Source of the DNA: Nitrosospira multiformis
Lineage (GTDB): Bacteria > Pseudomonadota > Gammaproteobacteria > Burkholderiales > Nitrosomonadaceae
Length of the DNA stretch: 64,000 nucleotides
NCBI GenBank assembly: GCA_017306155.1
Contig: JAFKJB010000010.1
Coordinates: 93,023 to 157,022 of the forward strand
Reading direction: 5' to 3'
The translations under genes were made by a program, and so were the position numbers. Position 1 is the first letter of the stretch; the number at the start of each line of letters is the position of its first letter. The notes below the pieces were generated by a model that saw nothing but the letters and a program-made list of their open reading frames with translations, did not search any database and was not told the DNA's origin. This document shows positions 1-64,000 of the stretch, in pieces.

Positions 1-2002
1 CGGCAGAAGCTGACCTGTGCCCCGCGGGTGTGCTGACCGAGCGCTGACCGAGTTTCCTGCGGGGCCACATCCAGATGCTCAGCGCGGCACAGCTTGAGGC
101 CGCCATCAATGCGGTGAATGTCCATGAATGCAGCAACAGGCCGACGAATAGCAACGAGACGAACAAGCCGACAAGAAAAGGCGTATAGGAATCCTCCGGC
201 ATTTTGAGGATGACAACCGGCTTTGCATCGATGGGCGAGGTGCCGAGCGTTTCCCGGCCCCGCATCAGCAGGTAACCTTCTTCCAGGCTGGTCCGGGCAT
301 GTTCTGCTTCTCCTTCGATCCGCCCCTCCCATAATGGGTGTCGGCTGGCGATCGTAGGAATGGTCGCAAAGTTATAAGCGGGCGGCGGGGAAGATACCGC
401 CCATTCCAGGGTCGGTGCATCCCACGGGTTGGCGCCTGCCCGCACCCCGCGTCTCAGGCTGAGGACGACATTGGCAAGGAAGATCAGCACGCCAATGGCG
501 AATATGAAGGAGCCGACAGTCGTAACCAGGTTGACTTCATCCCACCCCATGCGGGAAGGATAGGTATAAATGCGGCGTGGCATCCCCAGCAGGCCGGCGA
601 TATGCATTGGAAAGAATCCGACGTTGAACCCGATAAACATGGTCCAGAAACTCAACTTGCCCAGTTTTTCACTCATCATGCGCCCGGTGAACTTGGGAAA
701 CCAGTAGTAGATTGCTCCTACCACCGGAAACACGTTGATCCCCAGCAGGACATAATGCAGATGCGCAACGATGAAGTAGGTCTCATTAAGCTGCCAGTCG
801 AGCGGCACCGCGGCTGTCATCACGCCCGACATGCCCCCGATGATGAACAGTACGATGAAACCGGCAAAAAACAGAAAAGGGGTCTTGAATACGGGCTTCC
901 CCAGCCAGATGGTCGCAATCCAGGCGAAAACGGCGACCGCGCTGGGAATGGAAATGACCATGCTGGCGGCACCGAAGATCGACAGAGCCACCGTCGGCAG
1001 ACCCGTGGCGAACATATGGTGGACCCACACGCCGAAACCGAGCAGCATGGTGGCCATGGTGGCAAGCGCCACGGCCGTGTAACCCACGAGCGGACGGCGA
1101 CAGAATGTGGGCAGGGCATCGGAAACGATGCCCATTGCCGGAAGCACGACGACATAGACCCAGGGGTGGCCGAAAATCCAGAACAAATGCTGCCAGAGCA
1201 GGGGCTGACCGTTGTTTGCCACATCAAAAAAATGCGCGCCTATCTGGCGGTCGAGCCATAACAGGAAGAACGCGAGGCTGACGGCGGGGATGGCGAACAG
1301 GTTCGCCACGGAAGCGGTGAGCGTTCCCCACACCAGGATGGGGACGCGGTTTATGGTCATGCCCGGGGCCCGCATCCTGAACAGCGTAACCACGAAATTA
1401 ATCGATCCCACCGTTGTGGAAATCCCGAGCAGCACCATGCCAAGCGCAAAGACATCGATATTGGGCCCGGTGTTGTATACCGGGCCCGAGAAGGGCACAT
1501 AATTGAACCAGCCCGCATTCGGCGCCTGCCCAAGGGGGAAGCTGATGTACATGAAGAGGCCGGCGAACAGAAAAATCCAGTAGGAAAGTGCATTGAGGCG
1601 CGGAAAGGCCATGTCCCTGGAGCCGAGCAGAAGCGGCCAGAGGTAGTTGGAGAAGCCGGACAGAACGGGCAATGCATAGAGGAAAATCATGGTCACGCCA
1701 TGCATCGTGAAAAGCTGGTTGTATTGCTCCGGCGTCAGAAACGCCATATCCGGCCCGGCAAGCTGGATGCGCAGGAACAGCGCTTCGATTCCGCCGATCA
1801 CGAGGAAAAGAAAGGCCGTGACGAGATACCGTATCCCGATCGTTTTATGATCCACTGTGGAGAGCGATCCGCGCCAACCCGGCGCCGTCTCCCAGATTTT
1901 CTCCAGACGCGCTTCGATGGCGGAACCCTCGGGAATATGTCCCACTTCCGGGATCCGTTCGAGGGAAACTTCGCGATGCTGGGTGGCGTCGATGGCGGCC
2001 AT
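1..2002 (-). CDS. coxA: cytochrome c oxidase subunit I, 3' end outside window
   Basis: Catalytic subunit of the haem-copper terminal oxidase in the inner membrane. The frame is open from an ATG at 2002 to the window edge (667 codons) and was translated by hand on the minus strand. It shows typical COX1 stretches, including WIFGHPWVYVVVLPAMG with the CuB/His-Tyr region and HLHYVLLGINVFP with the haem-ligand region. The reading frame already exceeds the usual 530-560 residues and continues through two further hydrophobic segments. This suggests a long caa3-type subunit I, perhaps fused to subunit III outside the window. It starts 3 bp after the coxB stop, so the two are co-transcribed. Confidence 0.93.
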   Translation of the reverse strand, partial: MAAIDATQHREVSLERIPEVGHIPEGSAIEARLEKIWETAPGWRGSLSTVDHKTIGIRYLVTAFLFLVIGGIEALFLRIQLAGPDMAFLTPEQYNQLFTMHGVTMIFLYALPVLSGFSNYLWPLLLGSRDMAFPRLNALSYWIFLFAGLFMYISFPLGQAPNAGWFNYVPFSGPVYNTGPNIDVFALGMVLLGISTTVGSINFVVTLFRMRAPGMTINRVPILVWGTLTASVANLFAIPAVSLAFFLLWLDRQIGAHFFDVANNGQPLLWQHLFWIFGHPWVYVVVLPAMGIVSDALPTFCRRPLVGYTAVALATMATMLLGFGVWVHHMFATGLPTVALSIFGAASMVISIPSAVAVFAWIATIWLGKPVFKTPFLFFAGFIVLFIIGGMSGVMTAAVPLDWQLNETYFIVAHLHYVLLGINVFPVVGAIYYWFPKFTGRMMSEKLGKLSFWTMFIGFNVGFFPMHIAGLLGMPRRIYTYPSRMGWDEVNLVTTVGSFIFAIGVLIFLANVVLSLRRGVRAGANPWDAPTLEWAVSSPPPAYNFATIPTIASRHPLWEGRIEGEAEHARTSLEEGYLLMRGRETLGTSPIDAKPVVILKMPEDSYTPFLVGLFVSLLFVGLLLHSWTFTALMAASSCAALSIWMWPRRKLGQRSVSTPAGHRSASA

Positions 2003-2005
2003 ACT

Positions 2006-3067
2006 CTAGTTTAGTGTCGAAAGATAGGAGGCCAGGGCTGAGGCTTCACTGTCCGATAATGCGATGCTTGGCATGCGCGCTCCCGGCTTGTAGTGTTGTG
2101 CGCGGGTAATCCACTCCATCAGGTGATGGGGTGTATTGGTCAACAGTCCGGCAGCGATGCGACCGCGCGAGTTCAGATGCGTGAGATCAGGACCGTGCAG
2201 GCCTTCCGCTTCTGTTCCACGCACCGCGTGGCATCCCCCGCAGCGATCCATGAACAGCTTGTACCCATGCTCATCGTGTCCTGACACCGGGAGAGCAGTG
2301 CGGCGTTGCGCCTCTTGCCATTTCTCGAAATCCAGATCGCTTTCCGCAACCACTTCCAGATTCATATGAGCATGCGCCGCTCCACAGAATTGCGCGCATT
2401 GACCGACATACATGCCCGGAACGTCTGCCTGAATCCATTTCTGGTTGACCAGGCCCGGAATCATTTGAGTTTTTCCGGCGAGTACCGGTACCCAGAATGC
2501 GTGAATGACGTCTGCGCTTTTCAACTTGAGCAGTACCGGCCTGCCTACAGGGATGTGGATTTCATTGGCGGTAAAAAAACGTTTCGCCGGATCGGCATGC
2601 TCGTATTCAATGCTCCACCACCAGTCGTAACCGGTTACAGTCAGGGTGAGAGCTGGAGTTTCGGCGGGCCTGGCAACCGCATTGAGCACGGTCAGAAAAT
2701 ATACGGTGAGCCCGGCCAATATGAAGGTAGAAATCCCTGTACCGATATAAACCCATCTGACTCCCCCGCGCTCGGCGCCAATCATGTCGGGATCGGCAGC
2801 ATCGCGCTTGCGAACCAGGGCGATTACCAGCAGCAGTATGACGATGAGGGTAATGGCCGAGAGCAAAGCCGTCATCAGCCACCCCAGATGCATTACAGGT
2901 GTGGCGGCAGGGCCGTAGCTGTACAGGAAATAGTTTAAAGGGGTGTCCAGCGTATCTGCTGCTTCCGATGGTCTTGCGGCGATCATGAATAGCGCCGGAA
3001 ACGTTATCCTGAAATGCAGGTTTTCTATTGCCGACTTCGAATCGAAACCTGACTTGGAAGCTTTCAT
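2006..3067 (-). CDS. coxB: cytochrome c oxidase subunit II with fused cytochrome c domain (caa3 type)
   Basis: Receives electrons from a donor and passes them to subunit I through the CuA centre on the periplasmic face. The protein has a signal-like N-terminus and two membrane helices (about residues 57-84 and 105-127). The CuA loop GQCAQFCGAAHAHM lies near residues 222-235. A C-terminal haem c motif CGGCH near 276-280 makes this a caa3-type subunit with its own cytochrome c. The ATG at 3067 is chosen because a GGAG lies 12 bp upstream; a TTG at 3079 would sit directly on that site. It is first in the operon with coxA. Confidence 0.93.
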   Translation of the reverse strand: MKASKSGFDSKSAIENLHFRITFPALFMIAARPSEAADTLDTPLNYFLYSYGPAATPVMHLGWLMTALLSAITLIVILLLVIALVRKRDAADPDMIGAERGGVRWVYIGTGISTFILAGLTVYFLTVLNAVARPAETPALTLTVTGYDWWWSIEYEHADPAKRFFTANEIHIPVGRPVLLKLKSADVIHAFWVPVLAGKTQMIPGLVNQKWIQADVPGMYVGQCAQFCGAAHAHMNLEVVAESDLDFEKWQEAQRRTALPVSGHDEHGYKLFMDRCGGCHAVRGTEAEGLHGPDLTHLNSRGRIAAGLLTNTPHHLMEWITRAQHYKPGARMPSIALSDSEASALASYLSTLN

Positions 3068-3434
3068 GGGCTTGACCAACTCCAGTGTACGCGGAGATGC
3101 AGCGATAAGCGCGATCCGACTGCGACGGAGTGACCACAGGCGGAGGGAACTGCAAGGGAAATATCGGTGTTCCCGCCAACCGGCCTATGCTGGCGTGCGA
3201 TAAGGACGCACTTTCCAGAATGCAGAGAGCCGACGATGTCGCAGTGTTTTCAAAAATTCTACGCTGCTCATTTCGTGTTTCTGTGCGCTAGCGTACGCAG
3301 GAATTTCGAAAAAACCCCTGAACAGGTCAGCACTCCTGTTCAGGGATTGTTCTCAGCGGCTCTTTCAGCCTGCAGGCAGAGAAACAGACGCTACATTGCT
3401 GGAACCGATCGGAGACACGAACCTGAAATGCGAT
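3068..3434. other. intergenic region upstream of coxBA
   Basis: No convincing gene. It must carry the coxBA promoter, though I cannot point to a clear one, and the terminator of the carbonic anhydrase gene at its right side. Short frames here have no recognisable product. Confidence 0.6.
3309..3345 (-). terminator. rho-independent terminator of the first carbonic anhydrase gene
   Basis: Perfect 11-bp stem CCCTGAACAGG/CCTGTTCAGGG (3316-3326 and 3335-3345) with an 8-nt loop. On the minus strand it is followed by G and six T. It lies about 90 bp beyond the stop of the carbonic anhydrase gene. Confidence 0.85.
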
Positions 3435-4376
3435 TCAGGCTGCTCCAGTTGCGCTTGGCCGACGCCTGATAGCAATAAAACCGATTGCCGCGAGGCCGGC
3501 CAGGAGCATGCCATGGGTTGACGGTTCGGGAACGCTCGTCGCAAGTTTGGACATGTCGGCTGTGACAGAAACGTCTGCTTCCAGGCCAGGGAGCAGCGTG
3601 CCCAGGAGATTTGGGTCGGAGTCGCCATTGAGGCTGACGAAGCCAGGCACGTCGGTAAGCACGATCCGACCGTTCAGATCCTGAACCTCGCGCGAATTGC
3701 CTTCGGGGAACAGTGACTTGAAGGCATCGATCTGACTCCCGGATAGATATAGCGGAGAAGCCAGGTCAACCCAGCTTACTCCTTCTGTAAAAGGCGGTGT
3801 CGTCAATGAGCCGGAGTAGCGGAAAGAACCGAGATAATCCGGTATCAGGCTGTTCAGGTTGAAGTGCTCGATATGGAGTGTTTCCTCGGGGGTTTGAGGC
3901 AAATCGGAGAAAATGGGAGCGAGTGCCCGATTCCTGAAGAGGCCCTGCTCGATATCCCGGCCGACCACGAGAAGATTATCCGCAGCATCGCTGAAGACGA
4001 GGTGCATCTCCATGGGGCTGGCTCGACCATTTATCAAATGCTCGGAGGGGGTGTGGAAGTGGAATTGAGCCAGATTCCATTGGTGTCCTGAAAGCATCAG
4101 CGTTCCTTCGCCAGAATTGACATTGGCCCTGATAGTACTTTCGTGATCGGGAGAGCCATTATTGATTACGGTAAGCGCGGTATTCGAACTGAGGTTGAAG
4201 TTCAGCTTAGGCAGGTTTCCGTAATAGGTGCTGTCCGAACGTATATCAATCGGACTTTGTGCTTCCATCAGCTCCAGCTTGCTCGCCAGCGTGTCCGCGT
4301 ATGCAGCACTGAAGCCTGGCAGGAAAAGGACCGCGGCAAGCGCAGCCATTCTCAGGGATCGAGATGTTTCATTCAT
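3435..4376 (-). CDS. exported alpha-carbonic anhydrase with PEP-CTERM anchor (copy 1)
   Basis: Alpha-class carbonic anhydrase, interconverting CO2 and bicarbonate outside the cytoplasm. It has a signal peptide ending near residue 27 (AAYA-D). QSPIDI lies at 40-45, the zinc ligands at His106 and His108 in QFHFHTPSEH and His125 in MEMHLVF, and the substrate loop SLTTPPFTEGVSW near 190-202. The C-terminus carries VPEPS (282-286), a hydrophobic helix and an arginine cluster, the PEP-CTERM signal recognised by exosortase. About 30 extra residues lie between the enzyme domain and the anchor, absent from copy 2 at 8007-8873. In an autotroph it may supply bicarbonate or buffer pH at the cell surface; that role is inferred. 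Confidence 0.93.
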   Translation of the reverse strand: MNETSRSLRMAALAAVLFLPGFSAAYADTLASKLELMEAQSPIDIRSDSTYYGNLPKLNFNLSSNTALTVINNGSPDHESTIRANVNSGEGTLMLSGHQWNLAQFHFHTPSEHLINGRASPMEMHLVFSDAADNLLVVGRDIEQGLFRNRALAPIFSDLPQTPEETLHIEHFNLNSLIPDYLGSFRYSGSLTTPPFTEGVSWVDLASPLYLSGSQIDAFKSLFPEGNSREVQDLNGRIVLTDVPGFVSLNGDSDPNLLGTLLPGLEADVSVTADMSKLATSVPEPSTHGMLLAGLAAIGFIAIRRRPSATGAA

Positions 4377-4805
4377 AAGACGGCCTCACGAAAAATAAAT
4401 GTTCATAGGGTTTATAGGAGGAAAGTTCTAAAAGCTTGAAAAATCCCGAATGATCGGTTCCAACGCTTCTCTGATCGGAGAGCGCCGGTTGGAATAGACG
4501 GGGAAGTGAGCTGGTGCTTGGCCAGTCGCTGTTGTTATGAGTCCATCACCGAAGTCCGGGGGGCGCTCCACGCATGAAACCCGCAGGCTTGAAACCTTGC
4601 GAAGAGCGGTACCGGGCGGTGACGGATAGCCCTTTTTATGCAGTCGTGATATTAAGGACTGTACTGGGCGGATGGCCTGCTTTATCGGGCTTCGTCAGCT
4701 CTCTATTGCAGGCTCTTGTTGAAATGGGGGTTGATTCAATTCCTGACGCTGGACTCGTCCGGATCCCCTCAACGCCAGTGAAGGGGATCCGGGGGGGTGA
4801 AACTG
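4377..4805. other. intergenic region between porin and carbonic anhydrase copy 1
   Basis: No supported gene; a 91-codon plus-strand frame at 4574-4849 runs into the porin antisense and resembles nothing known. The only clear structure is the stem-loop at 4759-4792. The 11-bp-spaced TGTCA repeats seen upstream of the porin and of copy 2 are not present upstream of copy 1. Confidence 0.55.
4759..4792 (-). terminator. stem-loop downstream of the porin gene
   Basis: Perfect 11-bp stem CCGGATCCCCT/AGGGGATCCGG with a 12-nt loop, 14 bp past the porin stop. There is no T-run on the minus strand, so it may be an mRNA 3'-end stabiliser or weak terminator rather than a classical intrinsic terminator. 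Confidence 0.5.
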
Positions 4806-6398
4806 TCAGAAGGCAATCTGATATTGCAGGACGAATTGATTCCTGTTAGAAATCTTGTAGCCAGCTGAGTTGAATATGGGCCGGTTCTGGATGTCGAAAG
4901 TCAGTTTGCTGTTATGTCCCTTGATCAGCCAGTTTACCCCTCCACTGAATACATTCATCTGATTATGCAAACGGTCAAAGTCTGCGCTGATGAAAGAGAA
5001 GTAGGGCATCAACTGGCCATTGTTTCCGCCGAGAAGATCCTTGGGCAGCAGATATCCGATCTGTCCGTACCATTGATTGCCCGTGCCAAACATGGGGAAG
5101 GCATTGCCGCCAGTACTGGCCGGGTTTACCCCGTTGCCGTTCATGCGCAGATAGTTGGGGCCATAATCGGTATTGAAGTAGCCGATATAAGCGGATATCG
5201 CAGTTTCCTTCACCTTGTCTACCGGGGCATCCAGATAGGCTGCAACCGACCATAAATTCAAATCGTGGAACTCGGCTGTGGCTTCCGTAAGGCCGGTCCA
5301 GGTCGCATTTTTCTGCGTAATATAACCTCCTTCCAGGTTCAGGACGCTTTTCTTGCCCAGATAGGTGCCCTGCATATACGGATTGGTCATCGGCTCCTTA
5401 TCCCAGAAATTCCACATGAAGAACCCCTGGTATTGTTTCTTGTGGCCCACTCGCGCGAATTGGGCGTTTACCGGGGAAATGATTTCAGCAGGAAGTCCGG
5501 CAGTATTGATGGGGAAGGGATCACTTGCCGTGAAGCGATAGTTGAGGGGTCCGATCTGGCCTCTCAGGTAGACGCTCAGCCTGCGGTTGAACTGGTCGGT
5601 ACGATCAGCAGTCGCCTGAGCCAGCAATGGCACATCCATGGTCATGATCGTGCTCACGCTGGGGCTGCTGAAGCGGGAGAGACCATTGGCCATGACAAGA
5701 CCGCCCCCTACGATCATCTGGTGTCCCTGTGTCAGCCGCAATTCACCGAAAGCATCATGGAAGAAGGATTGAAGCTTTCTGTTATCGCCGTTCTGGCTCA
5801 GGAAATTAAAATTGTTCATCCCGTACTGGGTATAAAAATACACCCGATCGGTCAATTGCCCCTGTAATACAAAACGCGTGCGGCGCAGGCTGATGTCAGT
5901 GACGTCGTCCACCGACTCACCCAGCACCGTGGAGCCGGGATTGGTTTGTTCATATCGCGCCCATACCTGATTCAGGAAGCCGAATTTGATGTATTGGCTT
6001 CCATCCGGATTCAGGTTGAACTTGAATGGATCCTTTTCTTTCCAGTTTGCGTATCCAAATCCTCCCTGGGGTTTTTCCTGGGATTTTTCCACGGATTTCG
6101 GAACGTCACGCACAAGCACGCCTCCCTCGTCCTTTGCCTTGCTGTCAGCAACGGCCCCATCCGGGCTCGAGGTGGCAACAGGTTTTGCCGGTTTCTCCGG
6201 GACTTTTTCAAAGGAACCCATGCGGACACGCCCTTCTCCAGGCTCGGCATAGATCTGTTTTGTTTTGGTATCGACATAAAGGTCGATGACATAAGACGCT
6301 GCGGTATCGGAGTCTGAAGACGCTGGCTTTTCTTCGGCATACAGCGGAGCTGCAAGCAGGCAACCCGATAACAACACAAGCGAAGGTTTATATTTCAT
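4806..6398 (-). CDS. outer-membrane porin (OprO/OprP-like)
   Basis: Beta-barrel channel of the outer membrane. Signal peptide ends near residue 21 (PLYA-E). A charged, Lys/Pro-rich region of about 100 residues follows, then a barrel with alternating strands. The stretch beginning DISLRRTRFVLQGQL near residue 165 resembles phosphate-selective porins, and the last residue is Phe, as in most outer-membrane barrels. At 530 residues it is longer than general porins because of the N-terminal region. It starts at an ATG behind AAAGGGAG. A Pho-box-like repeat lies about 100 bp upstream. Substrate is not known; position between two carbonic anhydrases suggests anion (bicarbonate or phosphate) passage, which is inference. 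Confidence 0.8.
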   Translation of the reverse strand: MKYKPSLVLLSGCLLAAPLYAEEKPASSDSDTAASYVIDLYVDTKTKQIYAEPGEGRVRMGSFEKVPEKPAKPVATSSPDGAVADSKAKDEGGVLVRDVPKSVEKSQEKPQGGFGYANWKEKDPFKFNLNPDGSQYIKFGFLNQVWARYEQTNPGSTVLGESVDDVTDISLRRTRFVLQGQLTDRVYFYTQYGMNNFNFLSQNGDNRKLQSFFHDAFGELRLTQGHQMIVGGGLVMANGLSRFSSPSVSTIMTMDVPLLAQATADRTDQFNRRLSVYLRGQIGPLNYRFTASDPFPINTAGLPAEIISPVNAQFARVGHKKQYQGFFMWNFWDKEPMTNPYMQGTYLGKKSVLNLEGGYITQKNATWTGLTEATAEFHDLNLWSVAAYLDAPVDKVKETAISAYIGYFNTDYGPNYLRMNGNGVNPASTGGNAFPMFGTGNQWYGQIGYLLPKDLLGGNNGQLMPYFSFISADFDRLHNQMNVFSGGVNWLIKGHNSKLTFDIQNRPIFNSAGYKISNRNQFVLQYQIAF

Positions 6399-6844
6399 TT
6401 GGCGCTCCCTTTCTAATTATGCCACATGCTTACTTACCCACATTCCAAAAGTGGGAAACGCTGAGGTTGTAGAAGGAAAATAACATGGCATATGTCAGGA
6501 AAATGTCATGTAAAAGTGAAGAAATAGTGAATTTCCTACGAAAAAGCAGGAGGAAAGACAAAAATGAAATACAGTATATACACGAGGGAATCCGTATGCA
6601 AAATGCCTATGATTATGTGTTCCTGAAAGAAACTGATCCGTTTCGTTGGAAATGGAACAGCTGAAGGCTCCGGCAGGGAAGTAGAAGAGCGATCTGCCAG
6701 ATTCCGTGGAGCAGTATGGGATGCGACGAGACAAAAAACCAGACGCAGGAGAACGAGGTGTGGAACGTCTCGAAAGCGAGAAAAGGGCGCTCGACGGCAC
6801 CATGATAATAGCAGAAAGCAGGTTTTCGAGTCCGATTCCGGCTC
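6399..6844. other. promoter region of the porin gene
   Basis: No supported gene in 446 bp. It contains a short stem-loop CCCAC/GTGGG (about 6438-6456) and the TGTCA direct repeats at 6492-6509. Its upstream edge is the stop of the small exported protein gene. Confidence 0.55.
6492..6509 (+). promoter_or_regulatory. Pho-box-like direct repeat upstream of the porin
   Basis: ATGTCAG GAAA ATGTCAT, two heptamers with an 11-bp period. The known Pho box is a pair of CTGTCAT heptamers separated by four A/T-rich bases, and here both TGTCA cores are exact. It lies 94-111 bp upstream of the porin ATG. The same arrangement, in the same orientation relative to its gene, occurs upstream of carbonic anhydrase copy 2. 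Binding of PhoB or another OmpR-family regulator is inferred. Confidence 0.4.
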
Positions 6845-7249
6845 TCAGCCGCCGCCCGCACCCCCTGCTGAAATGTTGGTGTCGACGTCCGGGTTCGGGC
6901 GACTGGGGGAAGGCGCCAGGAAGAAGCAGAGAATTCTGTGCAGGAGGCCTTCCCGGCGTTCCGCATCCTCCCGGCAGAGGCCGGTACTTTTTTCTCCGGT
7001 CCGTTCTTTCCGCGATGTATTCTCTTGTGTGGGCGCTGCTTCTTCGCGCAGAGAGAAATTATTTCCGGATATTGCCTCCTGGCAGTCCCCCTCCCCATCG
7101 TTTTGATGGAATGCAATCAGTGTTCGTGAATCCACCTGCCGATATGTCGACTCATTCTCCGGCGCGCCGGCAATAGCAGGAAGGGATATGACGGCTGACG
7201 AGAAAAACAGCAAACAACCTAACATGAAGGAACGGGAGGTGTTTTTCAA
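6845..7249 (-). CDS. small exported protein with NISAGGAGGG C-terminal tail
   Basis: Family not recognised. 134 residues: a signal peptide to about residue 28 (AIAG), a charged low-complexity middle with three Cys, and a tail ending DVDTNISAGGAGGG. The neighbouring upstream gene ends DMDENISAGGAGG, and the two also share a hydrophobic/aromatic segment and a Pro-rich spacer before the tail. The TTG at 7249 is taken as start because it gives a complete positively charged n-region and has a CAGGG upstream; the ATG at 7225 has no ribosome site. Probably the second gene of an operon (54-bp gap). The role of the tail is unknown; a processing, crosslinking or export signal are possibilities. Confidence 0.72.
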   Translation of the reverse strand: MKNTSRSFMLGCLLFFSSAVISLPAIAGAPENESTYRQVDSRTLIAFHQNDGEGDCQEAISGNNFSLREEAAPTQENTSRKERTGEKSTGLCREDAERREGLLHRILCFFLAPSPSRPNPDVDTNISAGGAGGG

Positions 7250-7303
7250 GATTATCTACCCTGGGTTGGCGGAGCAGGGGCTGATCTGCTGCTTAAAGCG
7301 GAA

Positions 7304-7780
7304 TCAACCTCCTGCGCCGCCCGCGGAAATATTCTCGTCCATGTCGCGATTGGGTCCGCGGGGCGTATCAGGCCCATACAGGATGCGCACCATTTTGCAG
7401 AGAAAATCCTCCTGCTCGGGCGATGCATATTTGCACGAACCCGATCCGGACTCGGAGCCCTGCGCAGGCGCCTCCCATCCCTCGGCGGCATTCGCCTGAT
7501 CTGCTTGCTGGGGCTCAACAGAAGCCTTGTCGCTTTCTCCCTTTTCAGTCCGGTTTCCCTTTTCTTTCTTGGTTCCCGGGGGAAGTTCCCAGCCCAGTCC
7601 ATCCTTTTCCAGGGATTGATTCCGCTGGTCTGTATTAGCAAATATATCCTGTACCCAGCTGTTTGCGCGGTCTGACAGACCCGATTGCGCGTGCGACATT
7701 CCTGCGGCGCCGGACATGACGACGCCGGCAAATAATGCAGCTTGCATTGCCCGTATTTTCAGTATCCGTGGATGTTTCAT
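7304..7780 (-). CDS. small exported protein with NISAGGAGG C-terminal tail
   Basis: Family not recognised. 158 residues with a clear signal peptide (cleavage near AHAQS, residue 32). The middle is rich in Glu, Lys, Gln and Ser, a Cys pair follows (CKYASPEQEDFLC), and the protein ends RDMDENISAGGAGG. ATG at 7780 follows AAGGTGG, a good ribosome site. It is paralogous, at least at the C-terminus, to the next gene downstream. The tail codons differ synonymously between the two copies at eight of nine positions, which shows the peptide itself is selected. Context is the PEP-CTERM carbonic anhydrase/porin locus, so an envelope function is likely but unproven. Confidence 0.78.
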   Translation of the reverse strand: MKHPRILKIRAMQAALFAGVVMSGAAGMSHAQSGLSDRANSWVQDIFANTDQRNQSLEKDGLGWELPPGTKKEKGNRTEKGESDKASVEPQQADQANAAEGWEAPAQGSESGSGSCKYASPEQEDFLCKMVRILYGPDTPRGPNRDMDENISAGGAGG

Positions 7781-7911
7781 GGTCCACCTTCGTTCAAATG
7801 AGGGATAGAGCGAATGGTGCGCGCTTGAAGGTGCGCGGTCAAGACAGATTTTGCAGACTTGTCGAAATCCTCAAAACTCTGCGGAGAATGATGCAAGCAA
7901 GATTGTCTGAG

Positions 7912-7947
7912 GTGGACGAGTACGGATGTACTTAAGTACTCATCCAC
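7912..7947 (-). terminator. stem-loop downstream of carbonic anhydrase copy 2
   Basis: 12-bp arms GTGGACGAGTAC/GTACTCATCCAC with one mismatch and a 12-nt loop that itself contains part of the palindrome GTACTTAAGTAC. It sits 59 bp beyond the carbonic anhydrase stop and lacks a T-run. It may separate that transcript from the small-protein operon. Confidence 0.45.
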
Positions 7948-8006
7948 ATTGCTTCACGATTTTCAAAGATGAAGGTTAACCGGATCCAAACACGATACAG
8001 CCTGAC

Positions 8007-8873
8007 TCATGCAACGGAACCGGCTGGTACATCACTGGTCAATGGCTTGTTTTTACGCCCGGCAACAAACGCCATGAGGCATAACCCTGCCAGCATCATC
8101 GCGTAGGTTTCAGGTTCGGGAACGGCAGCGACGAATCCAGGCACATCCGTCAGGACGATGCGTCCGTTAAGATCCTGGATTCCGCGTGCATCCCCTTCGG
8201 GAAACAGCGAACTGAACGCGTTGATTTGCTCTGAGGACATGAATAGCGGTTGCGATAGCATCACCCAGCTGACGCCTTCAGAAAACGGCGGTGTGGTGAG
8301 CGAACCAGAATAGCGGAAGGATTCCAGGCTGGCGGGAATGAGCGTATTGAGGTTGAAGTGGTCGATATGGAGTGTCTCGGAAGTGTTTTGCGGGATATGG
8401 GAGAAAATCGGATCGAGATCGTTGTTGAATGCGCCCGCCTGAACCCACCGACCGACCACGAGGAGGTCGTTATTGCTATCGCTGAAGACGAGATGCATCT
8501 CCATAGGATTCGCCTGGCCATCCCGTAAGTGCTCGGAAGGGGTATGAAAGTGAAACTGAGCAAGCTCCCAGTCATGACCGGAAAGCGTGAGGGAACCGGC
8601 ACCTGGATTGACATTGGCCCTGGCGGCGGTGCTGAACTCCGTGGAACCATTGTTGATGACATCGAGCGGCGTGTCGGAACTCAGGCTGAAGTTGAGGACA
8701 GGGAGACGACCGAAATAGGTGCTATCCGGGCGAAAATCAATTGGGCTTTGCGACTCCATCACCGCCAGAGCCGATGGAGTGACTTCCGCGTGCGACGTTG
8801 ACATTCCAAACACCAAAAAGGCTGAAAAGAGCGTGGCTTGCTGCGATAAGCGTAACAATGACATATTCATCAA
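8007..8873 (-). CDS. exported alpha-carbonic anhydrase with PEP-CTERM anchor (copy 2)
   Basis: Paralogue of the enzyme at 3435-4376, hydrating CO2 outside the cytoplasm. Signal peptide ends near residue 29 (SHAE). QSPIDF at 42-47, zinc ligands His108 and His110 in QFHFHTPSEH and His127 in MEMHLVF, and SLTTPPFSEGVSW near 190-203. VPEPE (251-255), a hydrophobic helix and basic residues form the PEP-CTERM signal. The block DLNGRIVLTDVPGFV is identical in both copies. The linker before the anchor is almost absent here, unlike copy 1. Upstream TGTCA repeats suggest regulation shared with the porin. Confidence 0.93.
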   Translation of the reverse strand: MMNMSLLRLSQQATLFSAFLVFGMSTSHAEVTPSALAVMESQSPIDFRPDSTYFGRLPVLNFSLSSDTPLDVINNGSTEFSTAARANVNPGAGSLTLSGHDWELAQFHFHTPSEHLRDGQANPMEMHLVFSDSNNDLLVVGRWVQAGAFNNDLDPIFSHIPQNTSETLHIDHFNLNTLIPASLESFRYSGSLTTPPFSEGVSWVMLSQPLFMSSEQINAFSSLFPEGDARGIQDLNGRIVLTDVPGFVAAVPEPETYAMMLAGLCLMAFVAGRKNKPLTSDVPAGSVA

Positions 8874-8980
8874 GTCTCCAGAATTATGGTGCGCGCCGGG
8901 CGTGCCGGGTTATGAAAAATGGATAAAATGTTGTTGCCACTTCAAATTAGCACAGCAGTTGTGAATTTAATGTCCATGAA

Positions 8981-8998
8981 TTGTCAAAATTTTGTCAT
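8981..8998 (+). promoter_or_regulatory. Pho-box-like direct repeat upstream of carbonic anhydrase copy 2
   Basis: TTGTCAA AATT TTGTCAT: two TGTCA cores with an 11-bp period, 108-125 bp upstream of the carbonic anhydrase ATG. Spacing, distance and orientation match the porin site at 6492-6509. Confidence 0.42.
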
Positions 8999-9204
8999 GA
9001 GATCTTCGCATCAGAAGGCAGGAGGCCGTCCTGAAAATGCCGTATATACATGCTGTATTCCCATGAGGATGGGTGACAGGAAAACATCACGGGCTCCTTA
9101 CTGCCCTTCGGCAGGCGCAGGGCGAACCGAAACCAGGGGCTCGGGTGAATGGGGGGAGAGGAGAGGTCTCCAGCCGAACTATTGATCCGGCGGGCAGGCA
9201 GCAC

Positions 9205-9238
9205 AAACGTCATACCTGCGGCAACCGGTATGACGTTT
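9205..9238 (-). terminator. stem-loop downstream of zwf
   Basis: Perfect 12-bp stem AAACGTCATACC/GGTATGACGTTT with a 10-nt loop, 100 bp past the zwf stop. No T-run follows on the minus strand, so intrinsic termination is uncertain. Confidence 0.45.
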
Positions 9239-9337
9239 AAAGCACACCATCGCTGGTTCGGGCTGGATTCCGGTTTGACTGGACTCCGGGACAGGCCCGG
9301 AATGATGGATTCATAGTACTTCTGGCCCTGGAGGAGC

Positions 9338-10732
9338 CTATTCCGGATTGTGCCAGCAGCCGTCCGGCTCAATCAGGGCATCGGCTGCGGGGGGACCCCA
9401 ACTGCCGCGCTCGTAGGGCAGGACGGGAGGATATGTCTTGAGTACAGGATCGAGCGCCGTCCAGGATGCCTCCACCGCCTCTCTCTTGGTAAACAGTGTG
9501 TCGTCGCCAATCATTGCATCATGCAGGAGGCGTTCATAAGGTGATTCACGCCCGAAGTGCTCCTCGACCAGGCACAACTCCTCCTGATCGCCTTTGAACT
9601 CTTTTCCGGGATGCTTGACTCTCGCCGCAATTGCAACCGCTGAGACCGGAGAAAGGCGGAACCTGAGATAATTGCCGTCACACGCGGCGCTTGCCGAATC
9701 AGCAAAAAGTTTTTGTGGCGGCGGCTTCAACTGGACAAGGACCTCCGCAGCGGTCTTGGCCAGGTATTTGCCGGAACGCAGGTACCAGGGGACGCCTTCC
9801 CAGCGCCAGGAGTCGATGAAAAGCCGCAAGGCGCAGAATGTCTCGACATCGGAGTTCTCCGCCACGCCCGCTTCCTGGCGGTAACCCGCATACTGTCCAC
9901 GCACCAGGTCCTCGGGTACAAGTGGACGCATGGCATGGAATATGTTGATTTTTTCGCTTTGAACCGTTCCGAGACCCTGATAGGCGGGAGGTTCCATGGC
10001 CAGCAGCGCAACGATCTGGAAAAGATGATTCTGGATCACGTCGCGCAGGCAGCCGGCCGATTCGTAAAATGCGCCCCGTTCTTCAACGCCGAACTCCTCG
10101 GCCAATGTAATCTGCACGCTGGCTACATAATTACGATTCCATATCGGCTCCAGAAATGAATTGGCGAATCTGAAATAAAGGATATTCATGATCGCCTCTT
10201 TCCCGAGAAAATGGTCGATGCGAAATATCGCTTCCTCGGGGAACACGGAGCGTGCAATACGATTCAGCTCACGCGCTGACTCAAGATCCCGTCCAAAAGG
10301 TTTTTCCACGATGACGCGCGCCCCCGTGGCCAGATCGAGCGCACCAAGACCTCTTATGACATTTTCGAAGAGAAGAGGAGGGATGGCGAGATAGTGCACG
10401 GGATGACGTGCGTCTCCCAGAGCCTTTTTGAGTATCTTGAACGTATCGAGATTGTTGTAGTCCCCGTGCACGTATCGCAGCAGGGAAAGGAGGCGATCCA
10501 GCGCCTGTTTGTCATCGATCTCCCCGGAGTCGCTGATGGACTGGGTAGCCCGTTCCTTGATTTGATCGAGGCTCAAGGGTGTCGAGGCGACGCCGACCAG
10601 CGGCACATTGAGCATGCTCTTTTTGATCATCGCATATAGCGCCGGGAAGATCTTTTTATAAGCGAGATCACCCGTTATCCCAAACAGCACCAGTGCATCG
10701 GATGGCTCGGTGTAGCCATTGGTTTCTCTCAT
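9338..10732 (-). CDS. zwf: glucose-6-phosphate 1-dehydrogenase
   Basis: Oxidises glucose 6-phosphate to 6-phosphogluconolactone, making NADPH at the entry of the oxidative pentose phosphate pathway. The N-terminal Rossmann motif GITGDLA is at 18-24, EKPFG at 143-147, and the active-site block RIDHFLGKE at 171-179. At 464 residues it is slightly shorter than the 490 typical of E. coli. It is the last gene of a minus-strand series pssA, pgi, tkt, pgm, zwf, which gathers hexose phosphate and pentose phosphate enzymes. In an autotroph these would handle stored glycogen or sucrose and regenerate sugar phosphates. Confidence 0.95.
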
Positions 10733-10884
10733 TTTGTCACTCCTCCCTTCCTGCAGTAAAAGACGAAGTCCTGTTCCGGAGCCTGTCGATTGGGCGGCTA
10801 CAGCGAGAATGGCCGGTACAAAGACGGTAGCTTGCTATACGATTGTCGGCATGGATACCCTGGTCGCCAGAAGTTCAACGGGAT

Positions 10885-10932
10885 GATCGTTCTGCCGCCC
10901 GATCGTTCTGCCGCCCGATCGTTCTGCCGCCC
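10885..10932. repeat. three perfect tandem copies of a 16-bp unit
   Basis: GATCGTTCTGCCGCCC occurs three times head to tail (10885-10900, 10901-10916, 10917-10932) in the zwf-pgm gap, about 30 bp past the pgm stop. No copy number variation can be judged from one sequence. Confidence 0.95.
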
Positions 10933-10962
10933 AAAAGAAAAGACGGAGCCACCAAGCAAGGC

Positions 10963-12627
10963 TTATTCAGGGGTCGTCCTCACAACGCCGGCGAATACAT
11001 CCCCGACGATCGTTTGAGCTTCCGTTACGATGCGATGCAGGTGGTCTTTTCCCAAAAAGCTTTCGGCATAAATTTTGTAGATATCTTCCGTGCCGGAAGG
11101 GCGCGCCGCAAACCATCCGTTATCGGCGATGACCTTGATACCACCGATGGAAGCATTGTTGCCGGGCGCGCGAGTGAGAATAGTACGAATTGCCTCACCT
11201 GCTATTTCAGTTTGCCTTATCTGATCCGGCGACAGCCTGCTCAAAGCTTTCTTCTGCTCGGGGGTGGCCGGGGCGTCGATCCGCTGGAACTCGGATCGTC
11301 CGTATTCACGTTCAAAACTGCTGTATATCTCGCCTGGGTCGCGCTCCATGCGCGCCAGTATTTCACCTGAGAGCAGGGCTGCCACGATGCCATCCTTGTC
11401 GGTTGTCCAGGTCTTGCCATCGATGCGCAGGAACGAGGCTCCGGCACTTTCTTCTCCGCAAAAACCAAGTGACCCATTGCCCAGGCCATCCACAAACCAC
11501 TTGAAGCCGACCGGTACTTCATAGAGCTTGCGATCGAGCGCGGCAGTCACACGGTCGATCATCTGGCTGCTTACCACCGTTTTTCCGACTGCGGTATTCG
11601 AGGTCCACCCGTGGCGGGACTGGAAGAGATAGTGGACGGCAACAGAAAGATAATGATCTGCAGGAAGTAAACCACTGCTCCGGGTAACGATTCCATGCCG
11701 GTCATGATCGGTGTCGCATGCGAAGGCAATGTCGAAACGGTCTTTCATATCCAGCATGCCGCACATTGCATACGGAGAAGAGGGATCCATGCGGATTTTG
11801 CCGTCCCAATCCAGCGTCATGAAGCGGAAAGTCGGATCTATCTGGTTGTTGACCACGGTCATGTTCAGCTTGTAGCGCTCCGCAATTGCATTCCAGTAGT
11901 GAACACCCGCGCCACCGAGCGGATCAACACCCATGTGGATCTTCGAATCGGATATGGCTTTCGTATTCACGACGTTCTGCAGATCGGCAACGTAACTGTT
12001 GAGGAAGTCGTGCCGGTGGGTGGTGTCCGCGTGCAACGCTTTCTCGAAAGGCATTCTCTTTATATCCGCCAGATTCCTTTCAAGGAAGGTGTTGGATCTG
12101 GATTCGATCCAGGAGGTGACCTCGACTCCAGCCGGTCCGCCATGTGGCGGGTTATATTTGAACCCTCCGCTCTCAGGGGGGTTGTGGGAAGGTGTGATGA
12201 CAATGCCGTCTGCCAGCCCATGCGCGCGGCCCTGGTTGTAAGTCAGGATGGCATGCGAAACTGCCGGAGTAGGCGTATATTCATCATTCGCGGCAAGCAT
12301 GACTTCCACGCCATTGGCAGCCAGCACTTCCAGAGCGCTTGCACAGGCAGGTTCCGACAATGCATGAGTATCGATCCCGAGGAACAGTGGGCCGTTGATA
12401 TCGTGTTGTTTGCGGTATTGGCAAATTGCTTGCGTAATGGCGAGAATGTGCCATTCATTGAAACTGCCATCCAGCGCGGAGCCGCGATGTCCGGAAGTTC
12501 CGAACACGACCCGCTCCGTGGGCCGGTTCGGGTCGGGGATACGGGTGTAATAGGCAGTGACAAGCCGGGGCACATTCACCAGCATCTCGGGTTGGGCGGG
12601 TTTTCCGGCGTCAGGATTTATTTTCAT
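10963..12627 (-). CDS. pgm: phosphoglucomutase, alpha-D-glucose specific
   Basis: Interconverts glucose 1-phosphate and glucose 6-phosphate, linking glycogen and nucleotide-sugar pools to glycolysis and the pentose phosphate pathway. The sequence shows TSGHRGSALDGSFNE near 44-58, the phosphoserine loop TPSHNP at 145-150 (Ser147) and a metal-binding loop CDTDHDRHG near residue 310. The C-terminus has the phosphate-binding RPSGTEDIYKIYAES. The length of 554 matches the bacterial Pgm family (E. coli 546). It is 74 bp downstream of tkt on the same strand. Confidence 0.95.
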   Translation of the reverse strand: MKINPDAGKPAQPEMLVNVPRLVTAYYTRIPDPNRPTERVVFGTSGHRGSALDGSFNEWHILAITQAICQYRKQHDINGPLFLGIDTHALSEPACASALEVLAANGVEVMLAANDEYTPTPAVSHAILTYNQGRAHGLADGIVITPSHNPPESGGFKYNPPHGGPAGVEVTSWIESRSNTFLERNLADIKRMPFEKALHADTTHRHDFLNSYVADLQNVVNTKAISDSKIHMGVDPLGGAGVHYWNAIAERYKLNMTVVNNQIDPTFRFMTLDWDGKIRMDPSSPYAMCGMLDMKDRFDIAFACDTDHDRHGIVTRSSGLLPADHYLSVAVHYLFQSRHGWTSNTAVGKTVVSSQMIDRVTAALDRKLYEVPVGFKWFVDGLGNGSLGFCGEESAGASFLRIDGKTWTTDKDGIVAALLSGEILARMERDPGEIYSSFEREYGRSEFQRIDAPATPEQKKALSRLSPDQIRQTEIAGEAIRTILTRAPGNNASIGGIKVIADNGWFAARPSGTEDIYKIYAESFLGKDHLHRIVTEAQTIVGDVFAGVVRTTPE

Positions 12628-12701
12628 GTTATTTCTTTAGCAGAAGATTTCTCTCATCCCACTGGTAACTGGGCGCCGACGGAAGCGCGAGCATGCGAAG
12701 C

Positions 12702-14825
12702 TCAGCTGTCCTTTTCGCTCTCGCTTTTCTTACTCTTCGTATTGTGCCGTGCAACCTGCTCCTTGGCCGCTGCGACTATGTGTCCGGGTTCGAATCCGAA
12801 GCGTTGCACAACAACTTTTGCCGGCGCGGACAGGCCGAAGCCATGCATGGCGATGATGCAGCCGCCTGAGCCTGTGTAGCGTTCCCACCCGAAGCCCGAC
12901 GCCTCCTCCACCGCCACGCGCGCCAATATCCCCGGCGGCAGGAGTTCATCCCGATATTCCTGGCCTTGATGTTCGAAAACTTCCCAGGATGGCATGCTGA
13001 TCACGCGTGATGATATTCCTTCTTTCTTGAGTTGCTCATGTGCAGCCACACAAAGCGCAACCTCGCTTCCGGTTGCCAGCAGCAGCACTGCGGGTTTGCC
13101 ATCTTCGGCATCGGCCAATATGTAAGCACCACGAGCAAGGCCACTCGCGGATGCATAACGGGTCCGGTCGAGGGTCGGCACTCCCTGCCGCGTCAGTATC
13201 AGGCAAACGGGCCGGTCAGTGAGTTGCATGATCAGTCGCCACGCTTCCACCACTTCATTCGCGTCCGCCGGCCGCAGAACAACCAGACCGGGGATGGCAC
13301 GCAGGGAGGCCAGATGCTCGATGGGCTGGTGGGTAGGGCCATCCTCTCCCAGGCTGATGGAGTCATGGGTCCAGATGTAGATGATGGGAATCTCCATCAT
13401 CGCGCTCAACCGGAGCGCGGGTCGCCCATAGTCGCTGAATACGAGAAAGCTCGCTATATAGGAGCGCAATTTCGATAGGCTCATTCCGCTGGCAATGGCG
13501 CACATGGCATGCTCACGCAAGCCGAAATGAAAATTGCGCCCGCGGTAGTTGCCCCTGGCGTTTTCGTACTGTTCAGGCGGCTGAAAGTTTCCGTAGAAAT
13601 CTCCTTTCAGTTCTGTTTTTGTGGAAGGCGCGAGATCAGCGGCTCCGCCCAGCAACCAGGCAATTTTCCCGGCAATGGCATTCAATACCTTGCCGGATGA
13701 CTCTCTGGTAGCCATACCTTTTTCGTCAGCGGGGAAGGTTGGTAGTTCACTATCCCAAGCTGCGGGCAAGCTGCGTTGCTGCATGCGGTCGATTTGCTCC
13801 GCGAGATCCGGATATTGCTTCCGATAGGCATCAAACAGTGCGCCCCAGGCGGCGTATGCAGTTCTGCCGCGCTTGCCGAACTGCGCCTGGAAATATTCGC
13901 GGACTCCGTCCGGTACATAAAATTGCCTGTCGGGGTCGCACCCGTAGAATTCCTTGGCGAGGCGGGCTTCTTTAGCACCCAGCGGTTCGCCATGCGCTTC
14001 CCGCGTGTCATGCTTGTGCGGGGCCCCATAACCGATATGGCTGTGCACGATGATCAGCGTGGGACGATCATCGGTGTGCAGGAACGCCTCGTAAGCCTCC
14101 GCCAGGAGTGGTAACCTGTTTGCATCATTCACGTGAGCGACATTCCACCTGTATGCGGAAAACCTCGCGACTACGTCTTCCGTGAAGGTAAGATCGGTCG
14201 ATCCCTCGATCGTGATGCGGTTGTCATCATATATCCAGCACAGGTTTCCAAGTTTGAGATGGCCTGCCAGGGATGCTGCCTCACTGCTGATGCCTTCCAT
14301 CATGTCGCCATCGCTGCATAAGGCATAAACGTTGTGGTTGAATAACTTGAAATCGGGCCGGTTATAAGTGGCTGCAAGCCATCGCCCGGCTATCGCCATG
14401 CCGACACTGGTTCCGGCGCCCTGACCCAGCGGTCCCGTAGTCGTTTCCACTCCTGAAGTCCATCCATATTCCGGATGGCCGGTACACCGGCTGCCTGCCT
14501 GGCGAAACGTCTTGAGGTCATCCATCGTCACCGCCAGGCGGTCTTCACCCTCGTAAGAGGGACTCGCTCCCTTTACGCCTGTCAGATGGAGGAGGCTGTA
14601 GAGCAGTGCTGACGCGTGACCGGCGGAAAGTATGAAACGGTCGCGATTGGGCCAGTCCGGATTATCCGGATCGTAGCGCAGAAAACGCTGCCAGAGACAA
14701 AAGGCTGTAGGGGCTGCGCCCATCGGTGTACCGGGATGACCGGAGCGGGCTTTTTCCACCTGGTCGATGGAGAGGGTGCGAAGCGTGTTGATACAGATCT
14801 GGTCCAGATCGGACTGTTCGCTCAT
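12702..14825 (-). CDS. tkt: transketolase
   Basis: Thiamine-diphosphate enzyme moving two-carbon ketol units between sugar phosphates in the pentose phosphate and Calvin cycles. It has HPGTPMGAAP near residue 30, GPLGQG near 115, and the ThDP-binding block that begins GDGDMMEG (here CSDGDMMEGISSEA) and ends in DDNRITIEG. A central FREHAM-type motif appears as LREHAMCAIASGM. 707 residues is slightly longer than usual because of a Ser/Lys-rich tail. It lies between pgi and pgm on the same strand. A second tkt in a cbb operon elsewhere is possible. Confidence 0.95.
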   Translation of the reverse strand: MSEQSDLDQICINTLRTLSIDQVEKARSGHPGTPMGAAPTAFCLWQRFLRYDPDNPDWPNRDRFILSAGHASALLYSLLHLTGVKGASPSYEGEDRLAVTMDDLKTFRQAGSRCTGHPEYGWTSGVETTTGPLGQGAGTSVGMAIAGRWLAATYNRPDFKLFNHNVYALCSDGDMMEGISSEAASLAGHLKLGNLCWIYDDNRITIEGSTDLTFTEDVVARFSAYRWNVAHVNDANRLPLLAEAYEAFLHTDDRPTLIIVHSHIGYGAPHKHDTREAHGEPLGAKEARLAKEFYGCDPDRQFYVPDGVREYFQAQFGKRGRTAYAAWGALFDAYRKQYPDLAEQIDRMQQRSLPAAWDSELPTFPADEKGMATRESSGKVLNAIAGKIAWLLGGAADLAPSTKTELKGDFYGNFQPPEQYENARGNYRGRNFHFGLREHAMCAIASGMSLSKLRSYIASFLVFSDYGRPALRLSAMMEIPIIYIWTHDSISLGEDGPTHQPIEHLASLRAIPGLVVLRPADANEVVEAWRLIMQLTDRPVCLILTRQGVPTLDRTRYASASGLARGAYILADAEDGKPAVLLLATGSEVALCVAAHEQLKKEGISSRVISMPSWEVFEHQGQEYRDELLPPGILARVAVEEASGFGWERYTGSGGCIIAMHGFGLSAPAKVVVQRFGFEPGHIVAAAKEQVARHNTKSKKSESEKDS

Positions 14826-15047
14826 GAGAATGCTTCCGTAAAAGCAACCTTACGCGGATTACAGAACCCCGTTACGGGATTCCGTGGAACTGTGAGAGCA
14901 GTGCGCTTTCCGTCTCCCGTCAATATATAAAGTGCGAATATACGAATATATTACGGGACTTCCCCGGTCGTTGCAGTGGAGGCCGACGCGCAGGAGAAGT
15001 TGTAGAAAACTATACTTTTCGACTCCTGACAGGAGCCAATGTTCACG

Positions 15048-16688
15048 CTATTTTTGTTTCAGCCTGTTGTACCGCTGTATCAGGGTGTTGGTAGAGCTAT
15101 CATGTTTCAGTGGGTCGCTGCTTTCATCCTCCAGCTCTTGCTTGATGCGACGCGCGAGCACTTTACCGAGTTCGACGCCCCATTGATCGAACGAATCGAT
15201 CTGCCAGATTATCCCCTGCGTAAAAACGCTCTGCTCATAGAGAGCGACGAGGGCGCCAAGGGTGTGGGGCGTGAGGCGCTCGGCAAGTATCGTATTGGTG
15301 GGATGATTGCCCTCAAAACTGCGATGCGGGCAAAGCCAGTCCGGGACACCTTCGGCTTTGACTTCATCTTCCGTTTTTCCGAAAGCAAGCGCCTCGGTCT
15401 GGGCAAACAGATTCGCCATGAGAAGTTCATGGTGATCGCCTAAGGGGTTCAGGGTCTGGCAGAAGCCGATAAAATCACAGGGAATCAATCGGGTTCCCTG
15501 ATGGATGAGCTGGTAAAACGAATGTTGTCCGTTGGTACCGGGTTCCCCCCACACGATAGGCGAGGTCTGGTAGTCAACGTGCGCGCCATCCAGTGTGATG
15601 TGTTTTCCATTGCTCTCCATTGTCAGTTGCTGGAGGTAAGCCGGAAAGCGCTTCAAGTATTGCGCGTAGGGCAGCACGGCAAGTGTCTGTGCGCCAAAGA
15701 AATTGTTATACCAGAGTGACAGCAACCCCATCAGGACGGGAAGATTCCGGTCGAATGGAGCAGAATGGAAGTGCTGGTCCATTGCGTGGAAGCCGGCGAG
15801 CATCTCGCGGAAATTCTCCGGGCCGATGGCAATCATGGTCGAGAGTCCGATCGCGGAATCCATGGAATAGCGTCCACCTACCCAGTCCCAGAATTCGAAC
15901 ATGTTAGCAGTATCGATGCCAAACTTGGCTACTTCCTCCGCATTGGTGGAAACAGCGACGAAGTGCTTGCGCACCCCATCCATATCCTTCATCTGCCGCA
16001 GCATCCATCGCCGGGCGGTGTGGGCGTTGGTCAGCGTTTCCGTGGTCGTGAATGTCTTGGAACAGATAATGAACAAAGTTTCTTCTGGATCGAGACCTCG
16101 TGTAGCCTCCACGAAATCCGTGCCATCAACATTGGAGATAAAACGAAAGCTGAGATTGTGCAGGCTGTAATGGCGCAGCGCTTCATACGCCATGACCGGG
16201 CCCAGGTCGGATCCGCCGATACCGATATTGATGATATTGCGAATTCGCTTGCCAGTATGCCCCTGCCAGTCTCCATTGCGTACCCTGTCGGAGAAATCCG
16301 ACATACGGTCGAGCACCGCATGCACCCCGGGTACGACATCATTTCCGTCAACGAGGATTTTTTCATTGCGAGGCGCGCGCAAGGCGATATGGAGTACAGC
16401 ACGCTGCTCCGTTACATTGATGGCGTCGCCCCTGAACATGGCTTCAATGCGCCCGCGCAGGCCGCATTCCTCGGCAAGCTGCACCAGCAGATGAAGCGTT
16501 TCATCAGTGATGCGATTTTTCGAATAGTCCAGGTATAAACCGGCGGCCTCGATCGTAAATCGCTCGCCCCGCTTCGGGTCATCAGCGAAAAGCTGACGCA
16601 AATGCATGCCTTTGATTGCCTGGCAGTGAACTTCCAGCGCCTTCCAGGCGGGTCGTTGCATCAGGGGAGTGATCATGGGTATCCTCAT
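15048..16688 (-). CDS. pgi: glucose-6-phosphate isomerase
   Basis: Interconverts glucose 6-phosphate and fructose 6-phosphate. It shows the phosphoglucose isomerase signatures [11 protein letters not shown] near residue 150, [18 protein letters not shown] and the C-terminal [14 protein letters not shown]. 546 residues, as in E. coli. Its ATG overlaps the pssA stop by 4 bp (ATGA), so translation is probably coupled. Confidence 0.96.
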
Positions 16689-17461
16689 GCTTGTTGTCCC
16701 TCAATCATCTTTCTTTTTCTTTTGGCCCTCCGCCGCCAAATCCACATGCCATAGCCCGACAAGGCATACAGAAAAAACAGGCAGAACAGCACGACCGGTG
16801 GATGACTCGGAATCAATGCAAAAAAGAACAGCGCCAACAACAGGGCAGTGATGAATGGCACTGACTTGCGCAGATTGATTTCCTTGCCGCTGTAATAGGG
16901 AATATCGCTCACCATGGTCAGGCCTGCGAACAGGGTAATGCACCAGGCGAGCCACCGGACATCCGTGCCCGCTATGTCAAAATCCAGCATGAGCCATATG
17001 AGGCCGGCAATGAGGGCAGCCGCTGCCGGACTGGGCAGGCCCTGAAAATAGCGCTTGTCCACCACTCCGATATTGGTATTGAAACGCGCGAGGCGCAGGG
17101 CGGCGCAGACACAATAGATAAAAGCAGCGATCCAGCCCCATTTGCCCATCCCTTTCAGAGCCCATTCGTATATTACGAGCGAGGGTGCTGCGCCAAACGA
17201 AACCATATCGGAAAGGCTGTCGTATTCCGCGCCGAACTCGCTTTGCGTGTGGGTGAGGCGGGCGACGCGCCCGTCGAGTCCATCCAGCACCATCGCGATA
17301 AAAATTGCCACGGCGGAGTGCTCGAAGCGCCCATTCATTGCCTGGACAATGGCATAGAACCCCGCAAACAGGGCACCGGTGGTGAAGAGATTAGGCAGCA
17401 GATAGATGCCTCGCCGGCGCAGCTTGGCCTGGAAGACAGGGCGCGACTGAGATTCCTGCAT
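16685..17461 (-). CDS. pssA: CDP-diacylglycerol--serine O-phosphatidyltransferase
   Basis: Integral membrane enzyme making phosphatidylserine from CDP-diacylglycerol and serine, the first step to phosphatidylethanolamine. The CDP-alcohol phosphatidyltransferase signature is present near residues 60-86: DG then AR, followed by G and the final two Asp of [10 protein letters not shown]. About seven hydrophobic segments follow. In many betaproteobacteria this gene lies just after ilvBHC and psd. Here ilvC is 8 kb away on the same strand and no psd is seen. Confidence 0.93.
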
Positions 17462-17860
17462 CTTGATGCAATCCCAAGGGGAGATAGATGTATGTTAAAC
17501 GGTTATCGAGCGGCGGTAAACACCGCTGGTTGTGTGGAAAATGCGACCAGTAAAATGTCGCGGCATTGACGAGAATGCAGGATGCTGATTATGTTTGCTG
17601 TGGACGTCATGAATTTGCTTGATTGTGTACAGGATTTTACTCGAAGAAACAGAGCAGATCCTTCTTCATCCAGCGTTCCTTCCGTTAAGTGTTTAGCCCA
17701 GCAGTGTGGTGGCGTGGATAAGTTGCTTAAGCCTCTGTCTCAGATAAAACTATTTGGTAGTCAGATTTATTGCAGTGTTATTTCAGACAGCTCGGGCAGT
17801 AGGATGATTTGCATGCTACCAATGATATGTGCTCAATCTATATTGATATTCATCAATGTT

Positions 17861-17885
17861 AAGGGTCATGCAGAGCATGACCCTT
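17861..17885. repeat. perfect 10-bp inverted repeat
   Basis: AAGGGTCATG/CATGACCCTT with a 5-nt loop. No T-run on either side. Possibly the end of a lost gene. Confidence 0.6.
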
Positions 17886-17973
17886 GAGCAGCTTCGCGCA
17901 GCGCGCAACCCGGATGTGGAGATTTTGCGCGCGAAAGACGCAGCACAACAAACGCCGTAGATGGGGTTAGAGT

Positions 17974-18031
17974 ATTACAGACTTGTAATCATTCCGACAT
18001 CGTTCTGTCAGAATCCTCTCCTTATACTTTT
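17974..18031 (+). promoter_or_regulatory. 58-bp promoter-like module, copy 1
   Basis: Begins with the 16-bp palindrome ATTACAGACTTGTAAT, then, after four bases, CCGACATCGTT, two bases, GTCAGAAT, eight bases and TATACT. A second copy on the opposite strand at 23119-23176 matches 46 of 58 positions with identical spacing. ATTC-CGACA and TGTC-AGAAT also form an imperfect inverted repeat here. The pattern suggests an activator palindrome in front of a -10 box. Confidence 0.6.
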
Positions 18032-18355
18032 AATTGCTATTAAAAACACTGCGCCGAATATCAATGCTTTCGGAATCGGAATGGAAATCGAAGCGTTGCC
18101 GGCCACGACTGAGTCATGAAAGTTCGCTCCGTTACCAGACACAAATGGCATAACGCTTGGTCGCTATTGAATGGCCCCGGCAACATTCGCGTTAAACAAT
18201 ACTCACGACACCTGTTCAGAATCAATGGTTGGCGGGTTTCTGAATTGTACCCCTGCCACTCTCTTCAAAAACTTCCTGGTCTCCGTGACGCTTGGCGGAT
18301 GGGCTTGGTGATTCGATATTTATTAATTTGAATCAAGGGCACTTGTTGCTTGCTT

Positions 18356-18602
18356 ATGAAGATACCAAAAGTCATTGCTGAAACAGGCTGTAATCATAAA
18401 GGGGATATTCAGATTGCGAGAGAAATGATAGGAGTCGCGGCACATTTGCTAATACGATGTCGTAAAGTTTCAAAAGCGTTCGAACAGGGAATTGCTTACT
18501 CCTGAGGAATATGATGCGCGTCATCCAAGTCCTCAAAAGAATTATGGCGAAAGCTATGGTGCTCATCGCGAATTTCTAGAATTCAATGTAAACCAGTACT
18601 GA
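18356..18602 (+). pseudogene. remnant of a NeuB-type N-acetylneuraminate synthase
   Basis: The ATG at 18356 opens MKIPKVIAETGCNHKGDI..AREMIGVAA, close to the N-terminus of NeuB-family sialic or pseudaminic acid synthases. The frame then shifts. About 90 bases on, another frame reads VKFQKRSNRELLTPEEYDAR followed by NYGESYGAHREFLEFNVNQY and a stop at 18600-18602. Together they cover roughly the first 80 residues of a protein normally near 340, interrupted by an indel and truncated. Base composition is AT-rich compared with the neighbouring metabolic genes. It marks a lost nonulosonic-acid pathway or a transferred fragment. Confidence 0.75.
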
Positions 18603-18676
18603 CAGCGACAACAGGGGTGCCAGGAGTTCAAGATCGGCTGGACTTAAATGTGAATTTCCGTTTCGCCAATATTTCC

Positions 18677-19675
18677 ATGAAATCCAATCACCAGATCACG
18701 GTCTTATTACTGTTATGTGCTGTACTGTTCACTGGTTGCGCAACCATAGCCAGGAACGATCAGAGCAATCTGGCAGATCAGAATCCTAATTCAATTGACC
18801 CCTACGAAAACGTCAATCGCAAATTTTATAAGATTACTGATACGCTTGATCGCCACATTCTTGAGCCGGTTGCCAACGTTTATATAAAATATGTGCCTAG
18901 CCCCTTGCGACGTTCAATTGGAAATTTCTATGATAACGCTGGTTATCCAAACGTAATCCTGAATACCTTCCTTCAAGGTAAGGTGCGCCGCGGGTTCGAG
19001 GACACGCTGCGCCTTGCCGTCAATTCGACTATCGGTGTAGGCGGGCTCTTTGATATGGCAACCCCCCTGGGATTGATGCAGCATGACGAGGATTTCGGTC
19101 AAACATTGGCAGTATGGGGTTTAAATTCCGGTGCTTACCTGTTTGTCCCTTTCCACGGACCGAGCAGCAGTCGCGATATATTGAACATCCCTGTCGGGAT
19201 GGTCACCAATGCCCTTTTTTACATAAGCAGTGCTGCAATTTTTGCACCCATTGGTGTACTGGCTATCATTGATAAACGCTCGCGATTTTCAGAGCCTATG
19301 ATCATCCGCGATCAAATAGCCCTGGACCCTTACCTGTTCGTACGTGAAGCCTCCTTGCAGCGGCGTAAGCATCAGATCTACGATGGCGACCCGCCACCCG
19401 AAAGCTATGAAGATCCTTCCCAAGACAATCTCTTGGAGGAGATGCCGATGCAGTCAAAATCCCTGGCCAAAAATCCGGCGCGGGATCTCGTCGTACAGGT
19501 CGGGTATGGCGTTTGCCCGAGTTCGACTAGACAGGACGCAGCTCCGTCACTTACTGATTCTGGGTACGATTCCGCCAATGATTGGCTGTTGCCAAGCCTG
19601 CATCCTGAGAGCGATATAAATCAGGTTGGAAAATGGAAAGAACAGGTAATGTGGGAAGGAGTTAGCTTCAAATAG
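18677..19675 (+). CDS. mlaA: MlaA (VacJ) family outer-membrane lipoprotein
   Basis: Outer-membrane component of the Mla system, which removes misplaced phospholipids from the outer leaflet. The start at 18677 gives a lipoprotein signal with lipobox LFTGC (Cys21); an upstream start at 18617 would bury it. NSIDPYENVNRKFY, the segment around NTFLQGKVRRGFEDTLRLAVNS and GVGGLFDMATPLGL are typical MlaA. The final 80 residues after DPYLFVREASLQRRK are unlike the family core. It stands alone, without mlaBCDEF, in the AT-rich accessory stretch. No strong ribosome site is visible. Confidence 0.88.
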   Translation: MKSNHQITVLLLLCAVLFTGCATIARNDQSNLADQNPNSIDPYENVNRKFYKITDTLDRHILEPVANVYIKYVPSPLRRSIGNFYDNAGYPNVILNTFLQGKVRRGFEDTLRLAVNSTIGVGGLFDMATPLGLMQHDEDFGQTLAVWGLNSGAYLFVPFHGPSSSRDILNIPVGMVTNALFYISSAAIFAPIGVLAIIDKRSRFSEPMIIRDQIALDPYLFVREASLQRRKHQIYDGDPPPESYEDPSQDNLLEEMPMQSKSLAKNPARDLVVQVGYGVCPSSTRQDAAPSLTDSGYDSANDWLLPSLHPESDINQVGKWKEQVMWEGVSFK

Positions 19676-19808
19676 ATAATCTCCCGCAATAAATATTCAG
19701 GCACCAACAAGGTTTGCCCGCAAGCGACCTCGGTCGTGATTCCTTAACCCAACTAAAAACCAGTAAAATTAAATAAAAGATTATGAGGACTTGCCGCAAG
19801 CGACATAA

Positions 19809-20696
19809 ATGATAATAGGAGGTTCTAATCAAATTCACCTTGACCTCGACGGAGAGCTCACTGCCACCGTTTCCATGCTGCAGATTCCTTCCGTAAATTT
19901 GAGAAATTGGGGACCAAAGCTGCGTTTTTCCGCGCTTAATCATGAAGTTGAGCGCTTCCAGTCAGAGGTTGCACGCCATCTGCGCCCATTTATTCTCTTC
20001 GGTTCCGGAGATTTTCACCATCTAAGCGCTATCTGGCTGCAATGGATTCAGAAGCCTATCAGCTTGCTCTCTTTCGACAATCATCCTGATTGGGACGTGC
20101 GCCCTCCCCGTTGGGGTTGCGGCGGATGGATCAATCGCGCGCTTGAGTCCCGCTGGCTGGAATCAGTTCAGGTGTGGGGCTGCGGAAATTTCGAGCTCAA
20201 TTGGCCTCATAATCTCTTTGCCCCAAAGAAGGCACTCCAGTCCGGGCGACTCCAGGTTTTTCCCTGGCGCGAGCGTTATCCGAAACTGTCAATCTGCCGG
20301 GAAGGGGCGATTTCCCGCGATACATGGCGTGACACATTCCTGCAACAACTTTCCCTGCGACGGGGGCACGCCCTGTATGTCACCATTGATCTCGATTGCC
20401 TCAATGCCGGGGAATTCCACAGCAACTGGGAGCATGGCCTCTTCACTGTGGATGATCTGGCCTGGGCGATTAGGCAAGTCCGCGAGAACACGACGCTAAT
20501 CGGTGGAGATATGTGCGGCGCTTATTCCGCACCTGTATACGCTCGCCTCACCCAACGGGTCGCCTCCACGTTTGACCATCCCCAGCAGTCTCCCGGCTTT
20601 GTTTCCGAAGCTATGCAAAATAACCATAGCGCGATCCTGAAGCTATGGCCGCTACTGGCTGGCGCCGACAATCAGAAGGCCGCCAACAATCAGTAA
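19809..20696 (+). CDS. arginase/agmatinase-fold (ureohydrolase superfamily) protein
   Basis: Divergent member of the Mn-dependent ureohydrolase fold. GDFHH at 67-71 stands for the usual GGDHS, DNHPDWD at 90-96 for DAHxD, and VTIDLDCLNA near 191-200 for SxDxDxxDP, with Asn replacing the last Asp. Most Mn ligands therefore appear kept, but the substrate cannot be named. An AGGAGG lies inside the first codons, so the true start may be further in, for example 19875. Its 3' end overlaps the convergent SMR gene by 45 bp. The partners (acyltransferase, paired small transporter) suggest a lipid or polyamine modification rather than arginine catabolism. Confidence 0.7.
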   Translation: MIIGGSNQIHLDLDGELTATVSMLQIPSVNLRNWGPKLRFSALNHEVERFQSEVARHLRPFILFGSGDFHHLSAIWLQWIQKPISLLSFDNHPDWDVRPPRWGCGGWINRALESRWLESVQVWGCGNFELNWPHNLFAPKKALQSGRLQVFPWRERYPKLSICREGAISRDTWRDTFLQQLSLRRGHALYVTIDLDCLNAGEFHSNWEHGLFTVDDLAWAIRQVRENTTLIGGDMCGAYSAPVYARLTQRVASTFDHPQQSPGFVSEAMQNNHSAILKLWPLLAGADNQKAANNQ

Positions 20697-21020
20697 TATC
20701 CCCCCCCACAGGTGGGGCGTCATCTTTTCCTTGAGCGCGATACTGGCTCCGAATGCCATGAAGAGCGGACTTAGAGCATCGAACGGGTAAAGGTAGCTCA
20801 ATTCTACCTGGGACAATAGCCAGAACCAGAGGAAGAACCAGAGCGTCATCAATCCGATGCCGCAAATGAACGGGAAGGTGCTCGCCCGCCTGTCGGTGCC
20901 TGCCTCTTCCGTTTTGTTCATCGCATGCTTGAGAAAAATCTGACCTCCCACCAGAAAGGCCTGGGAGAGAATAACGATAATGAAAAACCAGACAGTCACG
21001 CGCGCTCTTCGAGTCGGCAA
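20652..21020 (-). CDS. SMR/EamA-type small membrane transporter subunit (second of pair)
   Basis: 122 residues with four hydrophobic helices, as in the small multidrug resistance/EamA family: an N-terminal helix with IVILSQAFLVGGQIFLKHAM, a Trp/Phe-rich second helix, then SYLYPFDALSPLFMAFGASIAL and a C-terminal GGILLIVGGLLIVG helix. The gene overlaps the preceding SMR gene by 25 bp, suggesting a heterodimer made in equal amounts, as for the ArnE/ArnF flippase of aminoarabinose-lipid. Its substrate is not known; the GNAT gene upstream in the same operon may make it. Confidence 0.72.
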   Translation of the reverse strand: MPTRRARVTVWFFIIVILSQAFLVGGQIFLKHAMNKTEEAGTDRRASTFPFICGIGLMTLWFFLWFWLLSQVELSYLYPFDALSPLFMAFGASIALKEKMTPHLWGGILLIVGGLLIVGASQ

Positions 21021-21412
21021 TAAGGCTCGGCGATTACCAGGACTCCCAAAAGGACAATGCCAATTCCGGCAGCACGTATCGGACTGATCATTTCTCCAAG
21101 GAAAAAATAGCTGGCAAGAGGAACGAAGATATGCTCGATATTGACCAGATTAAATGCGATGTTGAGAGGAAGAACCTGGAGCACCCTTAACCAGAAGACA
21201 AAACTCAGGATATAACAAAGAATACCTGCTAAAACCCACCCGGAACCAAGGGTCTGAATTTCAAGCCAGCTTGACGCGCTCATCAGATTCGGCATGCCGT
21301 CAGCCGCTTTCTTCAGGCAAACTTCCGATGCAGTAACTGACAGGGCGCAGCAGAGGACTCGTAAAATGGGCAGGCCGCCAGACGCACCTGCAGGGGATGA
21401 ATCCGCATTCAT
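20996..21412 (-). CDS. SMR/EamA-type small membrane transporter subunit (first of pair)
   Basis: 138 residues with four predicted helices. LRVLCCALSVTASEVCLKKAADGM in the first helix has the Glu typical of the SMR family. The last two helices begin IAFNLVNIEHIFVPLASYFFLGE and AAGIGIVLLGVLVIAEP. Start overlaps the GNAT gene stop by 4 bp and its end overlaps the next SMR gene by 25 bp, so all three are one operon. Confidence 0.75.
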   Translation of the reverse strand: MNADSSPAGASGGLPILRVLCCALSVTASEVCLKKAADGMPNLMSASSWLEIQTLGSGWVLAGILCYILSFVFWLRVLQVLPLNIAFNLVNIEHIFVPLASYFFLGEMISPIRAAGIGIVLLGVLVIAEPYCRLEERA

Positions 21413-22632
21413 CGCAAATCCTGAAAATTGCGAAACTTTGGCAAGACGGGGTCGTATCGCGTCGGCTCCAGGAGAGGAATCAGGCGCCGAAAGAAGAAAT
21501 TGATCATGGGGGAGACGTGCCGCACATAAAGATCAAGGGGAGAAAGTTCAAGTTTTAAGTGCAACTTTGGGGAGTAGTTTAGGGCACTGGTGTGATATTG
21601 CTCAACCTGATTTTCTATTGCCCAGGAAATAATATCCCGGAACGAAACAAAATAAAGGTGCGCGCTCAAGGCTATTTTATAGTCCAGGCCTATGTAGCAA
21701 TCGCGGAGGATTTTTCCATACAGCACGCAAATATTAAACGCAACGATTTTTCCAAAGGAATCCCGCCAGACAAAGAATCGACCGCTCCCATTCAGCCCGG
21801 TTGCAAGTCCAGCAAAATACTCCTTTGTCAGAACCTCGAATTGAAACTTTGTACGGGCTATTACTTGATTATACAGCGGGTAAATTTCATCCAGAACAGA
21901 TGTAAGGTCAGACAGGACCTCCATCGAATAGTTATCCAAACGATCGGCGTCACGGAACTTCCGGCGAAGATTCTTGCGGGTCTTATAGCTCAAGGCCCGC
22001 TCCATGTAATCGTCAAAATCGCGATAAGTCAGATTGATCTGGCAAGCAGGAAAGCTGGGAATGCGCACATAATCGCCCGAAGAAAAACAGTTTAATGCCG
22101 GGCGATAACTCGACGGAAAATCCTTGAGCACGATCAAGGATGCCTTCAATTGTCGTGCTGCCTCGGGAAGGATATCGCACAAAACCCTCGAAACCTCGTT
22201 GTGGTCACATTCTCTTCCGGCAAGCGTTCCTTCTCCTGCCGAACATCCCACCATTAGTGTACGGAATTCACATAGGGACGAAAGCCAGCGAGGTATCCAG
22301 GCTCCCAATCCCTTTACCGAAACCGGTAGTCCTTCCAAAATGTTCTGTCTCACCAGAAAAACGGGCTGCACATACGCTTTTCCGTCATTTTTTTCCAGAA
22401 TAAGGAAATAGTGATCAAATTGCTCCCCAAGCGTGTCCTGGAGCAACAGATAATAGGAATGTTTCAGATATTTATCTTCGTAGCTCTCCTGCCAGGAGGG
22501 GTCGAGTGAATCTGGAATGCATTGGACCATCCGCACCCTTCCCCTGGTGATCTTAATATCGTCTTCCGATAAGATATAATCCCTGCTGTAAGCCGCTGCC
22601 ATTCTTTCACTGAAACCATCATACCCGCCCAT
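21409..22632 (-). CDS. GNAT/FemAB-like acyltransferase family protein
   Basis: 407 residues, soluble. The C-terminal half has features of the double-GNAT (BioF2/FemAB-like) fold: YKTRKNLRRKFRDADR near 217-232, YPLYNQVIARTKFQFEVLTKEYF near 251-273, and GKIVAFNICVLYGKILRDCYIGLD. Such proteins transfer acyl or aminoacyl groups to lipids, sugars or peptidoglycan precursors. The exact reaction cannot be read from sequence. First gene of the operon with the two SMR subunits; codon use is AT-richer than the metabolic genes around. Confidence 0.72.
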   Translation of the reverse strand: MGGYDGFSERMAAAYSRDYILSEDDIKITRGRVRMVQCIPDSLDPSWQESYEDKYLKHSYYLLLQDTLGEQFDHYFLILEKNDGKAYVQPVFLVRQNILEGLPVSVKGLGAWIPRWLSSLCEFRTLMVGCSAGEGTLAGRECDHNEVSRVLCDILPEAARQLKASLIVLKDFPSSYRPALNCFSSGDYVRIPSFPACQINLTYRDFDDYMERALSYKTRKNLRRKFRDADRLDNYSMEVLSDLTSVLDEIYPLYNQVIARTKFQFEVLTKEYFAGLATGLNGSGRFFVWRDSFGKIVAFNICVLYGKILRDCYIGLDYKIALSAHLYFVSFRDIISWAIENQVEQYHTSALNYSPKLHLKLELSPLDLYVRHVSPMINFFFRRLIPLLEPTRYDPVLPKFRNFQDLR

Positions 22633-22691
22633 TTAGTTTCCTCCGTTGGATTTGTTTTTTTGGATACATGGATTCTGAGTAGTGCTTTGAA

Positions 22692-22721
22692 GTGTTAACA
22701 GATACTAGGGTCTGTTAACAC
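22692..22721. repeat. inverted repeat GTGTTAACAGA/TCTGTTAACAC
   Basis: Perfect 11-bp arms with an 8-nt loop. The context CTTTGAAGTGTTAACAG recurs at about 22800 as CTTTGAAGTATTAACAG, a direct repeat 110 bp away. It could be the trace of an excised or decayed transposable element, or the GNAT operon control region. Confidence 0.6.
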
Positions 22722-22861
22722 AAATTGCCCATGTTATTGTTTATAGAAGTTTTCTTCTGGCTCAGGCATTCCGGATAATGCTTTAATGTCAAAAAGTTAC
22801 TTTGAAGTATTAACAGGGCTCTAGTTGAATTTCTCTAAACCTTCGTGCTTCGGGAGGGTAT

Positions 22862-23038
22862 TTATCGAGCGATTTTCCTGGAATAAGAATCATACAAGAG
22901 GGTGTTCTTGAGTTCGTCATGGGTGCGTTCACTGCCGACGATGTAACGAGTGATCCATGCAAAGGTGGGAAATAGCGGCACCAGTCCCGCAAGATAATAA
23001 TTCTTCATATGCGCCGCCAAGCTGGTAATTATCATCAT
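22862..23038 (-). pseudogene. remnant of a GlpM-like membrane protein
   Basis: A 58-codon frame beginning at an ATG at 23038 reads MKNYYLAGLVPLFPTFAWIT then RYIVGSERTHDELKNTLL. This matches the conserved first half of the GlpM family (normally about 110 residues with four helices), in which NYYIAGLVPLFPTFALI is the hallmark. After LLYDSYS the similarity stops and a stop codon follows, so the last two helices are missing. It lies downstream of promoter-like module copy 2 in the same orientation. Family identity is from memory of the motif. Confidence 0.62.
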
Positions 23039-23118
23039 GGCAACACCTGGCAGTGCAACAAGATCATTTCGAGATCTTCCGGTGTGTTTTCCGGCAATAT
23101 TTCAAAGGTTGTCAGTGG

Positions 23119-23176
23119 AAAATTATAGGAAGGGAATTCTGACGTAACGATGTCGGCGATATTACAAATCTGTAAT
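23119..23176 (-). promoter_or_regulatory. 58-bp promoter-like module, copy 2
   Basis: On the minus strand: palindrome ATTACAGATTTGTAAT, four bases, CCGACATCGTT, two bases, GTCAGAAT, eight bases, TATAAT. It matches copy 1 (17974-18031) in 46 of 58 positions with no gaps. Its TATAAT lies about 85 bp upstream of the glpM-like fragment. Confidence 0.6.
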
Positions 23177-23655
23177 GTCCGGAAGGAGAGCGGGTGCTCC
23201 TGGTCGGTTTCGCACCTTTGAGATACGGGACCCCCTCCACTCGTACCGATCGCAATCCCAAGACGGAGAGGAATCGAAGATTAAGGCGGTAGAGGGAATT
23301 GGCGTTCAAGCCTGGCGACATAGCAGCCTGGATGTAGCGCCTGTCACACTATATTCTGGATGAAATGGCGCACATTCTTCCACGTCTATCGAAAATAAAA
23401 CTGAGTCCGTAGCGAGCAACCAGAACCCTCAGGCTTTCTTGATTATGTTGTATCGCTCGACGCACCCCCTCTGTCGTGATGGCGCAGCCATGTAATATTT
23501 GTTCCATAATTCCCCGCTCTGTAGCTGGTCATATTCTATGCCGTCATACAGTGGGACCAGATATCTAGCCGAGCGCATCTATGCTCGGGTTGAGCAACGG
23601 ATATTGCGTGCGCAGTTTTTTGATACAGCAAAAATTCAGTCAGATAGGGGAAAAC

Positions 23656-25284
23656 ATGGCCCAGTTCATCAACACCAAAGAAAACATCGTCACCGAAGCC
23701 GTCGATGGGCTGGTCGCGGCGTCTGGCGGCAAGCTGGCGCGGCTCGACGGCTATCCGCATATACGGGTGGTCGTACGCAATGACTGGGACAAATCTAAGG
23801 TCGCGTTGATCTCGGGAGGCGGATCGGGCCACGAACCGGCACATGTGGGTTTCGTCGGGGAAGGGATGCTGACGGCTGCGGTGTGCGGCGACATCTTCGC
23901 TTCGCCGACAGTCGACGCGGTACTGGCAGGCATCCTTGCCGTGACGGGATCGTCCGGCTGCCTGCTCATCGTTATGAATTATACCGGCGACCGATTGAAT
24001 TTCGGGCTGGCGGCCGAACGCGCTCGCCAGTTCGGCTTGAATGTCGAAATAGTCGTCGTCGCCGATGATGTGGCGTTGCCCGACTTGCCTCAAGCCCGCG
24101 GCATCGCCGGCACGCTTTTCGTGCACAAGATAGCCGGCGCGCTGGCCGAAAATGGCGCCGACTTGGCGCACGTCGCCGCGGCCGCGCGCAAGGTCGTGTC
24201 AAAGACAAAAAGCATCGGCATCTCGCTAAACACCTGCACCATCCCAGGTTCGCCAAAGGAGGATCGCATCCCGCCCGGCATGGCCGAGCTTGGGCTCGGC
24301 ATCCACGGTGAAGCCGGGGCTGAGCAGGTCGAGTTCAAGGACGCAAGCGAAGCTGTCGCTGCCATGGTCGAGCACCTGTCAGCTGCAATGGAAGAAAAGC
24401 CGCATGTCGCTATGATCAACAATCTCGGCGGCACATCGGTCATCGAGATGTCGATCATCCTCAACGAAATCCGGCGCTCAGCAATTGGCGAGCGGATAAC
24501 CCACGTCATCGGGCCGGCGGCCATGATGACATCTCTCGACATGCATGGCTTCTCGATTTCAGCCTATCCTGCCGACGATAGCGAGATCGCCCTGCTCAAG
24601 CAGCACACGCCGCTGGCAGCATGGCCGCGGGTCTCCCTGCTAGGCCAGGTCGCGATTCAGGCGCTTCCGGACGGCCTGAAGCCTGTCGTTCCGATGCCCT
24701 CGATGCACAAGCCGACCAGGGAGTTCCTGATCAGTTGCTGCGAGGTTCTGATCGCCGCCGAGAACGACCTCAATGCGCTCGACGCGAAGTCAGGCGATGG
24801 CGACACCGGCAGCACGCTAGCCCGCGGGGCACGCGCCCTGATCAGCGCCGTGGACCGATTGCCGCTTGCCGACCATGCCCAGCTCTATCGGGCCATTGGC
24901 CTGGAGCTTTCCCAAACCATGGGAGGCTCGTTCGGTGTGCTCCTCGCGGTCTTCTTCGCCGCAGCGGGCGCCGCCGCCTCAAGCGGCTTGCCAATGCACG
25001 AAGCGTTGCAGGCCGGGTTGCGGAGAATGCAAGAGATCGGCGGGGCACGTCCGGGTGACCGCACCATGATCGATGCCCTTGCGCCAGCCCTGGATGTTCT
25101 GGAGGAGGGCCTGCCCGAGGCGGCGAAAGCCGCGCGTGCGGGTGCCGATCGCACTGCCCGCATGAGCAAGGCGAATGCGGGCCGCGCTTCCTATGTCAAT
25201 GCCAAGCATTTGGTCGGTCACGCTGATCCAGGTGCTGAGGCGGTCGCGCGACTGTTTGAACACTTGGCCCAATTTAGATTGTAA
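23656..25284 (+). CDS. dihydroxyacetone kinase, ATP-dependent, DhaK-DhaL fusion
   Basis: Phosphorylates dihydroxyacetone to dihydroxyacetone phosphate using ATP. The DhaK half has GGGSGHE at 54-60 and the substrate-binding His217 in HGEAG; the DhaL half has the Mg-ATP motif GDGDTG at 380-385. ATG 23656 follows GGGGAAA, better than the upstream start at 23581. The gene is strikingly G+C-rich: one 60-base line (24121-24180) has 42 G+C, against 25 in a line of mlaA (18901-18960). It has no glycerol dehydrogenase or other partner nearby. Recent horizontal gain is likely. Confidence 0.93.
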   Translation: MAQFINTKENIVTEAVDGLVAASGGKLARLDGYPHIRVVVRNDWDKSKVALISGGGSGHEPAHVGFVGEGMLTAAVCGDIFASPTVDAVLAGILAVTGSSGCLLIVMNYTGDRLNFGLAAERARQFGLNVEIVVVADDVALPDLPQARGIAGTLFVHKIAGALAENGADLAHVAAAARKVVSKTKSIGISLNTCTIPGSPKEDRIPPGMAELGLGIHGEAGAEQVEFKDASEAVAAMVEHLSAAMEEKPHVAMINNLGGTSVIEMSIILNEIRRSAIGERITHVIGPAAMMTSLDMHGFSISAYPADDSEIALLKQHTPLAAWPRVSLLGQVAIQALPDGLKPVVPMPSMHKPTREFLISCCEVLIAAENDLNALDAKSGDGDTGSTLARGARALISAVDRLPLADHAQLYRAIGLELSQTMGGSFGVLLAVFFAAAGAAASSGLPMHEALQAGLRRMQEIGGARPGDRTMIDALAPALDVLEEGLPEAAKAARAGADRTARMSKANAGRASYVNAKHLVGHADPGAEAVARLFEHLAQFRL

Positions 25285-25611
25285 GCATCTGTTGAATTGC
25301 CCTGATTTTTGAGCTGGATAATTTTTCCCGCGATCACAAAGAAAATTGCCTCTCCCCTTTTGCTATTTTTACCCATGATAACGTATTTATTATGGGTAAA
25401 TGACCGGGATTTGTAGAGCACTGGCAGAGGAATTCTGCGCAACTACGCGTGCAGTAATGAGGTGGTAATGCCAACTGTAGAATCGGCGTGCTAGCGGGTG
25501 TGAGGGGGCTTGAGTAAGGGCTATTAGATCATCAGGATTGTTTGCCGATACATGACACTTCCATGAGCATCCAACGTATTTCTACTTCTGATGCGAAGTA
25601 CGTCTCTTATG
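25285..25611. other. intergenic region between dak and ilvC
   Basis: No gene seen. It contains an inverted repeat TTTACCCAT/ATGGGTAAA (25368-25376 and 25392-25400) with an AT-rich 15-nt centre, 84 bp past dak; it could be a weak terminator or an operator. Confidence 0.55.
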
Positions 25612-25646
25612 AAAAGGGGGTAGCGAAAACGACGCTGCTACTCCCC
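25612..25646 (-). terminator. terminator of the ilvBHC operon
   Basis: On the minus strand GGGGAGTAGC pairs with GCTACCCCC (one bulge) and is followed by TTTTC, 15 bp past the ilvC stop. Confidence 0.72.
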
Positions 25647-25660
25647 TCTTGATTGACTTC

Positions 25661-27258
<1,598 letters not shown>

Positions 27259-27266
27259 ATTTATTT

Positions 27267-28970
27267 TTATACCAGGATCATTTCAGAGAGACCTTTGCCG
27301 CCCGGCACCATCGGGAACACATTTTCGGTCTGGTCGGTGACGAAATCCATGAACACCAGTCTGCCCTTGAGCTTGAATGCCTCCTGCAGGGCAGCTTCGA
27401 TATCGCCGGGCTGCTCGATTCGCATGCCGACATGTCCGTAACTCTCCGCCAGCTTCACGAAATCGGGTAGCGCGTCCATGTAAGACTCTGCGTAGCGGTT
27501 GCCGTGGAAGAATTCCTGCCACTGCCGTACCATTCCCATATAGCGGTTATTCAGGTTGATGATCTTGAGCGGAAGGTGATATTGCTTGCAGGTCGACAGC
27601 TCCTGGATGCACATCTGGATGCTTGCTTCGCCAGTAATGCAGGCCACATGCGCGCCTGGATTGGCCATCTGGACTCCCATGGCCGAGGGCAGGCCGAAAC
27701 CCATTGTTCCAAGGCCTCCGGAATTGATCCATCGCCGCGGCTGATCGAATTTGTAAAATTGCGCTGCCCACATCTGGTGCTGGCCAACGTCCGAGGTAAT
27801 GAAAGCATCGCCGTTCGTTACCTTGTAGAGTGTTTCCACTACCATCTGTGGTTTGATGATCGCGCTTGTGCGGTCATACCTGAGACAGTCGCGTTCGCGC
27901 CATGAATCGATCTGGGCCCACCAGGCGTCAAGAGTGCTCTGGTCGGGTTTTTCCTTGCGCAGTTCAAGCAGCTTGATAAGCTCATCCAGCACATCGGAGA
28001 CATTGCCGACGATAGGCACATCCACCTTGACCCGCTTCGAAATGGATGAGGGATCGATATCGATGTGGATGATCTTTCGATCCGGATTGTAGAAATGCTT
28101 GGGGTTGCCGATGACGCGATCATCGAAACGGGCGCCTACCGCCACCAGCACATCGCAATGCTGCATCGCCATGTTGGCCTCGTAAGTGCCATGCATACCC
28201 AGCATGCCGACGAACTGACGGTCTGTTGCGGGATAACCGCCCAACCCCATCAAAGTGTTTGTGCAGGGAAAGCGCAGCAGACGCACGAGTTCCGTCAACC
28301 GGGCAGCGGCATTGCTGAGGATGACCCCCCCTCCGGTGTAGATCATTGGACGCCTGGCTTCCAGGATCAGTTGAACTGCTTTTTTGATCTGACCGGCATG
28401 TCCCCGGATATTCGGATTATAGGAGCGCATTGTGATACGCTCGGGATAAGCGAATTTTGTTTTCTGCTGGCTCACGTCCTTCGGGATGTCGACCAGCACC
28501 GGGCCGGGACGGCCTGTCGAAGCGATATAGAACGCTTTTTTGATGGTGGCGGCAAGCTCTGTGACATCCTTCACCAGAAAGTTGTGTTTCACGCAGGGGC
28601 GCGTGATGCCTACGGTATCGACCTCCTGGAACGCGTCCAGGCCGATAGCATGGGTGGGCACCTGGCCGCTGATGATGACGAGGGGAATCGAATCCATATA
28701 GGCGGTGGCGATGCCGGTCACGGCGTTGGTCACGCCCGGCCCGGAAGTGACCAGTGCTACCCCTATCTTGTTGCTGGAGCGGGCATAGCCATCCGCGGCA
28801 TGTACCGCGGCCTGTTCATGCCGCACCAGGATGTGTCTGACCTTATCCTGCTTGAACAATTCATCATACAGGAACAGCACAGCGCCCCCTGGGTAGCCGA
28901 AAATATGTTCTACCCCTTCCTCTTGTAAGCAACGCACCGTAATTTCGGCGCCCGTCAATTCCGCGCTCAT
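27267..28970 (-). CDS. ilvB: acetolactate synthase large (catalytic) subunit
   Basis: ThDP-dependent enzyme joining pyruvate to pyruvate or 2-oxobutyrate, the first committed step for branched-chain amino acids. It shows GAEITVRCLQEEGVEHIFGYPGGAV at the N-terminus, the central FAD-region VGARFDDRVIG, and the ThDP site with GEASIQMCIQEL. The usual Asp in the GDG position of the ThDP motif reads GEAS, as in many acetolactate synthases. ATG 28970 follows CAGGAAAG; the longer frame to 29135 would add 55 residues unlike the family. First gene of ilvBHC. Confidence 0.95.
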   Translation of the reverse strand: MSAELTGAEITVRCLQEEGVEHIFGYPGGAVLFLYDELFKQDKVRHILVRHEQAAVHAADGYARSSNKIGVALVTSGPGVTNAVTGIATAYMDSIPLVIISGQVPTHAIGLDAFQEVDTVGITRPCVKHNFLVKDVTELAATIKKAFYIASTGRPGPVLVDIPKDVSQQKTKFAYPERITMRSYNPNIRGHAGQIKKAVQLILEARRPMIYTGGGVILSNAAARLTELVRLLRFPCTNTLMGLGGYPATDRQFVGMLGMHGTYEANMAMQHCDVLVAVGARFDDRVIGNPKHFYNPDRKIIHIDIDPSSISKRVKVDVPIVGNVSDVLDELIKLLELRKEKPDQSTLDAWWAQIDSWRERDCLRYDRTSAIIKPQMVVETLYKVTNGDAFITSDVGQHQMWAAQFYKFDQPRRWINSGGLGTMGFGLPSAMGVQMANPGAHVACITGEASIQMCIQELSTCKQYHLPLKIINLNNRYMGMVRQWQEFFHGNRYAESYMDALPDFVKLAESYGHVGMRIEQPGDIEAALQEAFKLKGRLVFMDFVTDQTENVFPMVPGGKGLSEMILV

Positions 28971-29027
28971 GCTTTCCTGCGTTTCAAGATGTTGAATATC
29001 GGCAATATATGTTGGGTTAAACATTAA

Positions 29028-29056
29028 ACAGTAACGGTTAGGCGACTTTTGGTCAA
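29028..29056 (-). promoter_or_regulatory. sigma-70 type promoter of ilvBHC
   Basis: On the minus strand TTGACC, 17 bp, TACTGT, about 55-85 bp upstream of the ilvB ATG. No leader peptide rich in branched-chain residues is evident in the short leader. Confidence 0.5.
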
Positions 29057-29283
29057 CAGGTTCAAATATGGAATCAACAGGTGTGCGGAGCACTCTCAAA
29101 TGCGCTAAAACCGTTATCCGCCGCACAATTCGCAAGCGGCTCAGGGATGACAGATCAGGAAGCCATGAATCAGAGCAGGATGGATCTCAAGGCCCCGCTT
29201 CTGAAGAACACACGCATACAACCGCAGTATTGGGCTGTAGCGTCACGATACTTGATTCTGCGCTCCACGAAGGAATGAAAAGC

Positions 29284-29733
29284 TTAATTTTTACTGTCCT
29301 TTTCATCCCCTTTTCGATACGGACATGAGGGCTTGATGCAATCCGCGTAAAGTGAAAGCGAATGCTCATGTATGGCAAATCCGCGTTCGCGGGCAATCCT
29401 GATCTGACGCTTCTCGATTTCAGCGTCATAAAATTCTTCCACTCTGCCGCATTGCAGGCAGACCAGATGGTCGTGATGGGCGTCGCTGGCGAGCTCAAAC
29501 ACTGCCTTGCCGCCTTCAAAATGGTGGCGCTCGAGCAACCCGGCCTGTTCAAACTGGGTCAGTACCCGGTAGACCGTAGCCAGACCGATATCATCACCTT
29601 CGCTGATGAGCGTTCTGTAAACATCTTCCGCGGAGAGATGCCGAACAGGACTGCTTTCGAACAGGCTCAGTATTCTAAGGCGCGGCAGCGTAGCCTTCAA
29701 GCCCATGGTCTTAAGATTGCTCGGGTTACTCAT
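29284..29733 (-). CDS. fur: ferric uptake regulator
   Basis: Fe(II)-sensing repressor of iron uptake genes. N-terminal winged helix ([47 protein letters not shown]), then [23 protein letters not shown] with regulatory metal ligands and [10 protein letters not shown] with the CxxC zinc site; a second Cys pair CIKPSCP lies near the end. 149 residues from the ATG at 29733. Divergent from bamE, a gene order conserved in many proteobacteria. Confidence 0.95.
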
Positions 29734-29806
29734 AGCGCATCCAATCGTCAAGTTATTTGCTGTATCATATAACGTTAAGTTTGCTTTGGAAACCTACGTC
29801 GCCGCG

Positions 29807-30511
29807 ATGCGCGCAAGAATTATCACGTTGGCTGTTCTGCTGCTCGCGGGGTGTTCATCGGTTCCTTCCTTGCTCTACAAGATAGAGATCCAGCAGGGGA
29901 ATGTCATTACCCAGGAAATGGTGAACAAGCTCAAACCCGGCATGACTCGTTCGCAAGTACGCTTTGCGCTGGGCTCGCCCATGATCAGCGATGCGTTTCA
30001 TGAAAATCGCTGGGACTATCTATATCGGTTTGAGCAGAGGGGAAGGCTGATCGAGCAGAGAAAACTCACGATCTTTTTTGAAGGCGATCATCTGGTGCGT
30101 ATCGACGGTTCGTTCACTACTCCGGTTGCCTTTCTTCAGCCTCAGCCTCAGGCGCCGGAGGCAGGTACTTCGGCAGGTATTTCGCCTGAGCCGGCCGTGT
30201 CGCCCGGTGCGGCAGCCCCGGAAAAGGGCGACAGTTCGATCCCGGCTCAGGTGCCCCCCGGCATGCCGCTTACAGCGCCCCTTTCAGCATCTCCTCCGGC
30301 GCCTGTTTCGGGCGGCACTGAGGCAATGGGCACTGTACCGCCCTTGCCTGCCCCTCAGCCTCCTTCCCCGGCATCCCTCTCAGCCGGTTCGGCCGAAGTT
30401 TCTTCGAGTGCTGCTCCAGAAGCACCCGTGGTGGAGAAGCCGGGGCCGAGGCAGGTACCCTCGCGGGCGACGGATACCGGAATTAGGGATGCAGATCAGC
30501 TAAAGGAATAG
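29807..30511 (+). CDS. bamE: outer-membrane assembly lipoprotein BamE with long C-terminal extension
   Basis: Component of the BAM complex that inserts beta-barrels into the outer membrane. The start at 29807 gives a lipoprotein signal with lipobox LLAGC (Cys16). [23 protein letters not shown] and [22 protein letters not shown] are the SmpA/OmlA core. After residue 110 about 125 residues very rich in Pro, Ala, Ser and Gly follow. BamE in E. coli is 113 residues in all, so this tail is an addition; it may reach towards peptidoglycan. Starts 73 bp from fur, divergent. Confidence 0.92.
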
Positions 30512-30518
30512 GGCAATC

Positions 30519-31352
30519 TTGCAAGTCAGTTTATCAGAAGGAATGCCGACATTGAATATTGCTGTGGCTGGAAGCGCCGGGCGTATGGGGCGGGCTTTAT
30601 TGGAGGCTGTTGAACGCGCGCCGGATCTGCGCTTGGGCGCCGCCCTCGAGCGGAGCGGGAGCCCTTATCTTGGAAAGGACGCGGGAGAGTTGATCGGGGT
30701 GCCCTGCGGGATTGAAATTACCGATAACGTTGATACGGCGCTTGATGGAAGCGAAGTGCTGATAGACTTTACCCGCCCGGAAGGAACGTTGCTTCACGTT
30801 GCCCGTTGCCGTGAGAAAAGCGTAAAAATGGTAATCGGCACAACCGGTTTTTTGCCCGAGCAGAAAGAAGCGCTCAGGACTGCTTCCCGAGACATTGCCA
30901 TCGTACTGGCGCCTAATATGAGCGTGGGTGTGAATGTCACTTTGAAACTGCTGGAGACGGCGGCTAGGGTCCTGAATGAGGATTATGACATAGAAGTTAT
31001 CGAGGCCCATCACCGCCACAAGGTGGACGCCCCTTCCGGCACTGCGCTGCTGATGGGCGAGGTAGTGGCAAAAGCTCTGGGTAAAGAGCTTTCCAAGGTC
31101 GCCGTTTACAGCCGCGAGGGCCACACGGGTGAGCGGGTGGCAGGGTCCATCGGTTTTGCCACGGTTCGCGGCGGGGATATCGTGGGGGATCATACCGTCA
31201 TGTTCGCGGGAATCGGCGAACGTATCGAAATTTCGCATAAGGCCAGTAGCCGCGCAACATTTGCCGAGGGCGCGTTGAGAGCCGCCCGCTTTCTCGCGGA
31301 TAAACGCAGCGGCATGTTCGACATGCAGGACGTGCTGGGGCTGAGGCGGTAA
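30519..31352 (+). CDS. dapB: 4-hydroxy-tetrahydrodipicolinate reductase
   Basis: NAD(P)H-dependent step of lysine and meso-diaminopimelate synthesis. It has the nucleotide fold [17 protein letters not shown], the block from [10 protein letters not shown], and the signature [19 protein letters not shown] at 30519, 11 bp behind AAGGA, is used; an ATG at 30543 gives the usual family N-terminus, but its AGAAGGA abuts the codon. It is 7 bp after bamE. Confidence 0.94.
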
Positions 31353-31498
31353 ACGGCGGCTTCAGCCCCAGCATTTCGGACGCCGTACTGCCGGTTCATT
31401 GAAGCATCGTCCTTTTGGACGTATAATTTCCAGGCTTGAAGCGGCGCGAACGGAACCTGGCGCTGTTTCTGCCTTGCCCCCAATTCCCAGGAGCCTTC

Positions 31499-32650
31499 GT
31501 GTCACAACATTCGTATGCCGTCCTTGCGCTTGCTGACGGCACAGTTTTTCGCGGCATGTCCATCGGTGCGGAGGGTGTCAGTACAGGGGAGGTGGTCTTC
31601 AACACCTCGATGACGGGATATCAGGAAATTCTCACGGATCCATCCTACTGCCGCCAGATCGTTACCCTCACTTATCCCCATGTAGGCAACACAGGCACCA
31701 ATCCGGATGACGTGGAGTCCGGCAACATCGATCGGATACATGCTGCCGGGCTGGTGATAAGAGATCTGCCGCTGGCCTCCAGCAACTGGCGCGAAACGCA
31801 GACGTTGCCGGAGTATCTCAGGCAGCAGGGAGTGGCCGCCATTGCCGATATCGATACCCGCAAGCTCACACGCATTCTGCGGGAAAAAGGCGCTCAGGCA
31901 GGTTGCATCATCGCGGGCCAACCGGACGAAACGGAGGCGCTGAAGCTGGCCAGGGGATTTCCTGGTCTTGCCGGTATGGATCTCGCCAAAGTGGTAAGCT
32001 GCCCGCAGCCTTATGAATGGAGCGAAGGCGAATGGCGGCTTGGGCAGGGTTATCCGGTGCAATCTCACCCCCGTTTTCATGTTGCAGCGATGGATTTCGG
32101 GATAAAGCGGAACATCCTGCGCAAGCTCGCGCAGCGCGGGTGCCGGGTCACCGTATTTCCCGCGCAGACAACTGCCGACGAGATTCTGGCATCGCAACCT
32201 GATGGAATATTCCTTTCGAACGGACCGGGTGATCCCGAAGCTTGCGACTACGCTATCGAGACAACCAGAAGGCTGCTGGAAAAGGAAATACCGATTTTCG
32301 GCGTATGCATGGGTCACCAATTGCTGGGACTGGCAACAGGCGCCAGAACTATAAAAATGAAATTTGGCCATCATGGCGCCAACCATCCGGTTCAGGATAT
32401 CGAGACGGGAAAAGTGATCATAACCAGTCAGAATCACGGATTTGCAGTAGATACGGCTACCTTGCCAGCAAATGCAAGAGTTACGCATTTATCTTTGTTC
32501 GACGGCAGTTTGCAGGGATTTGAGCTGGCAGGAAAGCCTGTATTCTGCTTTCAGGGGCATCCCGAAGCGAGTCCGGGTCCACACGACCTGGACTATCTGT
32601 TCGATAAATTTGCAGGATTGATGGAGAAAAAACGGACGAAAGCGATATGA
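31499..32650 (+). CDS. carA: carbamoyl-phosphate synthase small subunit
   Basis: Glutaminase subunit supplying ammonia to CarB for pyrimidine and arginine synthesis. N-terminal half begins [15 protein letters not shown]; the class I amidotransferase half has the nucleophile Cys in [13 protein letters not shown] and the catalytic His in [14 protein letters not shown] at 31499, 6 bp after AGGAG, is the best start; the frame is open upstream to 31436. Followed after 45 bp by carB. Confidence 0.95.
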
Positions 32651-32695
32651 AGCCGGGAAGCCGTCCGTCCTTTCCCGTTTTCGTTCCTCCAGCTT

Positions 32696-35600
32696 ATGCC
32701 TAAACGTAACGACATCAAATCTATCCTTATCATCGGCGCGGGTCCGATTATTATCGGGCAGGCGTGCGAGTTTGATTATTCCGGTGCCCAGGCGTGCAAA
32801 GCGCTGAGGGAAGAGGGTTACCGGGTCATTCTGGTGAATTCCAATCCCGCCACGATCATGACGGATCCCGAAATGGCCGATGTGACCTACATCGAGCCTA
32901 TCATCTGGCCCATGATCGAAAAAATCATTGCTATTGAACGCCCGGATGCATTACTGCCCACCATGGGTGGACAGACAGCATTGAACTGCGCGCTGGATCT
33001 GGCAAAGAACGGCGTGCTGGAAAAATACGGAGTCGAATTGATCGGCGCTTCGCGCGAAGCAATCGACAAAGCCGAGGATCGCGAAAAATTCAAGCAGGCC
33101 ATGACAGGCATCGGCCTGGATTCTGCCCGCTCCGCCATTGCCCATAGCCTGGAGGAAGCGCTGCAGGTCCAGGCAATGGTCGGTTATCCCGCCATTATCC
33201 GCCCATCATTCACGCTGGGGGGCACGGGCGGTGGCATTGCTTATAACCGCGAAGAGTTTCTCGATATCTGCGAACGCGGGCTGGAAGCTTCCCCGACGAA
33301 GGAGCTGCTGATCGAGGAGTCGGTTATCGGCTGGAAAGAGTTCGAGATGGAAGTCATACGCGACAGGAAAGACAATTGCATTATTGTCTGCGCCATCGAA
33401 AACGTCGATCCCATGGGTGTTCACACAGGCGACTCCATCACGGTTGCACCCGCGCAAACGCTGACTGATAAGGAATATCAGATCATGCGCGATGCCTCGA
33501 TAGCGATCCTGCGTGAAATCGGGGTTGAGACCGGCGGTTCCAACGTGCAGTTTGCCATCAATCCGGAGGATGGGCGCATGTTCGTGATTGAAATGAACCC
33601 CCGGGTTTCACGCTCATCCGCACTGGCTTCAAAAGCCACCGGATTTCCCATTGCCAAGGTGGCGGCCAAGCTTGCCGTGGGTTACACCCTGGACGAGCTC
33701 AGGAACGATATCTCGGGTGGCGCAATGCCGGCCTCTTTTGAACCGTCCATAGATTACGTCGTTACCAAGATACCGCGGTTTGCCTTCGAGAAATTTCCCC
33801 AGGCCAATGATCGTCTCACCACCCAGATGAAGTCGGTAGGGGAGGTCATGGCCATCGGGCGGACGTTTCAGGAATCTCTGCAGAAAGCGCTGCGGGGGCT
33901 GGAAATCGGGGCTGATGGACTGGACGAAAAAACGACTGATATTGAAACTGTCGCGGCCGAGCTGGCCTATCCTGGTCCTGAACGAATCTGGTATGTTGCG
34001 GACGCCTTTCGCTGCGGCATGTCATTTGATGAAATACAGGCACACACCCACCTCGATCCCTGGTTTCTGACGCAGATCGAAGATTTGATACGGCAGGAAC
34101 GGTCGATTGCGGGAACAGCGCTGGGTGCGCTTGATTTTTCCACGTTCCGCAAGCTGAAACGCAGCGGTTTTTCCGACCGGCGACTTGCACAGCTGATGAA
34201 TGCGACACCTGAAGCGGTCCGCTCAAGGCGCCATCAACTCAATCTGCGCCCGGTGTACAAGCGCGTCGATACCTGTGCGGCCGAATTCGCGACCTATACG
34301 GCCTACATGTATTCCACCTATGAAGAAGAATGCGAAGCGCTGCCAAGCAATAATAAGAAAATCATGGTGCTAGGCGGAGGGCCTAACCGCATCGGTCAGG
34401 GTATCGAGTTCGACTACTGCTGTGTTCACGCCGCCCTGGCTTTGCGCGAGGATGGTTTCGAAACCATCATGATCAATTGCAACCCTGAAACGGTTTCGAC
34501 CGATTACGATACGTCCGACCGCCTTTATTTCGAACCTTTGACGCTGGAGGATGTGCTCGAAGTAGTAGCCGTGGAGAAGCCTTTGGGTGTCATCGTGCAA
34601 TTCGGGGGCCAGACTCCGCTGAAGCTTGCGCGTGATCTCGAGGCAAATGGCGTGCCGATCGTCGGCACCAGTCCGGATATGATCGATTGCGCCGAGGATA
34701 GGGAGCGTTTTCAGAAGATGCTGCACCGGCTTGGGCTGAAACAGCCGCCCAACCGTACTGCGCGCACGGCGGAGGAGGCATTTGCTGCGGCGGAAGAAAT
34801 CGGTTATCCGCTGGTGGTACGCCCGAGCTATGTATTGGGCGGCCGGGCCATGGAAATCGTCCATGAGCAGGCGCATCTGGAGCGTTACATGAAAGAGGCG
34901 GTAAAGGTCTCGCACGACTCCCCGGTGCTGCTGGATCATTTTCTGAATGATGCGGCGGAAGTGGACGTGGATGCGGTTTCGGACGGAGAGAACGTCCTGA
35001 TCGGGGGCATCATGGAACACATCGAACAGGCGGGGGTGCACTCCGGCGACTCAGCCTGTTCGCTGCCTCCCTACAGCCTATCTGCCGGGTTGCAGGACGA
35101 GTTGCGCCGTCAGACTGCGGCAATGGCGCGCGCACTCAACGTGGTGGGCCTGATGAACGTGCAATTCGCCATCCAGAACGATGTCGTCTACGTGCTGGAA
35201 GTCAATCCGAGAGCCTCCCGCACCGTGCCTTTCGTCTCCAAGGCTACCGGCATCCCTCTGGCAAAAATATCCGCCCGCTGCATGACAGGGTTGAGCCTGG
35301 TTCAGCAGGACGTGGTTCGTGAGGTAATTCCAGACTACTATTCGGTCAAGGAAGCTGTCTTCCCTTTTATCAAGTTCCCCGGCGTGGACACCATACTCGG
35401 ACCCGAAATGAAATCGACCGGTGAAGTGATGGGAGTGGGGCAGACATTTGCAGAAGCTTTCGTCAAATCCCAACTGGCGGCGGGAGTGAAACTTCCACGG
35501 AGCGGGAAGGTCTTCATAAGCGTACGCCAGGCGGACAAGCCACGCGTGGTTGAAATCGCCCGTAATCTTGCTCAGTTAGGGTTTGCGCTCTATGCTACCA

Positions 35601-35923
35601 GGGGCACCGCCGCGGTTCTGAGTGCAGCAGGCCTGTCCGTGACGCCGGTAAACAAGATGGCGGAAGGACGTCCCCACATTGTAGATATGATCAAGAACGG
35701 GGAGATGGACTTGATCATCAATACAGTGGAAGACAAGCGGAGCGTTCACGACTCCTACTCGATTCGCCACGCGGTGCTGCAGGCGCGGGTGACATACTAT
35801 ACTACGTTAGCCGGGGCGCGGGCCGCCTGCATAGGCATGGCAAACATGCAGGAATTGCACGCCTACGGATTGCAGCAACTCCACGAATCAGGGGAGGAGG
35901 CCTTGCTGAACGCCGCTTCCTGA
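32696..35923 (+). CDS. carB: carbamoyl-phosphate synthase large subunit
   Basis: Makes carbamoyl phosphate from bicarbonate, ammonia and two ATP. 1075 residues with the two homologous ATP-grasp halves; the first starts [23 protein letters not shown] and the second [20 protein letters not shown] near residue 560. A C-terminal MGS-like allosteric domain starts at [12 protein letters not shown]. No mutation seen. Confidence 0.97.
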
Positions 35924-36031
35924 AGTGAGAACTTTGAATTCAAATTTTGAATTGCCCAAGGAGGCCGTGCTCCGGTATAGCAATATCGAACAACAGGCAC
36001 ACCCGATCCAAAACAGGTAGCAGAAGAGACT

Positions 36032-36508
36032 ATGAGTACAATTCCCTTGACAGTGACAGGCGCGGGAAAACTGCGCGCCGAATTGCATGAGATGAAAACA
36101 GTTCATCGTCCCGCCGTGATTGCGGCCATTGCGGAAGCTCGATCCCATGGTGACCTTTCCGAAAACGCCGAATACGAAGCGGCCAAGGAACGTCAGGGTT
36201 TTATCGAAGGACGTATTGCTGAACTTGAGAGCAAGCTCTCCAATGCACAGATCATCGATCCGACGACGCTGGATGCGGATGGAGCCTGCGTATTCGGTGC
36301 AACCATCGACCTTGAGGATATCGAGTCTGCCACAACCGTTACGTATCAGATTGTCGGGGATGATGAAGCGGATATCAAGGAGGGAAAGATTTCCATCAGT
36401 TCCCCTATCTCTCGCGCTCTGATAGGCAAATATCCAGGGGATGTGGCTGAGGTGATGGCGCCGGGCGGAGTGCGGGAATACGAAATTCTCGATGTGAGAT
36501 ATATTTGA
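36032..36508 (+). CDS. greA: transcription elongation factor GreA
   Basis: Rescues backtracked RNA polymerase by stimulating transcript cleavage. 158 residues: N-terminal coiled coil with the acidic tip [21 protein letters not shown] (Asp and Glu at the tip), then the FKBP-like domain ending with [17 protein letters not shown]. It follows carB by 108 bp, an order seen in other proteobacteria. Confidence 0.96.
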
Positions 36509-36721
36509 AGAGGCTTTCGGGCACGAAACCAGGAGCTCGCGCGCTTTACCTTGAATTTGAATATATAGGTCCTGTCCGCATGTGTTCTCTCCGGAACGCG
36601 TTTCTCCGGATGCGGATATGGGAATCCATACCAATCCACGAGCGGAGCGACCAGGTCCCTAGGTCCAGTCCAGTAGGTATTTCGGTTGATCCACTGCCAA
36701 TAGACTCATTCCCGGCTTGCT

Positions 36722-37009
36722 TCAGTTCTTTATTTTTTCGGGTTCAGGACGGTAAATCACCAGCATCTTGCCGATGTGCTGCACCGGTGCAGCGTTGAGG
36801 CGTTCGCAAACTTTCTCCAGTAACGCGTTTCGTATTTCCCAGTCGTCACTCGCCACTTTGATTTTGATCAGTTCGTGGCTTTTAAGTCGCTGATCCAGTT
36901 CGTTCAACACGTTGTCCGATAAACCCGCTGCGCCTATCCAGACGACCGGCTTGAGGGCATGCGCGCGAGCCTTGAGGCCGCGTCGGAAATCTGGAGTAAG
37001 TGCTAACAT
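36722..37009 (-). CDS. yhbY: YhbY family CRM-domain RNA-binding protein
   Basis: Small ribosome-assembly-associated protein. 95 residues with the CRM fold, including LKPVVWIGAAGLSDNVLNELDQ and the GxxG-type loop. ATG at 37009 follows AAAGAAG. Divergent from rlmE, with only 29 bp between the starts; this pairing is conserved in many proteobacteria. Confidence 0.93.
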   Translation of the reverse strand: MLALTPDFRRGLKARAHALKPVVWIGAAGLSDNVLNELDQRLKSHELIKIKVASDDWEIRNALLEKVCERLNAAPVQHIGKMLVIYRPEPEKIKN

Positions 37010-37038
37010 ATCTTCTTTCACGACCATCAGTTTACGCG

Positions 37039-37659
37039 ATGAAGCGGACCAAAACCAGCAAAGCCTGGATGAAGGAGCATGTAAATGACTTTTTTGTCAA
37101 GCAGGCGAAAAAGGAGGGCTACCGCTCCCGCGCGGCCTATAAGCTGATGGAGATCGCCGACCGCGATCACTTGTTCAGGCCGGGCATGACGATAGTAGAC
37201 CTGGGCGCCGCTCCCGGCGGGTGGTCGCAGGTGGCGGCCGAGAAACTCGCGGGGAAGGGCAGGCTGGTTGCCGTGGATATCCTGGAAATGGCACCCATAT
37301 CCGGCGTAACCTTCATTCAGGGAGATTTCAGCGAGGCCCCTGTCCTGGCCGAATTGAAGGAACAATTGAGGGATTTGCCTGTTGACCTTGTAATTTGCGA
37401 TATGTCGCCTAATATAACGGGCATAGGGATAATTGATCAAGCGCGTGGCATGCAACTGGCGGAACTGGCCCTCGAGTTTTGTACCGAGCGGTTGAACTCT
37501 GGCGGCAACTTCCTCGTCAAAGTGTTTCAAGGTTCTGGTTTTGACGAGTTTTTTCGCGCGATGCGCGCTACATTCAATCGGGTGGTAACCCGTAAACCCT
37601 TGGCATCACGGGGTCGGAGCAGCGAAATCTATTTGCTGGGACTGGGGAAACGGGATTGA
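37039..37659 (+). CDS. rlmE: 23S rRNA 2'-O-methyltransferase (U2552)
   Basis: FtsJ/RrmJ methyltransferase acting on the A-loop of 23S rRNA. 206 residues with SAM motif VDLGAAPGGWSQVA, the block QGDFSE, and catalytic K-D-K residues: Lys in SRAAYKL, Asp in CDMSPN, Lys in FLVKVFQG. The start at 37039 gives the family N-terminus; the upstream frame overlaps yhbY. ftsH follows, as in E. coli. Confidence 0.95.
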   Translation: MKRTKTSKAWMKEHVNDFFVKQAKKEGYRSRAAYKLMEIADRDHLFRPGMTIVDLGAAPGGWSQVAAEKLAGKGRLVAVDILEMAPISGVTFIQGDFSEAPVLAELKEQLRDLPVDLVICDMSPNITGIGIIDQARGMQLAELALEFCTERLNSGGNFLVKVFQGSGFDEFFRAMRATFNRVVTRKPLASRGRSSEIYLLGLGKRD

Positions 37660-37756
37660 ACATTCCGGTCACATGTCAGATAAATATGGACATATAGGGA
37701 CTGGGAGGTTGCAGATCCCCACGCGAACCTGGAGGCTGGTAGCAGGGATAACGGCT

Positions 37757-37784
37757 ATTCTAAATCTGGAAATGGGTTTAGAAT
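37757..37784 (+). other. stem-loop in the ftsH leader
   Basis: ATTCTAAA/TTTAGAAT with a 12-nt loop, 43 bp upstream of the ftsH start. It may act in the mRNA leader, but function is not known. Confidence 0.4.
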
Positions 37785-37826
37785 GAAACATTCGAGTATT
37801 TTGACGGCGCAAGCCAAGGAGCTACT

Positions 37827-39722
37827 TTGAACAATCTCATTAAAAACATGGCCATCTGGCTGGTGATCGCTCTTGTGCTGATGACGGTGTTCAATCAGTT
37901 CAGTACACGGCAGTCGGGGCAGGCACCGATGGAATATTCCCAGTTCATCGACGAGGTGAAGCAGGGCAGGATCGCCAAAGTAACTATTGAAGGCCGCACG
38001 CTGAAGGGTACGAAAACCGATGGCAGACGTTTTACGACGTATACGCCCTCGGACCCGTGGATGGTGAGCGATCTGCTTAAGGCGGGCGTCATCATAGATG
38101 CCAAGCCGGAGGAAGAACCTTCCCTCCTGATGAATATCTTCGTTTCCTGGTTTCCCATGCTTCTGCTGATCGGGGTATGGATTTTCTTCATGCGGCAGAT
38201 GCAGGGCGGGGGTCGTGGCGGCGGTGCTTTTTCATTCGGGAAAAGCAAGGCGCGCATGCTCGACGAATCCACCAACCAGGTGACGTTTGCCGACGTTGCA
38301 GGCTGTGAAGAAGCCAAGGAGGAAGTTTCCGAGCTGGTGGAATTCCTGCGCGATCCCAGCAAGTTCCAGAAACTGGGGGGGCGTATCCCGCGCGGCGTAT
38401 TGATGGTGGGAAATCCGGGTACGGGTAAGACGCTCCTGGCGCGTGCTATCGCGGGTGAAGCCAAGGTTCCCTTCTTCAGTATCTCAGGCTCCGATTTTGT
38501 GGAAATGTTTGTCGGGGTGGGTGCAGCCCGGGTGCGCGATATGTTCGAGCAAGCGAAGAAGCATGCTCCCTGCATTATCTTCATCGACGAGATCGATGCG
38601 GTCGGGCGTCAGCGTGGCGCGGGTCTCGGGGGTGGCAATGATGAGCGCGAACAGACGCTCAATCAGTTGCTGGTGGAAATGGATGGTTTCGAAGGAACTG
38701 CCGGCGTAATTGTCATCGCAGCTACCAACCGTCCGGATGTGCTTGACCCCGCGCTATTGCGTCCCGGCCGTTTCGACCGGCAGGTGACGGTGCCGCTTCC
38801 CGATATACGGGGCCGTGAGCAGATATTGCACGTGCATATGCGCAAAGTACCGATCGCGCCCGATGTACATGCTGAAACCCTTGCCCGCGGAACCCCGGGG
38901 ATGTCCGGAGCCGATCTTGCCAATCTGGTGAATGAGGCGGCCCTGTTTGCTGCGCGCAGCAACAAGCGTCTCGTCGACATGGAGGATTTTGAGCGGGCCA
39001 AGGACAAGATTTTCATGGGTGCGGAGCGTAAATCTGTCCTGATGCCGGAGCGTGAGCGGCGCAACACTGCCTATCATGAATCCGGGCATGCGGTAGTTGC
39101 CCAGTTGTTGCCCAAGACCGACCCGGTACACAAGGTTTCCATTATTCCACGGGGACGCGCACTGGGCGTGACGATGCAACTGCCGACTGAAGACCGTTTC
39201 AGCATGGACCGTGAGGAAATCCTGCAGAATATCGCGGTTCTGTTCGGTGGTCGTATCGCCGAGGAAGTCTTCATGGGTCAGATGACGACCGGTGCATCCA
39301 ATGATTTTGAGCGTGCGACAGAGATGGCAAGACGCATGGTTACCCAATGGGGCATGTCTGATTCGCTTGGCCCGATGGTTTATGGCGAGAATGAAGGAGA
39401 AGTGTTTCTGGGTCGTTCCGTCACAACCCACAAGAATGTCAGCGAAGCAACCATGCAGAAAGTGGATATAGAAATTCGACGCATCATCGATACGCAGTAC
39501 ACTCTGGCGCGCAAGCTGATCGAAGAAAACCGCGATAAGATCGAGGTTATGGCTAAAGCGCTGCTGGAATGGGAAACCATAGATGCGGAGCAAATCGGCG
39601 ACATCATGGAAGGACGGTCACCTCGGCCTCCCAAGCCAAGCAGGGCTGCCCCAACACCGCCCAAGGATAATGTCCCTCCCGCGGCGCCTGCACCCACAGC
39701 GACACCGGCACAGGAAGCTTAG
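37827..39722 (+). CDS. ftsH: ATP-dependent zinc metalloprotease FtsH
   Basis: Membrane AAA+ protease degrading misfolded membrane proteins and regulatory proteins. Two membrane helices (about 8-24 and 102-121), Walker A GNPGTGKT at 195-202, Walker B IIFIDEID at 250-257, and zinc site HESGH at 417-421. Proline-rich tail. The start is TTG at 37827 behind AAGGAG. 631 residues. A strong terminator follows. Confidence 0.96.
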
Positions 39723-39750
39723 CAAGGAAATTACGTCATACTGTAAACAA

Positions 39751-39780
39751 TGAAAAAGGCGGCTCATCCCGCCTTTTTCA
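39751..39780 (+). terminator. rho-independent terminator after ftsH
   Basis: Perfect 12-bp stem TGAAAAAGGCGG/CCGCCTTTTTCA, 6-nt loop, T-rich right arm. It is symmetrical and could work on either strand. Confidence 0.85.
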
Positions 39781-39862
39781 TCTGCCTTTTTCGTCCCATC
39801 TTTTTCACGCCGCCTTTTCCAGTTCATAGCAAAGAAAACTACTCCGCAATGGGTGAGTCCCG

Positions 39863-40750
39863 GTGCCACCATCTTCTATCCCGCCTGCAGAAATTTCCAG
39901 TTCCTCTCATTGCCCTCTTGTAATGGGCGTTGTCAATATAACTCCTGATTCCTTTTCGGACGGCGGTTTATTCGCCTCGACTGAGCATGCCCTCAGTCAT
40001 GCTTTCCGTCTGGTCGAAGAAGGGGCAGATCTGCTGGATATCGGCGGTGAATCAACACGTCCTGGCAGCACCCCGGTTTCTGTTGAAGAGGAATTACGCC
40101 GGATCATTCCGGTGGTGGAGGCACTGGCAAACCGGAATGTGCAGGTTTCGGTCGATACTTCCAAACCCGAAGTCATGCGAGCTGTCATCGCCGCGGGGGC
40201 AGTGATGATCAACGATGTGAGGGCACTCCAGCTTCCCGGTGCGCTGGAGGCGGTCGCAGAAGGAGGCGTGACGGCTTGCCTCATGCATATGCAGGGCGAA
40301 CCCGCCACTATGCAGATCAATCCCCAATATGAGGATGTAGTGCATGACGTCAAGGCTTTTCTGAAGCGGCGCCTGGAGGCTGCGCAAGCCGCAGGTATTC
40401 CGCGGGAGCGACTGATAGTCGATCCGGGCTTTGGTTTCGGTAAAAACCAGGTTCATAATATCGAACTATTGCGCCATCTCGATCAGTTTCTCGATCTTGA
40501 GGTACCGATGCTGGCAGGCCTTTCACGCAAATCGATGCTGGGAAAAATCACGAGCAGTGACATAAGTAGCCGGATTCATGCCAGCATAGCGGCAGCGCTG
40601 ATAGCGGCGATGAAGGGTGCGGCTATCCTCCGGGTGCACGATGTCCGGGCGACCCGGGATGCGCTCGCCGTTTACAATGCCGTTTACGACCGAGGCGCCG
40701 TACGGGAGGATGCATCATCCGCTCACTTCACGGTGGAAACCCTCAGTTGA
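39863..40750 (+). CDS. folP: dihydropteroate synthase
   Basis: Joins p-aminobenzoate to the pterin diphosphate in folate synthesis; target of sulfonamides. TIM barrel with MGVVNITPDSFSDGG, DIGGESTRPGS, VDTSKPEV, DPGFGFGKN and LAGLSRKSMLGK motifs. A GTG at 39863 gives the normal short N-terminal strand. Followed after 36 bp by glmM; ftsH-folP-glmM is a widely conserved order. Confidence 0.95.
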   Translation: MPPSSIPPAEISSSSHCPLVMGVVNITPDSFSDGGLFASTEHALSHAFRLVEEGADLLDIGGESTRPGSTPVSVEEELRRIIPVVEALANRNVQVSVDTSKPEVMRAVIAAGAVMINDVRALQLPGALEAVAEGGVTACLMHMQGEPATMQINPQYEDVVHDVKAFLKRRLEAAQAAGIPRERLIVDPGFGFGKNQVHNIELLRHLDQFLDLEVPMLAGLSRKSMLGKITSSDISSRIHASIAAALIAAMKGAAILRVHDVRATRDALAVYNAVYDRGAVREDASSAHFTVETLS

Positions 40751-40786
40751 GTTCAATTCATTTCGATAACCAATGGATCTCCTCCA

Positions 40787-42178
40787 ATGACAAGAAAATA
40801 TTTTGGAACTGACGGCATACGCGGACGCGTAGGAGAAGCGCCTATCACGCCCGAGTTCGTGATACATCTGGGTTATTCTGCCGGTAAGGTTCTGACCTCC
40901 TCGGACTGGCATCTTTCAAAAGGAGAGCGCCCGGCAGTATTGATCGGCAAAGATACACGCATATCAGGCTATATGCTGGAATCCGCGTTACAGGCAGGGC
41001 TTTCTGCGGCGGGAGTGGATGTCCTGCTTTCAGGGCCTATGCCCACTCCCGCGGTTGCCTATCTCACCCGTGCCCTGCGTTTGCAGGCAGGCATCGTCAT
41101 CTCGGCTTCCCACAATCCCTTCGAGGATAATGGCATCAAGTTTTTTTCTGCCCTCGGTACCAAATTACCCGATGCGACCGAGCAGGAGATTGAGGCGGGA
41201 TTGAACGCGCCTCTCAAGGCAATGCCCTCGGCGCAGCTCGGAAAAGCGCGACGCGTCAATGATGCAAGAGGGCGTTATATCGAGTTTTGCAAAAGCACTT
41301 TTCCAAATCACCTCGATCTGCGCGGTCTGCGGATCGTGGTCGATTGCGCCCACGGCGCCACTTATCAGATTGCCGGTCCTGTATTGCACGAACTGGGCGC
41401 CGATGTGGTGGCAATTGGAATCCATCCCGATGGCCTCAATATCAATCACGAGTGTGGCGCAACGCATAGCGCGACCCTGCAGGAAGCGGTCCGGCACCAT
41501 CGGGCAGATATCGGAGTGGCATTGGATGGAGATGGTGATCGCGTAATCATGACTGATGACGAGGGTGTGCTTTATGACGGCGATCAATTGATCTACCTCA
41601 TCGCGAAACATCGGAAACAAAACGGGCTGCTCAAGGGAGGGGTGGCAGGTACGCTCATGACGAATCTGGCAATTGAAAACGGTTTAAAGAAACTGAATAT
41701 TTCTTTTGCGCGCGCGAATGTCGGCGATCGCTATGTGCTGGAACTGCTGCAGAAAAAAAACTGGCAACTGGGGGGCGAAGGCTCAGGCCACATTATCTGC
41801 CTCGATAAACATACCACCGGTGATGGAATCATTTCGGCATTACAGGTACTCTACGCGATGCGTGATTCCGGCAAGACCTTGACCGAGCTGGCTTCGGACG
41901 TGACGCTCTATCCGCAGCAACTGATCAATGTCAGGGTGTCCAAGGGATTTGATGCGCACAATAGCCTCGCCATCAAAGCCGCTCAGTCAGAGGCCGAGCG
42001 CGATCTCGATACCACGGGCCGGGTGCTTCTGCGTGCCTCGGGTACGGAGCCGTTGATAAGGGTAATGGTAGAAGGCGAGTCCGGGCAGAAAGTCAAACAC
42101 TGGGCGGAGAAAATAGCAGAGGTTGTGCGAAATGCGGCGGCAGACGGGAGATCGGTTGAAAAGGTCGTGACGAACTGA
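40787..42178 (+). CDS. glmM: phosphoglucosamine mutase
   Basis: Converts glucosamine 6-phosphate to glucosamine 1-phosphate for peptidoglycan and LPS precursors. [12 protein letters not shown] at the start, phosphoserine loop [16 protein letters not shown] near 102-117, metal loop [11 protein letters not shown], and C-terminal [15 protein letters not shown]. 463 residues. Confidence 0.96.
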
Positions 42179-42295
42179 ATCAAAGGACGTTTTGACTCAT
42201 TACCATGATCAAGATTTTTTCTGCCGGTTCTTTTTGAGAAAATTAATTCATGGAGAAATCCACCTTATCTGTACCGTATCTGCTCCGGCCCCAGG

Positions 42296-42313
42296 ATGTC
42301 ACAAAAACGTAAT
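42296..42313 (+). promoter_or_regulatory. possible Pho box upstream of pstS
   Basis: ATGTCAC AAAA ACGTAAT: heptamers with an 11-bp period and an A-only spacer. The first core TGTCA is exact, the second CGTAA matches 3 of 5. It lies 65-82 bp upstream of the pstS ATG on the same strand. Confidence 0.4.
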
Positions 42314-42377
42314 ACTCATGACCTAGCATGACGGTGCTGAGAAAAAGCATGGTCTGTTTAATTGAACGGGGAATGAA

Positions 42378-43397
42378 ATGTTGAAATCATTGAGTGGTAC
42401 GGGACTGACAATATCAGCGGTGTTAGGCACAGTGCTGAGCATCGCCAATATTTTTATGCCTGCCGGTGCGAATGCAGCGGGACTGGTTAAGATAGACGGC
42501 TCAAGCACCGTTTTTCCCATTACCGAAGCAGTAGCGGAAGATTTCCAGAACGCGAAGAAAGGAGCGGTAAGAGTAACCGTCGGTATCTCCGGTACCGGTG
42601 GAGGTTTCAAAAAATTCTGCCGCGGCGAAACCGACATTGTGAACGCTTCCCGTCCCATTCTGCAGAAAGAAATGGAGGAATGCAAAAAATCCGGCATCCA
42701 GTACGTTGAAATGCCGGTAGCATTCGATGCGCTAACGGTAGTGATCAATCCCAGGAATGACTGGGCAAATACGCTCACCGTGGCTGATCTGAAGAAGATC
42801 TGGGAACCCGAAGCGCAAGGCAAGATCACAAAATGGAATCAGGCGAATCCGGCATGGCCCGACGAAAAACTGAAGCTCTATGGACCGGGCGCCGATTCTG
42901 GCACTTTCGACTATTTTACTGAAGCAATCGTAGGCAAAACAAAATCCAGTCGAGGTGATTTCACTGCTTCCGAAGACGACAACGTACTGGTGCAGGGAGT
43001 CGCCAGCGACAAGAACGCGCTCGGTTTTTTCGGTTTTGCCTATTATGTTGAAAACCAGAAAAAGCTCAAAGCGGCGGCCATCGATTCGGGCAAAGGGCCT
43101 GTGCTTCCCTCCGAACAAACGGTGGAAGATGGCAGTTACCAGCCTTTATCCCGTCCGATTTTCATTTACGTGAATATCAAATCGGCCGAAAAACCGGAAG
43201 TCAGGGAACTGGTCGAGTTTTACATGAAAAATGCGCCTGAACTGGTGAAAGAAGTGAAATTTTTTCCACTGCCGCCGCAAGCGTATAGCACCAATCTTGA
43301 ACATCTCAATAAAAAGAAGGTGGGAACCGTTTTCGGCGGACGAACGGAAACGGGTGTCAGGGTAGAAGAACTGCTCAAGCGCGAAGCGAGCCAATAA
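42378..43397 (+). CDS. pstS: phosphate ABC transporter substrate-binding protein
   Basis: Periplasmic phosphate binder feeding the PstCAB importer. Signal peptide ends near residue 34 (ANAAG). [33 protein letters not shown] and [14 protein letters not shown] contain the phosphate-binding Ser, Thr, Arg and Asp residues. 339 residues. The next gene is thrS after a terminator, and no pstC, pstA, pstB or phoU is in the window, so it is an orphan copy or the importer genes are elsewhere. Confidence 0.94.
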
Positions 43398-43448
43398 CAA
43401 CGGGTTCCTTCTCAGGATCCTGATTTCGAAGTGCCTGTTTCTACAGGA

Positions 43449-43490
43449 GGATGCGAGGGGTGCGCAAATGCATCTCTCGCATCCCCGTTT
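43449..43490 (+). terminator. rho-independent terminator after pstS
   Basis: GGATGCGAG/CTCGCATCC (43449-43457 and 43476-43484) with further pairing in the loop, then CCGTTTTC. 50 bp after the pstS stop. Confidence 0.8.
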
Positions 43491-43588
43491 TCATTCATCT
43501 TGAATTCCCCTCAGAATCTCCTCCAGTCCCGGAGATAAAGCTGTTTTTCCGGACAGGTAAATCGCCCGCTACCCCCTCCACTTCACTG

Positions 43589-43611
43589 AATCCTGTAAAA
43601 TCAGGATTTTT
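43589..43611 (+). terminator. terminator-like hairpin in the thrS leader
   Basis: AATCCTG/CAGGATT with a 6-nt loop, followed by TTT, 32 bp upstream of the thrS GTG. It could be an attenuator or a second terminator of pstS. Confidence 0.4.
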
Positions 43612-43643
43612 AAATCCGTTCTTATTTATCAAAGGGAGAGACC

Positions 43644-45560
43644 GTGGCTGTAGTTCGTTTGCCGGATGGTTCGAAGCGCGTGTATGAGCACCCTGTAACG
43701 GTGGGTGAAGTTGCAGCTTCAATAGGCGCGGGTTTGGCTCGTGCTGCGCTTGCAGGCAAAGTGAACGGGAAGCTGGTCGATCTTTCCACCCGTATCGAAA
43801 ATGACAGCGATGTGGCCATCGTTACGGAAAAAGATGCGGAAGGGCTGGAAGTCATTCGTCATTCCAGCGCCCATTTGCTGGCACATGCGGTGAAAGAATT
43901 GTTTCCCGAAGCGCAGGTCACGATTGGACCGGTAATCGAGGATGGCTTTTATTACGATTTTTCCTACAAACGGCCATTCACCCCTGAAGATCTGGTGGCA
44001 ATCGAAAAGCGTATGGCTGAAATCAGCGGGCGCAACCTGAAAGTCGAGCGCCAGGTTTGGGATCGATCCGAGGCAATCAATTTTTTCAAGAATCAGGGTG
44101 AACACTATAAGGCGCAGATCATCGAAGCCATTCCCGGCGATGAGGATGTTTCTCTCTATTCTCAGGGAAATTTTACCGATTTGTGCCGCGGTCCCCATGT
44201 CCCCACCACATCCCGCCTGAAGGTTTTCAAGCTGATGAAACTTGCGGGCGCTTATTGGCGCGGCGATTCGCATAACGAAATGCTGCAGCGGATCTATGGC
44301 ACCGCATGGACCAGTAAAGACGATCAGAACGCCTACCTGCGCCGTCTTGAAGAGGCGGAAAAACGCGATCACCGCAAGCTCGGCAAGCAGCTGGGGCTGT
44401 TTCACCTGCAGGAAGAAGCGCCGGGTATGGTGTTCTGGCACCCGAAGGGATGGGTTATCTGGCAGCAGGTCGAACAGTACATGCGGGACATCTTCCGTAA
44501 TAACGGCTATCTCGAAATCCGCACGCCCTCGGTACTGGACAAGGGTTTGTGGGAGCGTTCCGGGCACTGGGAAAACTTCCGCGAGAATATGTTCGTAACG
44601 CAGGCCGAAGACCGGGAATTTTCCGTCAAGCCGATGAATTGTCCGGGGCATGTGCAGGTCTTCAAGCAGGGGCTGAAAAGTTATCGCGATCTGCCGCTTC
44701 GACTCGCGGAATTCGGTTCCTGTCACCGTAACGAGCCCTCCGGCGCTCTGCATGGGATCATGCGCGTGCGTGCGTTCACTCAGGATGACGCTCACATCTT
44801 CTGCACAGAGTCCCAGGTGCAAGATGAGGCCGTCCGGTTTATCGATCTGTTGCAGGAGGTTTACAACGATTTTGGCTTTAATGACATCCTGGTGAAACTT
44901 TCCACCCGTCCCGCAAAGCGCGTAGGTTCCGAGGAGCAGTGGGACAAGGCGGAAGAGGCGTTGCGCTCCGCCCTGAATCACAAAAACCTCATCTGGGAAC
45001 TGCAACCCGGTGAAGGCGCGTTCTACGGGCCTAAAATAGAGTTTTCGCTCAAGGACAGTATCGGTCGCATCTGGCAGTGCGGCACCTTGCAACTGGATTT
45101 TTCCATGCCGGAGCGTCTCGGGGCAGAGTTTGTGGCTGAGGATAACTCCCGGCAGATACCGGTAATGCTTCACCGCGCAATCCTCGGCTCACTGGAGCGT
45201 TTTATCGGCATTCTTATCGAAAATCATGCGGGTGCATTGCCGCTATGGTTGTCGCCGGATCATGCGGTCGTGCTGAATATCTCGGAAGGACAGGCCGATT
45301 ACGCCCGGCAAGTGACCGAAGCACTCAGGCGGGCCGGTATTCGAGTGTATGCGGACTTGAGAAATGAAAAAATAACTTATAAAATACGGGAGCATAGTCT
45401 GCAAAAACTGCCTTATCAAATTATCGTGGGTGATAAGGAAGTGGCAGCGCAAAGGGTAGCCGTACGTACCCGCACTGGCTCTGACCTCGGTCAGATGACC
45501 TTGCAGGCGTTAGTGGACCGCCTTGAGGAAGAGATCCGCACCCGGGCCGGGGCGACTTGA
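43644..45560 (+). CDS. thrS: threonyl-tRNA synthetase
   Basis: Class II synthetase charging tRNA-Thr. N-terminal TGS domain (residues 1-61), editing domain with [16 protein letters not shown] and [17 protein letters not shown], catalytic motif 2 region [27 protein letters not shown]-terminal anticodon-binding domain. 638 residues. The GTG start at 43644 follows AAAGGGAG. Leads into infC, rpmI and rplT, the conserved translation cluster. Confidence 0.97.
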
Positions 45561-45586
45561 TTTATTAATAGACTCTGGGAGTTACT

Positions 45587-46192
45587 ATAGTTCAGGAAAA
45601 AGCAGCGCGCATCAATTACGAGATTACTGCACCCGAGGTGCGCTTGATTGGTGTAGATGGAGAGCAGATAGGTATAATCCCTCTGGCAGCCGCCAACAGT
45701 CTGGCGGAAGAAGCGGAGGTGGATTTGGTTGAAATCGCACCTACCGCCCAACCTCCCGTATGCCGGCTGATGGATTACGGCAAGTTCCGGTATCAGGAAA
45801 GCAAGAAAAAGCACGAAGCCAAGCTCAAACAGAAACAGATCCAGATAAAGGAAGTCAAGTTTCGTCCCAATACCGACGAGGGTGATTACAATATCAAGCT
45901 GCGCAATCTGATTACCTTCCTGGACGAAGGCGATAAAGCTAAAATTACCCTCCGCTTCCGCGGTCGGGAAATGGCGCATCAGGAATTTGGGGTGCGTCTG
46001 CTGGAGCGGATAAAGGGCGACCTGGAATCGCATGCGGTAGTGGAGCAGTTTCCTAAAATGGAGGGACGCCAGATGGTGATGGTGTTGTCTCCACGAAAGA
46101 AAGAAGTAAAGAACTCCAAGGAAGTAAAAACCTCCAACCCAAAGGAAACCAAACCGGCGACTGTCACGGAAAGCCAGTCTGAACGGCGTTAA
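45587..46192 (+). CDS. infC: translation initiation factor IF-3
   Basis: Keeps the 30S subunit free and proofreads the start codon. The conserved N-terminus reads in frame from an ATA at 45587: (I)[21 protein letters not shown], and a GGGAG lies 8 bp upstream. No ATG, GTG or TTG occurs at this point; the first conventional codon, GTG 45638, would remove a conserved part of the N-domain. E. coli infC uses AUU, and the factor represses its own synthesis through this unusual codon. Later parts are typical, from [20 protein letters not shown] to the [17 protein letters not shown] linker. A lysine-rich tail extends it slightly. Confidence 0.94.
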
Positions 46193-46422
46193 ACGCAATC
46201 ATTTTCCACTGGTTTGAGGTTCATCCGGTATTGGATCTGTATCTATCCTGCTGGATAGAAATCGGGGGATGCGAGGCCGGGGATATAGCGTCCAGGATGG
46301 AACAGACATGGTGATTTCCTGTCGGTCTGATACAGTTCATTTCATTGAAAACAAGTGACTCCAGGGTTTAAAGCGTTCCATTCGGGAAACACCTTGTGTC
46401 ATGTTAAAGCAGGAGCAAAGTA

Positions 46423-46620
46423 ATGCCTAAGATGAAAACAAAGAGTGGTGCGGCGAAACGTTTTACGGTAAGAGCGGGTGGTACCGTGAAGCGCTCGCAG
46501 GCATTCAAGCGTCATATTCTTACCAAGAAAACGACGAAAAGCAAGCGCCAGTTGCGGGGTTCCGTGAATGTACACTTCAGTGATGTGGCGTCTGTACGCG
46601 CCATGATGCCCTACGCATAG
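46423..46620 (+). CDS. rpmI: 50S ribosomal protein L35
   Basis: 65 residues, very basic: [20 protein letters not shown] and a block from [17 protein letters not shown] are diagnostic. Sits 230 bp after infC, where a leader for L20 autoregulation could lie, and 12 bp before rplT. Confidence 0.97.
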
Positions 46621-46632
46621 GAGGAGACTGAT

Positions 46633-46992
46633 ATGCCAAGAGTGAAACGTGGTGTAACAGCTCACGCCCGCCACAAGAAAATACTTGACCTGGCGAAAGG
46701 TTATCGAGGTCGCCGCAAGAACGTCTATCGCGTAGCGAAGGAAGCGGTGATGAAAGCGGGGCAATACGCCTATCGCGATCGCCGCCAGAAGAAACGCGAG
46801 TTTCGAGCCCTCTGGATCGCCCGCATCAACGCCGCTGCCAGAGAGTGCGGTTTGTCGTACAGCGTGTTCATGAACGGTCTGAAAAAGGCCGAGATCGAGG
46901 TTGATCGCAAGGTCCTGGCGGATCTGGCGGTATTCGACAAGCCGGCCTTTGCAAAAATAGCGGAACAGGCCAGAGCCAGTTTGGTCGTTTAG
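46633..46992 (+). CDS. rplT: 50S ribosomal protein L20
   Basis: 119 residues: [20 protein letters not shown] and a block around [20 protein letters not shown] are diagnostic. Needed early in 50S assembly; in other bacteria it represses its own operon. A terminator-like hairpin follows before pheS. Confidence 0.97.
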
Positions 46993-47057
46993 AGGCGTTT
47001 TTGCAAGCCCGGCGTGAACTCAGGGCTTCGTTCGCGTTTCCGGGATTAAAAGACTGG

Positions 47058-48166
<1,109 letters not shown>

Positions 48167-48219
48167 AACCCGGATCAGGAATATAAAAATTCATATGTAT
48201 GGTGACCTGCGGCAGGATT

Positions 48220-48241
48220 CAGATCACTCAAGGGTGATCTG
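48220..48241 (+). other. stem-loop in the pheS-pheT gap
   Basis: CAGATCAC/GTGATCTG with a 6-nt loop, preceded by CCTGCGGCAGG. No T-run. The gap of 172 bp is longer than usual between these co-transcribed genes. Confidence 0.4.
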
Positions 48242-48338
48242 CGGAGCGATCTTTGGGCGCAGGGTCGGTATGAGAGAGTATTCAAGGCTGGAGAAAGGTC
48301 CGGGACGACATTCATTTCTCCGCTGAACGATAAAATTT

Positions 48339-50723
48339 ATGAAATTTTCAGAAAACTGGCTGCGTACTTTTGTAAACCCTCCCTTATCGACGCGTGATCT
48401 TGCCCATGCGCTGACGATGGCAGGACTGGAAGTCGAGAGCGTCCAGCCGGTTGCGCCGGCCTTTGACAAGGTGGTGGTAGCGGAAGTACTGTCCATCCAG
48501 AAACATCCCGGTGCGGATCATCTGCAGGTTTGCGAGGTGAGAACCGAAGCAGATAATGCAGGAAATAATGCGCCCCTGCGGATTGTCTGCGGGGCCGCCA
48601 ATGTTCGTGCTGGTATAAAAGTGCCATGCGCTCTTCCAGGGGCGCAATTGCCGGGTATGTCCATAAAGCAGACCAGGATACGCGGAGTCGAATCCACGGG
48701 AATGTTGTGTTCAGCCACAGAACTGGGATTGGAGGATGCCTCGTCAGGCCTGCTGCTGCTTCCGTCCGATGCGCCGGTTGGAGCAGATTTTCGCACCTAT
48801 TACGACCTCGAAGACAACCTTCTCGCTCTCAAACTCACGCCCAACCGAGGTGACTGCCTGGGGCTATCCGGCATAGCGAGAGAAGTGGCGGCAATTACTT
48901 CCCAAAATCTCCAGTCCATCGAAATCAAACCTGTACCGGCACAGGTTGCCGAAACCCTGACAATACATGTGGATGCGGCTGCCGCCTGTCCACTTTACTG
49001 TGGCCGGGTGGTACGCGACATTTCTCTGGATGTCGCTACGCCGCAATGGATGGTGCAGCGGCTGGAGCGCAGCGGTTTGCGCGCCATCAACGCGGTGGTG
49101 GATGTGACCAATTATGTCATGCTGGAGATGGGTCAACCCCTGCACGCTTTTGATCTTGCAAGAATACAGGATGGCCTTGCCGGCTCCATCCATATCAGGT
49201 TCGCCAGACCGGGGGAAAGTATCGAATTGCTGAATGGCGAGAATCTTGTGCTGCAACCCGATATGCTGGTCATCGCAGATGAGGCCAGGCCGCTGGCGCT
49301 GGCGGGTATCATGGGCGGGAATGAAAGTGGAGTCACGCCTGGGGCCGTCGACTTGTTTCTGGAGAGCGCTTTTTTCAGCTCCGACGTTATCGCCGGCAAA
49401 TCCTTCTCGCTCGGGTTCAACTCGGATTCGGCCTATCGTTTCGAACGAGGCGTGGATTTTGGCGCCACGCGCGCCGCTATGGAGCGCGCAACCAGCCTGA
49501 TTCTGAATATCTGCGGGGGCAGGGCCGGACCCATTACTGAACTCCGGGGGAGTTTGCCAGCGCGTGCTCCCATTCGACTGGATCTGGAGCGAGTCGGACG
49601 AGTGTTGGGTGTGGAGCTGGATGAAGGCCACGTGGCAGAGCTGTTACATCGACTGCGGTTCGGTTTTTTGAATACAGACACGGTATTTTATGTGACGCCT
49701 CCAACTTACCGATTCGATCTTGCCATAGAAGAAGACCTGATCGAGGAGTTGGCGCGTATGTACGGATACAACCGTATAGCTGCGACCATGCCGCGAGCGA
49801 AACTCGATATACTTCCTGCGCCCGAAACCCGGCGAACACGATCAAGCCTGCGACAAATTCTGGTGGCGCGGGATTACCAGGAAGTCATCAATTATGCTTT
49901 CGTCGAAACCTCATGGGAAACGGAGGTGGCGGGCAACAGGACGCCTGTTGCGTTGAAAAACCCTTTATCCAATCAATTGGCGGTGATGCGCAGCAGCCTT
50001 TTGGGAGGGCTCCTCTCTAATCTCCAGTTCAATCTCAACCGTAAACAATCCAGGATTCGCCTGTTCGAAATTGGCGGTTGTTTCCAGAAAGACGGGCGGG
50101 CCTACTCGCAACAGGAAAAGCTGGCAGGGCTCTGCTATGGGGACGTCGTGGAGGAGCAGTGGGGCCTGCCTGCCCGGCCGGTGGATTTCTATGATGCAAA
50201 AGCCGATATTGAGGCGCTGGCGTGGCCCGGAAAGCTTAGCGCCACTGCCGTGCGTCATCCAGCCCTGCATCCGGGCAAGTCCGCGGAGATTTCCATAAAT
50301 GGTCGCATCGGCGGTTTTCTGGGGGAACTTCACCCCCGCTGGCAACAGAAGCTGGGTTTGGCGCGATCCGTCGTTCTATTCGAATTGAACATGGATATCC
50401 TGCTGGCGCACACGCTGCCAAAGGCTTCCGAAATTTCCAAATATCCCCCGATCCGGCGGGATATCGCTGTGCTCGTGCCGAAGGATGTCAGCGTGCAGGC
50501 GATACTGGATAGCATGCGGAGCGAGAAATTATCCATCATTTCTGAAATTGCGCTCTTTGACGTATACCAGGGAAAAGGGGTGGAAAGCGACAAAAAAAGT
50601 CTTGCATTCCGTATGTTATTACAAGATACTGAAAAAACTTTGACTGACGCACAAGCTGATCAGGCAGTCGCAAGGCTGATAAGTATTCTTGAAAACAGGT
50701 TTGGAGCAAGACTGCGCAGTTGA
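48339..50723 (+). CDS. pheT: phenylalanyl-tRNA synthetase beta subunit
   Basis: 794 residues. N-terminal tRNA-binding (EMAP-like) domain, from VVVAEVLSIQKHPGADHLQVCEV to IVCGAANVRAGIKVPCALPGA. B3/B4 editing domain (GLSGIAREVAAI, INAVVDVTNYVMLEMGQPLHAFD), B5, the catalytic-like fold, and a C-terminal ferredoxin-like anticodon-binding domain (SKYPPIRRDIAVLVPKDV). Followed after 50 bp by ihfA. Confidence 0.97.
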   Translation: MKFSENWLRTFVNPPLSTRDLAHALTMAGLEVESVQPVAPAFDKVVVAEVLSIQKHPGADHLQVCEVRTEADNAGNNAPLRIVCGAANVRAGIKVPCALPGAQLPGMSIKQTRIRGVESTGMLCSATELGLEDASSGLLLLPSDAPVGADFRTYYDLEDNLLALKLTPNRGDCLGLSGIAREVAAITSQNLQSIEIKPVPAQVAETLTIHVDAAAACPLYCGRVVRDISLDVATPQWMVQRLERSGLRAINAVVDVTNYVMLEMGQPLHAFDLARIQDGLAGSIHIRFARPGESIELLNGENLVLQPDMLVIADEARPLALAGIMGGNESGVTPGAVDLFLESAFFSSDVIAGKSFSLGFNSDSAYRFERGVDFGATRAAMERATSLILNICGGRAGPITELRGSLPARAPIRLDLERVGRVLGVELDEGHVAELLHRLRFGFLNTDTVFYVTPPTYRFDLAIEEDLIEELARMYGYNRIAATMPRAKLDILPAPETRRTRSSLRQILVARDYQEVINYAFVETSWETEVAGNRTPVALKNPLSNQLAVMRSSLLGGLLSNLQFNLNRKQSRIRLFEIGGCFQKDGRAYSQQEKLAGLCYGDVVEEQWGLPARPVDFYDAKADIEALAWPGKLSATAVRHPALHPGKSAEISINGRIGGFLGELHPRWQQKLGLARSVVLFELNMDILLAHTLPKASEISKYPPIRRDIAVLVPKDVSVQAILDSMRSEKLSIISEIALFDVYQGKGVESDKKSLAFRMLLQDTEKTLTDAQADQAVARLISILENRFGARLRS

Positions 50724-50773
50724 CCGGAAGATAGAGCACAATGTTTGAGAATAATAAAGGTGAGAGGGAGACT

Positions 50774-51079
50774 ATGACCTTAACAAAGGCCGAGCTGGCG
50801 GATTTGCTCTTTGAAAAAGTCGGTTTCAACAAACGCGAAGCCAAGGACATGGTGGAGTCTTTTTACGAAGAAGTTCGCATTGCGCTGCAAAATGGCGATG
50901 GCGTCAAGCTATCGGGGTTCGGCAATTTCCAGTTACGCGACAAACCCCAGCGTCCCGGCCGAAATCCCAAAACAGGTGAAGAAATTCCTATCACTGCCCG
51001 CAGGGTAGTTACTTTCCACGCCAGCCAGAAACTGAAGGCAATGGTTGAAAAGAACCAGCATGGCAAAGATAACGCCTGA
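50774..51079 (+). CDS. ihfA: integration host factor alpha subunit
   Basis: DNA-bending nucleoid protein, partner of IhfB. 101 residues from the ATG at 50774 (after GAGAGGGAG): [20 protein letters not shown], then [26 protein letters not shown] with the minor-groove arm and its conserved Pro. Conserved place after pheT. Confidence 0.96.
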
Positions 51080-51425
51080 TATCCCGCTTACCCCTATTCC
51101 CGCCAAACGCTATTTCACGATTGGTGAAGTAAGCGAACTGTGCGGTGTAAAGCCGCATGTGTTGCGTTATTGGGAGCAGGAGTTCACGCAACTGAAACCC
51201 GTCAAGCGCCGAGGCAATCGGCGCTACTATCAACACCACGAAGTGCTGCTGATTCGCCGCATTCGGGAGCTGCTCTATGAGCAGGGCTTTACCATTCATG
51301 GCGCACGCGCCCGCCTGGGGCAGGGTTTCGTCAATCCCATGCCCCTTGCATCACTTTCCTCATCTATCGATCTGGCATCGATACGTAACGAGATCCAGGA
51401 TGTGCTGGGATTGCTCCGCTCCTGA
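51060..51425 (+). CDS. MerR family transcriptional regulator
   Basis: 121 residues. An N-terminal MerR helix-turn-helix ([29 protein letters not shown]) is followed by [28 protein letters not shown]. No effector-binding domain with Cys ligands follows, only a short tail, so the signal is unknown. It overlaps ihfA by 20 bp; this pair is common in proteobacteria and its targets are poorly known. Confidence 0.9.
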
Positions 51426-51553
51426 GTTATCTCTTTTTTCAATTTCATGGACTGCAAGATGTTGGTAAAACGCAGGCTGGCATTGATTGATATCCGTTGA
51501 GGACTATTCGCAGATTTCTAACCTTTCGGGTTTATTGTTATAATTCGCCACGT

Positions 51554-51630
<77 letters not shown>

Positions 51631-51726
51631 GTCAAGCTTATCAACAAGTCCCGTCATGCGCAGCGGGGTGGAGCGCATCTATTCTCCCTTTCTATAAGCT
51701 GAAACGATCACCTGGGGCATGTTCTA

Positions 51727-52494
51727 ATGCGCATACTGCTCAGCAATGACGACGGGTATTTTGCGCCAGGTCTCGCCTGTCTTGCGGAAGCGCTCTCCGT
51801 CATTGCGGACGTCGTAGTCGTCGCTCCGGAGCGCGACCGAAGCGGTGCCAGCAATTCGCTTACACTGGATCGGCCGCTCAGCCTTCGCAAATCCCACAAC
51901 GGGTTCTATTACGTCAATGGCACACCGACAGATTGCGTGCACCTGGCGGTTACAGGCATGCTCGACACCCTGCCTGACATGGTCGTATCCGGCATCAACG
52001 ATGGCGCCAATATGGGGGATGACACCATTTATTCGGGGACGGTAGCGGCGGCTACTGAAGGCTTTTTACTTGGTGTACCTTCCCTTGCCATTTCACTCGC
52101 CGGTTTTTCGGCCGGAAATTTTCCTACTGCCGCGCGTGTTGCAACTGAAATTGTGCGTCGCTTTGAAACAGATAAGCTTCATGGACCGGTGCTGCTGAAC
52201 GTTAACGTACCTGATATCCCATATGATGAGTTGCAGGGCCTGGAGGTTACGCGGCTGGGGCGCCGGCATAAAGCGGAACCCGTAGTAAAATATAAAACCC
52301 CGCGCGGCGAGACAGTATATTGGGTGGGTGCGGCAGGGCCTGCGCAGGATACAGGAGAGGGAACGGATTTTCTCGCGATTCAGCACAACCGCGTATCAGT
52401 GACTCCATTGCAGATCGACCTCACGCGGTATGGGCAGCTGGATGCGGTAAAGGAATGGCTGAACAGTCACGCTCTTGCCAGCATGCGGAGTTGA
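51727..52494 (+). CDS. surE: 5'/3'-nucleotidase SurE
   Basis: Metal-dependent phosphatase acting on nucleoside monophosphates and exopolyphosphate. [16 protein letters not shown] (metal-binding DD at 8-9), SGASNSLTL, and [23 protein letters not shown] are diagnostic. 255 residues. First gene of the conserved surE-pcm-nlpD-rpoS group. Confidence 0.96.
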
Positions 52495-52546
52495 AGGCCA
52501 GATTCAAGGCAGATCGGGATTGAACGTTCACCATTCCGGAATCGGC

Positions 52547-53182
52547 ATGACTTCGCAGCGCACGCGGGCGCGCATGGTTGAGCGGCTGCGCGCGCAGGGT
52601 GTCACGGATGAAGCGGTGCTCGCGGCCATGATTACCGTTCCTCGTCACATCTTTGTGGAGGAAGTACTGGCAGATCGTGCCTACGATGACGTGGCATTGC
52701 CGATCAATTTCGAGCAGACGATTTCGAATCCGTTCACGGTGGCGAGAATGAGCCAGTTGCTGCGTGCAGGTTCCAACCCTGGCAAGGTGCTTGAGATTGG
52801 TACGGGTTCCGGCTATCAGACGGCGATACTGGCGCAGTTCTCGCAGGAAGTCTATTCAATCGAGCGGATCGGGCCTTTGCTGACGCGCACTCGCGGACGG
52901 TTAGCAGAGCTGCGCATCAACAATGTGCGACTGAGGCATGCTGACGGCCTGCTTGGCCTTTCCGAGGCGGCGCCGTTTGACGGAATCATTCTCACGGCTG
53001 CAACACCACACATACCTCCGGCACTACTTGAACAATTAGCCATTCGTGGCAGAATGGTATTTCCCAGGGGAACCAGTGAGCAAGTTTTGTGCGTTATCGA
53101 ACGCAACTTGCAAGGTTATACTGAGACAATACTGGACAAAGTCAAGTTTGTCCCAATGATACCGGGAATCTGGCAGCGTTAG
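52547..53182 (+). CDS. pcm: protein-L-isoaspartate O-methyltransferase
   Basis: Repairs isoaspartyl damage in proteins using SAM. VPRHIFVEEVLADRAYDDVALPI, the SAM motif VLEIGTGSGYQTAILA, and DGIILTAATPHIPPALLEQL are typical. ATG 52547 gives 211 residues (E. coli 208); in-frame starts extend to 52475, inside surE. Confidence 0.94.
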   Translation: MTSQRTRARMVERLRAQGVTDEAVLAAMITVPRHIFVEEVLADRAYDDVALPINFEQTISNPFTVARMSQLLRAGSNPGKVLEIGTGSGYQTAILAQFSQEVYSIERIGPLLTRTRGRLAELRINNVRLRHADGLLGLSEAAPFDGIILTAATPHIPPALLEQLAIRGRMVFPRGTSEQVLCVIERNLQGYTETILDKVKFVPMIPGIWQR

Positions 53183-53221
53183 GAAACTGCAACGATATCG
53201 AGTGAGGGAAACGAGACAACA

Positions 53222-54301
53222 ATGAGTGCTACACGAATCAGGTATATGAGTCTGAGCAGTAATCTTTCCGGCCTCGGAGAAGGTCTTCCTTGCACATTTT
53301 TCGCGCAGCGGTATGTTATCCCATACTGTCTGTCCCTCGCATTATGCCTGCTGATTGCCGGTTGTTCATCCACGCCTCGTCAGGGGCCAATGAGTAACAA
53401 GGGCGCGCCGGACCGGCAAAAAAATGCCGTTTCAACATACTCTCAGCCTCAACGACCTGGTGTGCATATCGTTCGCAAAGGGGATACGCTCTATAGCATT
53501 GCGACGAGCAACAATATCAATCCCCGGGATCTGGCAGCGTGGAATAACCTCCCTGATCCAGGCGCAATCCGGATTGGCCAGGAAATCTTTTTATCCCCCG
53601 AGGGACCGGTAGCGGCGCAGCCAACCCTGTTCGCCATTCAGGAGTCCGCCCCATCTTCATCCATAGTAGCGCCAGCATCGCCGGCACAAATCAGACAAGA
53701 CAGTATGCCGATGCCGGAAGCAAGACAACCGGTGCCGGTGGGGAAGCTGAAAACAGAACCAAAAGCACTCAAGCTGCCTTACTCGGAACAGGCCCTCGCA
53801 CAGATGAAAAGCCGGGCGGATACGGTTCTGCCAGTAACGGTGGTAAAGGCCGCGCCGGCTATCGAAAAAACTATGCCTCCTGAAATCAGCACGATTTCCA
53901 TCCCTCCGGCGGAAGCTGTCAGAAATAATGCCCATGGCGAATGGGTGTGGCCCTCCAAAGGCAGGGTATCCGACCTCTTCTCGGAAAGCACCAAAGGCAT
54001 CGATATCGTTGGAATGAGAGGACAAGCGGTAACCGCGTCCGCAGGAGGGAAAGTGGTTTATAGCGGTGAGGGTCTGCGCGGGTACGGCAAACTGATCATT
54101 ATCAAGCACAACGAAACCTATCTCAGCGCTTACGCACATAACAGCAAACTTCTCGTGAAGGAAGGGGAGACGGTGATCAAAGGACAGAAAATTGCTGAGA
54201 TGGGAAGCACGGACGCCGGTCTTGTCAAACTCCATTTCGAAATTCGGAAGAATGGCAAGCCGGTCGATCCTCTGAAATATTTACCGGGTATTTCCGGGTG
54301 A
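53222..54301 (+). CDS. nlpD: lipoprotein NlpD: LysM plus degenerate M23 endopeptidase domain
   Basis: Envelope lipoprotein that activates a cell-division amidase. Signal with lipobox LIAGC near residue 48, LysM peptidoglycan-binding domain (HIVRKGDTLYSIATSNNINPRDLAAWN), a Pro-rich linker, and a C-terminal LytM/M23 domain. The catalytic residues are not kept: KGIDI replaces HxGxD and KLHFEI lacks the first His of HxH, as in NlpD/EnvC activators. The start at 53222 follows GAGGGA; a long n-region makes an internal start possible. Confidence 0.93.
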   Translation: MSATRIRYMSLSSNLSGLGEGLPCTFFAQRYVIPYCLSLALCLLIAGCSSTPRQGPMSNKGAPDRQKNAVSTYSQPQRPGVHIVRKGDTLYSIATSNNINPRDLAAWNNLPDPGAIRIGQEIFLSPEGPVAAQPTLFAIQESAPSSSIVAPASPAQIRQDSMPMPEARQPVPVGKLKTEPKALKLPYSEQALAQMKSRADTVLPVTVVKAAPAIEKTMPPEISTISIPPAEAVRNNAHGEWVWPSKGRVSDLFSESTKGIDIVGMRGQAVTASAGGKVVYSGEGLRGYGKLIIIKHNETYLSAYAHNSKLLVKEGETVIKGQKIAEMGSTDAGLVKLHFEIRKNGKPVDPLKYLPGISG

Positions 54302-54316
54302 ATCGAGGATTAACTC

Positions 54317-55270
54317 ATGATGAATCAGCAAGAATACACTGAAGAGGAAGAACTCTTCGAGAAGGAGGATTCGCTGGAGCAGGACGATGAGGTTGCCGAC
54401 AAGCCCTCCTGTGCAGTAACGGACACATCCAACGACTTTTTATTGACCGATGTTACTCAAATCTATTTCAACGAGATTGGCCATAACGCTCTGCTGACCG
54501 CGAAGGAAGAAGCGGAACTGACTCGCCGCGTCAGACAGAATGATTTTGCCGCACGGCAGAAGATGATCGAGTGTAATTTGCGACTGGTGGTCAATATAGC
54601 AAAACATTACACTAATCATGGCGTCGCCCTGCTCGATCTGATAGAAGAAGGCAACATGGGGATGATGCACGCGCTTGATAAATTCGATCCGGAACGAGGA
54701 TTCCGTTTTTCGACCTATGCGACCTGGTGGATACGACAAAATATCGAGCGTTGCATCATGAACCAGTCGCGCACTATTCGTCTTCCGGTCCATGTCATCA
54801 AGGATTTGAACATCATATTGCAGGCTGCCCGCCACCTTGAAGCACATACAGGAAAAGAACCCAAGGCGGAGGATGTCGCCCACCTGCTGGGGCGAAGGGT
54901 CAAGGAAGTGCAAAGAATGTTGTCTTTGAACCAGAGCATGATGTCGCTGGACGCGCCGCTCGATGTTGATCCATTGCTGTCGATTGGCGATGCAATCGCG
55001 GATGACCAGAGCCCCGGCCCCGACCTTATGTGGGAGCAGTCCGAGATAAAAGGCCGCGTGCAGGATTGGTTAAACCGGTTAAATGATAAGCAACGCTATA
55101 TCATCGAGCAACGCTACGGGCTCAACGGCTATGAAACCCAGACTCTGGAGCAACTGGCTGCAAGTCTCGATCTTACACGCGAACGCGTACGCCAGATTCA
55201 ACTGGAAGCGCTGCAAACGTTACGTATGATACTGAGGTGCGAGGGCGTATCGAAGGATGGCGTATTTTGA
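54317..55270 (+). CDS. rpoS: RNA polymerase sigma factor RpoS
   Basis: Stationary-phase and general stress sigma factor. Region 1.2 ([21 protein letters not shown]), region 2 ([57 protein letters not shown]), and region 4 ([19 protein letters not shown]). 317 residues, as expected. The acidic N-terminus is typical. nlpD-rpoS order suggests a promoter inside nlpD. Confidence 0.96.
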
Positions 55271-55680
55271 GGAGCCGCTGATCAGATATTCCGCAGCGCG
55301 CGTTGCGCCATTGGAGATTCAACGATTCCTTGAGTTTTCAACCTCCTGGAGTCTTCAATCCCGGGCGCTCAGCTCTGGACTGATCACCGCGGCGACAGAC
55401 TTTCATTTTACAAGTTATTTCACCCCTTTCGTTCGGTTTGGACTGTTTAAACTCTTTGGTTTAAACTTTGATTACCGAACTTATGACATTCACGCTTGTC
55501 TAAAGTGAAAGACATGCTTGAGGGCTCGGTTTCGTCGCCGAACCATTGCCGAGTAAAGTAAGTAGTAAGATAAGTAAGACTAAGCGTAAATCCCGCTTTC
55601 GAATATAAATCAGGGCCAAGTCCCGCCGTCGCCTTTTGCGATGAAATTTTCACTTTCCAGGATATATCACAATCACCGCC
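55271..55680. other. intergenic region between rpoS and the haemoglobin gene
   Basis: No gene seen in 410 bp. The palindrome GTTTAAAC occurs twice, 14 bp apart (55445-55452 and 55459-55466), a possible operator for the haemoglobin gene about 215 bp downstream. Confidence 0.5.
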
Positions 55681-56106
55681 ATGTCTGAACCACAATTTTT
55701 TGCCCCTGATCCAGGGTTGTGTACAGAAGAAGAGATTTCCTATCTAGTTCATACGTTTTATGCAACGGCCAGAAAGGATCCGCTGCTCGGCCCGATCTTC
55801 GAGGCTCATGTTACTGACTGGGACGCGCATTTCGGGCAGATGATCAATTTCTGGTCGATGAAGCTACGGGGAACAAGCAGGTTTCGCGGCGCACCCATGC
55901 CCAAGCACGTAGCCCTGCCCGGACTGAAGCCGGAATTATTCGAACGATGGCTTCAACTTTTTCACCAGACCACGAGCGAAATGGAAAATGCCGATTTACA
56001 GCTCAATGCGGATATGCTGGCCCGGCATATCGGCAGCAGGCTTTGGCTAAGATATCAAATAGAGCGCTATCCCAACAGGCAGCTGGTGGAGCTCTGCGGA
56101 GCGTAG
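55681..56106 (+). CDS. group III truncated haemoglobin
   Basis: Small 2/2 globin, 141 residues. The block from FGQMINFWSMKLRGTSRFRG and the following PMPKHVALPGLKPELFERWLQLF are typical of group III. Roles in NO or oxygen chemistry are suggested for this family; NO handling would suit an ammonia oxidiser, but this is inference. Single gene, convergent with the FadL-type porin. Confidence 0.9.
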   Translation: MSEPQFFAPDPGLCTEEEISYLVHTFYATARKDPLLGPIFEAHVTDWDAHFGQMINFWSMKLRGTSRFRGAPMPKHVALPGLKPELFERWLQLFHQTTSEMENADLQLNADMLARHIGSRLWLRYQIERYPNRQLVELCGA

Positions 56107-56154
56107 TCCCTACTCTGGGAGCCGCTAACGAATGGTGCGGTCGTCCTGGCGAAA

Positions 56155-57417
56155 TCAGAAATGGTGATTGAGTTGAAGGGAAATGATGTGTGCGTTCGTG
56201 TTGAATGAGCCGCGTACTACCTGAAGCGATGGGTTCGGAAAGGTGGGTCGCTCGATCTCCGCTCCCTTGAAGAACACATGTGAATACCCTACATCAATCG
56301 ACGTTCGTTCGCCAAGTTTCTGGTTGAGGCCCACCGCTAACCAGAATCGATCGGAGTCTGGCAGGCGTACGGATCGATCCCTGGCGTTACGCACGGGGGC
56401 CTGGTCATAGGCGAAACCGGCGTGGAGTCGAAGGCGGTCCGTGTACTGATATTGCGTACCAAGACCCACGCGGAAACTGTCTTCGAATCCCAGTCGTTCA
56501 TTTGCGAGAATGGCGCCGGAAGCACGATTCATGGCGATAATTGCCGGCACATGGCCCCAGCCTGTCCAGGTCAGATCGGCAAGCAATCGCAATCGATCGC
56601 TCATCATGTGGGAGATTGCCAGCGACGCAATGTTTGGAAGCTCGAGAGCGACCGAGGCAGGAATGACAGTGCCAGGCGCGCTCAGGCTGCCATCAACTTT
56701 CAAATCCACGGTCGATCTGTAAGTCAGCCCCATGCGCGTGGACGGTGAAAACCGGAACATGACACCGAGATTATAGCCAAAGCCTACATCATCCCCTTTC
56801 ATCTTTGTTTCAACATCTACCGGAAGGGGCAGCAAGGATGTTACGGGCGCCATGCTGCGCAGATCCGCGTCAAACCTCACGATATTCAAGCCTGCGCCAA
56901 TCGAGACATCCTCGCTCAACTGCCAGGCAAAGCTCGGATTGAAATTAATCGCCAATATTTCAGAGAATCTTCCCTGATAACGGCCGATAAAAGTCTTGTT
57001 CCATTCCGTGGAGTTGCCAAAGGTAGGGGATACTCCCAATCCGAGGCGGAAGGCAGGGCCCAGCGACATGCTCCAGTAAACAGCGGGAACTACTGAAAGG
57101 CCCCCGGCCTGGCCCCCATTACCGCCCAATGGGTAGCTGAGGAAAGGACTGCTGCCCGTATCCTTGAATCTCAAGGAGCGGACGAGCAGGTTGCCTGCTC
57201 CTGAAACATGATGCCCGGGAGCAAGGTAGGTCATGCCGGCGGGATTGAAATAAATCGTGGATGCATCCTGCGCGACAGCCGCCGCGCCGGCATAGGCGTA
57301 GCCGTTTCCGGCTCCATTCTGGTTTTGCAGAGCGAATCCTGCCGCGACAGCGCCATCGGCGACGAACAGAGTTCCTGTCAACAGCAAAGGCGTCAATAGT
57401 AATCTGGAGGGTTGCAT
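56155..57417 (-). CDS. OmpP1/FadL/TodX family outer-membrane transporter
   Basis: Beta-barrel channel for long-chain fatty acids or other hydrophobic compounds. Signal peptide ends near residue 25 (VAAGFALQNQNG). The N-terminal hatch contains GNGYAYAGAAAVAQDASTIYFNPAGMTYL, the FadL NPA motif. The protein ends HIISLQLNHHF with a terminal Phe. 420 residues. In a chemolithoautotroph the substrate is unclear. Confidence 0.93.
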   Translation of the reverse strand: MQPSRLLLTPLLLTGTLFVADGAVAAGFALQNQNGAGNGYAYAGAAAVAQDASTIYFNPAGMTYLAPGHHVSGAGNLLVRSLRFKDTGSSPFLSYPLGGNGGQAGGLSVVPAVYWSMSLGPAFRLGLGVSPTFGNSTEWNKTFIGRYQGRFSEILAINFNPSFAWQLSEDVSIGAGLNIVRFDADLRSMAPVTSLLPLPVDVETKMKGDDVGFGYNLGVMFRFSPSTRMGLTYRSTVDLKVDGSLSAPGTVIPASVALELPNIASLAISHMMSDRLRLLADLTWTGWGHVPAIIAMNRASGAILANERLGFEDSFRVGLGTQYQYTDRLRLHAGFAYDQAPVRNARDRSVRLPDSDRFWLAVGLNQKLGERTSIDVGYSHVFFKGAEIERPTFPNPSLQVVRGSFNTNAHIISLQLNHHF

Positions 57418-57780
57418 GACTTAGACCTGCTGATTGGAGAAATTCTGTTGTTACTACCGGTTATCGATGCTTGCATCCGTAATCAAGCATAGTCGATATT
57501 TCGGTTCTTGCTAAAAATTCTGCCAATTCTGCCCTGAGCCAGCGCTGGGTAGGTATTCCTTTTTTCGGATATACTTGCTCTCATAGATATAATTTTCCTT
57601 GCAAGTGCATTGCGAAATAGAACTGAAGACTCTGTCTCTGTTTTTATCCGTATCATCGGCTCCACTTTGCGGGAGATGACCCGGATGTCAGGTATCAGGA
57701 TGCGCTGATCTCTGGTCAAAGTTTCAGGGGAAAGCGCGGCACCGATCAAATTTTTATGCCACCACATGGGAGTGAAAACA
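57418..57780. other. divergent promoter region of fadL-type gene and sodB
   Basis: No gene seen in 363 bp. The control elements of both divergent genes must lie here; I find no clear consensus site. Confidence 0.5.
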
Positions 57781-58398
57781 ATGAGCAATCAAAATAGCGG
57801 TAGCGCCCCGTATGTTCTGCCACCTTTACCCTATGCGGATAACGCACTGGACCCCGTCATTTCGGCAAATACGCTTGGCTTTCACTACGGGAAACATCAC
57901 AAGACATATGTCGACAATCTCAACAAGCTGGTTGCAGGTACAGATCTGGCGGATCTGTCTCTGGAGGAGATCATCACTTCCACGGCGGGCAAGGCAGACA
58001 AGGCAGGGATCTTCAATAACGCTGCCCAGGTGTGGAACCATACCTTTTACTGGAACAGTTTGTCGCCCAAGGGCGGTGGCGAGCCACCCGCGTCGCTGAA
58101 GCAAAAAATCGAGACTGCTTTCGGCAGCGTGGAGGTGTGCAAAAAGGAACTGGCGACGGCAGCCACAACCCAGTTCGGCAGCGGATGGGCATGGCTGGTA
58201 AACGATGGCGACAGGCTGCAGGTGATAAAGACGGGTAATGCAGATTTGCCGCTCACAAAAGGAATGAAGCCGCTCTTAACGATCGATGTCTGGGAACATG
58301 CCTATTACCTTGATTACCAGAACCGGCGTGCGGATTATGTCAATGCCGTGCTCGACAAGCTGATCAACTGGGGCTTTGCCGCTGACAACGATAAATAA
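57781..58398 (+). CDS. sodB: superoxide dismutase (Fe/Mn family, Fe type likely)
   Basis: Converts superoxide to peroxide and oxygen in the cytoplasm. Metal ligands are His in [10 protein letters not shown], His in WNHTFYW, and Asp and His in [28 protein letters not shown] resembles iron-type enzymes. ATG 57781 is used; 5 extra codons are open upstream. 205 residues. tyrS follows 17 bp later. Confidence 0.95.
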
Positions 58399-58415
58399 TA
58401 TCGCGATCTGCTGAT

Positions 58416-59627
58416 GTGACGATACCCATTTCAGAACAAGTCGAAATCATCAAGCGTGGTTGCAGCGAGCTTTTGCTGGAAGACGAGCTGGAGCAGAAGC
58501 TTGCCCTGAATCGTCCCCTTAGAATCAAGGCTGGATTCGATCCCACCGCGCCGGACTTGCATCTGGGTCATACCGTTCTGCTGAATAAAATGCGCCATTT
58601 ACAGGATTTAGGGCATCACGCCCTATTCCTGATTGGCGACTTCACAGGCATGATCGGCGATCCCAGCGGCAAGAATACGACGCGTCCCCCACTTTCCCGC
58701 GAGCAGGTAGCCGAGAATGCTAAATCCTACCAGGACCAGGTGTTTCGCATCCTTAAACGGGAGCAGACCGAGGTGGTGTTCAATTCTGCATGGATGGATA
58801 AGCTGAATGCCGTCGATCTGATCAAACTGGCCGCAACCCATACGGTTGCGCGTATGCTGGAGCGGGACGATTTTGGCAAACGTTACCAGGGCAACAAGCC
58901 CATTGCCATCCATGAATTTCTATACCCGCTGATTCAAGGCTATGATTCGGTCGCGCTCCACGCGGACATCGAACTGGGAGGCACCGACCAGAAATTCAAT
59001 TTGCTGATGGGACGAGAGTTGCAGAAGCACTTCGGGCAAGCGCCGCAATGCGTCATCACGATGCCGCTTCTCGAAGGACTGGACGGCGTCAATAAAATGT
59101 CCAAGTCCGCCGGCAACTACATCGGAATCACCGAGAGTCCGGAGAACATGTTCGGCAAGTTGATGTCTGTTTCCGACGAACTGATGTGGCGGTATATCGA
59201 GTTGTTGTCATTCGAGCCGCTGAGCGTCGTTCGTCAGTGGCAGCAGGATGTAAGGAACGGACGCAATCCTCGCGACATCAAGGTAGCGTTTGCGCAGGAG
59301 ATCGTTGCCCGCTTTCATAGCAGCCACGATGCCGAAGCCGCTCTCGCCGATTTTGAATCGCGCTTCCGGCGGGGAGGGATTCCGGATGATCTGCCGGAAA
59401 AGATACTGCAGGCCGGGAAAGAGGGGCTACCGATAGCGCAGTTGCTCAAACAGGCAGGCCTCACTGCCAGCACCACGGAAGCGCTGCGCATGATCGAGCA
59501 AGGTGGTGTAAAATTGAATGGCGAGAAGGTAAGCGACAAAACTTTCAGGCTGCCTTGCGGTCAAAAAACAGTAGTGCAGGTGGGCAAGCGGAAGTTTGCC
59601 AGAGTAACAATCTCCGAAGAAAAATAA
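58416..59627 (+). CDS. tyrS: tyrosyl-tRNA synthetase
   Basis: Class I synthetase. [16 protein letters not shown] contains the HIGH-type motif, KMSKS is present in [12 protein letters not shown], and a C-terminal S4 RNA-binding domain starts near [17 protein letters not shown]. 403 residues, the TyrRZ-like type. GTG start at 58416. It lies directly upstream of the rRNA operon. Confidence 0.96.
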
Positions 59628-59645
59628 AAAATTTAGCAAAAGTCC

Positions 59646-59673
59646 TTGACCGGGTGTCTGGCGTCTGTATAAT
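59646..59673 (+). promoter_or_regulatory. rrn promoter
   Basis: TTGACC, 16 bp, TATAAT, followed by a G/C-rich discriminator GCCGCC, typical of stringently controlled rRNA promoters. An A/T-rich tract just upstream could be an UP element. Confidence 0.88.
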
Positions 59674-59719
59674 GCCGCCTTTCGCTACTGACATCGGTTA
59701 CAAAGTTTGTCAGTCAGCA

Positions 59720-59735
59720 TCGCTCTTTAAAAATT
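59720..59735 (+). promoter_or_regulatory. boxA antitermination site of the 16S leader
   Basis: CGCTCTTTAAAAATTT resembles the boxA consensus TGCTCTTTAACAA, located in the leader about 50 bp downstream of the -10 box. Confidence 0.7.
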
Positions 59736-59740
59736 TACAG

Positions 59741-59766
59741 CCGATAGGTGTGGGCACTTGAACGGG
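59741..59766 (+). other. left arm of the 16S processing stem
   Basis: CCGATAGGTGTGGGCACTTG and the next six bases are complementary, with small bulges, to 61456-61482 beyond the 16S 3' end. Such long stems are cut by RNase III to release pre-16S rRNA. Confidence 0.78.
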
Positions 59767-59771
59767 ACACA

Positions 59772-59802
59772 TGGCTGTTTCGTGTTTTTAGCGAAACAGC
59801 CA
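59772..59802 (+). other. stem-loop in the 16S leader
   Basis: Perfect 11-bp stem TGGCTGTTTCG/CGAAACAGCCA with a 9-nt loop, between the processing stem and the mature 16S end. Confidence 0.7.
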
Positions 59803-59908
59803 GTTCCAAGAGTCGAAGTGCTCGCACAACGTACCAAGATTCTGATGATCCCGATTACTCGGGAGAAACAGAATCGAAATAACGTCAAGCGAGAGTTTTA
59901 CCAGTATT

Positions 59909-61447
<1,539 letters not shown>

Positions 61448-61455
61448 GAGAAATT

Positions 61456-61482
61456 CCCGTTTGAGTGCCCACAACCTATCGG
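61456..61482 (+). other. right arm of the 16S processing stem
   Basis: Complementary to 59741-59766 in the leader; see that entry. Confidence 0.78.
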
Positions 61483-61568
61483 TTGTTTAGAAAAGCAAGG
61501 CTAGGGGGCTAAGGAAATAGGCTTGAGAACCACGAAAGGCCCATCTCTTTGTTTCCAGGCTCTGTTCA

Positions 61569-61645
<77 letters not shown>

Positions 61646-61652
61646 ACTAAAA

Positions 61653-61728
61653 GGGGGTGTAGCTCAGATGGGAGAGCACCTGCTTTGCAAGCAGGGGGTC
61701 ATCGGTTCGATCCCGTTCACCTCCACCA
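61653..61728 (+). tRNA. tRNA-Ala (anticodon TGC)
   Basis: 76 nt with CCA. Acceptor GGGGGTG/CACCTCC with one G-T pair, anticodon loop TTTGCAA giving TGC. Only 7 nt after tRNA-Ile. Confidence 0.97.
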
Positions 61729-61753
61729 ATCAGAAAAGTAATTACCTAATTAG

Positions 61754-61791
61754 AAACCAGAAGTAAACGGAAGGGTTTACTTCTGGTTTTT
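61754..61791 (+). terminator. terminator-like hairpin inside the rrn spacer
   Basis: Perfect 15-bp stem AAACCAGAAGTAAAC/GTTTACTTCTGGTTT with a 6-nt loop, followed by TT. It lies 26 bp after tRNA-Ala and upstream of the 23S gene. It may be a processing site or a terminator overcome by rrn antitermination. Confidence 0.6.
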
Positions 61792-61870
61792 AACCAGCGG
61801 CTGTATTTCGGGAGCACCAGGTTTTCGAGGGTGTTATTCAACCTTGGATTTCCTTGTATTCAGTTCCCGA

Positions 61871-61885
61871 CGTTCTTTAACAATC
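61871..61885 (+). promoter_or_regulatory. boxA of the 16S-23S spacer
   Basis: CGTTCTTTAACAATC matches the boxA consensus closely and lies downstream of the terminator-like hairpin, about 220 bp before the 23S gene. Confidence 0.72.
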
Positions 61886-62096
61886 TGGAAGAAGTAAATA
61901 TTCCGCATCGAAGGATACGCTGCCCTTGAGGTTGCGTTTTCCCGAGATATGGAATAATGGGTTAGATTGTATCGACGTATCGCATTTTTAGTCGGATGCG
62001 ATACGAAGCAAGCACCTGTAACCACCGGTTTGGAAGATGAAGGAGAGTCGATTTTTGAATGACATCCGATTAACTTCTAAAGCCCTTAAGGTTATA

Positions 62097-64000
<1,904 letters not shown>

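Follow-up and report, generated by a model that had tools for sequence, protein, structure and literature searches.

Two small genes that lie side by side in the window (the whole 64,000-nucleotide stretch of Nitrosospira multiformis DNA analysed here) encode two proteins, A and B, that close with an almost identical 13-letter tail of the motif D-x-D-x-N-I-S-A-G-G-A-G-G (Table 1). What keeps such a tail in place, and what might it act on? The initial annotation had placed both genes and their tails correctly and had given both proteins signal peptides, and by reading, the N-termini indeed resemble signal peptides. Its statement on the codons from Asn to the last common Gly is exact: for the nine codons of NISAGGAGG, A and B of the window have one in common and eight that differ synonymously, with no non-synonymous difference. 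The middles had also been described as diverged, and they do diverge fast. In the alignment the likeness extends beyond the tail to approximately 45 residues, comprising a helix-like stretch (e.g., E-S-F-L-x-K-I-I-R-I-F), a GPDxPxGPN turn, and then the tail.

Table 1. Features of the A/B locus and its surroundings, with positions counted from the first letter of the window.
Feature	Positions	Strand	Remarks
zwf	9338-10732	minus	
CA1, alpha-carbonic anhydrase with PEP-CTERM	8007-8873	minus	distribution does not track the A/B pair
Protein A gene	7304-7780	minus	158 aa; signal-peptide-like start, low-complexity middle, C-x11-C, short helix, tail
A-specific cysteine pair C-x11-C (residues 116 and 128)	7397-7435	minus	
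Predicted helix of A (residues 126-135)	7376-7405	minus	from a poor model
Tail of A, DMDENISAGGAGG	7307-7345	minus	
Protein B gene	6845-7249	minus	134 aa, TTG start; signal-peptide-like start, fast-diverging middle, tail
Tail of B, DVDTNISAGGAGGG	6848-6889	minus	
Outer-membrane porin gene	4806-6398	minus	530 aa; presence/absence matches the tail family in 61 genomes
Conserved N-terminal porin element IDLYVDTKTKQIYAEPGEGRVRMGSF, then variable linker	6210-6287	minus	shared with further porins of the bacterial family
CA2, second alpha-carbonic anhydrase with PEP-CTERM	3435-4376	minus	
Cytochrome oxidase subunit II gene	2006-3079	minus	

The invariant residues in 37 distinct aligned rows comprise P in the GPN turn together with N and GGA in the tail. 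To see how strongly these ends are constrained, we compared substitution rates along the genes. For B (20 genes, genus-wide), pN/pS is 0.79 in the N-terminal part, 0.51 in the 28 residues before the tail and 0.036 in the tail; for A (18 genes, the broken copy of genome G001 being excluded), the corresponding values are 0.67, 0.28 and 0.139. The tail itself has a pS of approximately 0.7, with a pN of 0.026 in B and 0.095 in A. Among the five closest, N. multiformis-like genomes, the B tail has a pN of 0, while the A tail (pN/pS 0.30) is no tighter than the N-terminal part of A (0.32), with a pN of 0 in the 28 residues before the tail; the variation of the A tail in these genomes consists of D, E or N as first residue and an A-to-V change in two of them. 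The claim of constraint is therefore strongest for B. Overall, purifying selection clearly acts on this short exported C-terminal motif, as had been proposed from the two window copies.

A and B are distinct kinds of protein, since a C-x11-C pair, placed before and in the helix, occurs in 19/19 A and 0/20 B proteins. The structure model of A is poor (mean pLDDT 51) and contains helix only in the signal peptide region and at residues 126-135, besides a three-residue turn; the latter helix sits in the best-scored blocks of this poor model (block means 72 and 69). Such sparse helix together with low pLDDT fits a disordered protein, and we predict that A is mostly disordered. An amphipathic helix is only suggestive: the moment exceeds that of 95% of shuffles in 14/20 B and 6/19 A proteins. 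Neither window protein has a Pfam or NCBIfam match up to an E value of 1, and the 27 members of the A/B alignment have no NCBIfam or PHROGs match and a single Pfam match (Trypan_PARP, E 0.0059), to a family that is by description one of low complexity. Searched against PDB chains, in a set that starts at 20 residues, a profile of the A/B C-terminus gave best E values of 0.78 and 6.1, which is chance level. No description of the A/B pair or of the neighbouring porin was found in the open-licence literature, and a proteomics study of N. multiformis (PMC5960693) reports abundant uncharacterised proteins, none of which was mapped to A or B. A and B form a new family, restricted to the genus within the genomes searched.

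Protein A as query matches 21 of 61 genomes. All 21 belong to the GTDB genus (Nitrosospira/Nitrosovibrio), which has 23 genomes in this set; the 38 remaining genomes have no match. There are 39 matches, two per genome in 18 genomes and one in three, including G017, where a single tail gene was found. Extraction of these 39 proteins demanded the tail, and the protein A search without that demand gave an equal number. In every match the alignment runs to residue 157 or 158 of protein A (158 residues), so that the likeness of the tails is beyond chance. Because the middle diverges so fast, a homologue that had lost its C-terminus entirely would easily escape such a search. A profile of the last 55 residues, built from the 37 distinct rows of the 39 proteins, finds the same 21/23 genomes within the genus, and 24 of 125 genomes in the bacterial family, three of them through spurious frames; in an order-wide sample, where at most 16 candidates per genome were scored, it finds 1 of 399 genomes, the source genome itself. 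Across 84,980 species genomes, 94 stretches fit the tail pattern, and all 14 loci listed carry the title Nitrosospira or Nitrosovibrio; the 80 other stretches may include unrelated proteins of distant bacteria that bear the bare nine-residue motif. At the DNA level, the tail pattern occurs in 2 of 398 genomes of the phylum, twice in the source genome and once at a stray site in G727 that lies inside none of the eight listed surrounding open reading frames of at least 40 residues.

No more than two carriers per genome were confirmed over the 23 genus genomes, and none outside the genus among the genomes searched. Candidate third carriers in G015 and G022 (E 0.013 and 0.033) are chance matches that overlap rpsP/rimM-like frames (named by reading). 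Of eight further weak profile matches (E 0.0185 to 0.54), seven do not cover the tail portion of the profile and one (G014, profile positions 19-54) has an internal stop. In G002, a match (E 5.4e-4) comes from a tail located where a contig ends. Three matches in another genus, probably Nitrosomonas (E 7e-4 to 1.7e-3), were rejected, as they are one common frame without the tail. This conserved spurious frame of 78 residues (L116, L117 and L118) lies between ispE-like and prs-like genes, mimics the tail profile and is probably a tRNA gene read as protein.

The initial annotation had asked for a co-occurring gene family, and one was found in the outer-membrane porin encoded next to the pair. Close porin orthologues (E at most 1e-20) and the tail family occur in an identical set of 21 of the 61 genomes, one of which (G001) holds only remnants of both, and no close orthologue was found in the 397 other genomes of the phylum sample. 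Among the 20 genomes whose porin is intact, the distance between pair and porin is 0.36 to 1.24 kb in 19; in the remaining one (G014) it amounts to 9.8 kb, on the same contig. The two genus genomes without the pair, G016 and G018, are also without a close porin, and their contigs continue from zwf into other genes. In G001, a deletion fuses B at codon ~53 to the porin at codon ~438 (L060, 5400-6560), leaving the last fifth of the porin, and the A gene has an in-frame TGA and ends in GGAGD; this is a decaying copy of the whole A/B/porin system.

We used the pgm gene, found in 23/23 genus genomes, to place these three genomes (the match in G017, L105, carries one TAA stop). G018 groups with G002 (support 63 by DNA and 97 by protein), and G016 falls outside the group of G015, G022 and G001 (support 97 and 94, with 100 and 100 at the inner node). 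If the locus is ancestral, the states of G001, G016 and G018 arose separately. However, neighbouring genes can vanish in one deletion, and the missing block may have been deleted in one step each in G016 and G018, so that only the stop codon in A of G001 is independent of block loss.

The porin itself has no Pfam match, no PDB sequence match and a score below cut-off against the NCBIfam model ExtI (62.8 of 150 bits). Its structure model is poor (mean pLDDT 47) and gives weak fold matches to DcaP (6eus), PorB, OprO and OprP among other barrels. The protein is built from a signal peptide, the near-invariant element IDLYVDTKTKQIYAEPGEGRVRMGSF, a variable linker and the barrel. We considered this element as a specific docking site for the tails and rejected it, as it is also found on porins of tail-less genomes: it occurs in 39 of 61 genomes at E values up to 0.1 (three of them weakly, at 0.001 or worse). 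These comprise all 23 genus genomes (G016 and G018 included) as well as genomes from further genera of the family. Two element-bearing porins outside the genus adjoin PstS-like genes by reading, and a third, in G060 (L109), stands beside beta-carbonic-anhydrase-like and SulP-like genes, again by reading. Such neighbours hint that element-bearing porins serve anion transport and that the G060 porin is involved in bicarbonate traffic.

What might the tails do? For two exported, probably disordered proteins that carry one motif, a common binding site is the most economical reading, and we put the porin first as partner because its gene follows the fate of the A and B genes. We therefore tentatively favour, at somewhat less than even confidence, the view that A and B, as disordered proteins of the periplasm, associate with the neighbouring porin and dock on it by their tails. 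Both would be exported by Sec and, mostly disordered, would reside in the periplasm, with the variable middle serving as a spacer. A short linear motif, formed by the C-terminal helix and chiefly by the D-x-D-x-N-I-S-A-G-G-A-G-G end, would bind one site, most likely in the lumen or at the periplasmic mouth of a probably trimeric porin. With two diverged carriers of one tail, the channel could be tuned, tethered or occupied in a mixed manner. If this is true, a dedicated genus-wide protein pair would act on an outer-membrane pore through a common short motif, and the pore would be a lineage-defining part of the exchange of ions or substrates between Nitrosospira and its surroundings. Even without the porin link, the exported motif under selection belongs to no known family.

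Several observations count against docking on the porin. Second related porins without tail genes beside them exist in five genomes, and genomes that lack the tails still have porins with the N-terminal element. Like the pair and the porin, the cytochrome oxidase subunit II gene is absent in G001 and G018, and G016 has only a distant copy of it. In addition, the models of the porin and of A are poor, and G017 has one tail gene.

Known systems provide partial precedents. Omp32 of Comamonas acidovorans, an anion-selective porin, was reportedly crystallised with a periplasmic peptide (Zeth et al. 2000). Omp32-type entries are among the fold matches of the window porin (2fgq and 1e54, at ranks 13 and 25), a generic beta-barrel likeness; what differs is that the A/B C-terminal profile finds no PDB chain better than the chance-level match given above. 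Disordered colicin segments are reported to thread or bind OmpF (PMC8561637 and PMC7335789). Colicins are imported toxins, whereas the cell itself makes and exports A and B, which have no known family match. The colicin segments that thread OmpF are glycine-rich. It is physically possible for a disordered polypeptide to dock in a porin lumen, and docking of the tails on the porin is thus physically plausible. A bolder version of porin docking, which we regard as improbable, has the tails as plug or gating peptides of an outer-membrane anion channel: with their acidic and then glycine-rich ends inserted from the periplasm, they would regulate or charge-select the passage of anions such as bicarbonate, phosphate or nitrite in an organism that lives autotrophically by oxidising ammonia.

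We rank docking on the porin above three other functional explanations. In the first, A and B have a different target, for example a carbonic anhydrase, lipopolysaccharide, a metal or the other member of the pair, and the porin link reflects neighbourhood only. We consider this unlikely, though it has points in its favour: a carbonic anhydrase gene lies within approximately 2 kb of the pair in 16/21 genomes, and D-x-D-x-N could in principle bind a cation. However, carbonic anhydrase is found in 22/23 genus genomes, among them the three without a working A/B/porin system (G001, G016 and G018), and the linkage of pair and porin holds where the carbonic anhydrase lies elsewhere (G013, G015, G017 and G022). 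The subunit II gene, found in 16/23 genus genomes, was not found in the pair-bearing G012, G015, G017, G021 and G022. Both carbonic anhydrase and cytochrome oxidase were therefore rejected as partners, as their presence profiles differ from that of the pair.

Of similarly low probability is the explanation that A and B are precursors, from which a protease would free a C-terminal peptide (approximately DVDTNISAGGAGG) acting as a signal or other extracellular peptide, with the fast-diverging part as a pro-region and the porin as exit. The architecture of signal peptide, variable region and invariant C-terminus would suit this, two genes would yield nearly one peptide, and the porin linkage would agree with the exit route. 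On the other hand, by reading, the alignment has no conserved processing site ahead of the tail, conservation in A spans approximately 45 residues including the cysteine pair, and the scanned neighbours include no recognisable receptor or protease gene. None of 13 neighbouring genes (the porin, the two carbonic anhydrases and ten more) matches a RiPP enzyme family, and no modifying enzyme is obvious beside the pair in the window; the neighbour at 19809-20696 has no family, and that at 21409-22632, approximately 14 kb away, is FemAB/GNAT-like.

Less likely again is that a dedicated enzyme or transporter encoded elsewhere in the genome reads the tail as a signal for anchoring, secretion or crosslinking. 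Its position at the extreme C-terminus and its near-identity in two diverged proteins would be expected of such a signal, and like PEP-CTERM and GlyGly-CTERM it is a short conserved C-terminal signature on exported proteins. Unlike those, the A/B tails have no hydrophobic helix or basic end behind them, and no sorting family matches. PEP-CTERM models (PF07589/TIGR02595) find neither the window proteins up to an E value of 1 nor the 27 members up to 0.01, and find both window carbonic anhydrases, which served as positive control; the tail is thus unlike PEP-CTERM, as the initial annotation had it. The GlyGly-CTERM (rhombosortase) signal is a Gly-rich motif followed by a transmembrane segment. 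The A/B tail is the protein end, and the 27 members have no NCBIfam match. A tag on many unrelated proteins is not supported, with at most two confirmed carriers per genome and none confirmed outside the genus, though the bare nine-residue matches in distant bacteria may include some, and the absence of a confirmed third carrier in any genome makes a general sorting tag unlikely.

Finally, A and B are adjacent and similar over the C-terminal 45 residues, but that their tails are alike merely through recent duplication or gene conversion is very improbable, since the tail codon differences are mostly synonymous and A and B of one genome have no more codons in common (mean 2.67 of 9, 18 pairs) than A and B across genomes (mean 2.83 of 9, 362 pairs), which agrees with the initial view that recent copying is not the cause.

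Some features of the surroundings deserve mention. A scan of positions 4300-9400 gave no RNA element at Rfam gathering scores, and promoter and terminator scans were at about the shuffled level (4 vs 3.4 and 6 vs 5.2, respectively). The A/B pair and the porin are flanked by CA1 and CA2, both with PEP-CTERM ends above the TIGR02595 cut-off. The second related porins (L110, L111, L112, L113 and L114) have no tail-like neighbours by reading, and at least four of the five lie near ABC-transporter-like and repeat-protein-like genes. The zwf gene of the window has 93.5 to 96.1% identity to Nitrosospira multiformis strains.
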